Assembly: GCA_018608425.1 (NCBI GenBank)
Contig: JABAZL010000097.1
Span: 1 to 58,036, forward strand
DNA: 58,036 nt
Source of the DNA: Flavobacteriaceae bacterium
GTDB taxonomy: Bacteria > Bacteroidota > Bacteroidia > Flavobacteriales > Flavobacteriaceae
Direction: 5' to 3'
The notes beneath the pieces are model-generated. The model did no database searches, was not told the origin of the DNA, and was given only the letters and a program-made list of their open reading frames with translations. Positions within the stretch are counted from its first letter, which is position 1, and the number at the start of each line of letters is the position of its first letter. Positions 1 through 58,036 of this stretch are shown in pieces. The position numbers and the translations under genes were made by a program.

Positions 1-1
1 A

Positions 2-475
2 AAAGGGCTTTTTGCCATAGGAGAATGTAGTCATACCGGTCTTCATGGAGCCAATCGACTGGCGTCTAATTCCCTGCTAGAAGCAATTGTTTACGCCCAT
101 AGAGCTGCTGTTTTCTCTGCAAATAGTCTAAACGAACCCATCCTCGATAATTCGTTTTACAACAACATACCGGATTGGGATGGTCAAGAATATTCATCAG
201 AATTGAAACTCGATAAAACTCAAAAACTTTTTAATAATCTACAACAGATTATGAGTGAAAAAGCTGGGATTTTTAAAACAAACAAAGGATTGAAAGAAGC
301 TTCTACAGAATTGAATCTTCTGTATAAAGAAACCCTTGAGTTGTATCAAAAAAACAAACTGACACCTCAGTTATGTGAATTAAGAAATATGGTAAGCGTC
401 GCCTATTTACTAATCAATCAGGCAATAGAAATCAAAGAAAACAAAGGGGTATTTTACAACAACGATTATGCATAA
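2..475 (+). CDS. nadB: L-aspartate oxidase, C-terminal part (truncated by window edge)
   Basis: The frame is open from base 2 and carries the NadB/succinate-dehydrogenase-flavoprotein signature HTGLHGANRLASNSLLEA near its start, followed by the helical C-terminal domain (about 158 residues visible). NadB is the FAD enzyme that oxidises L-aspartate to iminoaspartate, the first step of de novo NAD synthesis in the cytoplasm. The last eight bases (ATGCATAA) overlap the start of nadC, so the two are probably translationally coupled. A later TTG at 203 is internal and is not the start. Function is confident; the catalytic and FAD-binding N-terminus lies outside the window. Confidence 0.93.
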   Translation, partial: KGLFAIGECSHTGLHGANRLASNSLLEAIVYAHRAAVFSANSLNEPILDNSFYNNIPDWDGQEYSSELKLDKTQKLFNNLQQIMSEKAGIFKTNKGLKEASTELNLLYKETLELYQKNKLTPQLCELRNMVSVAYLLINQAIEIKENKGVFYNNDYA

Positions 476-1334
476 AAATCATTTTCTTAAAGATTACAAA
501 AACGAAATTGACTTATTCATAGCTGCTGCTATTAGTGAAGATATTGGAAATGGCGATCATACCAGTCAATCTTGTTTATCGAACAACAACATAAGTAGAG
601 CGAACCTCTTGGTCAAAGAAGCTGGAATAATTGCAGGAGTTGAACTCGCAGAGCATATTTTCAAAACAAAAAATAAAACATTTATTTTTGAGGCAAAAAT
701 AAACGACGGAGCTTGGGTGAATCCAGGTGATGTAGTTTTTACCATCGAAGGGCCGCAGCTTGAATTATTGGCTACAGAACGCTTAGTTCTGAACTGCATG
801 CAACGAATGAGTGGGATCGCTACCCTTACGTACCAAACAGCAGATCTAATAAAACACACCTCTTGCAAACTATTAGACACACGAAAAACAACCCCTAATT
901 TCCGGTATCCTGAAAAATGGGCCGTACGTATTGGAGGAGGGGAAAATCATCGCATGGGCTTATTTGACATGATCATGATCAAAGACAATCATGTAGATTT
1001 TTGTGGCTCAACAGCGGAAGCTTTAACTAAAACAAAAAAATATTTAGAAGCAAATAATCTAAACATACCTGTGATAATCGAAGTTCGAAATCAATCGGAA
1101 ATTAGAGCCTGCTTAGATTTTCCATGGATTCATCGGATTTTACTGGATAATATGAATCCTGAAGTTTTAAAAGAAGGACTTAAAATTATTGATGGAAAAA
1201 TAACAACGGAAGCGTCGGGGAATATAACTAAAGAAACCATTGCAGCGGTCGCAGAGACTGGAGTGGATTATGTTTCTCTGGGAGCTTTAACACATTCAGC
1301 ACGGAATATTGACTTGAGTCTAAAAGCAGTCTAA
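468..1334 (+). CDS. nadC: Nicotinate-nucleotide (quinolinate) pyrophosphorylase
   Basis: Quinolinate phosphoribosyltransferase: converts quinolinate and PRPP to nicotinate mononucleotide, CO2 and PPi. The 288 residues match the usual family length. Substrate-binding residues are visible in LLDTRKTTPNFR (R139, K140), GGGENHRMGLFD (H161, R162) and MIKDNH (K172), in the same register as well-studied NadC enzymes. The ATG overlaps the nadB stop by eight bases; nadA is not visible and would lie upstream or elsewhere. NadE at 22.5 kb completes the route to NAD. It ends 8 bases before the tail of the convergent lipoprotein gene. Confidence 0.97.
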   Translation: MHKNHFLKDYKNEIDLFIAAAISEDIGNGDHTSQSCLSNNNISRANLLVKEAGIIAGVELAEHIFKTKNKTFIFEAKINDGAWVNPGDVVFTIEGPQLELLATERLVLNCMQRMSGIATLTYQTADLIKHTSCKLLDTRKTTPNFRYPEKWAVRIGGGENHRMGLFDMIMIKDNHVDFCGSTAEALTKTKKYLEANNLNIPVIIEVRNQSEIRACLDFPWIHRILLDNMNPEVLKEGLKIIDGKITTEASGNITKETIAAVAETGVDYVSLGALTHSARNIDLSLKAV

Positions 1335-1342
1335 AAACTCTT

Positions 1343-1936
1343 TTACAAATTCAACACTGGATTATAACCCGAAAGATCAATAGCAAACCATTCGAAAGTT
1401 GTGTTTTTGTTTTGAATAGAAATCGGTATTCGTACTCGAATTTTCTTCTTTTCTAATGCCAAAGCATTCAACACATCATCCTCCAATTGCATTTGAAAAA
1501 CATTGCTTCTAGAATAAGTAGATTTAGAAAGGGTGACACCTCCGTTAGCATCAACGATTTCAATATTAACAGGACAAACACTCAAGCAGCGTGGGAATTT
1601 AAAGTCGTTTTCATTAGTAGCAGTTGATTCAAAATAAACACCAACTATATTGCCTTTATCTGAGCCGCTTTTTTCAATCTTAAAATTAGCAGTAACACCC
1701 ATTTGAATAATTGAACCATCTTGAACATTTGCCTCTATTGTATTCGTAGATAGTTTTCCTAAAACAAAATAAGGGGCGACATCCTCCCCAGTAGGCAATT
1801 GCTTCATATCAAAAATCCAACCTGATTGCTCATATACTCCCTGAGCAATTTCTTGAGCTTTACCGCTGGATTTAGAACCTGAACAAGACGATACTAAAAC
1901 CAAGATAAGTACTAAAGGCAGTATTGTATTTTTCAT
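1343..1936 (-). CDS. Putative lipoprotein of unknown function
   Basis: A 197-residue protein with a lipoprotein signal peptide: basic start, hydrophobic stretch at residues 4-15, lipobox ending VSSC with the modified cysteine at residue 18. The mature part is rich in beta-prone segments, with a possible disulfide pair around CLSVCPV (about residues 118-122). I recognise no named family. It is single-gene, convergent with nadC (8-base gap) and divergent from the DUF1338 gene. Export to the periplasm or outer membrane is inferred from the signal; the role is unknown. Confidence 0.8.
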   Translation of the reverse strand: MKNTILPLVLILVLVSSCSGSKSSGKAQEIAQGVYEQSGWIFDMKQLPTGEDVAPYFVLGKLSTNTIEANVQDGSIIQMGVTANFKIEKSGSDKGNIVGVYFESTATNENDFKFPRCLSVCPVNIEIVDANGGVTLSKSTYSRSNVFQMQLEDDVLNALALEKKKIRVRIPISIQNKNTTFEWFAIDLSGYNPVLNL

Positions 1937-1970
1937 GTAAAAAAATTATAGCCTAAAAATACGAAGTTTA

Positions 1971-2000
1971 TTGATCAATAAAAAGTTTGTGTTACATTTA
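1971..2000 (+). promoter_or_regulatory. Promoter for the DUF1338 gene
   Basis: TTG at 1971-1973, a 19-base spacer, then TACATTTA at 1993-2000. This fits the Bacteroidota pattern TTG-N(17-23)-TAnnTTTG except for the last base. It leaves an AT-rich leader of about 35 bases before the ATG at 2039. Confidence 0.5.
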
Positions 2001-2038
2001 CTATATGTCGTGATTAAATTTAAATCCAAATAGAATAA

Positions 2039-2953
2039 ATGCTTATGATTTTTTCAGAACAATCAAATTTAGAATCGATTTTAAATGGGTTATTTCGAAC
2101 TTATTTTGAACGCGTTCCCGATGTTAAAAAGATAACAAATGCAATGATTAAAAAAGGGTGGGTCTCTTCTCAAGAAGACATCATCAACGATCATGTAGCC
2201 TTCAGAACATTAGGTGTAGATAATCTTGGAATAGCATCTTTTGAGAAAATATTTCTTCAACATGGCTATCAAAAGAAAGAGTTCTATTCGTTTAAAGCAA
2301 AAAAACTAGACGCCTATTGGTACGCACCTCCGACTGGTAATTTACCTCGCATTTTTATAAGCGAGCTGCGTGTAAATGACCTCAGTGACAAGGCACAACA
2401 AATTATACATAAATACACCGACTCAATAAAAAGCGATCCTGTTGATTCCATAAACATGAACAAGCCTTCAGAGGTTATTGAATTTTTCGAAAAACCTTTA
2501 TGGAAACTTCCTACTCTCGAAGACTACAACGAGCTATTAAGCGAAAGTGAGTACGCAGCATGGGTGATTTATAATCGGTACTATTTAAATCATTACACCA
2601 TTAGTGTGCACGAATTGCCTCATGGCTATGATCGCCTCGAAAAATTCAATGCATTTTTATCTGAACTAGACATTAAACTTAACGATGCAGGCGGAGTGAT
2701 CAAAACCAGTAAAGACGGATTATTACTTCAAAGCAGTTCGGTTGCAGAAATGATTACTGCAGCATTTGCTGGAAACAAAACACAAAAAATAGCAGGAAGC
2801 TATGTTGAATTTGCCGAACGAAAAGTTCTAGAAGAATTCCAAGACCTAGACCCAGAATTGATTACAGCCAAACACAGAAGGGATGGTTTTGAAACTGCCA
2901 ATGCTGATAAAATTTTTGAAAGCACATTTATAAAGCAAACTAAGAAAAGTTAA
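2039..2953 (+). CDS. DUF1338 protein, 2-oxoadipate dioxygenase/decarboxylase (HglS) family
   Basis: The 304-residue protein has the DUF1338 pattern. Probable iron ligands are visible as H52 in NDHVAFRT, H185 in NHYTISVHEL and E257 in SYVEFAER. Characterised members (HglS of Pseudomonas putida) are non-haem iron enzymes that turn 2-oxoadipate into 2-hydroxyglutarate in D-lysine breakdown. Whether this homologue uses 2-oxoadipate cannot be told from sequence. No other lysine-catabolism gene is nearby, so it is an orphan here. An alternative ATG lies two codons downstream (2045). It ends 3 bases from the convergent pentapeptide gene. Confidence 0.85.
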   Translation: MLMIFSEQSNLESILNGLFRTYFERVPDVKKITNAMIKKGWVSSQEDIINDHVAFRTLGVDNLGIASFEKIFLQHGYQKKEFYSFKAKKLDAYWYAPPTGNLPRIFISELRVNDLSDKAQQIIHKYTDSIKSDPVDSINMNKPSEVIEFFEKPLWKLPTLEDYNELLSESEYAAWVIYNRYYLNHYTISVHELPHGYDRLEKFNAFLSELDIKLNDAGGVIKTSKDGLLLQSSSVAEMITAAFAGNKTQKIAGSYVEFAERKVLEEFQDLDPELITAKHRRDGFETANADKIFESTFIKQTKKS

Positions 2954-2956
2954 GTG

Positions 2957-3523
2957 TTACAAGATTTTAATCCCAAACGAATCCAATAATCCGGGAGTTT
3001 CTGAAAGTGAGAAAGATGCTCCTCTGAGCTTATTATTCTCAACATCTATCTTGATATTAAAAGACGTTAGGAAGTTTACTTTCTGGAGAGTTGTGTTCTC
3101 AAAAACTATTTGTTTGAGGTCACATGAATCGAAAACAGAATTCGTTAAGATAGATTCTGTAAAATCCGTTTCCAAAAAAGTACTCTTTTTGAAAATTGTA
3201 TTTCTCAAGTCAAGCTTATAAAAAGAGGAATAATCTAAGGCAGAATTTATAAATTCGAAGGACAAGCCAATCGAATTTGCGTGATCAAAACGCACTCCCA
3301 AAATTTTACAATCGACAAATTGCACTTCTTGAAAGGTGGCTCTAGAAACCTGAACATTACTAAAATTACATCCTATAAACTCACAAGACTCAAAAATAGC
3401 TTCAGAAAAATTAGTTTTTGAAAAGTCGCAGTTTCTAAACACACAATATTCGTAGCTGAACCCTGATTGGTTTTGCTCTGAGAAATTAGCTTCAAAAGTT
3501 TCTTCTAAAAATGTATCCTTCAA
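2957..3523 (-). CDS. Pentapeptide-repeat protein
   Basis: The 188-residue protein is made of tandem A(D/N)LXX-like five-residue units, with F, L, C or V at the central position every five residues (for example FRNCDFSKTNFSEAIFESC) from about residue 25 to 155. This predicts a right-handed quadrilateral beta helix. No signal peptide or membrane segment is seen, so it is probably cytosolic. The size is near that of Qnr/MfpA DNA-mimic proteins, but I see nothing that assigns such a role. The protein contains no internal methionine, so the start must be the TTG at 3523, only 19 bases after the tRNA-Arg 3' end on the same strand. Confidence 0.82.
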   Translation of the reverse strand: MKDTFLEETFEANFSEQNQSGFSYEYCVFRNCDFSKTNFSEAIFESCEFIGCNFSNVQVSRATFQEVQFVDCKILGVRFDHANSIGLSFEFINSALDYSSFYKLDLRNTIFKKSTFLETDFTESILTNSVFDSCDLKQIVFENTTLQKVNFLTSFNIKIDVENNKLRGASFSLSETPGLLDSFGIKIL

Positions 3524-3542
3524 AACAGAGAAATTAAAAAAG

Positions 3543-3616
3543 TGACCCAGAAGGGATTCGAACCCCTAACCGTCAGAGCCGAAATCTGATATTCTATCCA
3601 GTTGAACTACTGGGCC
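3543..3616 (-). tRNA. tRNA-Arg (anticodon TCG)
   Basis: Read on the minus strand, the 7-bp acceptor stem GGCCCAG/CTGGGTC has one G-U pair and discriminator A. There is a D arm, and a TCAGA/TCTGA anticodon stem around the loop TTTCGGC, giving anticodon TCG (reads CGA and probably other CGN codons). The T loop is TTCGAAT. CCA is not encoded. The length is 74 bases. It has its own strong promoter and lies directly before the pentapeptide gene. Confidence 0.97.
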
Positions 3617-3632
3617 ATTTTAAATAAGAAGA

Positions 3633-3662
3633 CAAACTTAAGGCTATAAATAATGTAAACAA
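3633..3662 (-). promoter_or_regulatory. Promoter of tRNA-Arg (and possibly the pentapeptide gene)
   Basis: On the minus strand: TTG (3660-3662), a 19-base spacer and a perfect TAAGTTTG (3633-3640). This is the full Bacteroidota -33/-7 consensus. The box ends 16 bases before the tRNA 5' end. It is the best consensus promoter seen in the window. Confidence 0.8.
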
Positions 3663-3716
3663 AAAAGATTTACGGGATTTAACACCCAACTTCATTTAAA
3701 TAAATTCGAAAAAAAA

Positions 3717-4169
3717 CTAAGCAGAAAGCAATTGCTTCACCAGGGTCGAAATAGTTTTTCCGTCTGCCTTACCGGCCAATTGTTTACTCGCCATACCCAT
3801 AATCTTTCCCATATCTTTCATACTACTAGCACCCGTCTGAGAAATAATACTTTCAATGACCTTTCCTACTTCTTCTTCAGAAAGTTGCTCTGGTAAAAAA
3901 CGTGCGATAATTTCAGCTTGAGCCTCTTCAGGTTCTGCTAAATCTACACGATTTTGTTCTCTAAAAATTGCTGCGCTATCGCGGCGTTGTTTCACTAATT
4001 TTTGAAGTAATTTTATTTCATCATCTTCCGACATTCCATCCGATGCTCCAGCTTCACTTTTCTGAAGTAATACCGCAGATTTAATCGCACGTAAAGCCTC
4101 TAATGCGAGTGCATTCTTAGCTTTCATTGCTTCTTTAATTTCAGTAGTTAAGTTATCTAATGCTGCCAT
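3717..4169 (-). CDS. GatB/YqeY domain protein
   Basis: A 150-residue YqeY-family protein, related to the tRNA-binding tail domain of GatB. Recognisable segments are EAMKAKNALALEALRAIKSA at the start, the helical middle, and KDMGKIMGMASKQLAGKADG near the end. Its cellular role is not well established; an RNA- or amidotransferase-linked function is only suggested by homology. It follows ftsZ by 12 bases and is the last gene of the division cluster, a typical position in this phylum. Confidence 0.92.
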   Translation of the reverse strand: MAALDNLTTEIKEAMKAKNALALEALRAIKSAVLLQKSEAGASDGMSEDDEIKLLQKLVKQRRDSAAIFREQNRVDLAEPEEAQAEIIARFLPEQLSEEEVGKVIESIISQTGASSMKDMGKIMGMASKQLAGKADGKTISTLVKQLLSA

Positions 4170-4181
4170 ATCTGTTTTTGT

Positions 4182-6185
4182 TTAATCTACGTTATCGTGT
4201 AAAAAAGAATTGTTTGAACGGAATTGAATATCTTCGTTGCTATCCGTATCTAAAGTCATTTGCGAATTTCCGCTTGCCTCGGGAGCAGCATCAATATCAA
4301 AGCCCATACGTTTGTATGCAGGTTGCTTTTCCATCTCTTCAATTCTGTTGATGTTATTCTTAAAAGTGTAATTGAACTTTTTTAGTTGTTCTTTCCTTTT
4401 TTCGTTTTCTGAGTTCACGCTCTCATCAATTGAACGATCAAAAGGATTGGAATCATGAACCTGGGTAGTTTCATCTGGAACACTTTCTTTGGTTACTACC
4501 TTATACTCTACATCTATATCGTTGAGTTTGCCTTCACTTACAGGTGATAACAATTCTTCTAAAGGTTCTGTTTCTTCTAATTGAAATACGGTAGGCACTT
4601 CTTCAACAGCAGTTTCTGTAACTGGAACTTGAATTTCAGAAATAACTATAGGTTCTTCCACCTGAATCGACTGAACTTCAGGTGCTTCTGTTTTTGCAAG
4701 CGGTAAGTCAAATTCAAAACTGATTTGATTTTCTTCCTCCGGCTCTGGAGTAAGATGTTCCGCATCAATAACCTCAATATCCCGGACGTTTACTACTTCA
4801 TTGATAACAAACTCTTGTTCTTCTTCTATTTCAGGTTTTTCTTCAAGTACAAACGAAGGTGAAATGAATTCGGGTTCAATTTCGATTTCAGCTAAAGGCT
4901 CCTCAACACCCACTTCTTCAAATACAACATCGAGATCCAAAAGTTCTTCGGTTAACAATATCTGCGTATCGTCTGGTATGGTTTTTTGAACAAGTGCCTG
5001 TTCCATTGAAGTTCCGGCAACCTCTTCTGCAAGATCATCTTCTAATGTGAATTTCACAACTGGCTCTTTAATTTCCGAAGGAACAATTGGTGCCGAAAAA
5101 GCTGACGTTGCTTCTTTCTTCTCTGTTAAATCATGAACAAAAGGCTGGTCTTCTTCAAGGGTATGAATTACCTTCTTAGCCTCTGTGTTTACAATCTCGT
5201 GTTGCTGGTCAGAATTGAATCCTGTAGCGATTATGGTTACTGAGATACTATCCCCTAATTCCGGGTCATCACCAACTCCCATAATGATGTTGGTATTATT
5301 ACCGGCTTCTGACTGGATAAAGTCATTAATTTCTCCTATCTCATCAATTGTAATTTCTTCTTCACCTGATACAATTAGTAAAAGTACATTTTTACAACCT
5401 GTAATTTTATTGTCGTTCAACAAAGGAGAATCCAATGCTTTTACTATGGATTCTTGCGCTCGATTAGCTCCGGACGCACTTGCTGACCCCATAATAGCGG
5501 AACCACTATTTGTTAAAACAGTTTTGGCATCTTTCAGGTCAATGTTCTGAGTGTAATGATGTGTAATCACCTCTGCAATACCTCTTGCAGCAGTGGCTAA
5601 TACTTCATCTGCTTTTGAGAAACCAGCTTTAAAACCGAGATTTCCATATACCTCTCGAAGCTTATTATTATTGATCACAATTAAAGAATCTACATTATTC
5701 TTTAATTCTTCCATCCCTTTTTGAGCCTGTTCAAGTCTTATTTTACCCTCGAACTGAAATGGCATGGTAACAATCCCTACAGTCAACACGTCTAGATCTT
5801 TTGCCATACGAGCGATTATAGGCGCTGCACCAGTACCTGTACCTCCACCCATTCCGGCAGTGATGAAAACCATTTTGGTTTGCGTAGACAAAAGGGTATG
5901 CAAATCATCATAGCTTTCTTGAGCCGACTGTCTACCCACATCTGGGTTTGCGCCAGCACCAAGGCCTTCTGTAAGAGAAGCTCCTAATTGAATTTTAATT
6001 GGGACAGCACTTTTTTCGAGTGCCTGAGCATCTGTATTACAAACAACAAAATCAACACCCATAATCCCTTGTTGGAACATATAATTGATTGCGTTGCTTC
6101 CACCCCCTCCAACTCCAATGACCTTAATGACATTGCTCTTGTTTTTGGGGAGATCAAAATTTATACCTGTTGTAAATGTGTCCAT
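4182..6185 (-). CDS. ftsZ: Cell division protein FtsZ
   Basis: Tubulin-like GTPase that forms the Z ring. The G-box [11 protein letters not shown] is at residues 24-34, the tubulin signature GGGTGTG at 113-119, and the T7-loop region [11 protein letters not shown] near 215. At 667 residues it is far longer than the roughly 380 of Escherichia coli. The core ends near residue 335 and is followed by about 250 residues of strongly acidic, low-complexity linker. Then come a basic segment ([15 protein letters not shown]), a [11 protein letters not shown] motif and a short terminal peptide. Long tails are usual in this phylum. ftsA lies 16 bases upstream. Confidence 0.98.
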
Positions 6186-6201
6186 GTACTTTAAATTTTA
6201 A

Positions 6202-7512
6202 TTATGCTTTATCCAAAAATTCCTTAAACTTATCCGTCCATTTTTCAAAAATGGATTTCCTTCCCAAAGGAAGTTGCGTGTCTATTTCGTTACTCACCCC
6301 CTCTTCTTCTGAATTCACTTCTTCTGCAAGATCGGCTTCATCATGAGTCGGTGCGTTCTCAAGTGCATTCATAAGCAAACCAACTGCAGTTGAAAATGTA
6401 GGGCTAGTTGTTTGTGGATCAGAATCTCCAGCCAAATGCTCGTTTGGATATCCTACACGCGTATCCATCCCGGTGATATATTCTACCAACTGCTTAAGGT
6501 GTTTGAGTTGACTTCCACCACCTGTAAGTACAATTCCTGCAATGAGTTTTTTCTTCGGGTCTTCGTGACCGTAATTTTTAATCTCTAAAAAAGCTTGTTC
6601 AATAATTTCAATAACACGAGCATTGATGATTTTTGAAAGTGTTTTCAAAGAAATTTCTTTAGGTTCTCTTCCTCTTAGTCCGGGTATAGAAACAATTTCG
6701 GTTTCTTTATTTTCACCTGGCCAAGCTGAACCAAATTTTACTTTTAAAAGTTCTGCTTGCTTATTAATAATAGAACAACCTTCTTTAACATCTTCGGTAA
6801 TGACGTTTCCTCCGAAAGGAATTACAGCTGTATGACGGATGATACCGTCTTTAAAAACAGCTAAGTCAGTAGTCCCTCCACCGATATCGATCAAGGCAAC
6901 CCCAGCTTCTTTTTCTTCTTGACTTAGAACCGCATCAGAAGATGCAATGGGCTCTAAGGTAACTTTACCCATGGTTAATCCGGCACTTTTAATACATCGC
7001 CCAATATTTCTGATCGAAGAAACTTGACCTACTACCACATGGAAGTTTGCTTCTAAGCGTCCGCCATACATTCCAATAGGTTCTTTTATTTCAGCCTGTC
7101 CGTCGACCTTAAATTCTTGAGGAAGCACATGAATAATCTCTTCCCCGGGAAGCATAACGAGTTTATGAACCTGATTGATTAGTCGATCAATGTCATCTTC
7201 ATCAATTACTTCATCGGCATTTTCACGCGTGATATAATCACTGTGCTGAAGGCTTCGAATGTGCTGCCCAGCGATGCCAACAATTACTTCATCAATAGAA
7301 ACATTTGCTTTTGCTTCTGCTTCTGTAACAGCCGTCTGAATGGACTGAATGGTTTGGGTTATGTTGTTCACTACACCACGATGGACACCTAAGCTTTTAG
7401 ACTTACCAACGCCAAGAACTTCTACTTTACCGTATTCATTCTTTTGCCCAACCATGGCAACGATCTTTGTAGTTCCAATATCTAACCCTACGGATATGTT
7501 TTTACTATTCAT
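6202..7512 (-). CDS. ftsA: Cell division protein FtsA
   Basis: Actin-like ATPase that tethers FtsZ to the membrane and recruits later division proteins. The phosphate-1 motif GLDIGTTKIVAMVG lies at residues 9-22, the phosphate-2 motif IDIGGGTTDLAVF near 204, and the adenosine motif GIVLTGGGSQLKHL near 331. After an acidic stretch, the last 20 residues (RKSIFEKWTDKFKEFLDKA) look like the membrane-binding amphipathic helix. It has 436 residues, normal for the family. It sits 6 bases after ftsQ and 16 before ftsZ. Confidence 0.98.
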   Translation of the reverse strand: MNSKNISVGLDIGTTKIVAMVGQKNEYGKVEVLGVGKSKSLGVHRGVVNNITQTIQSIQTAVTEAEAKANVSIDEVIVGIAGQHIRSLQHSDYITRENADEVIDEDDIDRLINQVHKLVMLPGEEIIHVLPQEFKVDGQAEIKEPIGMYGGRLEANFHVVVGQVSSIRNIGRCIKSAGLTMGKVTLEPIASSDAVLSQEEKEAGVALIDIGGGTTDLAVFKDGIIRHTAVIPFGGNVITEDVKEGCSIINKQAELLKVKFGSAWPGENKETEIVSIPGLRGREPKEISLKTLSKIINARVIEIIEQAFLEIKNYGHEDPKKKLIAGIVLTGGGSQLKHLKQLVEYITGMDTRVGYPNEHLAGDSDPQTTSPTFSTAVGLLMNALENAPTHDEADLAEEVNSEEEGVSNEIDTQLPLGRKSIFEKWTDKFKEFLDKA

Positions 7513-7518
7513 AACGGA

Positions 7519-8232
7519 TTAACTTGATGCAATTACTTGCTGATTGTATTTTAAATTTATTCTTGTAAAATCTGGCTTCTCTTTGACAGCATCCAAATAC
7601 TTACACAATGTTTTTAATTTAACTGCCTTTTGCTCAAAAGAGGTAAACTCACCCCACTCAATAATAAAATCATAGGAACGTATTTTCAACAAATAACCTC
7701 CATCTTGATCTTCAATTTGAACGATTTCTTTCTTTAAAAAATCATCCGCATTTATTTTTTGCATAAAACCAACCAATGCTTCTGTTTGTTTCTCACTTGG
7801 AGTTCCAAAAAAAAGTGGAACATGTGCAGTGAAATGATCCGAAAGCGGAACTTTCACAGCCTCAATATCCACATAATAGGTTTCGTTACCAATAATCCTT
7901 AACAAAGGAATTCGCTCTTTAACACTGACTGTCAACACCCTCGAAGGAGAGGTGAATACCTCTGCATTCCAAACAACAGCATAAGCTTCCAAGCCTGCTT
8001 CAATACTACTCAAAGCTAGGGTATCTTTTACACCAATAGTGGACAATTCTTGGTTTAGTATTAACAATTTATTAACCGTTTCAACATCTAAAAAATCATG
8101 TCGATTTTCAGCAAAAGAAACTTCGACGCGCTCTATTTTTCGTTGATCGTTTCTCCACTGCGCAAAAACAACAGCAACAACAACCAAGGTCAGTATCGAA
8201 ACTAAACCGCCATACTTATAGAGCTTCATCAT
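7519..8232 (-). CDS. ftsQ: Cell division protein FtsQ-like
   Basis: Bitopic division protein with a very short cytoplasmic end, one membrane segment (roughly GLVSILTLVVVAVVFAQW) and a periplasmic POTRA/FtsQ domain. It scaffolds FtsL and partner proteins between early and late division steps. I place the start at the ATG at 8232 (or the next codon, 8229), inside the last codons of murC. The TTG at 8259 would give a longer murC overlap and an unlikely N-terminus. Sequence similarity of FtsQ across phyla is low; the call rests on topology, size (about 237 residues) and the conserved position between murC and ftsA. Confidence 0.9.
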   Translation of the reverse strand: MMKLYKYGGLVSILTLVVVAVVFAQWRNDQRKIERVEVSFAENRHDFLDVETVNKLLILNQELSTIGVKDTLALSSIEAGLEAYAVVWNAEVFTSPSRVLTVSVKERIPLLRIIGNETYYVDIEAVKVPLSDHFTAHVPLFFGTPSEKQTEALVGFMQKINADDFLKKEIVQIEDQDGGYLLKIRSYDFIIEWGEFTSFEQKAVKLKTLCKYLDAVKEKPDFTRINLKYNQQVIASS

Positions 8233-9562
8233 ACAATAATTTATGTTTAATTCCTTCAACTTCTACGCCGATATCACCAGCTCCTAAAAGCACAATAATG
8301 CGTTCATCAACCGAACTCAACCTATTCGCCAATTCTTTTTTCGTTATCAATTCTACCGAAGGCCCAGAAATCAATTCTTTAAGAGCGCCCGAAGAAACTC
8401 CTTCAATAGGCAACTCACGCGCAGGATATATATCCAAAAGCAATACCCGATCGAATAGCGAGAGGGTAGTTGCAAAGTCAGTCATGAAATCTTGTGTACG
8501 TGAAAATAAATGTGGCTGAAAAACAACACATTTCTCATCTGCAGGAAAGCTTAATTTTAAAGTTTCATACACCGCTTTTATCTCCGTTGGATGATGTGCA
8601 TAATCATCAATCAAAACCCTATTTTTCTCATTAATCAAAACCTGAAGGCGTCTTTCAACCCCAGGGAAAGAAGCTAAACTCTTGACCAAATCTTCAACCA
8701 AAAGGCCTGCCTTCGAAGCCATCGCTAAAGCTACAAGTGCATTAGACAAATTGTGCATTCCCAATTGATTCAAGAATTGATTTCTATAAACTCCATCGGG
8801 TGTATGCAGATCAAAATAAGATCCTGAAGCGTCAGGTCTAATACCATCGATATAAAAATCTGCTTCCTCCGAAACACTATACGTAATTCCTTTCAACGGG
8901 ATATTTCTCTCAACAAACAAAAAGCCTTTCACTTGGCTTGCAAATTCTTTGTACGCATCTTGTAAACTAGCAGCATCGCTATACACATCCAAGTGATCTA
9001 CATCCATAGAGGTAATACAAGCAATAGTTGGACTAAGATGTAAAAAAGAACGGTCAAATTCATCTGCCTCAACCAGGGTATACATACTCCCACGCGACAT
9101 CATATTGGTTTTAGAGTCTTGAAAAATTCCTCCAACAAAAGCAGTGTACGATGCGTTTGATTGCTCAAATAAATGTGTTAAAATTGCTGTTGTCGTGGTC
9201 TTGCCATGGGTTCCGGCCACCGCCAAACAGATGGTGTCTCGTGTTAAATCACCAAGTAGCTTTGCGCGCTTGACTACTTTGTTTCCTTGCTTAATAAAAA
9301 AGTTAAGCTGTGGATGCTCTTCCGATACTGCAGGAGTATACACTACAAGCGATTCTTTAGAAGAAACAGCAGCAGGCAAAGCAGTTACCGCCGCATCATA
9401 GACAATAGTTACACCCAGTTCCTCTAAAGAGTTCGTAACTGCTGATCTCGTTTTGTCATACCCAAAAACCGATGCTCCTTGTAAAAACAAGTAACGAGCA
9501 ATCGACGACATTCCAATGCCACCAATACCAATAAAATAATATGTATGCTCTTTAAATTTCAC
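8216..9562 (-). CDS. murC: UDP-N-acetylmuramate--L-alanine ligase
   Basis: Cytoplasmic ATP-dependent ligase adding L-Ala to UDP-MurNAc. Features: the N-terminal GIGGIGMSSIA nucleotide motif, the ATP P-loop AGTHGKTTTTA near residue 117, EADEFDRSFL, and the C-terminal DDYAHHPTEIKA motif. It has 448 residues, as expected. The start is GTG at 9562, whose first base is the last base of the murG stop (TAGTG), so translation is probably coupled. Its end overlaps ftsQ. Confidence 0.98.
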   Translation of the reverse strand: MKFKEHTYYFIGIGGIGMSSIARYLFLQGASVFGYDKTRSAVTNSLEELGVTIVYDAAVTALPAAVSSKESLVVYTPAVSEEHPQLNFFIKQGNKVVKRAKLLGDLTRDTICLAVAGTHGKTTTTAILTHLFEQSNASYTAFVGGIFQDSKTNMMSRGSMYTLVEADEFDRSFLHLSPTIACITSMDVDHLDVYSDAASLQDAYKEFASQVKGFLFVERNIPLKGITYSVSEEADFYIDGIRPDASGSYFDLHTPDGVYRNQFLNQLGMHNLSNALVALAMASKAGLLVEDLVKSLASFPGVERRLQVLINEKNRVLIDDYAHHPTEIKAVYETLKLSFPADEKCVVFQPHLFSRTQDFMTDFATTLSLFDRVLLLDIYPARELPIEGVSSGALKELISGPSVELITKKELANRLSSVDERIIVLLGAGDIGVEVEGIKHKLLYDEAL

Positions 9563-10650
9563 TAGGATTCTAATTCATTTTTAATTTTCTGTACAATATT
9601 TTGGGTTGCGTTTGGCCGCGCAAACTTGTTGAAATCCTCCTTAACGTCATCTTCATTAATAACCAAAAGTTGACCTAAAACTTCTTGAAATTGACTTTCT
9701 ATATCTTGCTCCAAAAGCACTAAGGCCCCACCCGTTTTCGATAACGCCAAAGCATTATGATACTGATGATTATCCGCAACATTAGGAGAAGGAATTAACA
9801 ATACAGGTTTTCCTACCAAAGCCAGCTCCGAAATAGAACTCGCACCTGCACGAGAAATAAGCGCATCAGCTGCGGCATAAATCAAATCCATTTCTTGAAT
9901 GAATTCATAAACTTGAACATTATCCTGTTCATTGTATTCTTTAAACTGATCGAAATACAATTTTCCGCATTGCCAAATCAACTGAACTCCTAACTCCGAA
10001 AACAAAGGCAAATGTGCTGCTATGGTTTCATTTATTTTTTTGGCTCCTAGGCTACCCCCTAAAATGACGATTGTTTTTTTTGATGGGTTTAATTTAAAAT
10101 ATAAAAGAGCTTCAGCCTTTTTATTTTCGACATCAAGTAACGCCTCTCGTACTGGATTACCTGCTAATATGATTTTGTTTTTCGGAAAAAAACGATCCAT
10201 ACCCTCAAAAGCTACAGCCACAACATCGACAATTTTAGACAGGGCTCTATTTGTTATTCCTGCAAAAGAATTTTGTTCTTGAATTAGGGTTTTAATTTTT
10301 AAATAATGGGCGATAAAAAGAATTGGTCCGCTCGCAAAACCACCAGTGCCAATTGCAAAATTGGGTCGAAACCACAAAAGAATAAATATGGATTGAAAAA
10401 AACTAACAACTAATTTCAACGGAAACAAAATATTCTTTAAAAATGAACCGCGTTGTAGTCCAGCTATCCAAATCCCTTTAATCGGATACCCTGCTTTAGG
10501 CACTTTTTCCATTTCCATTTTCCCATAGGCACCCACAAATAAAAATTCTGCATCTGAGTAGGTTGACTTCAAAGCATCAGCAATAGCAATTGCTGGGTAG
10601 ATATGTCCACCGGTTCCTCCTCCTGATATGATGAATCTATAAGGCTTCAC
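9562..10650 (-). CDS. murG: Lipid II synthase, UDP-GlcNAc transferase MurG
   Basis: Membrane-associated GT-B glycosyltransferase that adds GlcNAc to lipid I to give lipid II. The N-terminal glycine loop is SGGGTGGHIYPA (residues 9-20). The second G-loop VILGGSLGAKKINE lies near 195, and the UDP-GlcNAc site is in the segment LISRAGASSISELALVGKP. It has 362 residues, the usual size. It starts with GTG at 10650, 14 bases inside ftsW, so expression follows ftsW. Confidence 0.98.
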   Translation of the reverse strand: MKPYRFIISGGGTGGHIYPAIAIADALKSTYSDAEFLFVGAYGKMEMEKVPKAGYPIKGIWIAGLQRGSFLKNILFPLKLVVSFFQSIFILLWFRPNFAIGTGGFASGPILFIAHYLKIKTLIQEQNSFAGITNRALSKIVDVVAVAFEGMDRFFPKNKIILAGNPVREALLDVENKKAEALLYFKLNPSKKTIVILGGSLGAKKINETIAAHLPLFSELGVQLIWQCGKLYFDQFKEYNEQDNVQVYEFIQEMDLIYAAADALISRAGASSISELALVGKPVLLIPSPNVADNHQYHNALALSKTGGALVLLEQDIESQFQEVLGQLLVINEDDVKEDFNKFARPNATQNIVQKIKNELES

Positions 10651-11848
10651 TTAAAATAGCTAAAGGGTTATCTTCCTGAGAAGGTTCTGTTTTCTGACCT
10701 TCGTCTTCTTTTTTATAATGAGCAGCACTCACGCTCAAGATCACTCCAAAGGCAATACAAGTCATCCAAGCTGCAGTACCACCACTACTCACCATCGGTA
10801 AAGTTTGCCCTGTTACGGGTAAAATCTGAACTGCAACTCCCATATTTATCAGTGCTTGAAAAATAATAGGCACTCCAACACCAATAACCACCAATTTCCC
10901 AAAAACGGTTGGTGTCCGATGCGCTATGACCACAATCCTAAAAAGGATTAGGAGGTAAGAAAATATCAAAGCAATTCCGCCAACAAGACCAAACTCCTCT
11001 ACAATAATTGCATAGATGAAATCCGAGCTACTTTGGGGTAAAAAATTCTTCATTACACTTTTACCAACACCTAAACCGGTAACACCGCCAGTAGCAATTG
11101 CAATCTTTGCTCGCTCTACCTGGTAGTTATCTACTCCTGCATTACTGGGTTGGCTAAAACTTTCAATTCGGCTAATCCAAGTGTCTACTCGATTCGGAAT
11201 GAAATCAGGAAATGCCTTTGCTGATAAAACAAATAATGCAAGAATGAGAAGTCCACTTCCAACAATTAGCGCAAGATATTTTAGGGGATAACCACCTAAA
11301 AATGCCAACATAAAAACCATTACCGAAATCAGTAAAGCTGTAGATAAATTGGATGGCAGAATAAGCATTACCACAACAAAAACCGGAAGCCACAGAGGCA
11401 AAATAGAAGCCTTAAACGTTTGCGGAGCCTCAAAGTTTTTTGACAGATAATGTGCAACATAAACCATAAGTACAACAGCTGCCAATGTGGATGTCTGAAA
11501 ACTCAAACCAACGAAAGGGATTCGGATCCATCGACTTGCATTAGCCCCGTCTATAACCGTTCCTTGAGTAGCTGTATAAAGCAACAAAAGGATTACGACA
11601 GGTAATAGTAAAACTGAAATACCTTTGAAATATTGATATGGAATTTTATGCACTCCAATCATAAAACCAAAGCCAAAAATCAAAATAACCATATGCTTAA
11701 ACAAGTACTCCCAAGGAGTACCTTTTCCTACGACATAAGCAAGGTTTGAACTTGCACTAAATACAGGAAAAAATGAGAACAGCGCCAATAGAGCAAGAAT
11801 ACCCCACAACACTAAATCTCCACTAAGCAGGTTATATTTTTTATTCAT
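10637..11848 (-). CDS. ftsW: Septal peptidoglycan polymerase FtsW
   Basis: SEDS-family membrane protein (403 residues) with about ten hydrophobic segments. The large periplasmic loop holds the conserved stretch IATGGVTGLGVGKSVMKNFLPQSSSDFIYAIIVEE, in which GLGVGKS, PQSSSDFI and the EE pair are typical of FtsW/RodA. The C-terminal tail is charged and cytoplasmic. It polymerises lipid II together with FtsI. Placement between murD and murG favours FtsW over RodA. The ATG shares one base with the murD stop (TAATG). Confidence 0.96.
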   Translation of the reverse strand: MNKKYNLLSGDLVLWGILALLALFSFFPVFSASSNLAYVVGKGTPWEYLFKHMVILIFGFGFMIGVHKIPYQYFKGISVLLLPVVILLLLYTATQGTVIDGANASRWIRIPFVGLSFQTSTLAAVVLMVYVAHYLSKNFEAPQTFKASILPLWLPVFVVVMLILPSNLSTALLISVMVFMLAFLGGYPLKYLALIVGSGLLILALFVLSAKAFPDFIPNRVDTWISRIESFSQPSNAGVDNYQVERAKIAIATGGVTGLGVGKSVMKNFLPQSSSDFIYAIIVEEFGLVGGIALIFSYLLILFRIVVIAHRTPTVFGKLVVIGVGVPIIFQALINMGVAVQILPVTGQTLPMVSSGGTAAWMTCIAFGVILSVSAAHYKKEDEGQKTEPSQEDNPLAILSEAL

Positions 11849-13185
11849 TATAATTTCTGAACTGCTTGTTTAAATTGATTTCCACGATCCTCGTAATTCT
11901 CAAATAAGTCAAAACTTGCACAAGCAGGCGATAACAAAACCGTTTCTTTTTTGTCTGCAATTTTGTGTGCAATTTTTACAGCCTCATCTATCGATTGCGT
12001 CTCAACTATAATATCGACAACGGGGCCGAAAACTGCTAGAAGTTTTTTATTATCGATACCCAAACATACAATTGCCTTCACCTTCTCTCGAACCAAAGGC
12101 AATAATGCACTGTAGTCATTACCCTTATCTATTCCACCAGCAATCCAAACCGTTTGCGACTTCACACTATCCAGCGCATAGAAGGTTGCATTGACATTGG
12201 TAGCTTTAGAATCGTTAATGTAATTTACATTTTGGATTCTCAAGAACTGCTCCAATCGATGGGGCACTCCTTTAAAGCTCATTAAACTTTCACGAATAGA
12301 ATCTTTACTTACCTTCAAAAGTCGAGCAACAGAAACCGCAGCCATAGCATTAAGTAAATTGTGCCTTCCTTGAAGTTGGAAATGTGTTGTTTGTATCATC
12401 GTGTTTGAATTATCTTGTTGTACAATTATTTGATCATTTGTAGCATAAACTCCCTCGTGATCTGGTTTTACAAACCCAAAAGGAATTGTTTTAACTTTTG
12501 AAGAACATCCATTCAACGCCTCTACCAATACTGGATCTTCGGCATTGAAAACTAAAAATTGATTGGTTGTTTGATTTTCAATGATGCGCATTTTAGACGC
12601 TATATATTTTGAAAAATTATTTTGATACCGATCCAAATGATCGGGAGTAATGTTCGTAATAACCGAAACTTCGGGCTGAAACTTATGAATATCGTCTAAC
12701 TGAAAACTGCTGATTTCCAAAACATATACTTCTCGATCAGATTCTGCCACCTGACGAGCAAAGCTATAACCAATATTACCCGCAACTCCAACGTTTAAGC
12801 CTGACTCCTTCAAAAGGTGATGCGTCAAAAGAGTTGTTGTTGTTTTTCCGTTACTACCTGTTATACCAATTAATGTTGCATCAGTATACTGGCTCGCAAA
12901 TTCAATTTCGGAAACAATTTTAATGTCCGAAGAGCGAATCTGTTGAATCAAATCAATATGATCTGGAATCCCGGGGCTTTTCATCACCAAAGAAGCTTTT
13001 AGAATAACATCCAGATCATGCCCGCCCTCTTCAAAAGAAACACCAAGTTGATTTAATTCCTTCTGTACTTCTTGTGCGATAGTTCCTGCATCAGAAACAA
13101 AAACATCGAAGCCTTGTTTCACCCCCAGAACCGCAGATCCAATCCCGCTTTCACCCCCACCTAATATGACTAGCTTTTCAGACAT
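11848..13185 (-). CDS. murD: UDP-N-acetylmuramoylalanine--D-glutamate ligase
   Basis: Mur ligase adding D-Glu to UDP-MurNAc-L-Ala. Visible motifs: N-terminal ILGGGESGIGSA, the P-loop GITGSNGKTTTTLL near residue 108, the NITPDHLDRY segment and the C-terminal NDSKATNVNATFYAL motif, which is characteristic of MurD. It has 445 residues, normal. Both ends share one base with the neighbouring genes (TAATG junctions with mraY and ftsW), showing tight operon packing. Confidence 0.98.
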   Translation of the reverse strand: MSEKLVILGGGESGIGSAVLGVKQGFDVFVSDAGTIAQEVQKELNQLGVSFEEGGHDLDVILKASLVMKSPGIPDHIDLIQQIRSSDIKIVSEIEFASQYTDATLIGITGSNGKTTTTLLTHHLLKESGLNVGVAGNIGYSFARQVAESDREVYVLEISSFQLDDIHKFQPEVSVITNITPDHLDRYQNNFSKYIASKMRIIENQTTNQFLVFNAEDPVLVEALNGCSSKVKTIPFGFVKPDHEGVYATNDQIIVQQDNSNTMIQTTHFQLQGRHNLLNAMAAVSVARLLKVSKDSIRESLMSFKGVPHRLEQFLRIQNVNYINDSKATNVNATFYALDSVKSQTVWIAGGIDKGNDYSALLPLVREKVKAIVCLGIDNKKLLAVFGPVVDIIVETQSIDEAVKIAHKIADKKETVLLSPACASFDLFENYEDRGNQFKQAVQKL

Positions 13186-14396
13186 TATCGGATTTTAAGG
13201 GTTACAATGGTTAAGACACTCAAGAGGATTCCTATAATCCAAAAACGAGAAACAATTTTACTTTCATGATAGCCCAGCTTTTGGTAATGATGATGTAAAG
13301 GTGCCATCAGGAAAATACGCTTTCCAACTCCTGTTCGCTTTCTGGTGTATTTAAAATACCCTACCTGAAGAACAACAGATAAATTCTCTATGACAAAAAT
13401 TCCACACAAAAGCGGAAGTAATAATTCTTTTCTAATCATCAGAGCAATTACGGCAATGATGGCTCCTATTGTGAGGCTTCCTGTATCGCCCATAAAAACC
13501 TGAGCCGGAAAAGTATTGTACCACAAAAATCCAATTAATGCGCCCAAGAAAGCGGCAACAAAAATGGTAATCTCACCCGCATTAGGGATATACATAATAT
13601 TGAGGTAGTCCGAAAAAATAACATTCCCAGAAACCCATGCAAAAACACCTAAGGTAAAAACCATTATCGCAGAGCTACCAGCAGCCAGTCCGTCAATTCC
13701 ATCAGTTAGATTGGCGCCATTTGAGAAAGCAGTAACAATAAAAACAACAAAAGGAATGAATACCAACCACGAATATGGAGCAGCATTCGGAATCCAATCG
13801 ATCAAATCTGCATAATCAAACTCATTGTTTTTTAAAAATGGAATGGTAGTTAAGGTCGACTTATCATCTTTCGACGAGCGCTCTATCCCCTGCTCCACAA
13901 GAACACTGGCTTGTTCTAAACGTACCGTGACTTCTGAATGAAAATATAAAGTTGAACCAACAACGATTCCCAAAATAACCTGACCAATAACCTTGAAAAT
14001 CCCCTTTAACCCTTCTTTATCTTTTCTGAAAATTTTAATGTAATCATCTAAAAAACCAATTGCCCCCATCCAGAGAGTTGTAAAAATCAGCAGAAGTATG
14101 TAGATGTTTTGTAGTTGTGCAATCAAGAGAACTGGAATCAGGGTGCTGATTATGATAATAATACCACCCATCGTAGGAGTACCTGATTTTTGAGCTTGCC
14201 CGTCAAGTCCTAACTCACGAACAGTTTCTCCTATTTGCTTGCGCTTTAGAAATTCTATTATTTTTTTACCAAAAAGAGTAGAAAACATCAAAGACACGAG
14301 TACCGCAAGCGCCGCCCGAAAAGACAAAAACTGAAAAAGGCTTGCCCCAGGGAGTTGATACTGATTCTCTAAATACTCAAATAAATAATATAACAT
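13185..14396 (-). CDS. mraY: Phospho-N-acetylmuramoyl-pentapeptide transferase
   Basis: Ten-segment inner membrane enzyme transferring phospho-MurNAc-pentapeptide to undecaprenyl phosphate to make lipid I. Signatures: [11 protein letters not shown] (about 72-82), the aspartates in FLDDYIK, the [12 protein letters not shown] motif, [12 protein letters not shown] and [18 protein letters not shown]. At 403 residues it is longer than the E. coli enzyme. The extra length is an inserted loop (about residues 155-205, rich in charged residues) common in Bacteroidota MraY. It starts 1 base after the murE stop. Confidence 0.98.
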
Positions 14397-14397
14397 A

Positions 14398-15858
14398 CTA
14401 GAATAATTTCAATAATATTTCTTGTACAATCTGACGGTCGTCAAACTGCGTTTTTACCCCTTTTATTTCTTGATACGCTTCGTGCCCTTTGCCTGCTACA
14501 AGTAAAATATCCTTATCAGACAAAAGCATGCAAGCAGCCTTGATCGCCTCTTTGCGATCGCTAATTCGCAATGTTTTTTTATAATCTTCTGGTGCTACTC
14601 CTGCCTCCATATCGGAGATTATTTGCTCTGGACTTTCTGATCGCGGGTTATCTGATGTAAAAACAACACGATCGCTCATCTGTGCGGCAATAGCTGCCAT
14701 TTTTGGTCTTTTACCTTGATCACGATCTCCACCACAACCAACAACTGTTATTACTTTTTCGTTTTTTGTGCGAACTGAATTAATGGTCTTCAATACATTT
14801 TTAAGTGCATCGGGCGTGTGCGCATAGTCCACTATAACCAATGAACCCTTGGGCCCTTGAATGGTTTCGAAACGTCCACTCACGTTTTTAAGTTTGCTTA
14901 TTCCAGCTAAAGTTTCAAGTGAATCTTGTTCCATCAAAATTGCAACAGCATACACGGCTAAAAGATTAGATGCGTTAAAAGCGCCAATTAGTTGAGTCCA
15001 TAACTCCTGAGAATCAACCTTCAAAAGCATGCCTGTAAATTGATGCTCCAATATTTGAGCACGGAAATCAGCATAATTTTCTAAGGCATATGATTTTTTA
15101 TGAGCCTTGGTATTTTGAACCATGAAGGAACCGTTCTTATCATCCATATTCACCAATGCAAATGCTGACTTGGGAAGGAAATCAAAAAATTGTTTTTTAG
15201 TGTCTCGGTAGGCAGCAAAAGTTTCGTGATAATCTAAATGATCTTGTGTAAGGTTGGTAAAAACACCTCCTTTAAAATGCAACCCGTGAATTCGACCTTG
15301 GTGAATTCCATGAGAAGAAACTTCCATAAAGCAAGAGCTAATTCCAAGAGCAACCATCGCGCTCAAATGCTTATTAATGGCAAGAGGATCTGGAGTTGTA
15401 TGTGAAGCTGGTAGTATTTGAGTTCCATATTTGACTGCAACCGTAGAAAGTAATCCAACTGCATATCCCATTACCGTAAATAGTTCGAAACACAAACTAG
15501 CAATAGTCGTTTTACCATTGGTTCCCGTAATCCCAATTAAGTCAAGTTTACGAGATGGATGATCATAATAATTAGCCGCCATAACCGCTAAAGCAATCCG
15601 TGTATCATTTACTCGAACAAAGGTTATTTCTGACGTATCATAGTCACCTTCATCTTCTACCAATACTACAGTAGCACCTTGCATAATTGCAGCTTCGATA
15701 TAATCGTGTCCGTTAACTGCATCTCCTTTTATTGCAACAAAAAGAGTGTCTGAAGTTACTTCGCGTGAATCATACGCTAAGGCACTAATTTGTTTGTCAA
15801 TCGAACCATAGGTCTGTTCGATCGATACCCCAAATAAAATGTCTTTTAACTCTTTCAT
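14398..15858 (-). CDS. murE: UDP-MurNAc-tripeptide ligase (meso-diaminopimelate type)
   Basis: Mur ligase that adds the third stem-peptide residue. The P-loop [15 protein letters not shown] lies near residue 108, with the ATP/substrate segments HTTPDP and [14 protein letters not shown]. The specificity motif DNPR (in [13 protein letters not shown]) marks enzymes that use meso-diaminopimelate rather than lysine, consistent with mpl elsewhere in the window. It has 486 residues, normal. It overlaps ftsI by four bases (ATGA). Confidence 0.97.
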
Positions 15859-17849
15859 GAAAGCTCTAATAAAATTTGTTGTTTGCTTTTTACTTTGGAC
15901 CCCTGCTTTATTGACTGGCGCTTAACCTTACCCTTACCTTTCAATTGCACTTTCAGTCCCAATCGTTCCAATAACATCAGTGCATCCATGGCTTGCATAC
16001 CTTTTACATTTGGGATTATTTGATCGACCAAGGTTTCTTCGAGTTTGTCGAAAGCAAATTCATTTGTGGCAAGGTTTTGATTCGGAACAACTACTCTTTT
16101 AGCAGTTGTATTAAAGATATTAAGTGCAATCTCTTTGAAAACTGGAGCCGCAACCGTAGCGCCATAATAACCGATACGTTTATTTGGACGATGAATAACT
16201 ACAATACAAGAATATTGCGGTGCTTCTGCAGGAAAATAGCCTACAAAACTTGAAACATATTGTGTTTCATCTTTAGTATAATCGACCTGACAGGTGCCGG
16301 TTTTTCCAGCAATAGAAAAATTCTTATCCTTTATTTTATGTGCTGTACCCCATTTTTTATCAACTACATTGAACATCATTTTCTGAACTTGTTTCAATGT
16401 CTCTTGAGAACAAATAGAAGGATTGATTACTTCTTTTTTAAAATGTTTTACAGGCTCTTCACCAAAACTACTGATACGATCAATGAACTTGGGTTTTACC
16501 ATTTCACCGCCATTGGCAACAGCATTGTAAAAGGTTAAGGTTTGTAATGGAGTCATCAACACACCATAACCAAAAGCCATCCAAGGCAGGTCCAAACCAT
16601 CCCAATCTCCATCGGTCGGATAGGGGATTTTGGGTAGTGCCTCGCCCTTAAAAGGAAGTCCAAGTGGCTTATGTAAACCCATATTATAGAGTCGATCTAC
16701 AAATTTGGAAGGCTTGTTTTTATAATTATCATAAATCATTTTAACGATTCCTGTATTCGAGGAAAGCTCAAAAGCTTTGGATGCTGTCAACATACCATAG
16801 CCGCCTTTTTTAGAATCTCGGACTTTATATTTCTTGAAGAAAGTAAGCTCACCTCCAGTGGTATCGACTAAGTCGTCTGCACGAATTACTTTATCTTCAA
16901 GAGCGGCAATCATCGCCATAAGCTTAAATGTAGAACCCGGTTCATGGGCTTCTCCGATTGCATAGTTGAGTTTTTCGTAATACTTCCCTTTCGAAGTTCT
17001 GCCCAGATTAGAAATTGCCTTAATGTTCCCCGTTTTGGTTTCCATCACAACAACACTCCCATGATCCGCTTCAAATTTTTCTAGTTGAGCCAACAAGGCA
17101 TGATGAGCAATATCTTGCATGTTGATGTTTATCGTTGTGTAAACATCATAGCCTTCTGTTGGTTCTTTTTCGTTGTTATCGTTTATCGGCTTCCATTGTC
17201 CGTTTGCGATTTTCTGTTTCAATCTGCGTCCGTTCTCGCCTTTCAGATACTGACCGTAAGCACCCTCTAATCCTACTCGCAAGTAATTTCCACTTGGATC
17301 TCTTTGCTCATACCCTATGGTTCTTTCTGCTATTTTTCCAATTGGATTTTCTCGAGTCAACCGCGATTCGACAATCAATCCTCCTCGCATAGAGGATTTA
17401 CTAAATAAAGGGAAGCCTTTGATTTTCTTATAGGTCGAGTAGTTTAAGTTTCTACCTATTAATAAATAGCGGTTTTTCTTAGTACGGGCACGTTGTAGTT
17501 TTTGAAGATAAAAAGAGCTGGGTTTTTCAAATAGTGCTCCCAGAAGAATAGCCAAGCTATCTTTGTGTTCTTGAAATAATTTTTCAGAGGGAACCTTTGC
17601 ATCCCATCGGATTTCATAGCGTGGAACTGTAGTTGCCAGTAAACTCTCGTCGTCGGCATAAATATTACCTCTACTAGGCTGAAGTACAAAATTCTTTACG
17701 GTACGTTGTTGTGCTAAGTCGCGATAGTAATCGCCTTCAGAAAATTGAATTACAAATAATTTATAAACCAAAAGACAAGCAAAGACAAACATGCCCAGTA
17801 CCACTAGGTAAAAACGGCTCGTTATTGTTTTTGTCTCTGTACTACTCAT
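15855..17849 (-). CDS. ftsI: Division transpeptidase (PBP3/FtsI) with PASTA domain
   Basis: Class B penicillin-binding protein that crosslinks septal peptidoglycan. It has a short cytoplasmic end, one membrane segment (about residues 13-34), a dimerisation domain and a transpeptidase domain. The active-site S306-T-F-K309, S363-S-N365 and K516-T-G518 are all present. The last roughly 55 residues (IPNVKGMQAMDALMLLERLG and on) form one PASTA domain, usual in Bacteroidota FtsI. It has 664 residues. It overlaps ftsL by four bases (ATGA) upstream and murE by four downstream. Confidence 0.97.
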   Translation of the reverse strand: MSSTETKTITSRFYLVVLGMFVFACLLVYKLFVIQFSEGDYYRDLAQQRTVKNFVLQPSRGNIYADDESLLATTVPRYEIRWDAKVPSEKLFQEHKDSLAILLGALFEKPSSFYLQKLQRARTKKNRYLLIGRNLNYSTYKKIKGFPLFSKSSMRGGLIVESRLTRENPIGKIAERTIGYEQRDPSGNYLRVGLEGAYGQYLKGENGRRLKQKIANGQWKPINDNNEKEPTEGYDVYTTININMQDIAHHALLAQLEKFEADHGSVVVMETKTGNIKAISNLGRTSKGKYYEKLNYAIGEAHEPGSTFKLMAMIAALEDKVIRADDLVDTTGGELTFFKKYKVRDSKKGGYGMLTASKAFELSSNTGIVKMIYDNYKNKPSKFVDRLYNMGLHKPLGLPFKGEALPKIPYPTDGDWDGLDLPWMAFGYGVLMTPLQTLTFYNAVANGGEMVKPKFIDRISSFGEEPVKHFKKEVINPSICSQETLKQVQKMMFNVVDKKWGTAHKIKDKNFSIAGKTGTCQVDYTKDETQYVSSFVGYFPAEAPQYSCIVVIHRPNKRIGYYGATVAAPVFKEIALNIFNTTAKRVVVPNQNLATNEFAFDKLEETLVDQIIPNVKGMQAMDALMLLERLGLKVQLKGKGKVKRQSIKQGSKVKSKQQILLELS

Positions 17850-18163
17850 TGCTCTTTGGATTCTATCACCAGTCTTAATGGTGGTGTTTTAGCTGGTTTT
17901 ATTCCTTTTTCGCGGAGCGACTCCGTAACCCGAGACTCCATTTTCAATTCCATCAAATAAGCACGTTTTTCAACAAACTGACTCTTCATCTCTTTCAGTT
18001 CGTTATTGAGTTGAGCGATTTGAAAAATCTTACGATCTGCCAAATGACCACTCGATATGATCAGGAGTGCTAAAAAAGACACAAACAAAATCATACGCCA
18101 ATTTTTCAAAGCATCATCCTTGACCAAAAATTCCATATTCAAGAAAGACAGTAGTTGCTTCAT
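17846..18163 (-). CDS. ftsL: FtsL-like cell division protein
   Basis: A 105-residue bitopic protein: cytoplasmic N-terminus, one membrane helix at about residues 23-42 (RMILFVSFLALLIISSGH) and a short periplasmic coiled coil (about residues 48-85), the FtsL topology. FtsL acts with FtsQ and its partner to activate FtsW/FtsI. FtsL sequences diverge widely, so the call depends on topology and on the fixed position between rsmH and ftsI. It overlaps both neighbours by four bases (ATGA). Confidence 0.9.
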   Translation of the reverse strand: MKQLLSFLNMEFLVKDDALKNWRMILFVSFLALLIISSGHLADRKIFQIAQLNNELKEMKSQFVEKRAYLMELKMESRVTESLREKGIKPAKTPPLRLVIESKEQ

Positions 18164-19062
18164 TTTTTTTCTGCTGTTCTTAGTTTTGCACTTCTTGCTC
18201 TACTATTTTGCTTTATTTCTTCTTCATCTGGAATAACCAAGCCGCCAACTTTTTTCAAAGGCGTAAACCGATTACCAAAAAAGTCTTGCTCAGCTGCACC
18301 TTCAAAAACTCCTTCCCTGATAAAACGCTTTACCAGACGATCTTCTAGCGAGTGATAGGAAATACAAACCAAACGCCCTTGAGGCTTCAAAACTTCCGCC
18401 GTTTGCTCAAGAAACAACTTGATCACTTCCAACTCTTGGTTTACTTCAATTCGAATAGCCTGAAAAACTTGAGCTAGAATTTTATTCAAAAAACGTTCTG
18501 GAATCAAAGGCTTAATCAATGCTATCAAATCTGTTGTAGTTTCGATTCGCTCTTCTTCTCTATGATCTAAAATGGCAGCAACAATTTTATGTGCTCCTTT
18601 TACCTCTCCATATAATTTCATTATCGATATCAATTCCTGTTCGGAATAATCGTTCACAACTTCATAAGCGGATAGTGCCGAAGTCTGGTCCATTCGCATA
18701 TCCAAACGACCTTCAAAGCGAGTTGAAAAACCTCTTTTTTCTGCATCAAATTGATGTGATGACACACCAAAGTCAGCTAGAATCCCATCTACTTCTTTTA
18801 CACCATAAAATTTTAGGTAGCGCTTGAGGTCTTTGAAATTAGCTTGAATCAGTTCGAACCTGGGATCGGACAAGACATTCTCAGCTGCGTCTTGATCTTG
18901 GTCAAATGCAAATAACCTGCCTTTATCGGAAAGTGCTTTTAATATTTTTTTTGAATGTCCGCCACCACCAAAAGTCACATCAACATAAACGCCATCAGGG
19001 TTTGTAATTAAATCTGCAACACTTCGATCCAGTAAAACCGGATTATGATATTTGGTCTCCAT
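18160..19062 (-). CDS. rsmH: 16S rRNA (cytosine1402-N4)-methyltransferase RsmH
   Basis: SAM-dependent methyltransferase acting on C1402 of 16S rRNA, formerly MraW. The SAM motif VDVTFGGGGHSKKIL lies near residue 27, ADFGVSSHQFD near 96 and GFSTRFEGRLDMRMD near 110. CISYHSLEDRLVKRF near 233 is the diagnostic signature. It has 300 residues, as expected. Its start lies 20 bases inside mraZ and its end overlaps ftsL by four bases. Confidence 0.98.
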   Translation of the reverse strand: METKYHNPVLLDRSVADLITNPDGVYVDVTFGGGGHSKKILKALSDKGRLFAFDQDQDAAENVLSDPRFELIQANFKDLKRYLKFYGVKEVDGILADFGVSSHQFDAEKRGFSTRFEGRLDMRMDQTSALSAYEVVNDYSEQELISIMKLYGEVKGAHKIVAAILDHREEERIETTTDLIALIKPLIPERFLNKILAQVFQAIRIEVNQELEVIKLFLEQTAEVLKPQGRLVCISYHSLEDRLVKRFIREGVFEGAAEQDFFGNRFTPLKKVGGLVIPDEEEIKQNSRARSAKLRTAEKK

Positions 19063-19510
19063 CTTTGTCTCCCATTACGTCTTCGGCTAAAGCACCGAAG
19101 TCAATTGTAGCCTCATTAATAGCTTCTTCATAACGGTCTTTATCCCAAATCTCAAGAATATTGACAGCAGAAGAAATAACCGTTTCCTTAGTAATACCGG
19201 CATGCGTAACCAGGTCTTTTGGAATCAATAAGCGGCCAGTAGCGTCGACCTCAACCAAACGCACTCCCGCCGTAAATCGTCTAATAAAATCGTTGTTCTT
19301 TTTATTAAAACGATTGAGCTGATTGACCTTTTCCATCATAGCCTCCCATTCTTGAATAGGATACAACTCCAAACAATTATTAAAAACAGCACGCTTCAAC
19401 ACAAATTGTTCTGCAAGATTCTGCGCCAACTGCTTTTTTAAAGCAACAGGCAGCATGATACGTCCTTTAGTATCTGCCTTACATTCATATGTCCCAATAA
19501 AGTGCTGCAT
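19043..19510 (-). CDS. mraZ: Transcriptional regulator MraZ
   Basis: First gene of the division cluster. A 155-residue DNA-binding protein of two SpoVT/AbrB-type repeats: CKADTKGRIMLPVALKKQL (residues 11-29) and VEVDATGRLLIPKDLVTHAG (around 91-110). MraZ oligomers bind short GTGG-type direct repeats before their own gene and repress the cluster in E. coli. Three such repeats with 10-base spacing lie just upstream here. The last 20 bases overlap rsmH. Confidence 0.96.
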   Translation of the reverse strand: MQHFIGTYECKADTKGRIMLPVALKKQLAQNLAEQFVLKRAVFNNCLELYPIQEWEAMMEKVNQLNRFNKKNNDFIRRFTAGVRLVEVDATGRLLIPKDLVTHAGITKETVISSAVNILEIWDKDRYEEAINEATIDFGALAEDVMGDKDGDQIS

Positions 19511-19535
19511 CTTAATTGTTTGCGAATTGAATAAT

Positions 19536-19578
19536 CAAATATAAAATATATTTCCCACAATTTTCCACTTAATACCAC
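19536..19578 (-). promoter_or_regulatory. mraZ promoter with three MraZ-binding repeats (MraZ box)
   Basis: On the minus strand GTGG occurs three times at exact 10-base spacing (complement CCAC at 19575-19578, 19565-19568 and 19555-19558; the last is GTGGG). Next comes TATATTTG at 19536-19543, a match to the -7 element TAnnTTTG, about 25 bases before the mraZ ATG. MraZ is known to bind TGGGN-type repeats separated by five bases, which is this period. The repeats cover the place where the -33 element should be, so autorepression is the simplest reading. Confidence 0.72.
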
Positions 19579-19664
19579 TTTGTTGATAAGTTTCCAATCC
19601 CAACCACAGCAAAGGCTTGAGCTATAAGAGTTAAATAAATAAGAGTGAATCGGTTAATATTAAC

Positions 19665-19672
19665 TATATTTG
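19665..19672 (+). promoter_or_regulatory. -7 box for the hydrolase-engB unit
   Basis: TATATTTG fits TAnnTTTG and lies 32 bases before the ATG at 19705. No TTG is found at the correct distance upstream, so only half of the consensus is present. The 194-base gap between mraZ and this gene holds these divergent signals and nothing else that I recognise. Confidence 0.45.
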
Positions 19673-19704
19673 TTGGCTCACAAGTACCTAGAGCGACATC
19701 TAGC

Positions 19705-20469
19705 ATGGAAAAAAAATTTACAGAAGAAGGGGATTTCAAATACAGCGAAATTGGAGAAGGGCAACCCATAGTAATCCTACATGGATTAATGGGTGGACTT
19801 AGTAATTTCGCAGGTGTTGCAGATTTTTTCCCAAAGCAAGGCTACAAGGTTCTCATACCTGAATTGCCGATATACGAATTACCATTAATCAAAACGAATG
19901 TTAAAACTTTTTCGGACTATCTGAAAAGCTTTTTAACCTTTAAAAAAATTGACAATGCCATTCTCCTAGGCAACTCACTTGGAGGCCATATTGGATTAGT
20001 ATTTGCGAAAAATCATCCAGAATTGGTAAAAGGTCTTGTTCTTGCAGGTAGTTCTGGTTTATACGAAAACTCTATGGGTGAAAGCTACCCAAAAAGAGGT
20101 GATTACGAATACATAAAAACCAAGGCTCAGGAAGTGTTTTTTGATCCTGATGTAGCTAGCAAAGAAATCGTTGACGAAGTTTTTGAAGTTGTTAATGATC
20201 GAAATAAGCTCATACGGACTTTAGCAATCGCCAAAAGTGCAATTCGCCACAATATGGCTAAGGATTTGCCAACAATGCACATTCCTACTGGTCTAATTTG
20301 GGGAGAAAATGACAAAGTTACTCCACCCAATGTAGCCGACGAATTCCACAAGTTATTACCAGATTCTGACCTCTATTGGATCAAAGAGTGTGGGCATGCT
20401 CCTATGATGGAACATCCAGATACATTCAACGAAAAACTTTTGGAGTGGCTCAAGAAACGTAACTTTTAG
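19705..20469 (+). CDS. Alpha/beta hydrolase
   Basis: A 254-residue single-domain alpha/beta hydrolase without a signal peptide. The oxyanion region is LHGLMGG (25-31). The nucleophile is S91 in GNSLGG, the acid is D203 in WGENDKVTP and the base is H231 in CGHAPMMEHP. The substrate is unknown. I start at the ATG 19705; the frame runs open to 19645, but that extension crosses the promoter and lacks homologous character. It lies 5 bases before engB, with which it forms a two-gene unit. Confidence 0.9.
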   Translation: MEKKFTEEGDFKYSEIGEGQPIVILHGLMGGLSNFAGVADFFPKQGYKVLIPELPIYELPLIKTNVKTFSDYLKSFLTFKKIDNAILLGNSLGGHIGLVFAKNHPELVKGLVLAGSSGLYENSMGESYPKRGDYEYIKTKAQEVFFDPDVASKEIVDEVFEVVNDRNKLIRTLAIAKSAIRHNMAKDLPTMHIPTGLIWGENDKVTPPNVADEFHKLLPDSDLYWIKECGHAPMMEHPDTFNEKLLEWLKKRNF

Positions 20470-20474
20470 GAGCA

Positions 20475-21107
20475 ATGCGAATCACATCATCCGAATTCAT
20501 TATCAGTAACACGGATGTTTCCAAATGTCCAAACGAACTCGTTCCAGAATACGCCTTTATTGGCCGTTCTAATGTTGGTAAATCTTCGTTAATAAATTCT
20601 ATTTGCGATCGCAAAAATCTTGCAAAAACTTCTGGAAGACCCGGAAAAACACAGCTAATCAATCACTTCAAAATCAATAAGTCTTGGTACTTAGTCGATT
20701 TACCTGGATATGGTTACGCACGAACTTCCAAAACATCAAAAAAAGCTTTTCAGAAATTAATTACGACCTACTTTGATAAAAGAAGGCAATTGGTTTCTGC
20801 CTTTGTTTTGATTGATATCCGACACGACCCGCAACCCATTGATTTGGAGTTCATGGAATATCTTGGAACAAATTACATTCCATTCGCTATTGTTTTCACT
20901 AAAGCAGACAAGGAAAAACCAATGGCAGTTGAACGTAAGTCAAAGGCTTATATTCAGAAAATGCTTGATCATGCTTGGGAAGAAGCTCCACCACACTTCA
21001 TCACTTCATCCTTACACAAAACTGGTGGAGATGAGCTCTTAGCTTACATCGCTCAATTGAACGAAGATTTCAACAATCAAGAATCTTTACCCGCGATCGA
21101 TGTTTAA
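20475..21107 (+). CDS. engB: Ribosome biogenesis GTPase EngB (YsxC/YihA)
   Basis: TRAFAC-class GTPase needed for 50S subunit assembly. The G1 motif GRSNVGKSS lies at residues 31-39, G2 around SGRPGKTQ, G3 DLPGYGYA near 75 and G4 TKADK near 155. It has 210 residues, normal. It follows the hydrolase by 5 bases, and its last 21 bases overlap the tail of the convergent gldC. The yihA/gldC/gldB/nadE neighbourhood is the arrangement known from gliding flavobacteria. Confidence 0.96.
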   Translation: MRITSSEFIISNTDVSKCPNELVPEYAFIGRSNVGKSSLINSICDRKNLAKTSGRPGKTQLINHFKINKSWYLVDLPGYGYARTSKTSKKAFQKLITTYFDKRRQLVSAFVLIDIRHDPQPIDLEFMEYLGTNYIPFAIVFTKADKEKPMAVERKSKAYIQKMLDHAWEEAPPHFITSSLHKTGGDELLAYIAQLNEDFNNQESLPAIDV

Positions 21108-21419
21108 TTTCTCAGCGAAGTAATCGCAAAAATCATTCATAGTAGCCGCCATCTTTTCATCTTGAGTTGCTCGTAAAAAAGTTTGACTCATGGTCACTAG
21201 CGATTGATGAAAAAACACATTCATTTGATCGATAGGCATGTCTTTTACCCATAAATCCATACGAAGGGTTTCTTGATTTTTCCCGTCCCACAAGGACATC
21301 AATAAGGCTTGCGCCTCCTCTTCATTTACTCCTCCATCAGGTGCAGACCACACAATTTTTTCTGGAATCTTATTTTCATCTAAGGCTACTTCTATGGATA
21401 TATTGGTTTGTTTTCCCAT
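21087..21419 (-). CDS. gldC: Gliding motility protein GldC
   Basis: A 110-residue soluble protein recognised by its start (MGKQTNISIEVALDENKIPE), the conserved IVWSAPDGG segment and the position directly after gldB (4-base gap). GldC is cytoplasmic and improves gliding in Flavobacterium; its biochemistry is unknown. I use the ATG at 21419. A longer frame reaching 21479 only reads back into gldB and is not needed. The tail overlaps engB by 21 bases. Confidence 0.93.
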   Translation of the reverse strand: MGKQTNISIEVALDENKIPEKIVWSAPDGGVNEEEAQALLMSLWDGKNQETLRMDLWVKDMPIDQMNVFFHQSLVTMSQTFLRATQDEKMAATMNDFCDYFAEKLNIDRG

Positions 21420-21423
21420 GTTT

Positions 21424-22410
21424 TTATTTTGCGGGTTTATAGTTTGATTGGTTGAATAATTCCATCGCTGGAGTTTCAAAGAGTTTTTCTAAAGTAACGT
21501 CTGGGTTCTTCTCCATATAGGAGCGAACAATTTGCCATCCAATCCATTGACCTACTTTACCCGGAGTATCGTTATCAATCTCTAAATAAAATTTTGAAAA
21601 AGGTGCTGGCTCAATAAATCTGAGAAATAATGAAGATTGAGTCTTATAGAGCAATTCGTTTTCTATAAAATATTGCCACATATAGCGTTCGTTGTCGTGG
21701 ACCCAATCTATTTGTTCTTGAGAATAACTGATTTTTACAGAATCGGAAGCCTTAGGCAGTAAGAGATCTTTCAGGTATAATTTCTTTCCATAATAAATCA
21801 TCTGACCAAGTAAGGTTCTGTTTGCAGGGCTTTTCACTAAGGCAGTTCCTATCTCATCTACAATATGCGACATCATATAAGGGAACTCCATATCTTGAAC
21901 AATATAGTTTGGGATACCCTCATACAATGGGTTTTTTGACCCCAAATAGGTGTCCAGCGAGATGATTAACAACGAGTCTGCAAAAACTGTTTTACTTTGA
22001 TAGTCCACATTATTAACTACTGTAACGATATGCGGATCTTGTATTTGTGGAAAATAATATTTAATGTGTTTATAAAGCGAAACCAACTCTTCTTTTACAG
22101 GATCCAATGAAGGATAAACATTTTTAATTTCTGCATGCAAAAGCGTTTGAATACTATCGCGTTGTCTTTTGACCCATATACTATCTGGAAATTGCTCAGG
22201 AAATAAGTAAGGGTATGACTTTTTGAGTTCGACATACTCCTCAGGTGTGGCATTATAAAACTTCAGATCAAAACGATCAATATCAATTGTTACAGGAATC
22301 AGGTTAATTTCCGCCTCAAGTGCATTTTCATCCGAACAGGATGAGAAAAAGGCAATTAAAACGATACAAAAACTCGCTTTTAAAAAAAATGATATCGAAT
22401 TTGAATTCAT
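21424..22410 (-). CDS. gldB: Gliding motility lipoprotein GldB
   Basis: A 328-residue lipoprotein: hydrophobic signal at about residues 8-21 and lipobox FFSSC with the modified Cys at 25. The mature part begins with a typical IDIDRFDLKFY motif and contains the FPEQFPDSIW and IWVKRQRDSIQ segments found in GldB. GldB is required for gliding and type IX secretion in Flavobacterium johnsoniae; its molecular role is unresolved. It is the first gene of a gldB-gldC unit, divergent from nadE. Confidence 0.93.
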   Translation of the reverse strand: MNSNSISFFLKASFCIVLIAFFSSCSDENALEAEINLIPVTIDIDRFDLKFYNATPEEYVELKKSYPYLFPEQFPDSIWVKRQRDSIQTLLHAEIKNVYPSLDPVKEELVSLYKHIKYYFPQIQDPHIVTVVNNVDYQSKTVFADSLLIISLDTYLGSKNPLYEGIPNYIVQDMEFPYMMSHIVDEIGTALVKSPANRTLLGQMIYYGKKLYLKDLLLPKASDSVKISYSQEQIDWVHDNERYMWQYFIENELLYKTQSSLFLRFIEPAPFSKFYLEIDNDTPGKVGQWIGWQIVRSYMEKNPDVTLEKLFETPAMELFNQSNYKPAK

Positions 22411-22456
22411 CTGCTACTAAAAATTTTTTGTGCGGAATAAGTTCCCTAATTTTATA

Positions 22457-22464
22457 CAAAGTTA
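22457..22464 (-). promoter_or_regulatory. -7 box for gldB-gldC
   Basis: On the minus strand TAACTTTG fits TAnnTTTG exactly, 46 bases upstream of the gldB ATG. No TTG lies at the expected -33 distance. The 77-base gap to nadE must carry both divergent promoters; I see no good box for nadE. Confidence 0.45.
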
Positions 22465-22487
22465 CATCCAAAAAATCGCTAAAACAC

Positions 22488-23270
22488 ATGAAATCACCAG
22501 AAAAAGTTATTGACTACATCGTAAAATGGCTTAACGACTATGCGGACAAATCTGGGATGAATGGTTTTGTAGTAGGTGTGTCTGGTGGTATCGACTCTGC
22601 GTTGACCTCAACTTTATGTGCACGAACCGGAAAACCTGTACTATGCCTAGAAATGCCTATTCATCAAGAAGAAAATCAAATATCAAGGGCTCAAGAACAC
22701 ATTGCTTGGCTCGAAAGTAAATATCCTAATGTAAGTCATCATTCACTGGCGCTGACTGGAGTTTTTGAAAGTTTCCAAGAGCTTTTGCCTCCAACTACAG
22801 ACGAAGAGAATAAGTTTCTGAGCTTAGCCAATACACGTGCACGTTTACGTATGACAACACTGTATTATTTTGCAGCACTAGAACGTTATTTAGTTGCTGG
22901 AACTGGAAATAAAATTGAAGATTTTGGCGTTGGCTTCTATACTAAATATGGAGACGGTGGAGTAGACCTTAGTCCCATTGCTGATCTGATGAAATCAGAA
23001 GTGTTTTTACTCGCTAAAAAGCTGGGGGTTATCAATTCCATTCAACAAGCTGCTCCAACCGACGGATTGTGGGGTGATGATCGCACAGATGAAGATCAGA
23101 TGGGTGCTACTTACAACGAATTGGAATGGGCTATGAAACACGTGAATAGCACTTCTGAAAACAACACCGATAGACAAAATGAAGTCCTGGCGATTTACAA
23201 AAAACTACATGGACAAAACCAGCATAAGATGCAGCCAATTCCTGTCTGTGAAATTCCAGCAGACCTCTAG
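22488..23270 (+). CDS. nadE: NAD(+) synthase, ammonia-dependent type
   Basis: Adenine-nucleotide alpha-hydrolase-fold enzyme that amidates nicotinate adenine dinucleotide to NAD. The PP-loop SGGIDSALT lies at residues 32-40, with TNKIEDFGVGFYTKYGDGGVD-like substrate residues near 145 and LWGDDRTDEDQMG near 190. At 260 residues it has no glutaminase domain, so ammonia is the likely nitrogen source. I start at ATG 22488; the longer open frame would run through the gldB gene. It ends 3 bases from the convergent dnaG. Confidence 0.95.
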   Translation: MKSPEKVIDYIVKWLNDYADKSGMNGFVVGVSGGIDSALTSTLCARTGKPVLCLEMPIHQEENQISRAQEHIAWLESKYPNVSHHSLALTGVFESFQELLPPTTDEENKFLSLANTRARLRMTTLYYFAALERYLVAGTGNKIEDFGVGFYTKYGDGGVDLSPIADLMKSEVFLLAKKLGVINSIQQAAPTDGLWGDDRTDEDQMGATYNELEWAMKHVNSTSENNTDRQNEVLAIYKKLHGQNQHKMQPIPVCEIPADL

Positions 23271-23273
23271 AAA

Positions 23274-25229
23274 TTAGATTACGCGATTTAATTTTTTAGA
23301 AACCACTTGCTTGAGTTGGTAGTAGCTCATCACTTCCTCTAGAATTTCAGCGTGATGCAATTCTTTGTCTTGCACCTGATTCTGAAGCTCTTCGATTTTT
23401 TTATCAATCAACAATTTTCGCAGCGTTAAAATAGTCTCATTTACAAGTTGAGGTACTTGACTATCTCGGGATTTTACAAAAATATTTTTCTTCTCCCAAT
23501 CGTGCAATTGATATTGATCTTCGTTCATAAGAATATTACTTACCAAGGAACTCAACTCTCCGTCAAGAGTAGGTATTAATTTATCAATCGCAATTTGACC
23601 TTCTACTTGGAAATGCTGAATCAACAGATAAAATAAAGTTTTGAAATTCGCATTTGCTAGCTCGACCTCGTCTTGTTGTAAGTCTAAAAATATTTTTTCA
23701 AACACCTTTGCTTTCACTTCTGTGATCTCCTCCAGAATATCCTCATCTTCAGAAAAACTAAGAATAGAATCTTTGAAGATTTCTTCTCGATCTCCATAAA
23801 GCATCAAGATTGTTATGATTTGACGCTCGAGCTCAAAAGTATGATCTAGGGCAATATTTTGTGGAGTTTCGTTTTTTACAACTCGAAAGGATTCTTCTTT
23901 GGGCGCAGTTTTACGGGTGTTGGATTGGGCTTTCTTTGTAAGTTGTGCCAAGGCACTGAACAAAACATTTTCTGAAATTTCCATCTGTTGTGCGCAACTT
24001 TGCACATAGACCTCTTGTTGAATCGGATCTGGAATTTTAGAAATACTTTCAACTATATCGCGAATTGTGGCGGCTTTTTTAACAGGATCGTTTGCAGCAT
24101 CTTCTAGGAGCAAAGAGGCTTTGAACTGGATAAAATCTTTTGCGTTTTCCTTAAAAAAGAGCTCAATAGCTTCTTGCGAATTTTTCTTGGCAAAACTATC
24201 TGGATCTTCTCCTTCTGGAAACGAACAAACCTTTACATTCATTCCCTGTGCCAAAATCATATCGATTCCACGAAGCGAAGCTCGGAGTCCAGCTGCATCG
24301 CCATCAAAAAGAACTACAATGTTTTGGGTTAGTCGCTGAATCAAGCGAATCTGAAGCTCTGTAAGTGCAGTTCCCGAAGACGAAACAACATTGGTTACTC
24401 CAGATTGAACCATCTGTATGACATCTGTATAGCCTTCTACTAAGTAACAAACATCTTCTTTCGCTATACTTTGTTTTGCTTCGTATATGCCATAAAGCAC
24501 TTTACTTTTATGGTAAATCTCACTCTCGGGTGAATTTAAATATTTAGCTGTTTTTTTATTTTCTCCTAAAATTCTTCCTCCAAAACCAACGACTCTCCCT
24601 GAAAGGCTTTTGATTGGGAACATAACTCTACCTCGAAAACGATCGACCTGATAACTTTCGTTAACAATTGTCAAACCCGTTTTCTCAAGGAAATCTAATT
24701 GAAAGCCATTTTTAAGTGCCGTTTTTGTAAAAGCATCTTTCTCTTGTGGAGAATAGCCTAAATCAAACTTCTTAATGGTTTCGTCTGTAAAACCACGTTC
24801 TTTGAAATAAGTGAGTCCAATTGCCTTCCCTTCCGACGCTTCCCAAAGCGTTTCCTTAAAATAGCTATTGGCATGTTCGGCTACTAAAAACATGCTCTCG
24901 CGCTCATTTAGCTTTTCTTTCTCCGCATCGGTTTGCTCCGTTTCTTCAATTTCAACATTGTACTTTTTGGCTAAATAGCGAATGGCTTCTGGATAAGAGA
25001 AATGCTCATGCTCCATTAAAAAAGCTACTACATTTCCACCCTTTCCGCTACTAAAATCTTTCCAAATTTGTTTCACAGGAGAGACCATAAAACTCGGACT
25101 GCGTTCTTGGGTAAAAGGGCTTAGTCCTTTGAAATTCGTACCCGACTTCTTTAAACCAACAAAATCACCAATTACCTCCTCTACACGAGCAGTTTCATAC
25201 ACTTGGTCTATGGTGTTTTTAGAAATCAA
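23274..25229 (-). CDS. dnaG: DNA primase DnaG, with zinc ligands replaced
   Basis: Replicative primase, 651 residues. The N-terminal zinc-ribbon fold is recognisable, but the four ligand positions read S37, T40, D58 and S61 instead of Cys, His, Cys, Cys. The catalytic core follows, with the TOPRIM residues in LVEGYTDVI (near 270) and FDGDAAGLRA (near 315). The DnaB-binding helical domain is at the C-terminus. The start is the TTG at 25229; an in-frame stop lies two codons before it and no ATG is near. It is the last gene of the queA-rlmN-polyprenyl synthase-dnaG unit. Confidence 0.95.
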   Translation of the reverse strand: MISKNTIDQVYETARVEEVIGDFVGLKKSGTNFKGLSPFTQERSPSFMVSPVKQIWKDFSSGKGGNVVAFLMEHEHFSYPEAIRYLAKKYNVEIEETEQTDAEKEKLNERESMFLVAEHANSYFKETLWEASEGKAIGLTYFKERGFTDETIKKFDLGYSPQEKDAFTKTALKNGFQLDFLEKTGLTIVNESYQVDRFRGRVMFPIKSLSGRVVGFGGRILGENKKTAKYLNSPESEIYHKSKVLYGIYEAKQSIAKEDVCYLVEGYTDVIQMVQSGVTNVVSSSGTALTELQIRLIQRLTQNIVVLFDGDAAGLRASLRGIDMILAQGMNVKVCSFPEGEDPDSFAKKNSQEAIELFFKENAKDFIQFKASLLLEDAANDPVKKAATIRDIVESISKIPDPIQQEVYVQSCAQQMEISENVLFSALAQLTKKAQSNTRKTAPKEESFRVVKNETPQNIALDHTFELERQIITILMLYGDREEIFKDSILSFSEDEDILEEITEVKAKVFEKIFLDLQQDEVELANANFKTLFYLLIQHFQVEGQIAIDKLIPTLDGELSSLVSNILMNEDQYQLHDWEKKNIFVKSRDSQVPQLVNETILTLRKLLIDKKIEELQNQVQDKELHHAEILEEVMSYYQLKQVVSKKLNRVI

Positions 25230-25251
25230 ATTTTAGCGTTTACTGAGTTGT

Positions 25252-26229
25252 TTATTGTTTACGAGTAATGACATAGTTCACCATTAATTCTAAAGAATCA
25301 CGATAGGCGTTTTTAGGAAATGTCATTAGAATATCTAAGGCTTCAGTGCGATATGTTTCCATCCGTTTTTGGGCGTAATCCAACCCTCCAGAATCTTTCA
25401 CCAGCTGTATAACCTCTTTTACTCTTTTTTTATCTGTATTGTATTTTTTAACGGAATGAATCAACCATTTTCTTTCTTTCGAAGAGACATTGTTGAGTGT
25501 ATAAATCAAAGGCAAAGTCATTTTTTGTTCCTTGATATCAATTCCTGTTGGCTTGCCTATTTTGGTTTCGCCATAATCAAAAAGATCATCTTTAATCTGA
25601 AAAGCCATTCCTAGAAGTTCTCCAAAAATACGCATTTGCTCTACAGCTTCTTTGTCGTCAGAAACAGATTGTGCACCCATTGCACAACATGCAGCTAGAA
25701 GTGTAGCCGTTTTTTGTCGAATGATTTCAAAGTAAATCTCTTCTGTTATATCAAGGTTTCTAGCTTTTTCAATCTGTAGTAGTTCTCCTTCGCTCATTTC
25801 GCGAACTGCCACGGAAATTATTTTGAGTAAATCAAAATCTTCGTTGTGAATACATAGAAGCAAGCCTTTGGACAATAAATAGTCTCCAACGAGCACGGCG
25901 ATTTTGTTTTTCCATAATGCGTTGATCGAGAAAAAACCTCTTCGCTGATTACTATCATCAACTACATCATCGTGAACAAGAGTTGCTGTATGAATTAGTT
26001 CAATCACAGAAGCGCCTCTATAAGTTCGTTCGGTTACTTTCCCACCGCCTAAAAGCTTTGCAGTAAGAAACACAAACATAGGACGCATTTGTTTCCCTTT
26101 GCGATTGACAATAAAATGGGTAATTCGATTGAGCAGAGCAACTTTAGAAGACATCGAATCACTGAACTTTTGTTCGAAGTGCTCCATTTCTTCATAAATG
26201 GGATCTTTAATTTGCTCGGTTACTTTCAT
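25252..26229 (-). CDS. Polyprenyl diphosphate synthase
   Basis: All-alpha trans-prenyltransferase of 325 residues that extends isoprenoid chains from farnesyl- or geranylgeranyl-diphosphate. The first aspartate-rich motif is D87-D88-V-V-D91 in HDDVVDDSNQRRG; the second is KDDLFDYGETKIGKP near 214. The size and motifs fit the octaprenyl/solanesyl (IspB) group that makes quinone side chains, most likely menaquinone here. Chain length cannot be read from sequence alone. It lies 30 bases after rlmN and 22 before dnaG. Confidence 0.93.
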   Translation of the reverse strand: MKVTEQIKDPIYEEMEHFEQKFSDSMSSKVALLNRITHFIVNRKGKQMRPMFVFLTAKLLGGGKVTERTYRGASVIELIHTATLVHDDVVDDSNQRRGFFSINALWKNKIAVLVGDYLLSKGLLLCIHNEDFDLLKIISVAVREMSEGELLQIEKARNLDITEEIYFEIIRQKTATLLAACCAMGAQSVSDDKEAVEQMRIFGELLGMAFQIKDDLFDYGETKIGKPTGIDIKEQKMTLPLIYTLNNVSSKERKWLIHSVKKYNTDKKRVKEVIQLVKDSGGLDYAQKRMETYRTEALDILMTFPKNAYRDSLELMVNYVITRKQ

Positions 26230-26259
26230 ACTCCACTAATATACAACTTCGTTAAAGAA

Positions 26260-27309
26260 TTAGTTTTTCAGTGCTTTATTTGCTAGTTGACCACAAGCTG
26301 CGTCTATATCTTTTCCGCGCGAACGTCGTATGGTGTTGATTATACGAGCAGCTGTTAGTTTGTTTTGATACATCGACATGGCTTCTTTTGTAGCCTGCAT
26401 AAAGGTATCGTCTCCAATAGGATTGTATTCGATTAGATTTACTTTTGAAGGAAATTTTCGACAAAAATTAACCAATGCTCTAACTTCCTCTAGATTATCA
26501 TTGATTCCTTTCCAAACGATAAATTCGATCGTAACCATTCGCTGTGTAGCCTCGTACCAGTATTCCAAGGAAGATAATAATTCATCAATCGGAAATTTAA
26601 TAGAGAACGGCATGATCTTTTCTCGGGTCGATTGAATTGCAGAATGAAGCGAAACAGCAAGATTAAACTTAACGCCATCGTCCGCCATTTTACGAATCAA
26701 TTTTGGGATTCCCGAAGTAGAGAGTGTTATTCTTTTTGAAGCCATTCCAAGGCCCTCTGGAGACGTTATTTTCTCAATTGCTCCTAGTACGTTATTGTAA
26801 TTCATCAAGGGTTCTCCCATTCCCATGAAAACGATGTTCGATAATGGAATATCGAAATATGTTCTACTTTGGTGATCAATAGCAACCACCTGATCGAAGA
26901 TTTCATCAACATTCAAGTTGCGCATACGCTCCAACTGTGAAGTTGCACAAAACCTACAATCCAAACTGCATCCTACTTGTGATGAAACACAAGCTGTGGT
27001 TCGGTCTTTTGTTGGAATTAGTACCGATTCGACAATACGATTATCGTGTAATTTGATGGCGTTTTTAAACGTCCCATCTTTACTCCGCTGTTGTTGATCA
27101 ACCGCAATATGATTGATCGTAAAATGCGTATCTAGCAAAAGTCTTGTGTCTTTTGAAAGATTGGTCATCTTATCAAAATCATGAACTCCTTTACTCCACA
27201 ACCATTGATATACTTGTGCAGCCCTATAGGCTTGTTGCCCCTGTGCTATAAAAAAGTCCTGAAGGGCTTCTTTAGAAAGTGCTCGAATATCTTTTTTAGC
27301 CAACTCCAT
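26260..27309 (-). CDS. rlmN: Dual-specificity 23S rRNA/tRNA (adenine-C2)-methyltransferase RlmN
   Basis: Radical-SAM methyltransferase that makes 2-methyladenosine at A2503 of 23S rRNA and A37 of some tRNAs. The iron-sulfur cluster cysteines are C114, C118 and C121 in CSLDCRFC. The C-terminal methyl-carrying cysteine is C339 in DIDAACGQL. The segment FMGMGEPLMNYNNV is also typical. It has 349 residues. It follows queA by 23 bases. Confidence 0.97.
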   Translation of the reverse strand: MELAKKDIRALSKEALQDFFIAQGQQAYRAAQVYQWLWSKGVHDFDKMTNLSKDTRLLLDTHFTINHIAVDQQQRSKDGTFKNAIKLHDNRIVESVLIPTKDRTTACVSSQVGCSLDCRFCATSQLERMRNLNVDEIFDQVVAIDHQSRTYFDIPLSNIVFMGMGEPLMNYNNVLGAIEKITSPEGLGMASKRITLSTSGIPKLIRKMADDGVKFNLAVSLHSAIQSTREKIMPFSIKFPIDELLSSLEYWYEATQRMVTIEFIVWKGINDNLEEVRALVNFCRKFPSKVNLIEYNPIGDDTFMQATKEAMSMYQNKLTAARIINTIRRSRGKDIDAACGQLANKALKN

Positions 27310-27332
27310 AGAAACCGTCTTTATTTATGAAT

Positions 27333-28382
27333 TTAAATGATCAACATCGCGTCACCGTAAGAATAGAAATTATACTCTTCTTTAATGGCAACTTGATATG
27401 CTTCTTTGATGAAATCAGGATCTGCAAAAGCAGAAGCCATCATCAACAAAGTAGATTTAGGAGTATGGAAATTAGTAATCATACAGTCGGCAATCGAAAA
27501 TTCGAATGGAGGGAAAATAAATTTGTGGGTCCATCCTTCGTATGGGTTTAAAGTACCAATAGAAGAAACTGAACTTTCTAATCCACGCATAACCGTAGTT
27601 CCAACGGCACAGATTTTGCTTTTTTTAGCTTTCGCATCATTTACAATTTGTACTGCTTTTTCTTCGATGATGAGTTCTTCCGAATCCATTTTATGTTTCG
27701 ATAAATCTTCAACTTCAACTGGATTGAAAGTACCTAAACCAACATGCAATGTCAATTCAGCTAAATCAATTCCTTTAATCTCTAAACGTTTCAGTAAATG
27801 TTTAGAAAAATGCATTCCAGCTGTTGGTGCAGCAACTGCTCCTTCATTCTTAGCATAGATGGTCTGATAGCGTTCTTTATCGTAAGCCTCTGGATCTCTT
27901 TTAATGTATTTTGGAAGTGGAGTTTCGCCCAATTGTTTAAGTTTCTTGCGAAACTCAGTGTAGGAACCATCAAAAAGAAAACGCAATGTTCTTCCTCTAG
28001 AAGTTGTGTTGTCAATTACCTCAGCAACTAAACTATCGTCTTCACCAAAGTAAAGCTTGTTACCTATTCTTATTTTACGTGCTGGATCGACTAAAACGTC
28101 CCACAAACGTTGTTCTTCGTTCAATTCTCTTAATAAAAAGACTTCGATACGAGCTCCTGTTTTTTCTTTATTACCAAAAAGACGGGCTGGAAAAACCTTT
28201 GTGTTGTTCAAAACCATCACATCCCCTTCTTCGAAGTAATCAATAACGTCTTTAAATTGTTTGTGTTCTATTGTTCTGGTAGCTCTATTGAGAACCATTA
28301 AACGAGCTTCATCGCGATTTTCAGCAGGATGCTCGGCTAGTCTTTCTTCTGGTAATGTAAAACCGAAATCAGATAATTTCAT
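27333..28382 (-). CDS. queA: S-adenosylmethionine:tRNA ribosyltransferase-isomerase
   Basis: Adds the epoxycyclopentane precursor of queuosine to preQ1-modified tRNA. Recognised by the start [20 protein letters not shown], the [16 protein letters not shown] segment, [10 protein letters not shown] and the C-terminal [16 protein letters not shown]. It has 349 residues, normal. A near-consensus promoter lies 58 bases upstream. It leads the queA-rlmN-polyprenyl synthase-dnaG unit, pairing two tRNA/rRNA modification enzymes. Confidence 0.97.
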
Positions 28383-28406
28383 AGATAAACTGTGTTTAGT
28401 TACTCC

Positions 28407-28432
28407 AATACCACCCTATAAAAAATGGTATT
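28407..28432 (-). repeat. Inverted repeat in the queA 5' leader
   Basis: AATACCA (28407-28413) and TGGTATT (28426-28432) are perfect 7-base arms around a 12-base AT-rich loop. If transcription starts about 4 bases after the upstream -7 box, this hairpin is at the very 5' end of the queA mRNA. No U-run follows, so it is not an intrinsic terminator for aroA. Confidence 0.4.
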
Positions 28433-28439
28433 AAAAGCG

Positions 28440-28471
28440 CAAAGATACTACCTCAGCATAGGGGTTGTCAA
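28440..28471 (-). promoter_or_regulatory. Promoter of queA
   Basis: On the minus strand: TTG (28469-28471), a 21-base spacer, then TATCTTTG (28440-28447), a full match to the Bacteroidota consensus. It lies in the 112-base gap between the aroA stop and queA and separates the two transcription units. Confidence 0.7.
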
Positions 28472-28494
28472 GTAAATGGGGAAATTTCGTCTAC

Positions 28495-29721
28495 TTATTT
28501 TTCAATAAGCTCAAAACCAACAGCTTCCAAGTCATTCCAAAAATCAGGATAGGACTTAGTTACTACATTTGCTTCAGCAATTTGATGGCCAATTTTTAGT
28601 GCCAAAGGCGCAAAAGCCATTGCCATGCGGTGGTCGCTATAGGTAGCGATGGTTTGATTGGCTTTAAAATCTTGAGCAGCACTAAGGTGCAAGCTATCTT
28701 CGGTCACTCGGATTTGGGCGCCAAGTTTGGACAGTTCGTTTTCTAGTGCAATGAGTCGATCGGTTTCTTTAATTTTTAGTGTGTGCAAACCACTAAGATC
28801 ACATGCAACTCCCAGTCCATAACAACTCACTGCAATAGTTTGAGCAATATCGGGGGCTTCAACTAAGTCTAATGTAATGGTTTTTGGCAATTCAAAATTA
28901 TTGATTTTTTCTAAAATCATTTGATTATTTTCAAATCGCGTATCGACTCCTAATTTTTTATAGACATCGATCAAAACAGCGTCTCCCTGAAGGCTGTCTT
29001 GTCGGTAACTGCTTAAAACTATACGGCCGGCACTACTCAATGCAACACAGCTGAAATGGTAAGATGCCGAACTCCAGTCGGATTCGACAACTTGGGTTTG
29101 GTCTTCTATTATTCTTTGTTGGGAGATTCTAATGTTTTTGTTTTCGAATTGAGAATGTACTCCAACCCGTTCCAATAGAGCCAAAGTCATTTTCAAATAA
29201 GGTAGGGAAGTGATCTCTCCTTCTAGTGTTAGGTTTAGCCCTTCTTCTAAATGCGGAGCAATTAATAATAGAGCAGAAATATATTGGCTACTAATATTAG
29301 CCGGTAAAGAAACCGCTCCGCCTTTCAATGCTTTTCCAGAAATTCGAAGTGGCGGATAGCCCTCTTTTTTTTCATAGCTAATTTGGGCACCTAATTTTCT
29401 TAGTGCATCTACCAAAACGCCAATGGGTCTTTCTTGCATTCGCGAAGAGCCTGTTAATACTATTTCACGCCCTTCTTGAGTTGCAAAAAAAGCAGTCAAA
29501 AAACGCATTGCTGTTCCAGCGTGATGGATGTCTATTAGGTTTGAATCTGTCGTTAGCGCATGATTCATTGCGACGGAATCATCCGAATTCGAACGGTTTT
29601 CGATCGTTAATCCGGGATACAATGCTTGTAAAAGCAGTAATCGGTTGGTTTCACTTTTTGAACCTGTAATATTGAGACTTCCCAAACAATTTTGAGAAGG
29701 ATGATTAATGTGTAGCAGCAT
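28495..29721 (-). CDS. aroA: 3-phosphoshikimate 1-carboxyvinyltransferase (EPSP synthase)
   Basis: Shikimate-pathway enzyme joining shikimate-3-phosphate and phosphoenolpyruvate. Substrate motifs: GSKSETNRLLLLQAL (near 19), AGTAMRFLTAFFA (near 88), the KETDRLIAL segment near 318 and YSDHRMAMAFAPLA near 360. With 408 residues it is slightly shorter than the usual 425-430, with a compact N-terminus typical of this lineage. It follows the mazG-like gene by 5 bases. Confidence 0.96.
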   Translation of the reverse strand: MLLHINHPSQNCLGSLNITGSKSETNRLLLLQALYPGLTIENRSNSDDSVAMNHALTTDSNLIDIHHAGTAMRFLTAFFATQEGREIVLTGSSRMQERPIGVLVDALRKLGAQISYEKKEGYPPLRISGKALKGGAVSLPANISSQYISALLLIAPHLEEGLNLTLEGEITSLPYLKMTLALLERVGVHSQFENKNIRISQQRIIEDQTQVVESDWSSASYHFSCVALSSAGRIVLSSYRQDSLQGDAVLIDVYKKLGVDTRFENNQMILEKINNFELPKTITLDLVEAPDIAQTIAVSCYGLGVACDLSGLHTLKIKETDRLIALENELSKLGAQIRVTEDSLHLSAAQDFKANQTIATYSDHRMAMAFAPLALKIGHQIAEANVVTKSYPDFWNDLEAVGFELIEK

Positions 29722-29726
29722 CCGTA

Positions 29727-30053
29727 TTATTTAAGTTTTGGATTGTTTTGATGGCGGTCATGATCCCGCTGGGTTTTTAAGTTTAGTTTTTTATCAAAAG
29801 CGTCTTGTAAATTAATTCCTGTTTGGTTTGCCAAACATAAAACTACAAAAACAACATCTGCAAGCTCTTCACCTAAATCTTTATTTTTATCCGATTCTTT
29901 TTCGCTTTGCTCCCCATAGCGTCGAGCAATAATTCGAGCCACTTCCCCAACCTCTTCAGTTAACTGAGCCATATTGGTGAGTTCATTGAAGTATCGAACT
30001 CCATGATCCTTGATCCATTCGTCTACGGCCTTTTGAGCATCTTGAATTTGCAT
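29727..30053 (-). CDS. MazG-like nucleotide pyrophosphohydrolase
   Basis: A 108-residue all-alpha NTP pyrophosphatase of the MazG/iMazG type. The metal-binding helices are seen as LTEEVGEVARIIARR (EEvgE) and KDLGEELADVVFVVLCLA (E..xxD). It probably hydrolyses non-canonical or excess nucleoside triphosphates to monophosphates. It is first of a two-gene unit with aroA; the pairing is likely positional rather than functional. It has its own promoter-like sequence just upstream. Confidence 0.9.
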   Translation of the reverse strand: MQIQDAQKAVDEWIKDHGVRYFNELTNMAQLTEEVGEVARIIARRYGEQSEKESDKNKDLGEELADVVFVVLCLANQTGINLQDAFDKKLNLKTQRDHDRHQNNPKLK

Positions 30054-30067
30054 ACTAGAATTTTATG

Positions 30068-30098
30068 TAAAAATACATTAAGTCAAGAGACTAGACAA
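30068..30098 (-). promoter_or_regulatory. Promoter of the mazG-like/aroA unit
   Basis: On the minus strand: TTG (30096-30098), a 20-base spacer and TATTTTTA (30068-30075), which departs from TAnnTTTG only in the last base. The box ends 14 bases before the ATG at 30053, which implies a leader of about 10 bases. Confidence 0.55.
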
Positions 30099-30125
30099 AA
30101 GAGCGGTAGTTCATATCCGAACATT

Positions 30126-30818
30126 TTACAACAAATTAGTTAAATCTGATAACTGATCAATAATCAAACACTCTTCGTGATACGCTTCCTTGTGGGAGTT
30201 GAAATGTATGGCTTGCATACCCAATTTCAATGCACCTTGGATGTCAGCTTCTAAGCTATCTCCAATCATCATAGCATGTTCAGGAAGAACTTCAGCGGTT
30301 TTCATTGCAGACAGAAAAATAGTTGGGTGGGGTTTTTTAACCCCAATTTTTTCAGCAGTAAGAACTGTTTTGAAAAAACGAGCAATCCCTGAGTTTTCTA
30401 ATTTACGTTGTTGTACGTGCTCAAATCCGTTGGTAATGATGTGTAATGTGTATTTAGAACTCAAGTATTCTAGAACCGAAATGGTATCTTCGAAAAGCTC
30501 AGTATGTGTAGAAAGTTGTTGAATGTATAGCTCAGCAACCCGTTCAAGAAGAGATGGAGTAAAGGAAACCTTCATTGCTTCAAAAGTTTTTTCTAGCCTC
30601 AAATAACGGAGTTCAACTTCCGAAATCATATTCTCGCGATACTGCTTCCAATAATAATGGTTGATTGGATTATAAAAATCCAAAAATACTTCGAGAGAAA
30701 AATCAAAGTTCAATTCTTCGAAAATCGATTTAAATGTTGCACCAGAATTTTTTTCAAAATCCCAGAGCGTATGGTCCAAGTCAAAGAAAATATGCTGGAC
30801 TTTATGCGAATTAATCAT
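30126..30818 (-). CDS. HAD-family phosphatase, YjjG-type nucleotidase
   Basis: Haloacid-dehalogenase hydrolase of 230 residues. The nucleophile motif is FFDLDHTLWDFEKNS (DxDxT, near residue 12), motif II is ITNGFEH near 135, and motif III/IV is KPHPTIFLSAM then MIGDSLEADIQGA near 191. The WDFE start and overall length match the YjjG group, pyrimidine nucleoside 5'-monophosphate phosphatases acting on non-canonical nucleotides. Its first eight bases overlap the deacetylase-like gene, so it belongs to the radC unit. Confidence 0.92.
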   Translation of the reverse strand: MINSHKVQHIFFDLDHTLWDFEKNSGATFKSIFEELNFDFSLEVFLDFYNPINHYYWKQYRENMISEVELRYLRLEKTFEAMKVSFTPSLLERVAELYIQQLSTHTELFEDTISVLEYLSSKYTLHIITNGFEHVQQRKLENSGIARFFKTVLTAEKIGVKKPHPTIFLSAMKTAEVLPEHAMMIGDSLEADIQGALKLGMQAIHFNSHKEAYHEECLIIDQLSDLTNLL

Positions 30819-32106
30819 AGTTTATAATATAGTTGGTATAGGCTTCCTTCCACAAAGTGTTTTTATTATGCGGGGAAAAAATCGCATTTGTTACCGAAAA
30901 CACATGTACTCCAGTTGAAGTTGGGATTTGTTTTTTAAGGTCTTCTAATTTTTTAAAAGCAGTATTTACATCTAATGTGCGTAAAGCTTCCTCAGTTGCG
31001 ACAACTGCATAAAGCACCAAAGCGGTTTCAATTTCGTTTCCTAGGTCATAGAACCGAAAAGGCACCGCTGTACTTGCTCGATATCCTATTCTATCGTGGT
31101 AACCTAAACTAAAGTCCTCAGCCTGCTCCATTCCCAAAACATTTCGATAGGTATCGAATACCGTTGTTACTCCTCGGTTGAAACGCAAGAATTTAGTGTT
31201 TCTATGAATGATGCTTTCAAAACGCTCCAATTCCGATTTAAAAACTTTGACTTTCTGTCGTGCTTCAGTAGAAACCAGCAAAGAAACTTTATGATAATCT
31301 GCAACTGATTTAATTAAAGAATGAAACGTATCGTTGAAAATTGAAATCCCTTGATCATAAAAAGTGATTTTAGAAAACAGAAAGAAAAACCTTGGCTTCA
31401 CACGAGTGTTTTTAAACAAAGAGAAAAAGGCATTGAAGTTATTCCACGGGTCTTTCCACAGTCCCATCAAAACCATTGTTTGCTCTACAATACTCCAAAT
31501 CTCAAAATTGCTTAGTGAAATTAAAAACTGAGCGGTATTTCTAAGAAACGATTTATGCTTGTATTTATAAGCCGATGCAACCTCAACTAGAGGTATACAG
31601 TGTACTGTAGATTGTTCAGATTGTTCAAGTTCCGGAAATTTCTGAAGGAGTAAGTCGAGTGTTTTCTTTGCCCATAAATCGATAACAGGTAATTCTAAAA
31701 AATTATTCTGAACTGCAAGGCATTGGTCGCTCATAAACCGATCAGAATCATCCTTTACATGCGTTAGGTATTCTTCGTATCTGCTGATTAAAAAAAAGGT
31801 AGCTGCAAAAACATCGAACGGAAGCATTGAATCTTTACTGCAGCCGAAAAAGGCTGGTAAACCTTCCCATTGAGAAACTGTTATTTCTATATCACGAGCC
31901 CCTTGTTCAAACAATAATGCATTTGAATTTACAAAAAACTCATTCCCTAAAGGAGCATTAGCATAGCTCATTTTGGGTCCATTTTGAGCAATAAAAACCT
32001 CTAACTTCGTTGTGAAATCTACTTTAATTCCAAGGACACTTTCAAAGAAATGCTTGAAAGTATATCGAAGTCTAGGGGTGATTTTGTGGGTATAAACCAA
32101 CAACAT
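30811..32106 (-). CDS. Polysaccharide-deacetylase-like protein (DUF7033 type), probably degenerate
   Basis: A 431-residue protein with no signal peptide. The N-terminal domain resembles the DUF7033 region that precedes a NodB-like barrel in flavobacteria (PLGNEFFV, LPFDVFAATFFLISRYEEYL, HVKDDSDRFM, LPVIDLWA). In the barrel, the expected metal-binding D-x-D/H and HPSY-type motifs are not intact: the first reads LVEVASAYKYK near residue 172 and the later loop reads VSLLVSTEA. It may therefore lack deacetylase activity. It lies 2 bases after radC and overlaps the phosphatase gene by eight. Confidence 0.72.
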   Translation of the reverse strand: MLLVYTHKITPRLRYTFKHFFESVLGIKVDFTTKLEVFIAQNGPKMSYANAPLGNEFFVNSNALLFEQGARDIEITVSQWEGLPAFFGCSKDSMLPFDVFAATFFLISRYEEYLTHVKDDSDRFMSDQCLAVQNNFLELPVIDLWAKKTLDLLLQKFPELEQSEQSTVHCIPLVEVASAYKYKHKSFLRNTAQFLISLSNFEIWSIVEQTMVLMGLWKDPWNNFNAFFSLFKNTRVKPRFFFLFSKITFYDQGISIFNDTFHSLIKSVADYHKVSLLVSTEARQKVKVFKSELERFESIIHRNTKFLRFNRGVTTVFDTYRNVLGMEQAEDFSLGYHDRIGYRASTAVPFRFYDLGNEIETALVLYAVVATEEALRTLDVNTAFKKLEDLKKQIPTSTGVHVFSVTNAIFSPHNKNTLWKEAYTNYIINYD

Positions 32107-32108
32107 AG

Positions 32109-32807
32109 TTATAGTAATTTTTCGTCTGCAAAGCTAAAGTAGCCTTTTTCAGAAATAATTAAATGGTCTAGGAGTTTTATATCCATATTTTCTCCTGCTT
32201 TTTTAATCTTCTGAGTCAATTGAATGTCACTTGTGCTTGGCTTTAAAACTCCCGAAGGGTGGTTATGGGCAACAATTATAGCTGTTGCACCGCATTGAAG
32301 TGCGCTTTTAAAAAGCAGTCGAATATCGACTGTAGTCTCTGAAATTCCACCTTTACTCAAACATTTTTTCTCTACAACATGATGCTGGGTATTCAATAGT
32401 AAAACCCAAAATTCTTCTTGATCCAAGTAGGATAAAACAGCAAATAGCGTATCATAAGCAATTGCACTATTCGTACAACTCACTTTTTCTTGTGATGGTA
32501 TTCCTTGAATTCTTTTCCCCAATTCCAGAGCTGCTTTTATTTTCACTGCCTTAGCCGGACCAATCCCCTTCCATTGCAGCAAGGTATCTAAACTAATTCT
32601 GTGAAGTGCACTCAAATCATGATCAAGAGAAGCCATTATGCGCTGCATGAGCTGTACAGCGGTTTCCCCGGGGTTTCCACTTCCAATTAAAAGTGCCAAC
32701 AACTCTGCATTAGTCAATTGCTGAGGCCCTTGGCTGATTAATTTTTCTCGAGGTCGTTCTTCAACAGACCAGTCTTTTAATGTAAATTTGGAGGGAATCG
32801 TTTTCAT
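32109..32807 (-). CDS. radC: RadC-family JAB/MPN domain protein
   Basis: A 232-residue protein with a helix-hairpin-helix region (GIGPAKAVKIKAALELGKR, near 81) and a JAMM metalloprotease-like motif H181-N-H183-P-S-G with D194. RadC was once linked to DNA repair, but its biochemical role is unsettled; the JAMM site suggests a zinc hydrolase. It is first in a radC/deacetylase-like/phosphatase unit and divergent from the PaiB-like gene across an 84-base gap in which I see no convincing promoter. Confidence 0.95.
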   Translation of the reverse strand: MKTIPSKFTLKDWSVEERPREKLISQGPQQLTNAELLALLIGSGNPGETAVQLMQRIMASLDHDLSALHRISLDTLLQWKGIGPAKAVKIKAALELGKRIQGIPSQEKVSCTNSAIAYDTLFAVLSYLDQEEFWVLLLNTQHHVVEKKCLSKGGISETTVDIRLLFKSALQCGATAIIVAHNHPSGVLKPSTSDIQLTQKIKKAGENMDIKLLDHLIISEKGYFSFADEKLL

Positions 32808-32891
32808 AGTAAAGTAGGTTTACGATGGTTTAGAGCGCTTTAATGCTATTTTGAAATCAATAATGTTTATAAAAATATAACTTTTTTAATA

Positions 32892-33515
32892 ATGAATTAC
32901 CCTCCAAAACACCACCAAGAAGAACAGTACAAAAATGCGTTAGAACTGGTTAAAATATACCCCCTAGCTACTGTAATCACATCCAGTAACAATCGCATTT
33001 TAAGCACCCACATTCCCCTAGTATATACTCCCGAAGGAACTTTAGGCACGCTAGTCGGTCACTTAGATAAGTTCAATCCACAAATCAGCCATTTCGAAGA
33101 TAAGGATCACGATTTAGAACTCATTTTTCATGGACCAGAAGTATATATTTCGCCATCAAAATACAGTACTACACAGCTACCAACTTGGAATTATTTTAAA
33201 GTTCATTTGCGAGGAAAAATTCAAATTAAAAGAGCAGCACAAGATGTAAAGGATAGCTTAATAGCCATGACAGCTTTCTTGGAAGGTGCAAACCCCAATT
33301 ATGTTTTAGAAGAAAACAATCCGCGAATGGCGGCTGCATTAGATTATATTGTTGGGTTTCATATCGAGATTACATCTTGGGAAGGGAAATACAAAATTTC
33401 TCAGGACAAAAACAAAGAAGATCGATCGAGAGCGAAACAAGCGTTGATTGACGGTCAGTCTCAAGTGATCGAACACATCGAACACCTATATGAAAATCAT
33501 CAAACTAAAGGCTAA
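32892..33515 (+). CDS. FMN-binding PaiB-like protein
   Basis: The 207-residue protein has the PaiB/FMN-binding split-barrel pattern: start MNYPPKHHQEE, the HIPLVYTPEG strand, LVGHLDKFNPQ, PEVYISPSKY, LPTWNYFKVHLRGKIQ and the C-terminal IVGFHIEIT. In Bacillus PaiB is a negative regulator of protease and sporulation genes; most homologues are simply predicted flavin-binding proteins, so a regulatory role here is uncertain. Its last 11 bases overlap the convergent mpl. Confidence 0.9.
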   Translation: MNYPPKHHQEEQYKNALELVKIYPLATVITSSNNRILSTHIPLVYTPEGTLGTLVGHLDKFNPQISHFEDKDHDLELIFHGPEVYISPSKYSTTQLPTWNYFKVHLRGKIQIKRAAQDVKDSLIAMTAFLEGANPNYVLEENNPRMAAALDYIVGFHIEITSWEGKYKISQDKNKEDRSRAKQALIDGQSQVIEHIEHLYENHQTKG

Positions 33516-34869
33516 GAACGCGTTCTTTTAAAGCATCCCAATCTATACCCCCGTAGTTTCCAGAACTCATCATCAAGAGGATGCTTTTGTTCCACTGATG
33601 CTCAAAAAGAAATTCTTGAAAAGCTTTGGGATTGGTAAATACAACAAGATTTTCAGAGCCAAAGGCAGTTTTAATTTCCGCTTCACTCAAAGGGCTTCTA
33701 TTTTTAACTTTTAACGCCTCAGGGTCATAAAAAACAACGGCTTCATCTGCTCCGTTGAGTGCGTTTTTATATTGTCCAATAAAAGCTGGATTCAGGCTAC
33801 TATAGGTATGTAACTCCAAGCAATACACTTTATGATGCTGGTCAAATTGTTGCGCTACTGCTTCTGAAGTTGCCTTTACCTTGCTCGGAGCGTGTGCAAA
33901 ATCTTTGAATAAGAAGGATGATCCGTTATCTCCTATTTTCTCTAAACGTTTTGAAGCACCTTTAAAACTCATTATGGCTTCTAAGAAATCATCTTCATCT
34001 ACTCCCATGAGCTGACAAATCCATTTAGCTCCTGCTATATTCGAAAGGTTGTGTTCGCCGAAAACTTCGAGAGGCAAATCGCCTTCATCCGTTTTCAAAT
34101 ACGTGACCCCAGCATCGATGAAATACTCTGGCAAACGATAACTTTCTTTTCGAATGGTGTTTCGAGAAGCTTCTGTGATGCGTTCCAAAACAGAATCCGA
34201 TTCGTTATACACCAATACACCTCCCGGCATAATAGAGTCTATATAGGTTTCAAATTGCTCAATATAATTTTCTTCTGTCGGAAAAACATTGATGTGATCC
34301 CAAGCAATTCCCGATATCAAAGTAACATGTGGTTTGTACCAAAGGAATTTTGGGCGGCGATCTATAGGGGAAGAAAGGTATTCGTCTCCCTCGATAAGCA
34401 TAAAATCATTTTCTTGAGTCAAATGAACCATGGTATCAAAACCTTCGAGTTGAGCCCCGATCATATAATCAACTTCTTTTTCCCAATAATTTAGAACGTG
34501 CAAAACCATCGATGTAATGGTAGTTTTTCCATGACTCCCGGCAATCACAACCCGAGTTTTATTTTTCGTCTGTTCGTAAAGAAATTCAGGATAGGAATAA
34601 ATTCGAATTCCCAATTCCATTGCTCTTAGAAGTTCTGGATTATCTTCTTTGGCATGCATTCCTAGAATGATTCCATCCAAGTCATCAGTAATTTTTTCTG
34701 GATACCATCCCATAAGTTGTGGAAGTAAACCGGCCTTTGCTAATCGAGATTTTGAGGGCTCAAAAATAGCATCATCACTTCCACTAATTTCGAAACCTTT
34801 GAACTGTAGTGCTAGTGCTAAATTGTGCATGGCACTTCCTCCGATGGCTATAAAATGGAATTTCTTCAT
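33505..34869 (-). CDS. mpl: UDP-N-acetylmuramate:L-alanyl-gamma-D-glutamyl-meso-DAP ligase
   Basis: Murein-recycling ligase that attaches released tripeptide to UDP-MurNAc. Motifs: FIAIGGSAMHNLALAL at the start, the P-loop AGSHGKTTITSMVL near 110, EGDEYLSSPIDRRPKF (Mpl-type, in place of EADEF in MurC), VFGEHNLSNIAGA and KDFAHAPSKVKAT. It has 454 residues. Together with the DNPR-type MurE this supports meso-diaminopimelate in the cell wall. It lies alone between paiB-like and the TPR gene. Confidence 0.95.
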   Translation of the reverse strand: MKKFHFIAIGGSAMHNLALALQFKGFEISGSDDAIFEPSKSRLAKAGLLPQLMGWYPEKITDDLDGIILGMHAKEDNPELLRAMELGIRIYSYPEFLYEQTKNKTRVVIAGSHGKTTITSMVLHVLNYWEKEVDYMIGAQLEGFDTMVHLTQENDFMLIEGDEYLSSPIDRRPKFLWYKPHVTLISGIAWDHINVFPTEENYIEQFETYIDSIMPGGVLVYNESDSVLERITEASRNTIRKESYRLPEYFIDAGVTYLKTDEGDLPLEVFGEHNLSNIAGAKWICQLMGVDEDDFLEAIMSFKGASKRLEKIGDNGSSFLFKDFAHAPSKVKATSEAVAQQFDQHHKVYCLELHTYSSLNPAFIGQYKNALNGADEAVVFYDPEALKVKNRSPLSEAEIKTAFGSENLVVFTNPKAFQEFLFEHQWNKSILLMMSSGNYGGIDWDALKERVLSL

Positions 34870-34892
34870 GAGTATATCTTTGTATTGTAATC

Positions 34893-35768
34893 CTATTCAG
34901 GATTAAAAGTAGGGTTAATTTCTAAAGCTAAAGAACGGTATTGAATGGCTTGATCTTTTTCGTTTATCTTTTCATAAAGCAAAGCTAGTTTGTAATACGC
35001 CCATTCTTTAGGTAAATTATCGTGAGCATCAAATTGCGCTACGTAATATTCAAGTGCACAGATAGAAGCTGTTGAACTCAAGCTAAAGGCAAGTCCAATA
35101 CTGGCTATTTCATAGCTCAGGTTTTGACTTCTATTTTCAAAATAGCCGCTAACAGATGAATTTTCACACCCATCTAAAAAAGGGAGAAGTTCAAAAGCAC
35201 TTTTGTATTGAGCTTTTGCTTGAGTTGTATTGTTTTCAGATTCTGAAATAAATCCTTGTGCCAATAAACCTTCAGTAGGGCTCAAATCAGACAGTAGTTT
35301 TGCAAAGTTTTTTGCCTTGTCTATGTCCCCACCGAGGAAGTCGGGCAACTTGGTGTAAATCCGAACAAGTGCGGTTAGTGTTGGAGTGTGCGTTGGATCT
35401 AGCTGATGTGCTTTCAGGAAATTAGTTTTCATTGCGAACACATAAGGTAAAGCTTTGAATTTACTAATTTCATCAATTCGGATTCCATTAACGCCTGCCA
35501 AACGATAATGAAGCTCGGCATTATCTGGCTCTATTTCGATGCGTTTAGAATAGTATCGAATTGCCGTTTCAAAATCCTTATACGCTATAGCCAAACGAAT
35601 CATCGCATTGTACTGAGGGATTGAATTTGATTCTTTCGCTAAGGCTGAACGTTTTTCTAGATATACTTTATCAGAGGAAAAATCGTAACTTGCAAAAGGC
35701 GTTTTTTCTTGACCAATAGCCGACCAACTCCAAAAAACAGCAATACAAAAGATTGAAATACGAAGCAT
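34893..35768 (-). CDS. Exported TPR-repeat protein
   Basis: A 291-residue protein with an N-terminal signal peptide (hydrophobic core about residues 4-17, likely cleavage after WSAIG). Several tetratricopeptide-like helical pairs follow (YYSKRIEIEPDNAELHYRLA near 70; the C-terminal AYYKLALLYEKINEKDQAIQYRSLALEINP is the clearest). It is probably periplasmic and involved in protein-protein contact; no specific partner can be named. It lies 8 bases after obg, so it may be co-expressed with adk-obg. Confidence 0.82.
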   Translation of the reverse strand: MLRISIFCIAVFWSWSAIGQEKTPFASYDFSSDKVYLEKRSALAKESNSIPQYNAMIRLAIAYKDFETAIRYYSKRIEIEPDNAELHYRLAGVNGIRIDEISKFKALPYVFAMKTNFLKAHQLDPTHTPTLTALVRIYTKLPDFLGGDIDKAKNFAKLLSDLSPTEGLLAQGFISESENNTTQAKAQYKSAFELLPFLDGCENSSVSGYFENRSQNLSYEIASIGLAFSLSSTASICALEYYVAQFDAHDNLPKEWAYYKLALLYEKINEKDQAIQYRSLALEINPTFNPE

Positions 35769-35776
35769 AATAGAAT

Positions 35777-36793
35777 TTACGCAATTGAATTTTCAAGTGC
35801 CAAAACCTTCCAGAGCTCATCTTTCAAGGTTTGAAGATTATATTCACTTATTGCTGAAATCATGGTGTGCGGAGTATTCGGAAAACTCTCATTCATTTCT
35901 TCGGCATAAGCTTCACGAAGTTCGTCATCGAGTAAATCGCACTTAGAAAGCACAATCATATATTGTTTGTCCAATAATTCTGGATTGAATTCTTGGAGTT
36001 CTGAACGTAAAATTTCGAATTGTTTTTTAACATCCTTAGCATCTGCTGGAATAACATACAGCAAAACAGAATTTCGTTCAATATGCCTTAGGAAATAATG
36101 GCCAAGCCCTTTTCCTTGAGCTGCACCTTCAATAATTCCTGGAATATCAGCCATTACAAAAGAACGGTAATCACGATAATGGACAATTCCTAAGTTGGGC
36201 TTTAAGGTTGTAAACTCATAGTCTGCAATTTTAGGTCTAGCCGATGTCAATGCAGCTAAAAGGGTAGATTTTCCTGCATTAGGAAATCCTACCAAACCTA
36301 CATCTGCAAGTAATTTCAATTCTAAAGTAACAAAACGCTGTACACCTTTCATCCCCGGTTGGGCATATCGAGGGGTTTGTCTTGTTGAGGATTTAAAGTG
36401 CCAATTTCCACGACCTCCAAGTCCACCTTTAACCAAAATCACTTCTTGATCTTTTTCTGTAATTTCAAAAAGCACATTTTCAGTTTCAGTATCCTTAACA
36501 ACTGTTCCTAAAGGTACATCGATAAAAACATCTTCTCCTTGAGCACCTGAGCTTCTGTTTTTGCTACCGTGCATTCCATGTTCAGCTCCAAAATGCTTTT
36601 TGAATTTAAACGAATACAAGGTCCAAAGATTCGGGTTTCCTCTCAAGATAATGTGGCCACCTCGACCTCCATCACCTCCATCTGGTCCTCCTTTGGTAAT
36701 ATATTTTTCTCGGTGTAGATGTATCGACCCTTTTCCCCCGTTACCAGAAGTCAGCGCTAGCTTTACATAATCTACAAAATTTCCTTCAGTCAT
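35777..36793 (-). CDS. obg: GTPase Obg (CgtA)
   Basis: Essential GTPase linked to 50S ribosome maturation and stress signalling. The glycine-rich Obg fold fills residues 1-158 ([22 protein letters not shown]). The G domain follows, with G1 [11 protein letters not shown] near 167, G2 TLKPNLG, G3 DIPGIIEGA and G4 SKCDLLD. The protein ends soon after the G domain, so it is the short form (338 residues) without the C-terminal OCT domain. It lies 9 bases after adk and 8 before the TPR gene. Confidence 0.97.
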
Positions 36794-36802
36794 TGTATGG
36801 TT

Positions 36803-37375
36803 TTAGAAACGGTCAATAATGGAGGTTAATCGAGCCGTTATTTCATCGATTGTTCCAATCCCATTAACACTATGAAATTTACTTTGTTCTGTATAAAAGC
36901 TACGTAATGGTGCTGTTTTTTGATTGTATTCATCAAAACGATTTCTGATTTTAGCTTCATCCTGATCATCAGAACGTCCGCTTGTTTCTCCTCGCTTCAA
37001 TAAGCGCGCTACCAATTCATCATCAGTAGCTTCAAGTGCAATCGTAGCAGTAACCTGCATTTCTTTTTTACTTAAAAAAGCATCTAAGGCTTCAGCCTGA
37101 GCAGTAGTTCTTGGAAAGCCATCAAAAATAAAACCTTTGGCATCTTGATTCTTTTCTACCTCAGCCTCGAGCATATTAATGGTGACAGAATCGGGCACTA
37201 GATCACCTTGATCCATATAAGACTGGGCAAGTTTTCCTAAATCAGTTGCATTTTTGATGTTGTAACGAAACACATCACCTGTTGAAATATGCACCAACTG
37301 GTATTGCGATTTCAAAAATTCAGCTTGTGTGCCTTTACCAGCTCCCGGCTTACCGAAAAGTACGATATTAATCAT
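36803..37375 (-). CDS. adk: Adenylate kinase
   Basis: Interconverts ATP, AMP and ADP. The P-loop GKPGAGKGTQA lies at residues 8-18, with the AMP site STGDVFRYNI, the FDGFPRTTAQAEA motif and the lid RLLKRGETSGRSDDQDEA. The short lid without a zinc site and the length of 190 residues mark the short form. I use the second ATG (37375), which starts MINIVLFGKPG; the ATG at 37381 is also possible. It is first of adk-obg-TPR and divergent from purK. Confidence 0.95.
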   Translation of the reverse strand: MINIVLFGKPGAGKGTQAEFLKSQYQLVHISTGDVFRYNIKNATDLGKLAQSYMDQGDLVPDSVTINMLEAEVEKNQDAKGFIFDGFPRTTAQAEALDAFLSKKEMQVTATIALEATDDELVARLLKRGETSGRSDDQDEAKIRNRFDEYNQKTAPLRSFYTEQSKFHSVNGIGTIDEITARLTSIIDRF

Positions 37376-37399
37376 GATCAAATAGTTTTATAAAAAAGC

Positions 37400-37407
37400 A
37401 AAGATAC
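37400..37407 (-). promoter_or_regulatory. -7 box for adk-obg
   Basis: On the minus strand TATCTTTG matches TAnnTTTG, 24 bases before the adk start at 37375. A second TATCTTTG copy lies further upstream on the same strand at 37446-37453. Neither has a TTG at the usual spacing. Confidence 0.45.
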
Positions 37408-37459
37408 CCAAATTAAAGGGCTTTTTGTGTTTGAAATTAAGATATCAAAGATATATACG

Positions 37460-37467
37460 TATTTTTG
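37460..37467 (+). promoter_or_regulatory. -7 box for purK-purE
   Basis: TATTTTTG matches TAnnTTTG and ends 12 bases before the purK ATG at 37480. The nearest TTG (37432-37434) is 25 bases upstream, slightly beyond the usual spacer. The 104-base gap thus holds facing promoters for adk and purK. Confidence 0.5.
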
Positions 37468-37479
37468 TCAAAAAAAAAT

Positions 37480-38634
37480 ATGTCCTTTTTTTCTACCCAT
37501 AAAACCTTAGGCATTTTAGGCGGAGGCCAATTGGGCAAAATGCTACTCTACACTACCCGTAAATGGGATATCAAAACACATGTTCTAGATCCTAGCGATG
37601 AGGCACCCTCTAAGGTAGCTTGTGATTATTTTGAAGTAGGTGATTTCAAAGATTATCAAACCGTTTATGACTTCGGAAAAAAGGTAGACGTACTTACCTT
37701 TGAAATTGAGCACGTAAACCTCGATGCTTTAAAACAACTCGAAAAAGAAGGTGTACATGTTTATCCTTCGGCTGCCACTCTAGAATTGATTCAAAACAAA
37801 AGCACGCAGAAAGACTTCTACGTAGCTAATAATATTCCAACTGCACCGCATCAAAATTTCGAAAATCTTGAGCAACTCAAAACTGCAGTTCAAAACAATT
37901 CGCTAGACTTTCCATTTGTATGGAAGTCTGCATTAATGGGTTACGACGGAAATGGTGTTAGTGTTGTCCGTAATCAAGAAAAATTAAATGCCCTTCCAGA
38001 TGTGGTTTGTTTAGCAGAAGATTTAATCCCCTTTACGCATGAACTTGCTGTTATTGTTTGCAGAAACCCTTCAGGTAAAGTAGTAGCTTATCCTACTGTG
38101 GAAATGGAATTTCACCCCGAAGCCAACCAAGTAGAATATGTCTTATGCCCTACTCGATTAGGCGAAGACGTTACTAAAAAAGCGCAAGCGATTGCCCTTC
38201 AAGTTTCCGAATCTTTTAAACACGTTGGTCTTCTAGCGGTAGAATTATTCCTAACAGAAACTGGCGAAATCCTTGTTAATGAAGTTGCACCTCGTCCGCA
38301 TAACAGTGGGCATATAACCATCGAGACTTCCTACACCGATCAGTTCGAGCAACACATTCGAGCAATCTTAGATTTACCCCTAGGGAATACTGAGAATAAA
38401 GTTTCGGGTGTTATGGTCAACTTGGTAGGTGCAGAAAATCATAGCGGAGCTGTTTATTATGAACAGATGAATACTATCTTAGCTATGCCGGGAGTAATTC
38501 CCCATATTTATGGCAAAAAAGATACCCGCCCGTTCAGAAAAATGGGCCACGTGACAATCATCAATGAAAATCTTGAGGAGGCACGGAAAATAGCAGAACA
38601 CGTAAAAAAAACAATACAAGTAATCTCAAAATAA
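37480..38634 (+). CDS. purK: N5-carboxyaminoimidazole ribonucleotide synthase
   Basis: ATP-grasp enzyme of purine synthesis that carboxylates AIR to N5-CAIR using ATP and bicarbonate. The N-terminal motif is LGILGGGQLGKMLLYTTRKW, with the ATP-grasp segments FPFVWKSALMGYDGNGV and AVELFLTETGEILVNEVAPRPHNSGH. It has 384 residues from the ATG at 37480; a TTG five codons earlier (37465) sits inside the promoter box and is unlikely. It lies 1 base from purE, its pathway partner. Confidence 0.96.
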   Translation: MSFFSTHKTLGILGGGQLGKMLLYTTRKWDIKTHVLDPSDEAPSKVACDYFEVGDFKDYQTVYDFGKKVDVLTFEIEHVNLDALKQLEKEGVHVYPSAATLELIQNKSTQKDFYVANNIPTAPHQNFENLEQLKTAVQNNSLDFPFVWKSALMGYDGNGVSVVRNQEKLNALPDVVCLAEDLIPFTHELAVIVCRNPSGKVVAYPTVEMEFHPEANQVEYVLCPTRLGEDVTKKAQAIALQVSESFKHVGLLAVELFLTETGEILVNEVAPRPHNSGHITIETSYTDQFEQHIRAILDLPLGNTENKVSGVMVNLVGAENHSGAVYYEQMNTILAMPGVIPHIYGKKDTRPFRKMGHVTIINENLEEARKIAEHVKKTIQVISK

Positions 38635-38635
38635 A

Positions 38636-39118
38636 ATGGCAAAAATCGGAATCATCATGGGGAGTCAATCAGACCTTCCAGTAATGCAAGAAGCAATCGA
38701 CATTCTAAAAGAATTTAATATTGACTTCGAAGTCGATATCGTATCTGCTCATCGTACTCCTGAGAAAATGATTTCTTATGGACAAGAAGCACACACAAGA
38801 GGAATTCAGGTTATCATTGCTGGAGCAGGCGGAGCAGCGCATCTTCCGGGGATGATTGCGGCAACAAGTCCGCTTCCCGTAATTGGTGTTCCTGTAAAAT
38901 CGAGCAACTCAATTGATGGATGGGATTCTGTCCTATCAATTCTTCAAATGCCTGGTGGTGTTCCTGTTGCTACAGTAGCTTTAAATGGCGCTAAAAATGC
39001 TGGAATCTTAGCGGCTCAAATCCTAGGTAGTTCCGACAAAGTGGTTCAGCAAACCATACTAGAATACAAGAAAACCATGAAAGCCAAAGTAATTGATTCT
39101 GCTAAAAACCTAAATTAA
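38636..39118 (+). CDS. purE: N5-carboxyaminoimidazole ribonucleotide mutase
   Basis: Class I PurE that converts N5-CAIR (the PurK product) to CAIR. The start IGIIMGSQSDLPVMQEA, the SAHRTPEKM motif with its catalytic histidine, GAGGAAHLPGMIA and the SILQMPGGVPVATVA loop are all present. It has 160 residues, normal. It lies immediately after purK, with the M3 peptidase gene 16 bases on. Confidence 0.97.
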   Translation: MAKIGIIMGSQSDLPVMQEAIDILKEFNIDFEVDIVSAHRTPEKMISYGQEAHTRGIQVIIAGAGGAAHLPGMIAATSPLPVIGVPVKSSNSIDGWDSVLSILQMPGGVPVATVALNGAKNAGILAAQILGSSDKVVQQTILEYKKTMKAKVIDSAKNLN

Positions 39119-39134
39119 AACCCGTACTTCCCTT

Positions 39135-41153
39135 TTGAAAAATATCCTCAACAGCGTTTTCAAAACGCAACATCAGAGCGCTCCCTTTGAACAAATTCAA
39201 ACCGCTAACTTCATTCCTGCGCTTGAGCTTGAAATTAATAAAACACTTGAAGAAATTGCTCACATTTGTTCTAATCCAGAAACACCTACTTTCGGGAATA
39301 CACTTGAAAGCCTAGAAAAAAGTGGAGAACAACTGGGAATAATTTCAGGAATATTGTTCAATCTAAACAGTGCAGAAACAAGCAACGAGCTTCAAGAAGT
39401 CACACAAAAAGCAGCTCCATTATTAACAAAGTTTCAGAACGATGTTCGCTTAAATAAGGTTTTATTTGATCGTATTAAATATATTTTTGACATTAAAGAA
39501 ACACTGGGATTAGACCCAGAACAACTGACTCTAATTGAAAAAGAATACAAAGGTTTTGTTCGAAACGGCGCACTTTTGTCGCCAGAAGACAAAGATAAAT
39601 TACGCTTAATCGACACCGAGTTAGCTCAATTGAGTCTTTCATTTGGCGAACATGTCCTTGCCGATTCACAAGCTTTTGAACTTCATTTAACGGATAAAAA
39701 ACAACTGGATGGACTTCCAGAAACAAGCATCGCACAAGCTGAGGCTTTAGCTAAAGAAAAAAATAAAGACGGTTGGATTTTTACCTTAGACTATCCTAGC
39801 TACGTGCCCTTTGTAACCTATGCAGATGATCGAGAGCTTAGAAAGAAAATGAGTCTTGCATTTGGAAAGAAAGGGTTTCAAGACAATGAAAACAATAACG
39901 AAACCGTCATTCTAAAGCTAATTCGATTAAAAAAAGACCGCGCAAATCTATTGGGGTATAGTTCTCACGCAGATTTTGTGTTAGAAGAACGCATGGCACA
40001 ATCTGCTTCTCAAGTAAATCAATTCTTAGATGATCTTTACCAAAATGCACTTCCCTTTGCTACAAAAGAATGGGAGCAAATTGAGCGTTTTGCTTCGGAA
40101 AAACTTGATCTAACAGATTTACAAAAATGGGACACGTCCTATGTTTCCGAAAAACTAAAACAAGAACTTTTTGATTTTGATGATCAAATTCTCAAGCCTT
40201 ATTTTCCCTTACCAAAGGTATTGAAAGGCCTATTTGAAATAGTTGAGCGATTATACGGCTTGCGTTTCGAGCAATCGGACGCAATTCAAGGCTACCATAA
40301 AGACGTTGTTTGTTACGAAGTTTTTAACGAAAGTGGCGCTTTTCATGCCGTTTTATATGCCGACTTTCATCCACGATCTGGAAAAAGAAGTGGCGCATGG
40401 ATGACTTCTTATCGTTCTCAAAACAAAAGTCAACGTCCACACATCTCTATTGTATGTAATTTTTCTCCCCCTACAAATGATGATCCTGCACTGTTAAGTT
40501 TCAACGAAGTAACCACACTCTTCCACGAATTTGGTCACGCACTCCACGGAATGCTTGCCAATACCAAGTATAGTAGCCTCAGCGGAACGAGTGTTTCTTG
40601 GGATTTTGTTGAACTACCCAGCCAAATTCTAGAAAACTGGTGTTACCAAGAAGAGGCATTGTCTTTGTTCGCTCATCATTATAAGACGGGAGAATCAATT
40701 CCGATGCACTACGTTCAAAAGATCAAAGACGCTTCACAATTTCAACAAGGTTTGCAGACCTTACGTCAACTGAGTTTTGGGTATTTAGATCTTTCTTACC
40801 ACGACGAATTTGCGACAGAAATTACCTCTGTAAAAGCGCATGAAGAAAAGCAAATCAACAAGCTTCAATTCACGCCAAGCATAGAAGAAAATTGTATGAG
40901 TACTTCATTTTCTCACATCTTTCAAGGAGGTTATGCTGCAGGATATTACAGCTATAAGTGGGCTGAAGTATTGGATGCAGATGCTTTTGAATTATTTATA
41001 GAAAAAGGAATCTTTGATAAAGAAACTGCGCAAGCGTTTCACGATCATGTACTCTCTAAAGGCGGAACGGAACATCCTATGAAACTGTATAAACGTTTTA
41101 GAGGATCGGAACCAGACCCTAAAGCTTTGCTGAGAAGAGCTGGACTTATTTAG
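39135..41153 (+). CDS. M3-family metallopeptidase (peptidyl-dipeptidase Dcp type)
   Basis: Thimet-oligopeptidase-like zinc peptidase of 672 residues with no signal peptide. The zinc site is HEFGHALHGMLANTKYSSLSG-type: HEFGH near residue 459 with the downstream glutamate in SWDFVELPSQILENW. The closing YAAGYYSYKWAEVLDADAFE is typical of Dcp. It removes dipeptides from peptide C-termini. The start is the TTG at 39135; an in-frame stop lies at 39111 and no ATG intervenes. It overlaps the convergent rhodanese gene by eight bases. Confidence 0.93.
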   Translation: MKNILNSVFKTQHQSAPFEQIQTANFIPALELEINKTLEEIAHICSNPETPTFGNTLESLEKSGEQLGIISGILFNLNSAETSNELQEVTQKAAPLLTKFQNDVRLNKVLFDRIKYIFDIKETLGLDPEQLTLIEKEYKGFVRNGALLSPEDKDKLRLIDTELAQLSLSFGEHVLADSQAFELHLTDKKQLDGLPETSIAQAEALAKEKNKDGWIFTLDYPSYVPFVTYADDRELRKKMSLAFGKKGFQDNENNNETVILKLIRLKKDRANLLGYSSHADFVLEERMAQSASQVNQFLDDLYQNALPFATKEWEQIERFASEKLDLTDLQKWDTSYVSEKLKQELFDFDDQILKPYFPLPKVLKGLFEIVERLYGLRFEQSDAIQGYHKDVVCYEVFNESGAFHAVLYADFHPRSGKRSGAWMTSYRSQNKSQRPHISIVCNFSPPTNDDPALLSFNEVTTLFHEFGHALHGMLANTKYSSLSGTSVSWDFVELPSQILENWCYQEEALSLFAHHYKTGESIPMHYVQKIKDASQFQQGLQTLRQLSFGYLDLSYHDEFATEITSVKAHEEKQINKLQFTPSIEENCMSTSFSHIFQGGYAAGYYSYKWAEVLDADAFELFIEKGIFDKETAQAFHDHVLSKGGTEHPMKLYKRFRGSEPDPKALLRRAGLI

Positions 41154-41496
41154 AAATGGCCAGCATTTTTTTCCAAGCCAAATAGCCGCCTTCTAATTCA
41201 ACAATCTTTTTAAAACCCATGGTTTTCATCTGGTTTGCAGCACGAGTACTTCTCTTACCCGATCTACAGTAAATATAAACAGGTCCTTTTTTTGGAAACT
41301 GATTTATTATTGAACCAAAATCATCTGAAGTTACAGCAATATTGATAGCACCTTCGATGTGTCCGGCAACAAACTCCTCGTGTGTTCGGACATCAATAAG
41401 AATGGATTCAGACGATAATTGTGATGCAAAAAAGTCAGCTTTTATGGTTGCAACTTTACTTTGCAATAAAACGAACAAGACAAATAAACGAACCAT
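41146..41496 (-). CDS. Rhodanese-like sulfurtransferase domain protein
   Basis: A single rhodanese domain of 116 residues. The active-site cysteine is C77 in the loop YCRSGKRS, after LIDVRTHEEFVAGHIEGAINI. The first dozen residues (MVRLFVLFVLLQ) are hydrophobic, perhaps a short signal sequence or membrane anchor. It may move sulfane sulfur or act in thiol redox; the donor and acceptor are unknown. It lies 11 bases after the UbiA-like gene on the same strand. Confidence 0.9.
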   Translation of the reverse strand: MVRLFVLFVLLQSKVATIKADFFASQLSSESILIDVRTHEEFVAGHIEGAINIAVTSDDFGSIINQFPKKGPVYIYCRSGKRSTRAANQMKTMGFKKIVELEGGYLAWKKMLAISK

Positions 41497-41507
41497 TATT
41501 GTGAAAT

Positions 41508-42314
41508 TTAATGTTGTAAATATAAGATAAGCCAGCCAAAAAAAGGAATCCCTTCAACCCAAAAAGCATTTGTAAGGGGATGTTGATCTTCTGTACTTTT
41601 TGCAATGAAAAAAGCATAAAGCAACATCATAACAAGGTAGCACAATACAGCATTTACAGTTCCGAAAAAGGCAATAAACACAACGAGTGCTACTAGAATA
41701 TAACCCAAAAACTTTGTCTTCCGTTTCCCTAAAACCTGTGGCAATGTACTCAGCTCTTTATCATCTGAACTAAAGTCAGCAATCTCAAAAGGAAGCAGTG
41801 CCAAAATAATCCATAGATACCGCTGAATCAGAGTAAGCCAAAAAGAAATATCTTTTGGATCTGCAACATCAATAAGGGGTAAAACAACGGTAATCAAAGT
41901 CCAACAGAGTGCAACAATATGAATTTTAACTCCTCCCACACTTCTCAGATTTGAACTTGAAGAATTTACAGGAACAGCATATAAAAATAAAAATAGTGTG
42001 GCTACCAAAACAACATACTGTTTAGTTTGTGAAAAGAAAATCAAAAAATATGTGGCGACTAATAAACTTAAAAGAGACATCAAAACGATCGTAATAAAAC
42101 GTTTAGATTTCATGTTGAATTTAACTTTGATTAGACTGGAGTATTTTACAAAATTATAAGCCGATAGAGATCCGAAAAAAATGAATAGACGTTCCGATAA
42201 AACCGTGTTGACACCCCATTCAATTCCGGTTATCTCGAACATACAAAGCACCATCAAAGCCACATGAATGCTGGATTTAAGGTAGAAATCAAAAAAACGC
42301 TGAAGTAGTATCAC
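41508..42314 (-). CDS. UbiA-like integral membrane protein
   Basis: A 268-residue protein with about seven to eight hydrophobic segments, resembling UbiA prenyltransferases in layout. In UbiA enzymes the first magnesium motif is N-x3-D-x3-D; here the matching spot reads N54-F-V-K-Y-S-S, with no aspartates. The second region (IADFSSDDKELSTLPQVLGKRKTKFLG) keeps aspartates and the TLP..LG pattern. Prenyl transfer is therefore uncertain. It starts with GTG at 42314, and a -7 promoter box ends four bases before it. It pairs with the rhodanese gene. Confidence 0.75.
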   Translation of the reverse strand: MILLQRFFDFYLKSSIHVALMVLCMFEITGIEWGVNTVLSERLFIFFGSLSAYNFVKYSSLIKVKFNMKSKRFITIVLMSLLSLLVATYFLIFFSQTKQYVVLVATLFLFLYAVPVNSSSSNLRSVGGVKIHIVALCWTLITVVLPLIDVADPKDISFWLTLIQRYLWIILALLPFEIADFSSDDKELSTLPQVLGKRKTKFLGYILVALVVFIAFFGTVNAVLCYLVMMLLYAFFIAKSTEDQHPLTNAFWVEGIPFFGWLILYLQH

Positions 42315-42318
42315 TGCA

Positions 42319-42326
42319 CAAAAGTA
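42319..42326 (-). promoter_or_regulatory. -7 box abutting the UbiA-like gene start
   Basis: On the minus strand TACTTTTG fits TAnnTTTG and ends only four bases before the GTG at 42314. With the usual distance from box to transcription start, the mRNA would begin at or one base before the start codon. No TTG sits at the expected -33 position. Confidence 0.45.
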
Positions 42327-42493
42327 TCAAAACTGTTTATATGTCATTGTTGATTATTGAATAATAACACAGATGAACCCTTATTATTCTTAGAATCCAA
42401 TATAAAAATCTGAAAAAAAAAGCCCTCTTTCTTTAGTTGAAAACTTATCAAATTTAGCTTGAAAAAGTAGAGAAACATACTCCCTATTTTAAC

Positions 42494-42501
42494 TAAGTTT
42501 G
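42494..42501 (+). promoter_or_regulatory. -7 box for gcvP
   Basis: TAAGTTTG matches TAnnTTTG exactly, 18 bases before the gcvP ATG. No TTG is found 17-23 bases upstream. The rest of the 205-base gap before gcvP shows only AT-rich sequence and no glycine-riboswitch-like structure that I can recognise. Confidence 0.5.
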
Positions 42502-42519
42502 CGTAAATAACTATTTAAG

Positions 42520-45363
42520 ATGAATGGAACTTTTGAATCGAGACATTTAGGTCCCAACGAAGTAGAAATTAAGCAAATGCTTGATGTGATTGGGGCTGAT
42601 TCTATAGCAACTTTACTGAGTGAAACAATCCCAACAGACATTGCTCTGAATAAAGGATTAAACCTTCCCGATGGCATTAGTGAACATGAATTTTTAACGG
42701 AATTACAGCTTATTTCCCAAAAAAATAAATTATTTGATACCTATATAGGTTTGGGATATCACCCAACCATTACTCCAGCCGTAATTCAAAGAAATATTCT
42801 TGAAAACCCAGGATGGTATACTGCCTACACTCCATATCAAGCAGAAATTGCGCAAGGAAGACTAGAAGCTCTTTTTAATTTCCAAACTGTAGTAACCGAT
42901 CTGACTGGAATGGAATTGGCAAACGCCTCTTTACTGGATGAAAGTACAGCAGCAGCAGAAGCAATGACGCTTCTATTTGCCGCTCGATCTCGGGATCAGA
43001 AAAAGAATAATAGCTGTCTCTTTTTTGTGTCAGAAGATGTACTTCCCCAAACATTAGCGTTGTTTAAAACCAGAGCTGAACCGATTGGAATTCAACTTGT
43101 GGTAGGGAATGCTGCTACTTTTGATTTTAACAGTGACTTTTTTGGAGCGTTTTTTCAATACCCTGGAAAACACGGCGCAATTTGCAATCTCCCAGAATTA
43201 GTAAAAAAAGCGCAAGAATTTGATATAAAAACAGTTGTCGCAGCCGATTTATTAAGCCTTACTTTGCTTGAAGCTCCAGGAAATTATGGGGTAGATGCTG
43301 TAGTAGGTACAACGCAACGTTTCGGCATCCCTCTAGGATATGGTGGGCCACACGCGGCATATTTTGCTACTCGTGAAGCCTACAAAAGAAACCTTCCTGG
43401 AAGAATCATTGGGCAGACCAGAGACTTAGATGGTGCACCTGCTTTACGTATGGCGCTTCAAACAAGAGAGCAACATATAAAAAGAGATAAGGCCACTTCA
43501 AATATATGTACGGCTCAAGTTCTGCTTGCCGTTATGGCCGGAATGTATGCCGTATATCACGGGCCAAAAGAGCTTAAAAATATTGCAACAAAAATTCACC
43601 AGCAAGCCGTTCGATTTGAGGCAATTTTAGAGAAATTTGCTATCGAGCAACTCAATGAAAATTACTTTGACACCTTATTGATCAAAGCCGATGCAACTCG
43701 ATTAACTGCACTTGCAGAAGCACATGAAATCAATTTACTTGCTGTTGATGCAGATCATGTTGCTATTGCTTTTAATGAAACCGTAACAGAAAAAAGTTTC
43801 GCCAAATTGGTTGGTGTATTTGAAGAATACACCCAACAAAAAAAGAATTTAAATCCAACAGGTTTGGAATCTAAAATTCCAGCGAATCAAACTAGAAATT
43901 CGGCTTTTTTAACCCATCCTGTTTTCAACTCATACCATTCTGAAACAAGCCTAATGCGTTATATCAAACGCCTTGAAAGAAAAGATCTAGCTCTTAATCA
44001 TTCTATGATATCCTTGGGATCTTGTACAATGAAATTGAATGCAGCAAGTGAAATGCTACCTCTAAGTTGGGCACAGTGGAATGGGCTACATCCTTTTGTA
44101 CCCTTAGATCAAGCACAAGGATATCAGTACATCCTTAAAGAACTCGAAGAACAATTGAATGAAGTTACCGGGTTTTACGCAACCTCACTTCAACCAAATT
44201 CAGGTGCACAAGGAGAATATGCTGGATTGATGGTAATTCGAGCTTATCATGCCGATCGAGGAGATCATCATCGTAACATCTGTATCATCCCGGCCTCTGC
44301 TCACGGTACCAATCCTGCATCTGCTGTCATGGCAGGTATGAAGGTTGTTGTTACTGCAACCGATGCTATAGGCAATATTGATTGGGAAGATTTTTCTGCT
44401 AAAGTTCTTGAACATAAAGACAATTTAGCTGCCCTTATGGTTACCTACCCATCAACGCATGGTGTGTTTGAATCTAACATCCGACAAATGACACAATTGA
44501 TTCATGATAATGGCGGACAGGTATATATGGATGGCGCTAATATGAATGCACAAGTTGGTGTTACAAGTCCCGCAATTATCGGAGCCGATGTATGCCACCT
44601 TAATCTACATAAAACATTTGCAATTCCCCACGGAGGAGGAGGTCCTGGTGTTGGTCCTATTTGTGTAGCAAAACACTTAGCTCCTTTTTTACCTAGCAAT
44701 CCAATGATTTCAACTGGAGGATCGAATCCCATAAGTTCAATCTCAGGAGCACCTTGGGGCTCAGCACTCGCTTGCTTGATTTCCTATGGATACATCAAAA
44801 TGCTTGGAGGAAAAGGACTCAAGAAAGCTACAGAAATTGCCATTCTAAATGCCAATTACATCAAAGCACGATTGGAAGGAACTTATCCTATTCTTTACGT
44901 TGGAGAAAAAGGGAGATCAGCACATGAAATGATTATCGACCTCAGACCCTTTAAAGAAAAAGGCATTGAAGTTGTTGATGTTGCAAAAAGACTAATGGAC
45001 TATGGTTTTCATGCTCCTACAGTTTCTTTTCCAGTAGCAGGAACCATGATGATTGAACCTACAGAAAGTGAAAACATCGCAGAGATTGATCGCTTTTGTG
45101 AGGCTATGATTGCCATAGCTCATGAAATTGGAGAACAAGAAATGCATACAGAAAGTAGCGTTTTGAAAAATGCTCCACATACACTTCAGATGGCAACTAC
45201 CGATGATTGGTCCTTTGAATACAGCAGACAAAAAGCATTATACCCATTAGAATTTGTTCGTGAAAATAAGTTTTGGCCCTCTGTAAGAAGAGTCGATGAA
45301 GCCTTTGGGGATCGTAATTTAATTTGCAGCTGCCCCCCTATCGAAGAATATGTAAACAATTAA
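42520..45363 (+). CDS. gcvP: Glycine dehydrogenase (decarboxylating), P-protein
   Basis: PLP enzyme of the glycine cleavage system: decarboxylates glycine and passes the aminomethyl group to lipoyl H-protein. It is full length (947 residues), fusing both halves in one chain. The N-terminal part starts ESRHLGPNEVEIKQML; the PLP lysine is K698 in LNLHKTFAIPHGGGGPG. HGTNPASAVMAGMKVV and the C-terminal FWPSVRRVDEAFGDRNLIC are typical. No gcvH or gcvT is in the window, so this gene stands alone. A 17-base-arm inverted repeat follows it. Confidence 0.98.
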   Translation: MNGTFESRHLGPNEVEIKQMLDVIGADSIATLLSETIPTDIALNKGLNLPDGISEHEFLTELQLISQKNKLFDTYIGLGYHPTITPAVIQRNILENPGWYTAYTPYQAEIAQGRLEALFNFQTVVTDLTGMELANASLLDESTAAAEAMTLLFAARSRDQKKNNSCLFFVSEDVLPQTLALFKTRAEPIGIQLVVGNAATFDFNSDFFGAFFQYPGKHGAICNLPELVKKAQEFDIKTVVAADLLSLTLLEAPGNYGVDAVVGTTQRFGIPLGYGGPHAAYFATREAYKRNLPGRIIGQTRDLDGAPALRMALQTREQHIKRDKATSNICTAQVLLAVMAGMYAVYHGPKELKNIATKIHQQAVRFEAILEKFAIEQLNENYFDTLLIKADATRLTALAEAHEINLLAVDADHVAIAFNETVTEKSFAKLVGVFEEYTQQKKNLNPTGLESKIPANQTRNSAFLTHPVFNSYHSETSLMRYIKRLERKDLALNHSMISLGSCTMKLNAASEMLPLSWAQWNGLHPFVPLDQAQGYQYILKELEEQLNEVTGFYATSLQPNSGAQGEYAGLMVIRAYHADRGDHHRNICIIPASAHGTNPASAVMAGMKVVVTATDAIGNIDWEDFSAKVLEHKDNLAALMVTYPSTHGVFESNIRQMTQLIHDNGGQVYMDGANMNAQVGVTSPAIIGADVCHLNLHKTFAIPHGGGGPGVGPICVAKHLAPFLPSNPMISTGGSNPISSISGAPWGSALACLISYGYIKMLGGKGLKKATEIAILNANYIKARLEGTYPILYVGEKGRSAHEMIIDLRPFKEKGIEVVDVAKRLMDYGFHAPTVSFPVAGTMMIEPTESENIAEIDRFCEAMIAIAHEIGEQEMHTESSVLKNAPHTLQMATTDDWSFEYSRQKALYPLEFVRENKFWPSVRRVDEAFGDRNLICSCPPIEEYVNN

Positions 45364-45383
45364 TAACCAAGTTTTAGAATTCA

Positions 45384-45423
45384 GTTCAATGCTCTTTATT
45401 ACATCAAATAAAGAGTATTGAAC
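45384..45423 (+). repeat. Long inverted repeat after gcvP (possible terminator)
   Basis: Arms at 45384-45400 (GTTCAATGCTCTTTATT) and 45407-45423 (AATAAAGAGTATTGAAC) pair over 17 bases with one mismatch, around the six-base loop ACATCA. It lies 20 bases after the gcvP stop and 57 before the next gene. No clear T-run follows on either strand, so it may be a terminator, an mRNA-stabilising hairpin or an operator. Confidence 0.6.
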
Positions 45424-45469
45424 TTCGTAGGATTTTAACGCAAAAGATCAAACCACCTCTGCACTTTGC

Positions 45470-45477
45470 TACATTTG
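45470..45477 (+). promoter_or_regulatory. -7 box abutting the KAS III gene start
   Basis: TACATTTG matches TAnnTTTG and ends three bases before the ATG at 45481. The predicted transcription start would then be the A of the start codon. There is no TTG at the standard -33 spacing. Confidence 0.45.
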
Positions 45478-45480
45478 TAT

Positions 45481-46548
45481 ATGATCGATCCCTTAAATAT
45501 AAAAATCACAGGTACAGGTAGTTACATTCCAAGTCAAATCCAAAAGAACAGCGACTTTTTAAACCATAGTTTTTTAACAAATGATGGGCTTCCCTTTGAC
45601 GTTGAAAACGCAGAGATAATAGAGAAGTTCAGTTCAATAACAGGGATCAAGGAACGCCGCTACGCGAACAAAGATCAAAACTCTTCTGACTTAGCATCCA
45701 ATGCAGCCATTAAGGCAATAGCAGATTCTAAGATTGACCAAGAAACACTCGATTACATCATAGTTGCGCACAACTTTGGAGATACTCCCTTTGGATCAAA
45801 ACAATCCAATTCGCTCCCAAGTGTCGCATCTAAAGTAAAAGCAGCTTTGGGAATAAAAAACCCTAAATGTGTAGCCTATGACATCCTCTTTGGATGTCCC
45901 GGTTGGATTGAAGGTGTGATTCAAGCAAAGGCATTTATAAAAGCTGGAATGGCAAAAAAGTGTTTGGTTATTGGAACGGAAACCTTGTCAAGAGTTGTAG
46001 ACACCAATGATCGTGATTCTATGATTTTTGCTGACGGTGCTGGCGCTACCATAATTCAAGACTCTGAAAACTCTGGAGGTATTATGGCGCACGAATCTGT
46101 AACATATACGGATAACAACGAAGTTGATATGTTATTTTTTGGCGATTCATATGAAACAAATAATTTCGATCAGTTCATTAAAATGCACGGAAGAAAGGTT
46201 TATGAATTTGCACTATCCCGAGTTCCTGACGCTATGAAAGCGTGTTTGGATCAATCCGGAACTCAAATTCAAGACCTCAAGAAAATATTCATCCATCAAG
46301 CAAACGAAAAAATGGATGAAGCTATCGTGAAACGCTTTTACAGACTTTACAAAGAAAAAGTTCCAGCTAATGTTCTTCCAATGAACATAGAAACCCATGG
46401 AAATAGTTCTGTTGCTACTATTCCTACGCTCTTTGATCAGGTTCTTAAAGGTCAAAAAGAAGGGCATGAATTATCAAAAGGCGATGTTGTTTTATTCGCC
46501 AGCGTTGGTGCTGGTATGAATATCAATGCCATCACCTATCAGATCTAA
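45481..46548 (+). CDS. 3-oxoacyl-ACP synthase III family protein
   Basis: Thiolase-fold condensing enzyme of 355 residues. The start has GTGSYIPSQI and the ERRY segment near 60 typical of KAS III. The catalytic triad is C139 (LFGCPGWIEG), H272 (FIHQAN) and N308 (ETHGNSS). It could start fatty-acid chains from acetyl- or branched acyl-CoA, or make a specialised product; it lacks other fab neighbours. A TTG at 45466 is open in frame, but the ATG at 45481 fits the family N-terminus. It precedes mlaE-like by 71 bases. Confidence 0.88.
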   Translation: MIDPLNIKITGTGSYIPSQIQKNSDFLNHSFLTNDGLPFDVENAEIIEKFSSITGIKERRYANKDQNSSDLASNAAIKAIADSKIDQETLDYIIVAHNFGDTPFGSKQSNSLPSVASKVKAALGIKNPKCVAYDILFGCPGWIEGVIQAKAFIKAGMAKKCLVIGTETLSRVVDTNDRDSMIFADGAGATIIQDSENSGGIMAHESVTYTDNNEVDMLFFGDSYETNNFDQFIKMHGRKVYEFALSRVPDAMKACLDQSGTQIQDLKKIFIHQANEKMDEAIVKRFYRLYKEKVPANVLPMNIETHGNSSVATIPTLFDQVLKGQKEGHELSKGDVVLFASVGAGMNINAITYQI

Positions 46549-46581
46549 GAAACTTAGATTTATCAGATTCCTTTGAGCTAT

Positions 46582-46615
46582 TTGGGACTTTAATTTTAAG
46601 TTTTATGTATTTTTG
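46582..46615 (+). promoter_or_regulatory. Promoter abutting the mlaE-like gene start
   Basis: TTG (46582-46584), a 23-base spacer and TATTTTTG (46608-46615) give a complete -33/-7 promoter. The box ends four bases before the ATG at 46620, so transcription is expected to start at the start codon. Confidence 0.6.
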
Positions 46616-46619
46616 AGTA

Positions 46620-47357
46620 ATGAAAACTTTAACTCATATTGGACAGTACGTATTGATGATCCAAAAAACTTTTGGGAAATTCACCAAGTGGAACGTACTT
46701 AAAATTTTAATTGTCCGCGAAATCGATGATCTCATCTTGGGATCGTTGGGGATTATTTCCTTTATATCATTTTTTGTAGGAGGGGTAGTTGCCATTCAAA
46801 CTGCAATAAATACAGACAACCCTTTACTTCCGGGCTATTTGGTTGGTTTTGCTACACGACAATCGATAATTCTAGAATTTGCTCCGACCTTTATATCAAT
46901 CATTATGGCTGGAAAAGTTGGGTCATTTATCACTTCCAGTTTAGGGACAATGCGCGTAACAGAACAAATAGATGCGCTAGAAGTAATGGGTGTTAACACC
47001 TATAATTATTTGATTTTCCCAAAGATTGCTGCATTAACCTTATACCCCTTTTTGATAAGCATTTCAATGGCTTTGGGTATTTTCGGAGGTTATCTGGCTT
47101 GTATAAGTGGTGGGTTTTCGTCTCATGCAGATTTTGTTGAAGGCTTACAACTTGATTTCAAAACCTTTCACATTGTATATGCATTCATAAAAACCTTCTT
47201 GTTTGCGATGCTTTTAGCTACCATTCCCTCCTATCATGGTTACTTTATGAAAGGTGGTGCTTTGGATGTTGGAAAAGCAAGTACAACTTCATTTGTATGG
47301 ACTAGTGTAGCCATTATCATAGCGAACTCAATTGTAACGAACCTTTTGCTCACTTAG
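46620..47357 (+). CDS. MlaE-family ABC transporter permease
   Basis: Inner membrane permease of 245 residues with about five to six hydrophobic segments and the MlaE-family signature around FAPTFISIIMAGKVGSFITSSLGTMRVTEQIDALEVMGVN (the ELGTMRVTEQIDALE-type coupling motif is clear). MlaE works with MlaF and an MCE-domain protein to move phospholipids between inner and outer membranes. The ATPase gene follows after one base. No MCE protein (MlaD) is adjacent here. Confidence 0.93.
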   Translation: MKTLTHIGQYVLMIQKTFGKFTKWNVLKILIVREIDDLILGSLGIISFISFFVGGVVAIQTAINTDNPLLPGYLVGFATRQSIILEFAPTFISIIMAGKVGSFITSSLGTMRVTEQIDALEVMGVNTYNYLIFPKIAALTLYPFLISISMALGIFGGYLACISGGFSSHADFVEGLQLDFKTFHIVYAFIKTFLFAMLLATIPSYHGYFMKGGALDVGKASTTSFVWTSVAIIIANSIVTNLLLT

Positions 47358-47358
47358 A

Positions 47359-48126
47359 ATGATTCAAATAAATAACTTAATAAAATCGTTTGAAGAAACT
47401 CAAGTCCTAAAAGGGATTAGTACCATCTTTGAAAAAGGCAAAACAAACTTAATTATCGGCCAAAGTGGTTCAGGTAAAACTGTTTTCTTAAAGTGCGTTC
47501 TTGGTCTTTTCGAGGCTACTGATGGTGATATTGTTTTTGACAATACATCTCTAAAAAGTATGGATTTAAAAACCAGAGCTCTTTTAAGACAAGACATTGG
47601 AATGGTTTTTCAGGGCAGTGCTCTTTTTGATTCCATGACGGTTGAAGAGAACATTATGTTTCCCATGAAAATGTTTACCGATGCTGATGAAGATGAAATT
47701 AGAGATCGTGCCAATACTGCAATCAATCGGGTGAATCTAATAGATGCAAACCATAAAATGCCTTCGGAAATTTCGGGAGGAATGAAAAAAAGAGTGGCCA
47801 TTGCACGGGCTATTATAATGAACCCCAAATATCTTTTTTGTGATGAACCTAATTCAGGATTAGACCCCCGAACGGCAATTTTGATTGACAACCTCATTCA
47901 AGAAATAACTCAAGAGTATGCAATTACCACCGTAATCAATACTCATGATATGAATTCGGTAATGGAGATCGGAGAGAAGATTGTATTTCTTGAAAATGGA
48001 TTGAAACAATGGGAAGGCACCAACCGAGAGATTTTCAAAACAGATAACGAAGCAGTAACAAAATTTGTCTACTCTTCTGAGATGTTTAAAAAGATTAGAG
48101 AAATCTACATCAAAGAATCCAATTAA
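47359..48126 (+). CDS. MlaF-like ABC transporter ATP-binding protein
   Basis: ABC ATPase of 255 residues. Walker A is GQSGSGKTVFLK near residue 34, the Q-loop lies in IGMVFQGSALFDSMTVEENI, the signature motif is SGGMKKRVAIARAI near 138, and Walker B is LFCDEPNSGLDP near 158. THDMNSV carries the H-loop. The GMKKRVAIARA and EPNSGLDP wording is typical of MlaF rather than importers. It energises the preceding permease. Confidence 0.94.
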   Translation: MIQINNLIKSFEETQVLKGISTIFEKGKTNLIIGQSGSGKTVFLKCVLGLFEATDGDIVFDNTSLKSMDLKTRALLRQDIGMVFQGSALFDSMTVEENIMFPMKMFTDADEDEIRDRANTAINRVNLIDANHKMPSEISGGMKKRVAIARAIIMNPKYLFCDEPNSGLDPRTAILIDNLIQEITQEYAITTVINTHDMNSVMEIGEKIVFLENGLKQWEGTNREIFKTDNEAVTKFVYSSEMFKKIREIYIKESN

Positions 48127-48129
48127 TAT

Positions 48130-48177
48130 CGAGTCCGTCCGCACTTGGATATGCTACAAGCATATTCATGTGTCTCG
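48130..48177. terminator. Hairpin between convergent mlaF-like and sprT-like genes
   Basis: Arms CACTTGGATATGC (48142-48154) and GCATATTCATGTG (48160-48172) pair at 11 of 13 positions around TACAA, with an outer CGAG/CTCG pair. It fills the 56-base gap between two convergent genes. No strong T-run flanks it, so a shared bidirectional terminator is plausible but unproven. Confidence 0.4.
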
Positions 48178-48182
48178 ACATT

Positions 48183-48785
48183 TTATGAGCGTTTTTTCAT
48201 CTCGGTAACCTCTGCATGTGGACTGAAAATATACTTCTTACGCGTTGAAATTTCTTCACACTCAAATCGCTTAACACGTTTTTTTCCGAGCTTAAATTCT
48301 CTTCCGTCTGGAATTGAAAAAAATGTTCCTTCCTCTAATTCAAAGACATAGGTTTTATCAGTAACAGGATCAAACTTACTCAACTCCATTACTAGCTTAA
48401 AATCAGTATCACTACTGGCCTTTGGATTTTTGAAGTGTAATGCTAGTACTGCCAGTAAACTTTCTGGAAAAACAGTTGGATTAATCAAGGGCAACATCAG
48501 CTTCTGAAAAGTCATTTTCCATTCTTTCCCGTGGGGCTGTATTCGATAACCAAACTCCTGAAAAGCTACAAAATGAGCCAACTCATGAATTAATGTTATT
48601 AAGAAACGATAGGGATTAGAACCTTTATTAATTGTTATTTGGTGAGCACCAGATACGGTTTTTCTATAATCGCCATGCTTTGTTTTTCTTTTAGAAACAA
48701 CTTTAACAGCTACATCCCATGATGACAAATACAGCTTAACCTGTGTTATTGCCGTGGTGGGTATTGAGTCAAATACTGCAGTCAT
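48183..48785 (-). CDS. SprT-like zinc metalloprotease domain protein
   Basis: A 200-residue protein with the zincin motif H67-E-L-A-H71 (TLIHELAHFVAF) and third ligand H85 in QPHGKEWK, as in SprT/Spartan-type proteases. The C-terminal half is rich in beta strands and lysine; it lacks an obvious four-cysteine zinc ribbon. Bacterial SprT proteins are little studied; proteolysis of DNA-bound proteins is known for the eukaryotic relative only. It lies 10 bases after the SDR gene. Confidence 0.87.
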   Translation of the reverse strand: MTAVFDSIPTTAITQVKLYLSSWDVAVKVVSKRKTKHGDYRKTVSGAHQITINKGSNPYRFLITLIHELAHFVAFQEFGYRIQPHGKEWKMTFQKLMLPLINPTVFPESLLAVLALHFKNPKASSDTDFKLVMELSKFDPVTDKTYVFELEEGTFFSIPDGREFKLGKKRVKRFECEEISTRKKYIFSPHAEVTEMKKRS

Positions 48786-48795
48786 TAATATAAAA

Positions 48796-49473
48796 TTAAG
48801 GGGTACCAGAAGAAACTGGCAATACCTTACCGTTATAGAATTGATGAGCTGTTAATGCAAAATTCAAGAGATACGATCCCATTTCAGCTGCACTTAATGG
48901 CGCTTCATATCCTGGAAAAGCTTCTTCAAGCATCTCCGTTTGAACTGCACCAAAGGCAAGTGCATTGAAGGCAGGTCCTGTTTCCTTAAACTCTTCTGCT
49001 AGTAACTCTGTTAAGGTTATCACTGCCCCTTTACTACTGCTATAGGCTGCGAGTCCGGGGAACTTAGAGCTTCCTTGAACGCCTCCCATACTACTGATAT
49101 TTACAACATGTCCTTTTGGGTTAATCATTGGCAAAAGTTGACGTGTAAGCTCTGCCAAGCCGAAAACATTTACTTTAAATACAGATTCAAAAACATCGAA
49201 AGCAGTTTCTTTGAACGGAATATTTTCTAGTTTCCCTGCATTATTGATTAAAACATCAATTAAGACTCCTGTAGTGGCGAGCTCTTTACAAAATGACGCA
49301 ATAGCATCTGGATTTGTTAAATCAACAGAAAAAGGTTGAATGTTTTCTATTCCTTTTAAGTCATCAATAGTTCTTGAGATTGCATAAACCTGATTTCCTT
49401 GAGAAGCAGCTAATAATGCAGTAGCTCTACCTATCCCTCTTCCTGCTCCAGTTATGATGATGTTTTTTTTCAA
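48796..49473 (-). CDS. Short-chain dehydrogenase/reductase
   Basis: Classical SDR with Rossmann fold, 225 residues: cofactor motif TGAGRGIGRATALLA at the start, NNAG near residue 78, catalytic serine in NISSMGG and Y-x3-K in AAYSSSKGA near 144. The substrate is unknown. The start is the TTG at 49473, before KKNIIITGAG; no ATG is available upstream or near. It lies after the E2 terminator, 10 bases before the SprT-like gene. Confidence 0.9.
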   Translation of the reverse strand: MKKNIIITGAGRGIGRATALLAASQGNQVYAISRTIDDLKGIENIQPFSVDLTNPDAIASFCKELATTGVLIDVLINNAGKLENIPFKETAFDVFESVFKVNVFGLAELTRQLLPMINPKGHVVNISSMGGVQGSSKFPGLAAYSSSKGAVITLTELLAEEFKETGPAFNALAFGAVQTEMLEEAFPGYEAPLSAAEMGSYLLNFALTAHQFYNGKVLPVSSGTP

Positions 49474-49519
49474 CTTTCTTTTTTTAATCCTAATTATATA
49501 GTACAGGTTAAATATAAAA

Positions 49520-49540
49520 AAACCCGCTGAAAGCGGGTTT
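49520..49540 (-). terminator. Intrinsic terminator of the pdhA-pdhC unit
   Basis: Perfect 8-base stem AAACCCGC (49520-49527) / GCGGGTTT (49533-49540) with loop TGAAA. On the minus strand the stem is followed by a run of T (the A-run at 49516-49520). It lies 20 bases after the pdhC stop and isolates this unit from the SDR gene. Confidence 0.88.
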
Positions 49541-49560
49541 ATTATTTATCAATTAAAATG

Positions 49561-51138
49561 TTATAACAACATTGTTAAAGGGTTTTCGATGTACTGCTGT
49601 AAAGTTTGTAAAAACTGTGAACCAGTAGCTCCATCGACCGATCTATGGTCACAAGCAAGAGTAAGCTTCATCATATTCCCTACAACGATTTGTCCATTCT
49701 TAACTACGGGCTTCTGAACAATTGCTCCAACCGATAGTATTGCAGAATTGGGCTGATTGATTATCGAGGTGAATTCTTGAATTCCGAACATTCCCAAATT
49801 AGAAATGGTAAATGTACTACCATCCATCTCTGCAGGTGTTAATTTTTTATCACGTGCTCTAAGTGCATAATCCTTTACAAGTGCTCCAATTTGAGGTAAC
49901 GACTGCTCATCTGCAAATTGAACCACGGGTACAACTAATCCATCTTCGACAGCAACAGCAACTCCCATATGAACATGATTGTGCTTTACGATTTTATCGT
50001 CGTACCATCTTGAATTTACTTGAGGATGTTTTTTTAGTGCTAAAGCAGTTGCTTTAACAATAATATCGTTGAATGATATTTTAGTATCAGGAATAGAATT
50101 GAATTGTGTTCTGAACGCAATAGCATTGTCCATATCATACTCTACACCTAAGTAATAATGTGGCGCTGTAAATTTCGAAGCAGCTAAACGTTTGGCAATT
50201 GTTTTGCGCATTTGACTGTTTGCCATTTCTTCAACAGACTCAACACCAGAGGGCACAAATGGTCTAACACCTCCACCAGCAGCTGGTTGATAACCTTCTA
50301 TATCTCTTTTGATAATTCTACCACCATCTCCAGAACCGGATACCATAGCGATATCAATTCCTTTTTCTTCAGCTAATTTCTTAGCTAAAGGAGATGCAAT
50401 AATTCTACCGTTATTAACTTTTTTTACAGCAACAACCGGAGTTGCTAAAGCCTTTGGTGTTTCTACAGGAGCAGCTACAGCAGCAGCAGCAGCTTTTGGA
50501 GTTTCAGCAACTGGCGCTGTTTTGGAGTCTAGGGAAGCAAGTGCAGCTTTAACATCTGCATCTTTAGCTCCAATGATAGCCAATACGCTATCAACTGGTG
50601 CCGATTCGCCTTCTTGAATTCCAACATACAACAGAGTCCCGTTGTGAAAAGATTCAAATTCCATAGTTGCCTTATCGGTTTCTATTTCAGCGAGGATATC
50701 ACCTTCAGCAACCGTTTCGCCAACTTTCTTCAACCAAGAAGCTACTGTACCTTCTTCCATGGTATCACTCAAACGAGGCATAGTAATAACTTCAACATCA
50801 CTAGGGAGTGCAACGACTTCCGATGTTTCAGCTTCAACAACAGCTTCTTCAACCGCAACATCTGGAGTACCTCCGCTCAAATGAGCAGAAATATCTTCAC
50901 CTTTCTCGCCAATAATAGCCAAAAGAGTGTCTACAGGTGCAGTTCCACCTTCTTGTATTCCAATGTGCAATAATTCTCCCGCATGAAATGCTTCGAATTC
51001 CATTGTAGCTTTATCTGTTTCGATTTCAGCAAGGATATCACCTTCGCTAACGGTATCTCCAACTTTTTTAAACCAAGTAGCGACAGTACCTTCTTCCATG
51101 GTGTCACTTAATCGAGGCATGTTTATGATTTCTGCCAT
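49561..51138 (-). CDS. pdhC: Pyruvate dehydrogenase E2, dihydrolipoamide acetyltransferase
   Basis: Core of the pyruvate dehydrogenase complex, 525 residues. Two near-identical lipoyl domains (residues about 1-80 and 115-195) have lipoyl lysines K43 and K156, both in EIETDKATMEFE. An Ala/Pro/Val-rich linker and an E1/E3-binding domain (IIASPLAKKLAEEKGID, near 248) follow. The C-terminal catalytic domain has H498 and D502 in ACDHRSVDGATG. It lies 2 bases after pdhA and ends with a strong terminator. The E3 gene is not in the window. Confidence 0.97.
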   Translation of the reverse strand: MAEIINMPRLSDTMEEGTVATWFKKVGDTVSEGDILAEIETDKATMEFEAFHAGELLHIGIQEGGTAPVDTLLAIIGEKGEDISAHLSGGTPDVAVEEAVVEAETSEVVALPSDVEVITMPRLSDTMEEGTVASWLKKVGETVAEGDILAEIETDKATMEFESFHNGTLLYVGIQEGESAPVDSVLAIIGAKDADVKAALASLDSKTAPVAETPKAAAAAVAAPVETPKALATPVVAVKKVNNGRIIASPLAKKLAEEKGIDIAMVSGSGDGGRIIKRDIEGYQPAAGGGVRPFVPSGVESVEEMANSQMRKTIAKRLAASKFTAPHYYLGVEYDMDNAIAFRTQFNSIPDTKISFNDIIVKATALALKKHPQVNSRWYDDKIVKHNHVHMGVAVAVEDGLVVPVVQFADEQSLPQIGALVKDYALRARDKKLTPAEMDGSTFTISNLGMFGIQEFTSIINQPNSAILSVGAIVQKPVVKNGQIVVGNMMKLTLACDHRSVDGATGSQFLQTLQQYIENPLTMLL

Positions 51139-51140
51139 AT

Positions 51141-52142
51141 CTAGCTTAATTTATGTTTTATAAAAGGGTAGTCTGTTTGTTCGTAAACGGCATCATACAT
51201 AACTGATTTATCTGGATACGGAGAAGTTTCAGCAAATTTTTCGCATTCCGCAACGCGTTCTTTTACGTCTGCCTCAATAGCATCCAAATCAGACTGTTTT
51301 GCGTATTTTTTATCGAGTATAATATCTCTGACCTGAGTAATAGGGTCTATTTTTTTGTATTCCTCAACTTCATTTTTGGTTCGGTATTGTTGTGCATCAG
51401 ACATAGAATGTCCTCTGTAACGGTAGGTTTTCATTTCTAAGAAAGAAGGTCCTCCTCCGTCTCTTGCAAGCTTAATTGCTTTGTCCATAGCCTCAGCAAC
51501 TGCAACAGGGTCCATACCATCTACTGGACCACAAGGCATTTCATAACCAAGTCCAAGTTTCCAAATCTCTTCATGACTTGCTGTTCTTGCTACAGAAGTT
51601 CCCATGGCGTATCCGTTATTTTCAACAACAAACACAACAGGTAGTTTCCATAGAGTTGCTAAGTTAAGGGTTTCATGAAGTGAACCTTGACGCACTGCAC
51701 CATCGCCCATATAACAAAGTGTTACTCCACCGGTATTGTTGTATTTATCACCAAAAGCCATTCCAGCTCCAAGGGGAATTTGACCTCCTACAATTCCGTG
51801 ACCACCATGAAATTTAAATTCTTTTGAAAAAATATGCATAGAACCTCCAAGACCACTAGATGTTCCAGTTGCTTTTCCATAAAGTTCGGCCATAACGCGT
51901 TTAGGATCTACTCCCATCCCGATGGGTTGAACGTGATTTCTATAGGCAGTGATCATACGATCTTTCCCCAATTCCATTGCATGTAATGAACCAGCAAGAA
52001 TAGCTTCTTGACCATTATATAAGTGAAGGAATCCTCTTACTTTTTGCTGAATATATACTGCGGCTAACTTATCTTCAAACTTTCTCCAGAAGAGCATGTT
52101 TGAATACCAATCGATGTAGGTTTGTTTTGTTATTTTCTTCAT
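51141..52142 (-). CDS. pdhA: Pyruvate dehydrogenase E1 component, alpha subunit
   Basis: Thiamine-diphosphate-dependent E1-alpha of 333 residues. The ThDP/Mg motif is GDGAVRQGSLHETLNLA through VVENN (near 165-195). The phosphorylation-loop-like segment TYRYRGHSMSDAQQYR is near 240, and HGGHGIVGGQIPLGAG is typical. It needs an E1-beta partner, which is not adjacent, so that gene must be elsewhere. It is the first gene of the pdhA-pdhC unit, with a -7 box 36 bases upstream. Confidence 0.96.
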   Translation of the reverse strand: MKKITKQTYIDWYSNMLFWRKFEDKLAAVYIQQKVRGFLHLYNGQEAILAGSLHAMELGKDRMITAYRNHVQPIGMGVDPKRVMAELYGKATGTSSGLGGSMHIFSKEFKFHGGHGIVGGQIPLGAGMAFGDKYNNTGGVTLCYMGDGAVRQGSLHETLNLATLWKLPVVFVVENNGYAMGTSVARTASHEEIWKLGLGYEMPCGPVDGMDPVAVAEAMDKAIKLARDGGGPSFLEMKTYRYRGHSMSDAQQYRTKNEVEEYKKIDPITQVRDIILDKKYAKQSDLDAIEADVKERVAECEKFAETSPYPDKSVMYDAVYEQTDYPFIKHKLS

Positions 52143-52177
52143 TAATCTTGTTATTTGAAAAAATTTTGATCTGTCGC

Positions 52178-52185
52178 CAAAAATA
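52178..52185 (-). promoter_or_regulatory. -7 box for pdhA-pdhC
   Basis: On the minus strand TATTTTTG fits TAnnTTTG, 35 bases before the pdhA ATG. No TTG is present at the standard spacing. Confidence 0.5.
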
Positions 52186-52219
52186 CAATATTTTATTGAT
52201 TTTATTAATGTGAAAAACG

Positions 52220-52232
52220 GGCTTATTAAGCC
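52220..52232 (-). terminator. Short hairpin after porV, weak terminator candidate
   Basis: GGCTT (52220-52224) and AAGCC (52228-52232) form a five-base stem. On the minus strand it is followed two bases later by TTTTT, and it lies about 65 bases after the porV stop. The stem is short and a competing CTTATT/AATAAG pairing overlaps it. Confidence 0.3.
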
Positions 52233-52297
52233 AATAAGTTGTTAAAATCACAATAAAATTAATGGATTTCTTCGGAAACAGAAATTACGGATAAAGA

Positions 52298-53485
52298 CTA
52301 CTCTTCAGCTTCAGTTACTGGAGCGCTTGCCAAATCAAAAGTCAAGGAGAATCTAAGGGTGTTTTCTAGGGGGTTTCTAACTTTAGAAGTCGAAAAAAGA
52401 TACGAAATATCAATCGCTGTAAAATTCAAAGAAAAACCTGCACCCAAAGTAAAATATTTACGTGATCCTTTTTCAATACTCTCATGAAAATAACCTCCTC
52501 GTAAAGCAAAGGCGTCTTGAAAATTATATTCTGATCCAAAGCCCCATGTGATTTCTTTTAATTCTTCAGAAAACCCATCAGGTGCATCGTTGAACGATTC
52601 AAAAATACCAGACAGAAAACTAATATCAGGCTGCTGATAACGATCTATCGCACCTGTATTTTCATTAATAACAGCGACTGGAGAGGGCACCAATAGCTTG
52701 TTGAATTCTAAATTAAATGAGATTTTATTATCCGAATCTAAATGGATATTCAATCCAGATCCAAGTTTCAAATTCGTTGGGATAAAGTTTTTTTGCCCAC
52801 CTTCGTCATACTTCAATCGAGGACCAATGTTTGAAACATTAAACCCAAGTCTCAAACGCGCTTTTTTATCGCTAAAGTCGAATAAGTTACTTTTATAAAA
52901 ACCCGCTATATCAATTCCAAGAGTGTTTGCAGAAGTTGCGTCAAGGTCAGATGAGATTTTCAAATCAGATCGTATAAAACGTGCTGCCACCGCCATGGAA
53001 TATTTTGTATTGAGTAACAATGCGTATGAAAAATCTAAGGTAAGCTCGTTGGGGCGTTCAATTCCCTGTTCAATAATAGTACCCGCAACTAAGTCATTTA
53101 AGACAATATCGCCTAAACTAAAATACTTAAGACTAGCTGCCCAAGCACTCCGATCCGTGTTTTTATTGAAGTAGGTAATGTTTGCTAAAAAAATATCGTT
53201 GACCAGTTTGCTGAGATAAGGAGTATAGCTCACCCCAAAACCAGATTTTTGTTCTGAAAAAACATATTTAGCAGGATTCCATTGCTGTGAAAAAGCATCG
53301 ACAGATGTTGCTACCCCTTGCTCTCCCATAGCAGCACCACGTGCGTCTGGTGTAATTAATAAAAAGGGAACTCCAGTGGTAATGACACGTTCTTGTGCAA
53401 CTAAATTTAAGGTGCAAACAACATAAACCAAAGTAGCTAAAGCCACTCTTAAACAGGTTTTTACATTACATTTAATTCTTATCAT
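52298..53485 (-). CDS. porV: Type IX secretion outer membrane protein PorV (LptO)
   Basis: A 395-residue outer membrane beta-barrel of the FadL-like family, with an N-terminal signal peptide (hydrophobic core about 12-29, cleavage near VAQ-ERV). It is recognised by the early segment GVPFLLITPDARGAAMGEQGVATS and QQWNPAKYVF, characteristic of PorV. PorV carries cargo proteins from the type IX translocon to the surface attachment complex. It usually neighbours porU; here the next gene upstream is divergent gldJ, 208 bases away. Confidence 0.92.
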   Translation of the reverse strand: MIRIKCNVKTCLRVALATLVYVVCTLNLVAQERVITTGVPFLLITPDARGAAMGEQGVATSVDAFSQQWNPAKYVFSEQKSGFGVSYTPYLSKLVNDIFLANITYFNKNTDRSAWAASLKYFSLGDIVLNDLVAGTIIEQGIERPNELTLDFSYALLLNTKYSMAVAARFIRSDLKISSDLDATSANTLGIDIAGFYKSNLFDFSDKKARLRLGFNVSNIGPRLKYDEGGQKNFIPTNLKLGSGLNIHLDSDNKISFNLEFNKLLVPSPVAVINENTGAIDRYQQPDISFLSGIFESFNDAPDGFSEELKEITWGFGSEYNFQDAFALRGGYFHESIEKGSRKYFTLGAGFSLNFTAIDISYLFSTSKVRNPLENTLRFSLTFDLASAPVTEAEE

Positions 53486-53693
53486 ACAACTACATAACGC
53501 TTTTTTTAAGGAAATCTTGTATGTAAATAATTTAAAAAATCAGCATAAGAGTGAGATCCTATATAATAATCTAATAATTCAAACGTTCTAATTAAGAATC
53601 TGCACGTAAACAAAGCTTTAAAGTCAAGTTGCAACAGTAGATTTTGTATATTGCATACATTAAGTAAAAAAACGAGTACTTTATATAATATTT

Positions 53694-55373
53694 ATGAGAA
53701 TTAACTTATTATCTAAAAACGCTATTCTGATTGCTTTTACAGCATTGATTGCTATTTCCTGTGGGAAGAACAATCAATCTAGAGCTACTGGATGGGGTAT
53801 AAATTCAAAAAAAGGCGGATTTCAATATAACGTTGAATTTGAGGATCAAGAAACTGGTCCAGGTTTAGTTTTTATTGAAGGAGGAACATTCACAAAAGGA
53901 CAGGTACAAGACGATGTCATGCACGATTGGAATAATTCTCCAAACAAGCAACATGTCATGTCCTTCTATATTGACGAGACAGAAGTCACCAACCTCATGT
54001 ACTTAGAATACTTGGATTGGATTACTTTAGTTTTTCCACAAGACCAAAGACAATTTAAACAATTATACAACGGAGCACTTCCCGATACCTTGGTTTGGAG
54101 AAACCAATTGGGTTATGTTGAAGAACTTACTACGAACTATTTACGTCACCCTGCTTACGCTGAATATCCTGTTGTAGGAGTTAATTGGCTACAAGCAGTT
54201 CAGTTTGCCGAATGGAGAACAGATCGCGTAAATGAATTTATTCTTGAACGTGAAGCTTACATTCAAGAAGATGTACGTTACACAGAAGTTGATGCGAACA
54301 GTACGTTCAGTACAGGTGCATACCTCAAACGTCCAGAAACTACTTACGGTGGAAAAATTGACAGTTTAACTGGTAAGAATGGTCGTATGCAAAAAGATAC
54401 CACTGAAGTAAATGTTTATGCAGGTGTAGAAAAAGGAATTTTACTTCCTTCATACAGACTTCCAACGGAGACTGAATGGGAATACGCAGCATTGGCCCTT
54501 GTTGGAGATAGAGAATACAACACCTATCGCGGAAAGAAAAAATATCCGTGGTCAGGAGAATACACACGCTCAGAAGATCGCCGTTCAGAAGGTGATCAAT
54601 TGGCAAACTTTAAACTCGGTAAAGGAGATTATGGTGGAATTGCCGGATGGTCAGATGACGGAGCCGATATTACAATACAAGTAAAAGCTTATCCTCCAAA
54701 TGATTTTGGAATTTATGATATGGCCGGAAACGTTGCCGAATGGGTTTCTGATGTCTATCGTCCTATTGTAGATGATGAAGCAAGTGACTTTAACTACTAT
54801 AGAGGTAATGTTTATTTAAAAGATGTTATCAACGAAGATGGAAGAGCGCAAGTGATTTCGCCAGACCAATTGGTATACGATACGCTTCCGAATGGAAAAG
54901 TTCTATTGAAGAGACTTCCAGGTCAGCTAGAAAAAGTAGCTATTGATGAAGAAGAAACATTCCTAAGACAAAATTTCACGAAAAGTGATAACAAAAACTT
55001 TAGAGATGGGGATTTAGGATCGACTCGTCTATTCTCAAGATTTGGAGAAGAGGAAGAAGATAGCGAAAATGCTCGCCCAGAATCTACAACAATGTACGAT
55101 GCACCAACGCATCCAAAGGTTACTGTAGATGAAGATGGTAATTTAGTTCGTACAAAAGATAAATCTAACAAAAGAACTTCGTTAATTACAGATGAAGTTC
55201 GTGTATACAAGGGAGGATCTTGGAAAGATAGAGCATATTGGCTCGATCCAGCTCAAAGACGTTATATGCCGCAATACCTAGCCACTGACCACATTGGTTT
55301 TAGATGTGCAATGACTCGATTAGGTTCGAAAAGCAAGGTTAAAAAAACGGCCAGACACAAACGTAAAGGTTAA
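53694..55373 (+). CDS. gldJ: Gliding motility lipoprotein GldJ
   Basis: A 559-residue lipoprotein (lipobox ends AISC, Cys23) with a formylglycine-generating-enzyme-like (SUMF1) domain. Visible segments are GLVFIEGGTFTKG, IDETEVTNLMYLEYLDW, LPTETEWEYAA, YDMAGNVAEWVSD and the closing KGGSWKDRAYWL to GFRCAM. It lacks obvious enzymatic use. GldJ is needed for gliding and stabilises GldK in the type IX motor. The tail ends in a lysine-rich stretch. An intrinsic terminator directly follows. A weak promoter, TTG (53651) N23 TACTTTAT (53677-53684), precedes it. Confidence 0.94.
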   Translation: MRINLLSKNAILIAFTALIAISCGKNNQSRATGWGINSKKGGFQYNVEFEDQETGPGLVFIEGGTFTKGQVQDDVMHDWNNSPNKQHVMSFYIDETEVTNLMYLEYLDWITLVFPQDQRQFKQLYNGALPDTLVWRNQLGYVEELTTNYLRHPAYAEYPVVGVNWLQAVQFAEWRTDRVNEFILEREAYIQEDVRYTEVDANSTFSTGAYLKRPETTYGGKIDSLTGKNGRMQKDTTEVNVYAGVEKGILLPSYRLPTETEWEYAALALVGDREYNTYRGKKKYPWSGEYTRSEDRRSEGDQLANFKLGKGDYGGIAGWSDDGADITIQVKAYPPNDFGIYDMAGNVAEWVSDVYRPIVDDEASDFNYYRGNVYLKDVINEDGRAQVISPDQLVYDTLPNGKVLLKRLPGQLEKVAIDEEETFLRQNFTKSDNKNFRDGDLGSTRLFSRFGEEEEDSENARPESTTMYDAPTHPKVTVDEDGNLVRTKDKSNKRTSLITDEVRVYKGGSWKDRAYWLDPAQRRYMPQYLATDHIGFRCAMTRLGSKSKVKKTARHKRKG

Positions 55374-55381
55374 TCAAATCA

Positions 55382-55411
55382 AAAGGCATTTTTAACGAAA
55401 TGCCTTTTTTT
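55382..55411 (+). terminator. Intrinsic terminator after gldJ, flush with murF
   Basis: Ten-base stem AAAGGCATTT (55382-55391) / AAATGCCTTT (55398-55407) with a six-base loop, then an unbroken T-run to 55411. The murF ATG begins at 55417, so the T-run ends five bases before it. Confidence 0.8.
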
Positions 55412-55416
55412 ATTTT

Positions 55417-56706
55417 ATGGAAGCAAAAGATCTTTATTCCTATTTCCTAAAATCCACAGGGGTTGCTACTGATTCACGGCAAATCGAAAAAGGGACGCTT
55501 TTTATATGCTTACGAGGAGAACATTTTAATGGTAATAAATTTGCAGCAGAAGCCCTCGAAAAAGGAGCCTCTTATGTAGTTGTAGATGACTTGGAATATT
55601 TCAAGAAAGACAAGCGCCATATTCTCGTCAAAGATAGCCTAAAGAGCCTACAGGCGCTCGCTCATCACCATCGTATGCAATTTAGCATACCTGTGATAGG
55701 TCTTACGGGGTCAAATGGTAAAACAACCACCAAGGAATTAATCAATAGTGTGTTGTCACAGCAATTCAATACTACTGCAACGGTTGGAAACCTCAACAAC
55801 CACATTGGTGTACCCTTGACTCTTTTGAATATAAATTCGAAAACAGCAATTGCCCTTATTGAGATGGGAGCTAACCACCTCAAGGAAATTGAATTATTAG
55901 CAGCAATAGCTGCCCCTACGCTCGGCTATATAACCAATTTCGGAAAAGCACATCTAGAAGGATTTGGAAGTATCGAGGGAGTAATTCAAGGGAAATCTGA
56001 ACTCTATCAATTCTTAGCTAAAAATAGCGGTGTCTGTCTAATCAACTATGCAGATTCGAAACAAGTAGCTGGTACTCTGAATCAAGAAATATTTTCCTTT
56101 GGAACCAGTAGTTCAGCTACGGTTACAATTAAGGATATTGATCGAGGAGCAGATGAAAATATTGTGATTCTAGCAGAGGAAACAAAAATCATTAGTCAAC
56201 TAAAAGGGGCGTACAACTTCACCAATATTGCAGCAGCTGTAGCCTTTGGAAACTACTTTGAAATTCCTATTGCTAAAATCAAAAAAGGAATTGAAGCGTA
56301 CAATCCAACAAATAACCGTTCGCAATGGCATACAACAGATTCCAACACCTTGGTACTCGACGCATATAATGCAAATCCCAGCAGCATGAAAGCTGCTTTA
56401 GAATCCTTTTTTAGTTCTAAAAAAGAAGATCAAGTTTTGATCCTGGGTGATATGCTGGAATTAGGGTCTTTTGCAGATGAGGAACATCAAAAGATTGTGG
56501 ATTTAATCGAAACAAAAAACATAGAGGAAATACTCTTAATTGGTCCTGAGTTTAATAAAACTAAAACATCAACTTCAGGTTTTAAGAAATTCGACAACAC
56601 TAATTCAGCGATCCCCTACCTTCAAAAAAAGAACTTCCAAAACAAAACCATTTTGATCAAAGGATCTAGAGGAATTGCCTTGGAAGTACTAAAAGATTAT
56701 TTGTAG
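55417..56706 (+). CDS. murF: UDP-N-acetylmuramoyl-tripeptide--D-alanyl-D-alanine ligase
   Basis: Last cytoplasmic Mur ligase, adding D-Ala-D-Ala. The N-terminus STGVATDSRQIEKGTLFICLRGEHFNG is typical of MurF; the P-loop is GLTGSNGKTTTKELI near residue 96. IEMGANHLKEIELL and the C-terminal LDAYNANPSSMKAAL are diagnostic. It has 429 residues. It is detached from the main cell-wall cluster, as is common in this phylum. Only 43 bases separate it from gldJ, most of them terminator. It ends 2 bases from the convergent BNR gene. Confidence 0.97.
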   Translation: MEAKDLYSYFLKSTGVATDSRQIEKGTLFICLRGEHFNGNKFAAEALEKGASYVVVDDLEYFKKDKRHILVKDSLKSLQALAHHHRMQFSIPVIGLTGSNGKTTTKELINSVLSQQFNTTATVGNLNNHIGVPLTLLNINSKTAIALIEMGANHLKEIELLAAIAAPTLGYITNFGKAHLEGFGSIEGVIQGKSELYQFLAKNSGVCLINYADSKQVAGTLNQEIFSFGTSSSATVTIKDIDRGADENIVILAEETKIISQLKGAYNFTNIAAAVAFGNYFEIPIAKIKKGIEAYNPTNNRSQWHTTDSNTLVLDAYNANPSSMKAALESFFSSKKEDQVLILGDMLELGSFADEEHQKIVDLIETKNIEEILLIGPEFNKTKTSTSGFKKFDNTNSAIPYLQKKNFQNKTILIKGSRGIALEVLKDYL

Positions 56707-56708
56707 AA

Positions 56709-58034
56709 CTAGTCTATACTTAGTTCTTGTATCTCTTTAAACCTTGAAGCATCTTCTGCCTCAATTTTACTTTTCAATGATGGCCACACCTCCTTGAAAA
56801 AGGTATTGGTTTGTTCAATTGCAACCCCTAACTCTTCTTTTGCATGCTGAAGCAATTTGTTTTCTGTTGTTGTAATCCCATCTTGACGGCTTCTGATATA
56901 GCGTGATGCATTTCTAATACGCGTCAAAACATTACTTTCTGGATTCCGAACAATCCCTTGGCGTTTGTCCTCTTTACCAATATAAAGTGCAATTAAAGAA
57001 TCGATGGCTTTGGTCTGACTTTTCATTTCTTTCAGTAAAGCCTTCATCTCGTCTGATTTGTTTTCTTTAAAAAGCTTTTTATAATCTGCTAGCGTTTGCT
57101 TGCTCTCTGCTAGTTGTTTTACTGCACTTGCAGCAGCAGCAGTATAGCTTTCTAATTCTTTGGATGCAGCATATACAGCATCAATGCTCGCTGGATCTAC
57201 GGTTAATCTTGGATCGCTTTTTACCTCAATAACCTGCTCAGATTGTTCGTCTCCAAAAGACAGAACTAGACGATACGTTCCCGGCTTCACTTCCACTCCC
57301 GAAGGCTCTCTTTTTGACTTACTCGGTTTTCTCCTTGGTCTAGAAACTCCTTTCTCATCCATATTCCAATACCAACGGTGAATACCTTTTTCTTTAGGAA
57401 CCTTCTTTTTTAAAGTTCTAATCAAGCGCTCTCCGTCATAAATCATGAGGGTTAGGGAGTCTTTTTTATTTTCTTTCTTCTCAGCTTTATCTTCTTCTTT
57501 GTCATCTTTATCATCTTTGTCTTTAGCAGTATCCTCATCTTTTTTAACAGGAGGATTGACAAAATAAGAAAGCATGGCTCCGTATTTCCGGTTAGTGCCT
57601 TGGTACATTGCATCTGCACCGAAACGACTTCCAGTTGGCTGCTGATAGGCTGCCAAATACGCTGTTGGAGGTTCGAATAACTGCATACCATTTTCAATGA
57701 CACTTGGACTTGAAGCTAAAGCTCTTAACGGGCGAATATCATCTAAAACCCACGCTGCTCTTCCAAAAGTTCCAATTACCAAATCGTGTTCTCTAGATTG
57801 AATAACTAAATCTTTTACCGAAACAGTAGGAAAAATTTCAGCATCAAACTTATCCCATTGTTTTCCTGCGTTAAGCGTAATATAAAGCCCATCATCGGTT
57901 CCTAGAAACATTAGATTTGCATTGATTGGATCTTCTATGATACTCAATGCATAACTCTCTACATCGGCACCATCTACAATTCGCTCCCATGTTTTACCAT
58001 AGTTCTTGGTTCTGTATGCGTAAGGAGTATAGTT
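56709..58034 (-). CDS. BNR/sortilin-type beta-propeller protein, C-terminal part (truncated by window edge)
   Basis: The frame is open through the right edge of the window. The visible N-terminal part carries an Asp-box/BNR repeat (RTKNYGKTWERIVDG) and a second one (LYITLNAGKQWDKF), as in VPS10/sortilin-like exported propellers often labelled glycosyl hydrolase. A lysine/aspartate-rich stretch (about 57470-57540), a beta domain (GTYRLVLSFGDEQS) and a helical tail follow. A start at 57947 (TTG) is only an internal codon. No catalytic residues can be identified; secretion cannot be judged without the N-terminus. Confidence 0.8.
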   Translation of the reverse strand, partial: NYTPYAYRTKNYGKTWERIVDGADVESYALSIIEDPINANLMFLGTDDGLYITLNAGKQWDKFDAEIFPTVSVKDLVIQSREHDLVIGTFGRAAWVLDDIRPLRALASSPSVIENGMQLFEPPTAYLAAYQQPTGSRFGADAMYQGTNRKYGAMLSYFVNPPVKKDEDTAKDKDDKDDKEEDKAEKKENKKDSLTLMIYDGERLIRTLKKKVPKEKGIHRWYWNMDEKGVSRPRRKPSKSKREPSGVEVKPGTYRLVLSFGDEQSEQVIEVKSDPRLTVDPASIDAVYAASKELESYTAAAASAVKQLAESKQTLADYKKLFKENKSDEMKALLKEMKSQTKAIDSLIALYIGKEDKRQGIVRNPESNVLTRIRNASRYIRSRQDGITTTENKLLQHAKEELGVAIEQTNTFFKEVWPSLKSKIEAEDASRFKEIQELSID

Positions 58035-58036
58035 GA

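Follow-up and report, generated by a model that had tools for sequence, protein, structure and literature searches.

A putative composite MraZ and DnaA-type control site at the division and cell-wall promoter of Flavobacteriales

The mraZ promoter region

The window, by which we mean the whole 58,036-nucleotide stretch of Flavobacteriaceae DNA that was analysed, carries on its minus strand a division/cell-wall (dcw) cluster headed by mraZ. Close relatives of the locus that carry a name belong to Candidatus Arcticimaribacter and other marine Flavobacteriaceae; the order referred to throughout, Flavobacteriales, was assigned from the names of relatives, and f1, f5 and the like are working family labels. 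The features are listed below.

15855..17849, minus strand: division transpeptidase, a penicillin-binding protein with PASTA (PF00905, 5.4e-57; PF03793, 8.9e-12)
17846..18163, minus strand: ftsL-like gene (PF19579, 1.8e-36)
18160..19062, minus strand: mraW/rsmH, overlapping the end of mraZ (PF01795, 1.4e-89)
19043..19510, minus strand: mraZ, 155 aa, first gene of the cluster (PF02381, E 3.5e-29, in two domains or stretches)
19536..19543, minus strand: presumed -7 promoter element TATATTTG (TANNTTTG), 11 nt downstream of box 3 (from the -7 consensus)
19555..19578, minus strand: putative MraZ box, three GTGG units of period 10 (from the sequence and its conservation across order and phylum)
19581..19589, minus strand: DnaA-box-like 9-mer TTATCAACA, 2 nt upstream of box 1 (from its register and as a motif shared with replication genes)
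19665..19672, plus strand: TATATTTG, likely the -7 element of the divergent gene (from the sequence)
19705..20469, plus strand: divergent alpha/beta hydrolase gene (PF00561, 1e-21)

The Pfam match, invariant residues and predicted fold identify the mraZ product as MraZ. Both halves contain a DXXXR motif, DTKGR (D13..R17) and DATGR (D89..R93); among 37 sequences D13, R17 and R93 are invariant, and D89 is kept in at least 90%. The predicted fold (pLDDT 87) was matched by Foldseek to 1n0e, the MraZ of M. pneumoniae (3.4e-12, TMq 0.73), and to 9r4j (3.2e-11); 9r4j and 9sz7 are M. genitalium MraZ on its promoter, showing that MraZ-promoter complexes exist, and the PDB title of 9sz7 refers to a ‘4 box promoter’. 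An alpha/beta hydrolase-like protein is also encoded divergently from mraZ in four other genomes (G011, G014, G124 and G163).

Across the promoter the mraZ coding strand reads AACTTATCAACAAAGTGGTATTAAGTGGAAAATTGTGGGAAATATATTTTATATTTG, followed by the ATG at 19510. Re-reading of the positions confirmed CCAC on the plus strand at 19555, 19565 and 19575, with the exact 10-base period described in the earlier note; on the minus strand these are GTGG units at 19578-19575 (box 1), 19568-19565 (box 2) and 19558-19555 (box 3). The TGGG form is read by box 3 only, box 1 being GTGGT and box 2 GTGGA. The window has a single copy of the pattern GTGG-N6-GTGG-N6-GTGG, against none in 100 dinucleotide shuffles of it, and the pattern is likewise single-copy in the 1.65 Mb of sequence from the same genome (72% complete). 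The array thus has the direct repeats, GTG/TGGG core, 10-base period and position before mraZ that define an MraZ box.

Promoters of Bacteroidota follow a -33/-7 rule, and the -7 consensus behind the assignment of TATATTTG and TANNTTTG is that of Flavobacterium and Bacteroides work. The box noted earlier after the repeats is indeed there, as TATATTTG at 19543-19536 on the minus strand, before mraZ, separated by 11 nt from the end of box 3 and by 21 nt from the end of the box 2 GTGG. With this spacing box 2 falls at the expected Bacteroidota -33 place. In 76 of 80 close relatives TANNTTTG likewise follows the last GTGG by 11 nt. Among 74 loci with an array across the order, the spacing is 10-12 nt in 24, 21 nt in 18 (where one promoter-proximal unit is degenerate) and 0-2 nt in 3, while 29 have no TANNTTTG within 30 nt of the array, many of them reading TATATTAG or TATATTTAC instead. 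The exact -7 word is therefore not conserved across the order.

Distribution of the GTGG array

Among 296 genomes of the order, 232 had an MraZ match and 163 had the triple, usually in one copy; the pattern read backwards, as a control, gave 18 genomes (a count of rows over the same 296). The motif search proposed in the earlier note bore out the association, the triple occurring only where mraZ is present (163/232 genomes with mraZ, 0/64 without; rows paired by hand, the five unlisted genomes outside f16 being assigned by exclusion). Fifty of the 64 genomes without mraZ belong to one small-genome family, f16, and of the other 14 only G012 and G013 have an mraW match over the cut-off, so that the dcw cluster is probably missing from 12 assemblies, which weakens this contrast.

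The position of the triple is a better test of the operator reading than the presence or absence of mraZ. In each of the 70 genomes that allowed triple and mraZ to be placed, the triple lies directly upstream of mraZ: in 30 of 30 loci whose sequences were given mraZ follows directly downstream, and in 40 of 40 further genomes the triple shares the strand of the MraZ match and precedes it by less than 400 bp. Stronger evidence than the 0/64 contrast that the repeats go with MraZ also comes from upstream of mraW, where none of 10 readable genomes lacking mraZ had a period-10 GTGG pair within 500 bp (10 of 12 such genomes with mraW over the cut-off; two of the 10 are from the order, and mraW may have moved in some).

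It is very improbable that the repeats are instead some other promoter or DNA-structure element. Such a reading could draw on the off-target triples of a few genomes, since the triple is not perfectly specific: five of the 40 genomes (G163, G246, G266, G286 and G066) carry an additional triple elsewhere; for G252 and G272 (mraZ loci L072 and L073) the triple counted is not at mraZ. Against it stand the invariable placement at mraZ in comparable genomes, the absence of the array where mraZ is lost, and the match to MraZ sites described, in the accessible parts of the papers, as GTG repeats of period 10 (PMC7761207) and, in Mollicutes, as the motif AAAGTG[T/G] (PMC8475190). The former also agrees with the earlier statement that the period is that of MraZ operators in other phyla.

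A weaker form of the array is more widespread than the exact triple. The 78 loci aligned across the order come from distinct genomes, 30 picked for the triple, 20 by hand (11 of these for showing no triple) and 28 as best matches to the MraZ model; the 28 picked by the model alone have the triple in 14 and a period-10 GTGG pair in 27. Distances between GTGG units peak at 10 (126) and 20 (53), and to a lesser extent at 21 (20), in the 78 loci, and at 10 (33) and 20 (16) in 30 loci outside the order, of which 21 have a period-10 pair and 12 the triple. Absence of periodic repeats from closely related genomes, which the earlier note had named as counter-evidence, was not seen: all 80 close relatives have the triple. 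Most f5 genomes are without the triple but retain two or three GTGG units, preceded by a degenerate first unit; loss of the operator from these genomes was considered and rejected, as the units remain and the 9-mer described below lies one unit further out. Taken together, the sequence comparisons indicate that the GTGG triple is very probably the MraZ operator.

The adjoining 9-mer and its recurrence at replication loci

The earlier reading as an MraZ box, supported as it is by position, period and co-occurrence, was nevertheless incomplete in that it overlooked TTATCAACA. In the promoter alignment only 2 nt separate box 1 from the end of a 9-mer, TTATCAACA or TTATTAACA. The register is kept by 77 of 80 close relatives and by 69 of 78 loci across the order, at 2 nt in 44 and at 12 nt in 25, where the first unit is degenerate; two more loci have a spacing of 3 nt, and the other misses include L051, where another GTGG pair was taken as the first, and L068 and L070, with a broken unit. 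Outside the order no locus of 30 has the 9-mer in register with the array. In f5 the 9-mer lies one 10-bp unit further from the promoter, so that the helical phase is kept; at f5 loci such as L038-L040 and L072-L078 the operator is shifted by one 10-bp unit and the 9-mer is 2 nt from the degenerate unit.

DnaA boxes have the E. coli form TTATCCACA and the consensus TTWTNCACA. The 9-mer variants at mraZ fit TTWTN[AC]ACA, that is, the DnaA pattern with position 6 relaxed, and TTATCAACA agrees with the DnaA box everywhere but at position 6, where it has A. The strict TTWTNCACA is thus not matched by TTATCAACA in the window; it is matched at some f7, f5 and f18 loci, with TTATCCACA itself present in f18 and at some f7 and f5 loci.

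The same 9-mer clusters upstream of rpiB. In G003 several 9-mers lie in an intergenic region upstream of rpiB, where the GC skew goes from -0.22 to +0.26; contig C35 of the genome under study (L306, 3015-3515) has seven 9-mers in about 470 bp upstream of rpiB, together with a change of skew sign. Across 27 genomes (L313-L339), at least two copies of TTWTN[AC]ACA lie within 600 bp upstream of rpiB in 24 (exceptions G163, G192 and G141), and the skew, calculated over only about 3.4 kb per genome, rises from negative on the left to zero or above in 24 (exceptions G163, G030 and G141). Summed over 1200 bp, the 9-mers here have A or C at position 6 in a ratio of 73:17. The sequence evidence makes this the probable oriC of the order, and the 9-mer therefore clusters, as a DnaA box should, at the origin of the clade, the origin itself being placed by skew. 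A location next to dnaA was rejected, as none of the 14 dnaA stretches covered, out of 20, had a dense 9-mer cluster (maximum 3 in 500 bp). For Elizabethkingia, the accessible part of one paper also places oriC far from dnaA (PMC8994065).

Promoters of replication genes carry the 9-mer as well. A search for 9-mer pairs returned conserved 29-bp pairs before dnaB and HU, and a 13-mer search returned mraZ, HU, gyrB and dnaN along with intragenic sites. Since the longer pattern AASTTATYAACAA was not enriched genome-wide over the backward control, the proposed regulon rests on orthologous promoters and not on totals. In 200-bp promoters the strict TTATNMACA was found at mraZ in 67/78, HU in 15/25, dnaB in 16/26, gyrB in 12/27, rpiB in 16/27 and dnaA in 12/44 (five genomes counted twice), with a background of 13/255 promoters that includes dnaA's own (11/124 in AT-rich ones) and shuffle maxima of 4 to 10. 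Pooled, HU, dnaB and gyrB gave 43/78 against that background; leaving out the discovering genomes, the counts were 7/17, 13/23 and 10/25 respectively, to be read in the knowledge that these genes were chosen after matches had been seen and that the genomes are related, the counts not being independent events. The 9-mer, even with TTWT, is missing before HU in 6 of 7 f5 genomes and before dnaB in 6 of 8 f7 genomes. HU promoters of f1, f14 and several f7 genomes (L340-L353) have two 9-mers 20-21 bp apart, some 105-147 bp before the start. In L254 (G048) and L291 (G030), a gene whose translation reads as an HU-like/SPOR-type protein has 9-mers close to its start.

These occurrences bear on what reads the 9-mer. 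The MraZ ring itself might read it as part of an extended operator, as the fixed 2-nt spacing, the constant orientation within the order and its movement with the array in f5 would allow; the strict 9-mer is also absent upstream of mraW in G012 and G013, which lack mraZ, with only TTTTTAACA at -365 in G012. We regard this as improbable, however, given that the same 9-mer stands at the probable oriC and before HU, dnaB and gyrB while the triple usually occurs once per genome, and that operators outside the order lack it in this register. Another replication-linked regulator or nucleoid protein, rather than DnaA, would account for the departure of position 6 from the DnaA consensus and for the weak enrichment in dnaA promoters. 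This too is unlikely, if less so: clustering at the GC-skew switch and degeneracy of the TTWTN type are the behaviour of DnaA sites, and TTATCCACA itself occurs at f18 and some f7 and f5 loci. The TTATCAACA half of the composite is thus, in our assessment, probably a DnaA-type site.

Boxes of DnaA type also appear near mraZ in other families. In f18, an inverted TTATCCACA, TTTTCCACA or TTATGCACA lies at -80 to -96 in 8 of 10 mraZ promoters, and an additional box in forward orientation occurs in 6 of the 10; f17 has inverted boxes in 3/3 and f20 a forward box in 1/1, f22 (0/3) and f23 (0/2) have none, and other classes have 4/29. The pairing may therefore be older than the order, with a geometry that differs by family. 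As the TGTGG of the inverted boxes resembles an MraZ unit, the f17 and f18 counts are weaker evidence than the forward 9-mer, and in f18 DnaA and MraZ could share sites. At eight f18 loci (L088, L089, L104, L111, L427, L428, L430 and L438) the inverted boxes keep a near-constant distance from mraZ.

The DnaA protein was also compared. The E. coli domain IV motif is DHTTV, the residue before TV being 435. In 50 loci (L192-L241, five genomes twice), Flavobacteriales have DHATV and f5 DHSTV. That a change at this residue causes A at position 6 is no more than a lead, as DHATV is also found in the f7 genus g43, whose mraZ site has C there (L062); the motif does not follow position 6 cleanly. Covariation of position 6 between the mraZ site and oriC, taken by family, was not clean. 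Blattabacterium is described, in the part of the source available, as being without dnaA and DnaA boxes (PMC2768785); if f16 is the Blattabacterium family, which is a guess, its loss of mraZ and box is in keeping with this.

A proposed MraZ and DnaA-type switch and its known counterparts

What is observed is the sequence itself, the register, its conservation, the loss of the array with mraZ, and a 9-mer common to the probable oriC and replication-gene promoters. On this basis the likely explanation is that the dcw promoter carries a composite control site of MraZ and DnaA type. The GTGG units, spaced by a helical turn along a single face of the DNA, would be the operator for MraZ, which, made from the first gene of the cluster and bound over the -33 region, would repress its own operon. 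TTATCAACA would behave as the DnaA box of the order, with the initiator DnaA binding across a 2-nt gap, roughly a helical turn from box 1, where it might help, hinder or compete with MraZ or the polymerase. Transcription of the dcw cluster could in this way respond to replication status. We infer the binding of MraZ at the array, that of DnaA at the 9-mer and any direction of effect from sequence comparison.

DnaA titration sites exist, and the 9-mer could be one, or could be inherited without regulatory effect beside a plain MraZ operator. The exact spacing is kept across families while the flanks vary, which speaks more for one shared complex than for a free titration site; we consider the titration reading unlikely, slightly more so than binding by another replication regulator. 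Returning to the composite site, a stronger proposal, to which we give even chances, is a Flavobacteriales-type dcw switch in which DnaA and MraZ occupy neighbouring sites separated by 2 bp and replication initiation thereby directly sets division and cell-wall transcription, other families of the class having an inverted DnaA box.

How replication and division are coupled in bacteria is an old open question. A DnaA-type site at a fixed distance from an MraZ operator in many genera makes it approachable by a simple promoter experiment, and the 9-mer beside that operator, found also at replication genes and the probable origin, suggests a built-in link between DNA copying and division. The array would extend MraZ operators to Bacteroidota, TTWTNAACA is suggested as a working DnaA-box variant, and upstream of rpiB a probable oriC position is given for an order where dnaA is often not beside the origin. 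Our literature survey, which covered titles and abstract openings with subscription papers mostly outside its scope, found no Bacteroidota MraZ box or DnaA box at mraZ.

Like known DnaA boxes, the 9-mer of the window type has degenerate positions 3 and 5, clusters where the GC skew switches and precedes gyrB, dnaB and HU; unlike them, it mostly has A at position 6, and the DnaA domain IV reads DHATV or DHSTV where E. coli has DHTTV. In Bacillus subtilis DnaA controls the yllB(mraZ)-ftsL operon, a case of DnaA on a dcw promoter, as proposed here, in a different phylum; we know of no fixed spacing between an MraZ box and a DnaA box in that species.

The array resembles, as far as the accessible parts of the sources go, the MraZ boxes of E. 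coli (Eraso 2014) and Mollicutes (Fisunov 2016), which are direct repeats with a GTG core and period 10 before an mraZ that heads the dcw cluster, and the Burkholderia cenocepacia site, with GTG repeats of the same period before mraZ (PMC7761207). The M. genitalium complexes 9r4j and 9sz7, judged by their titles, share the GTG-core repeats of period 10. The E. coli, Mollicutes and Burkholderia boxes belong to different phyla. A further difference is the 9-mer attached here at fixed spacing. In line with the earlier claim that the repeats occupy the -33 region, box 2 is at the expected -33 place and the array lies upstream of the -7 element, whereas the Burkholderia site, like that of E. coli, is reported downstream of the -10 (PMC7761207). 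The array and 9-mer are best described as a variant form, an apparent MraZ operator joined to a DnaA-box-like site. A precedent comes from E. coli, where at the mioC promoter MraZ is reported, in the available text, on a site overlapping a DnaA box (PMC4446571, citing Eraso 2014). The two sites occur together there as they do here, near oriC in the case of mioC and at mraZ itself in the present one; those of mioC overlap, whereas ours are adjacent, with 2 nt between them, and conserved across an order.
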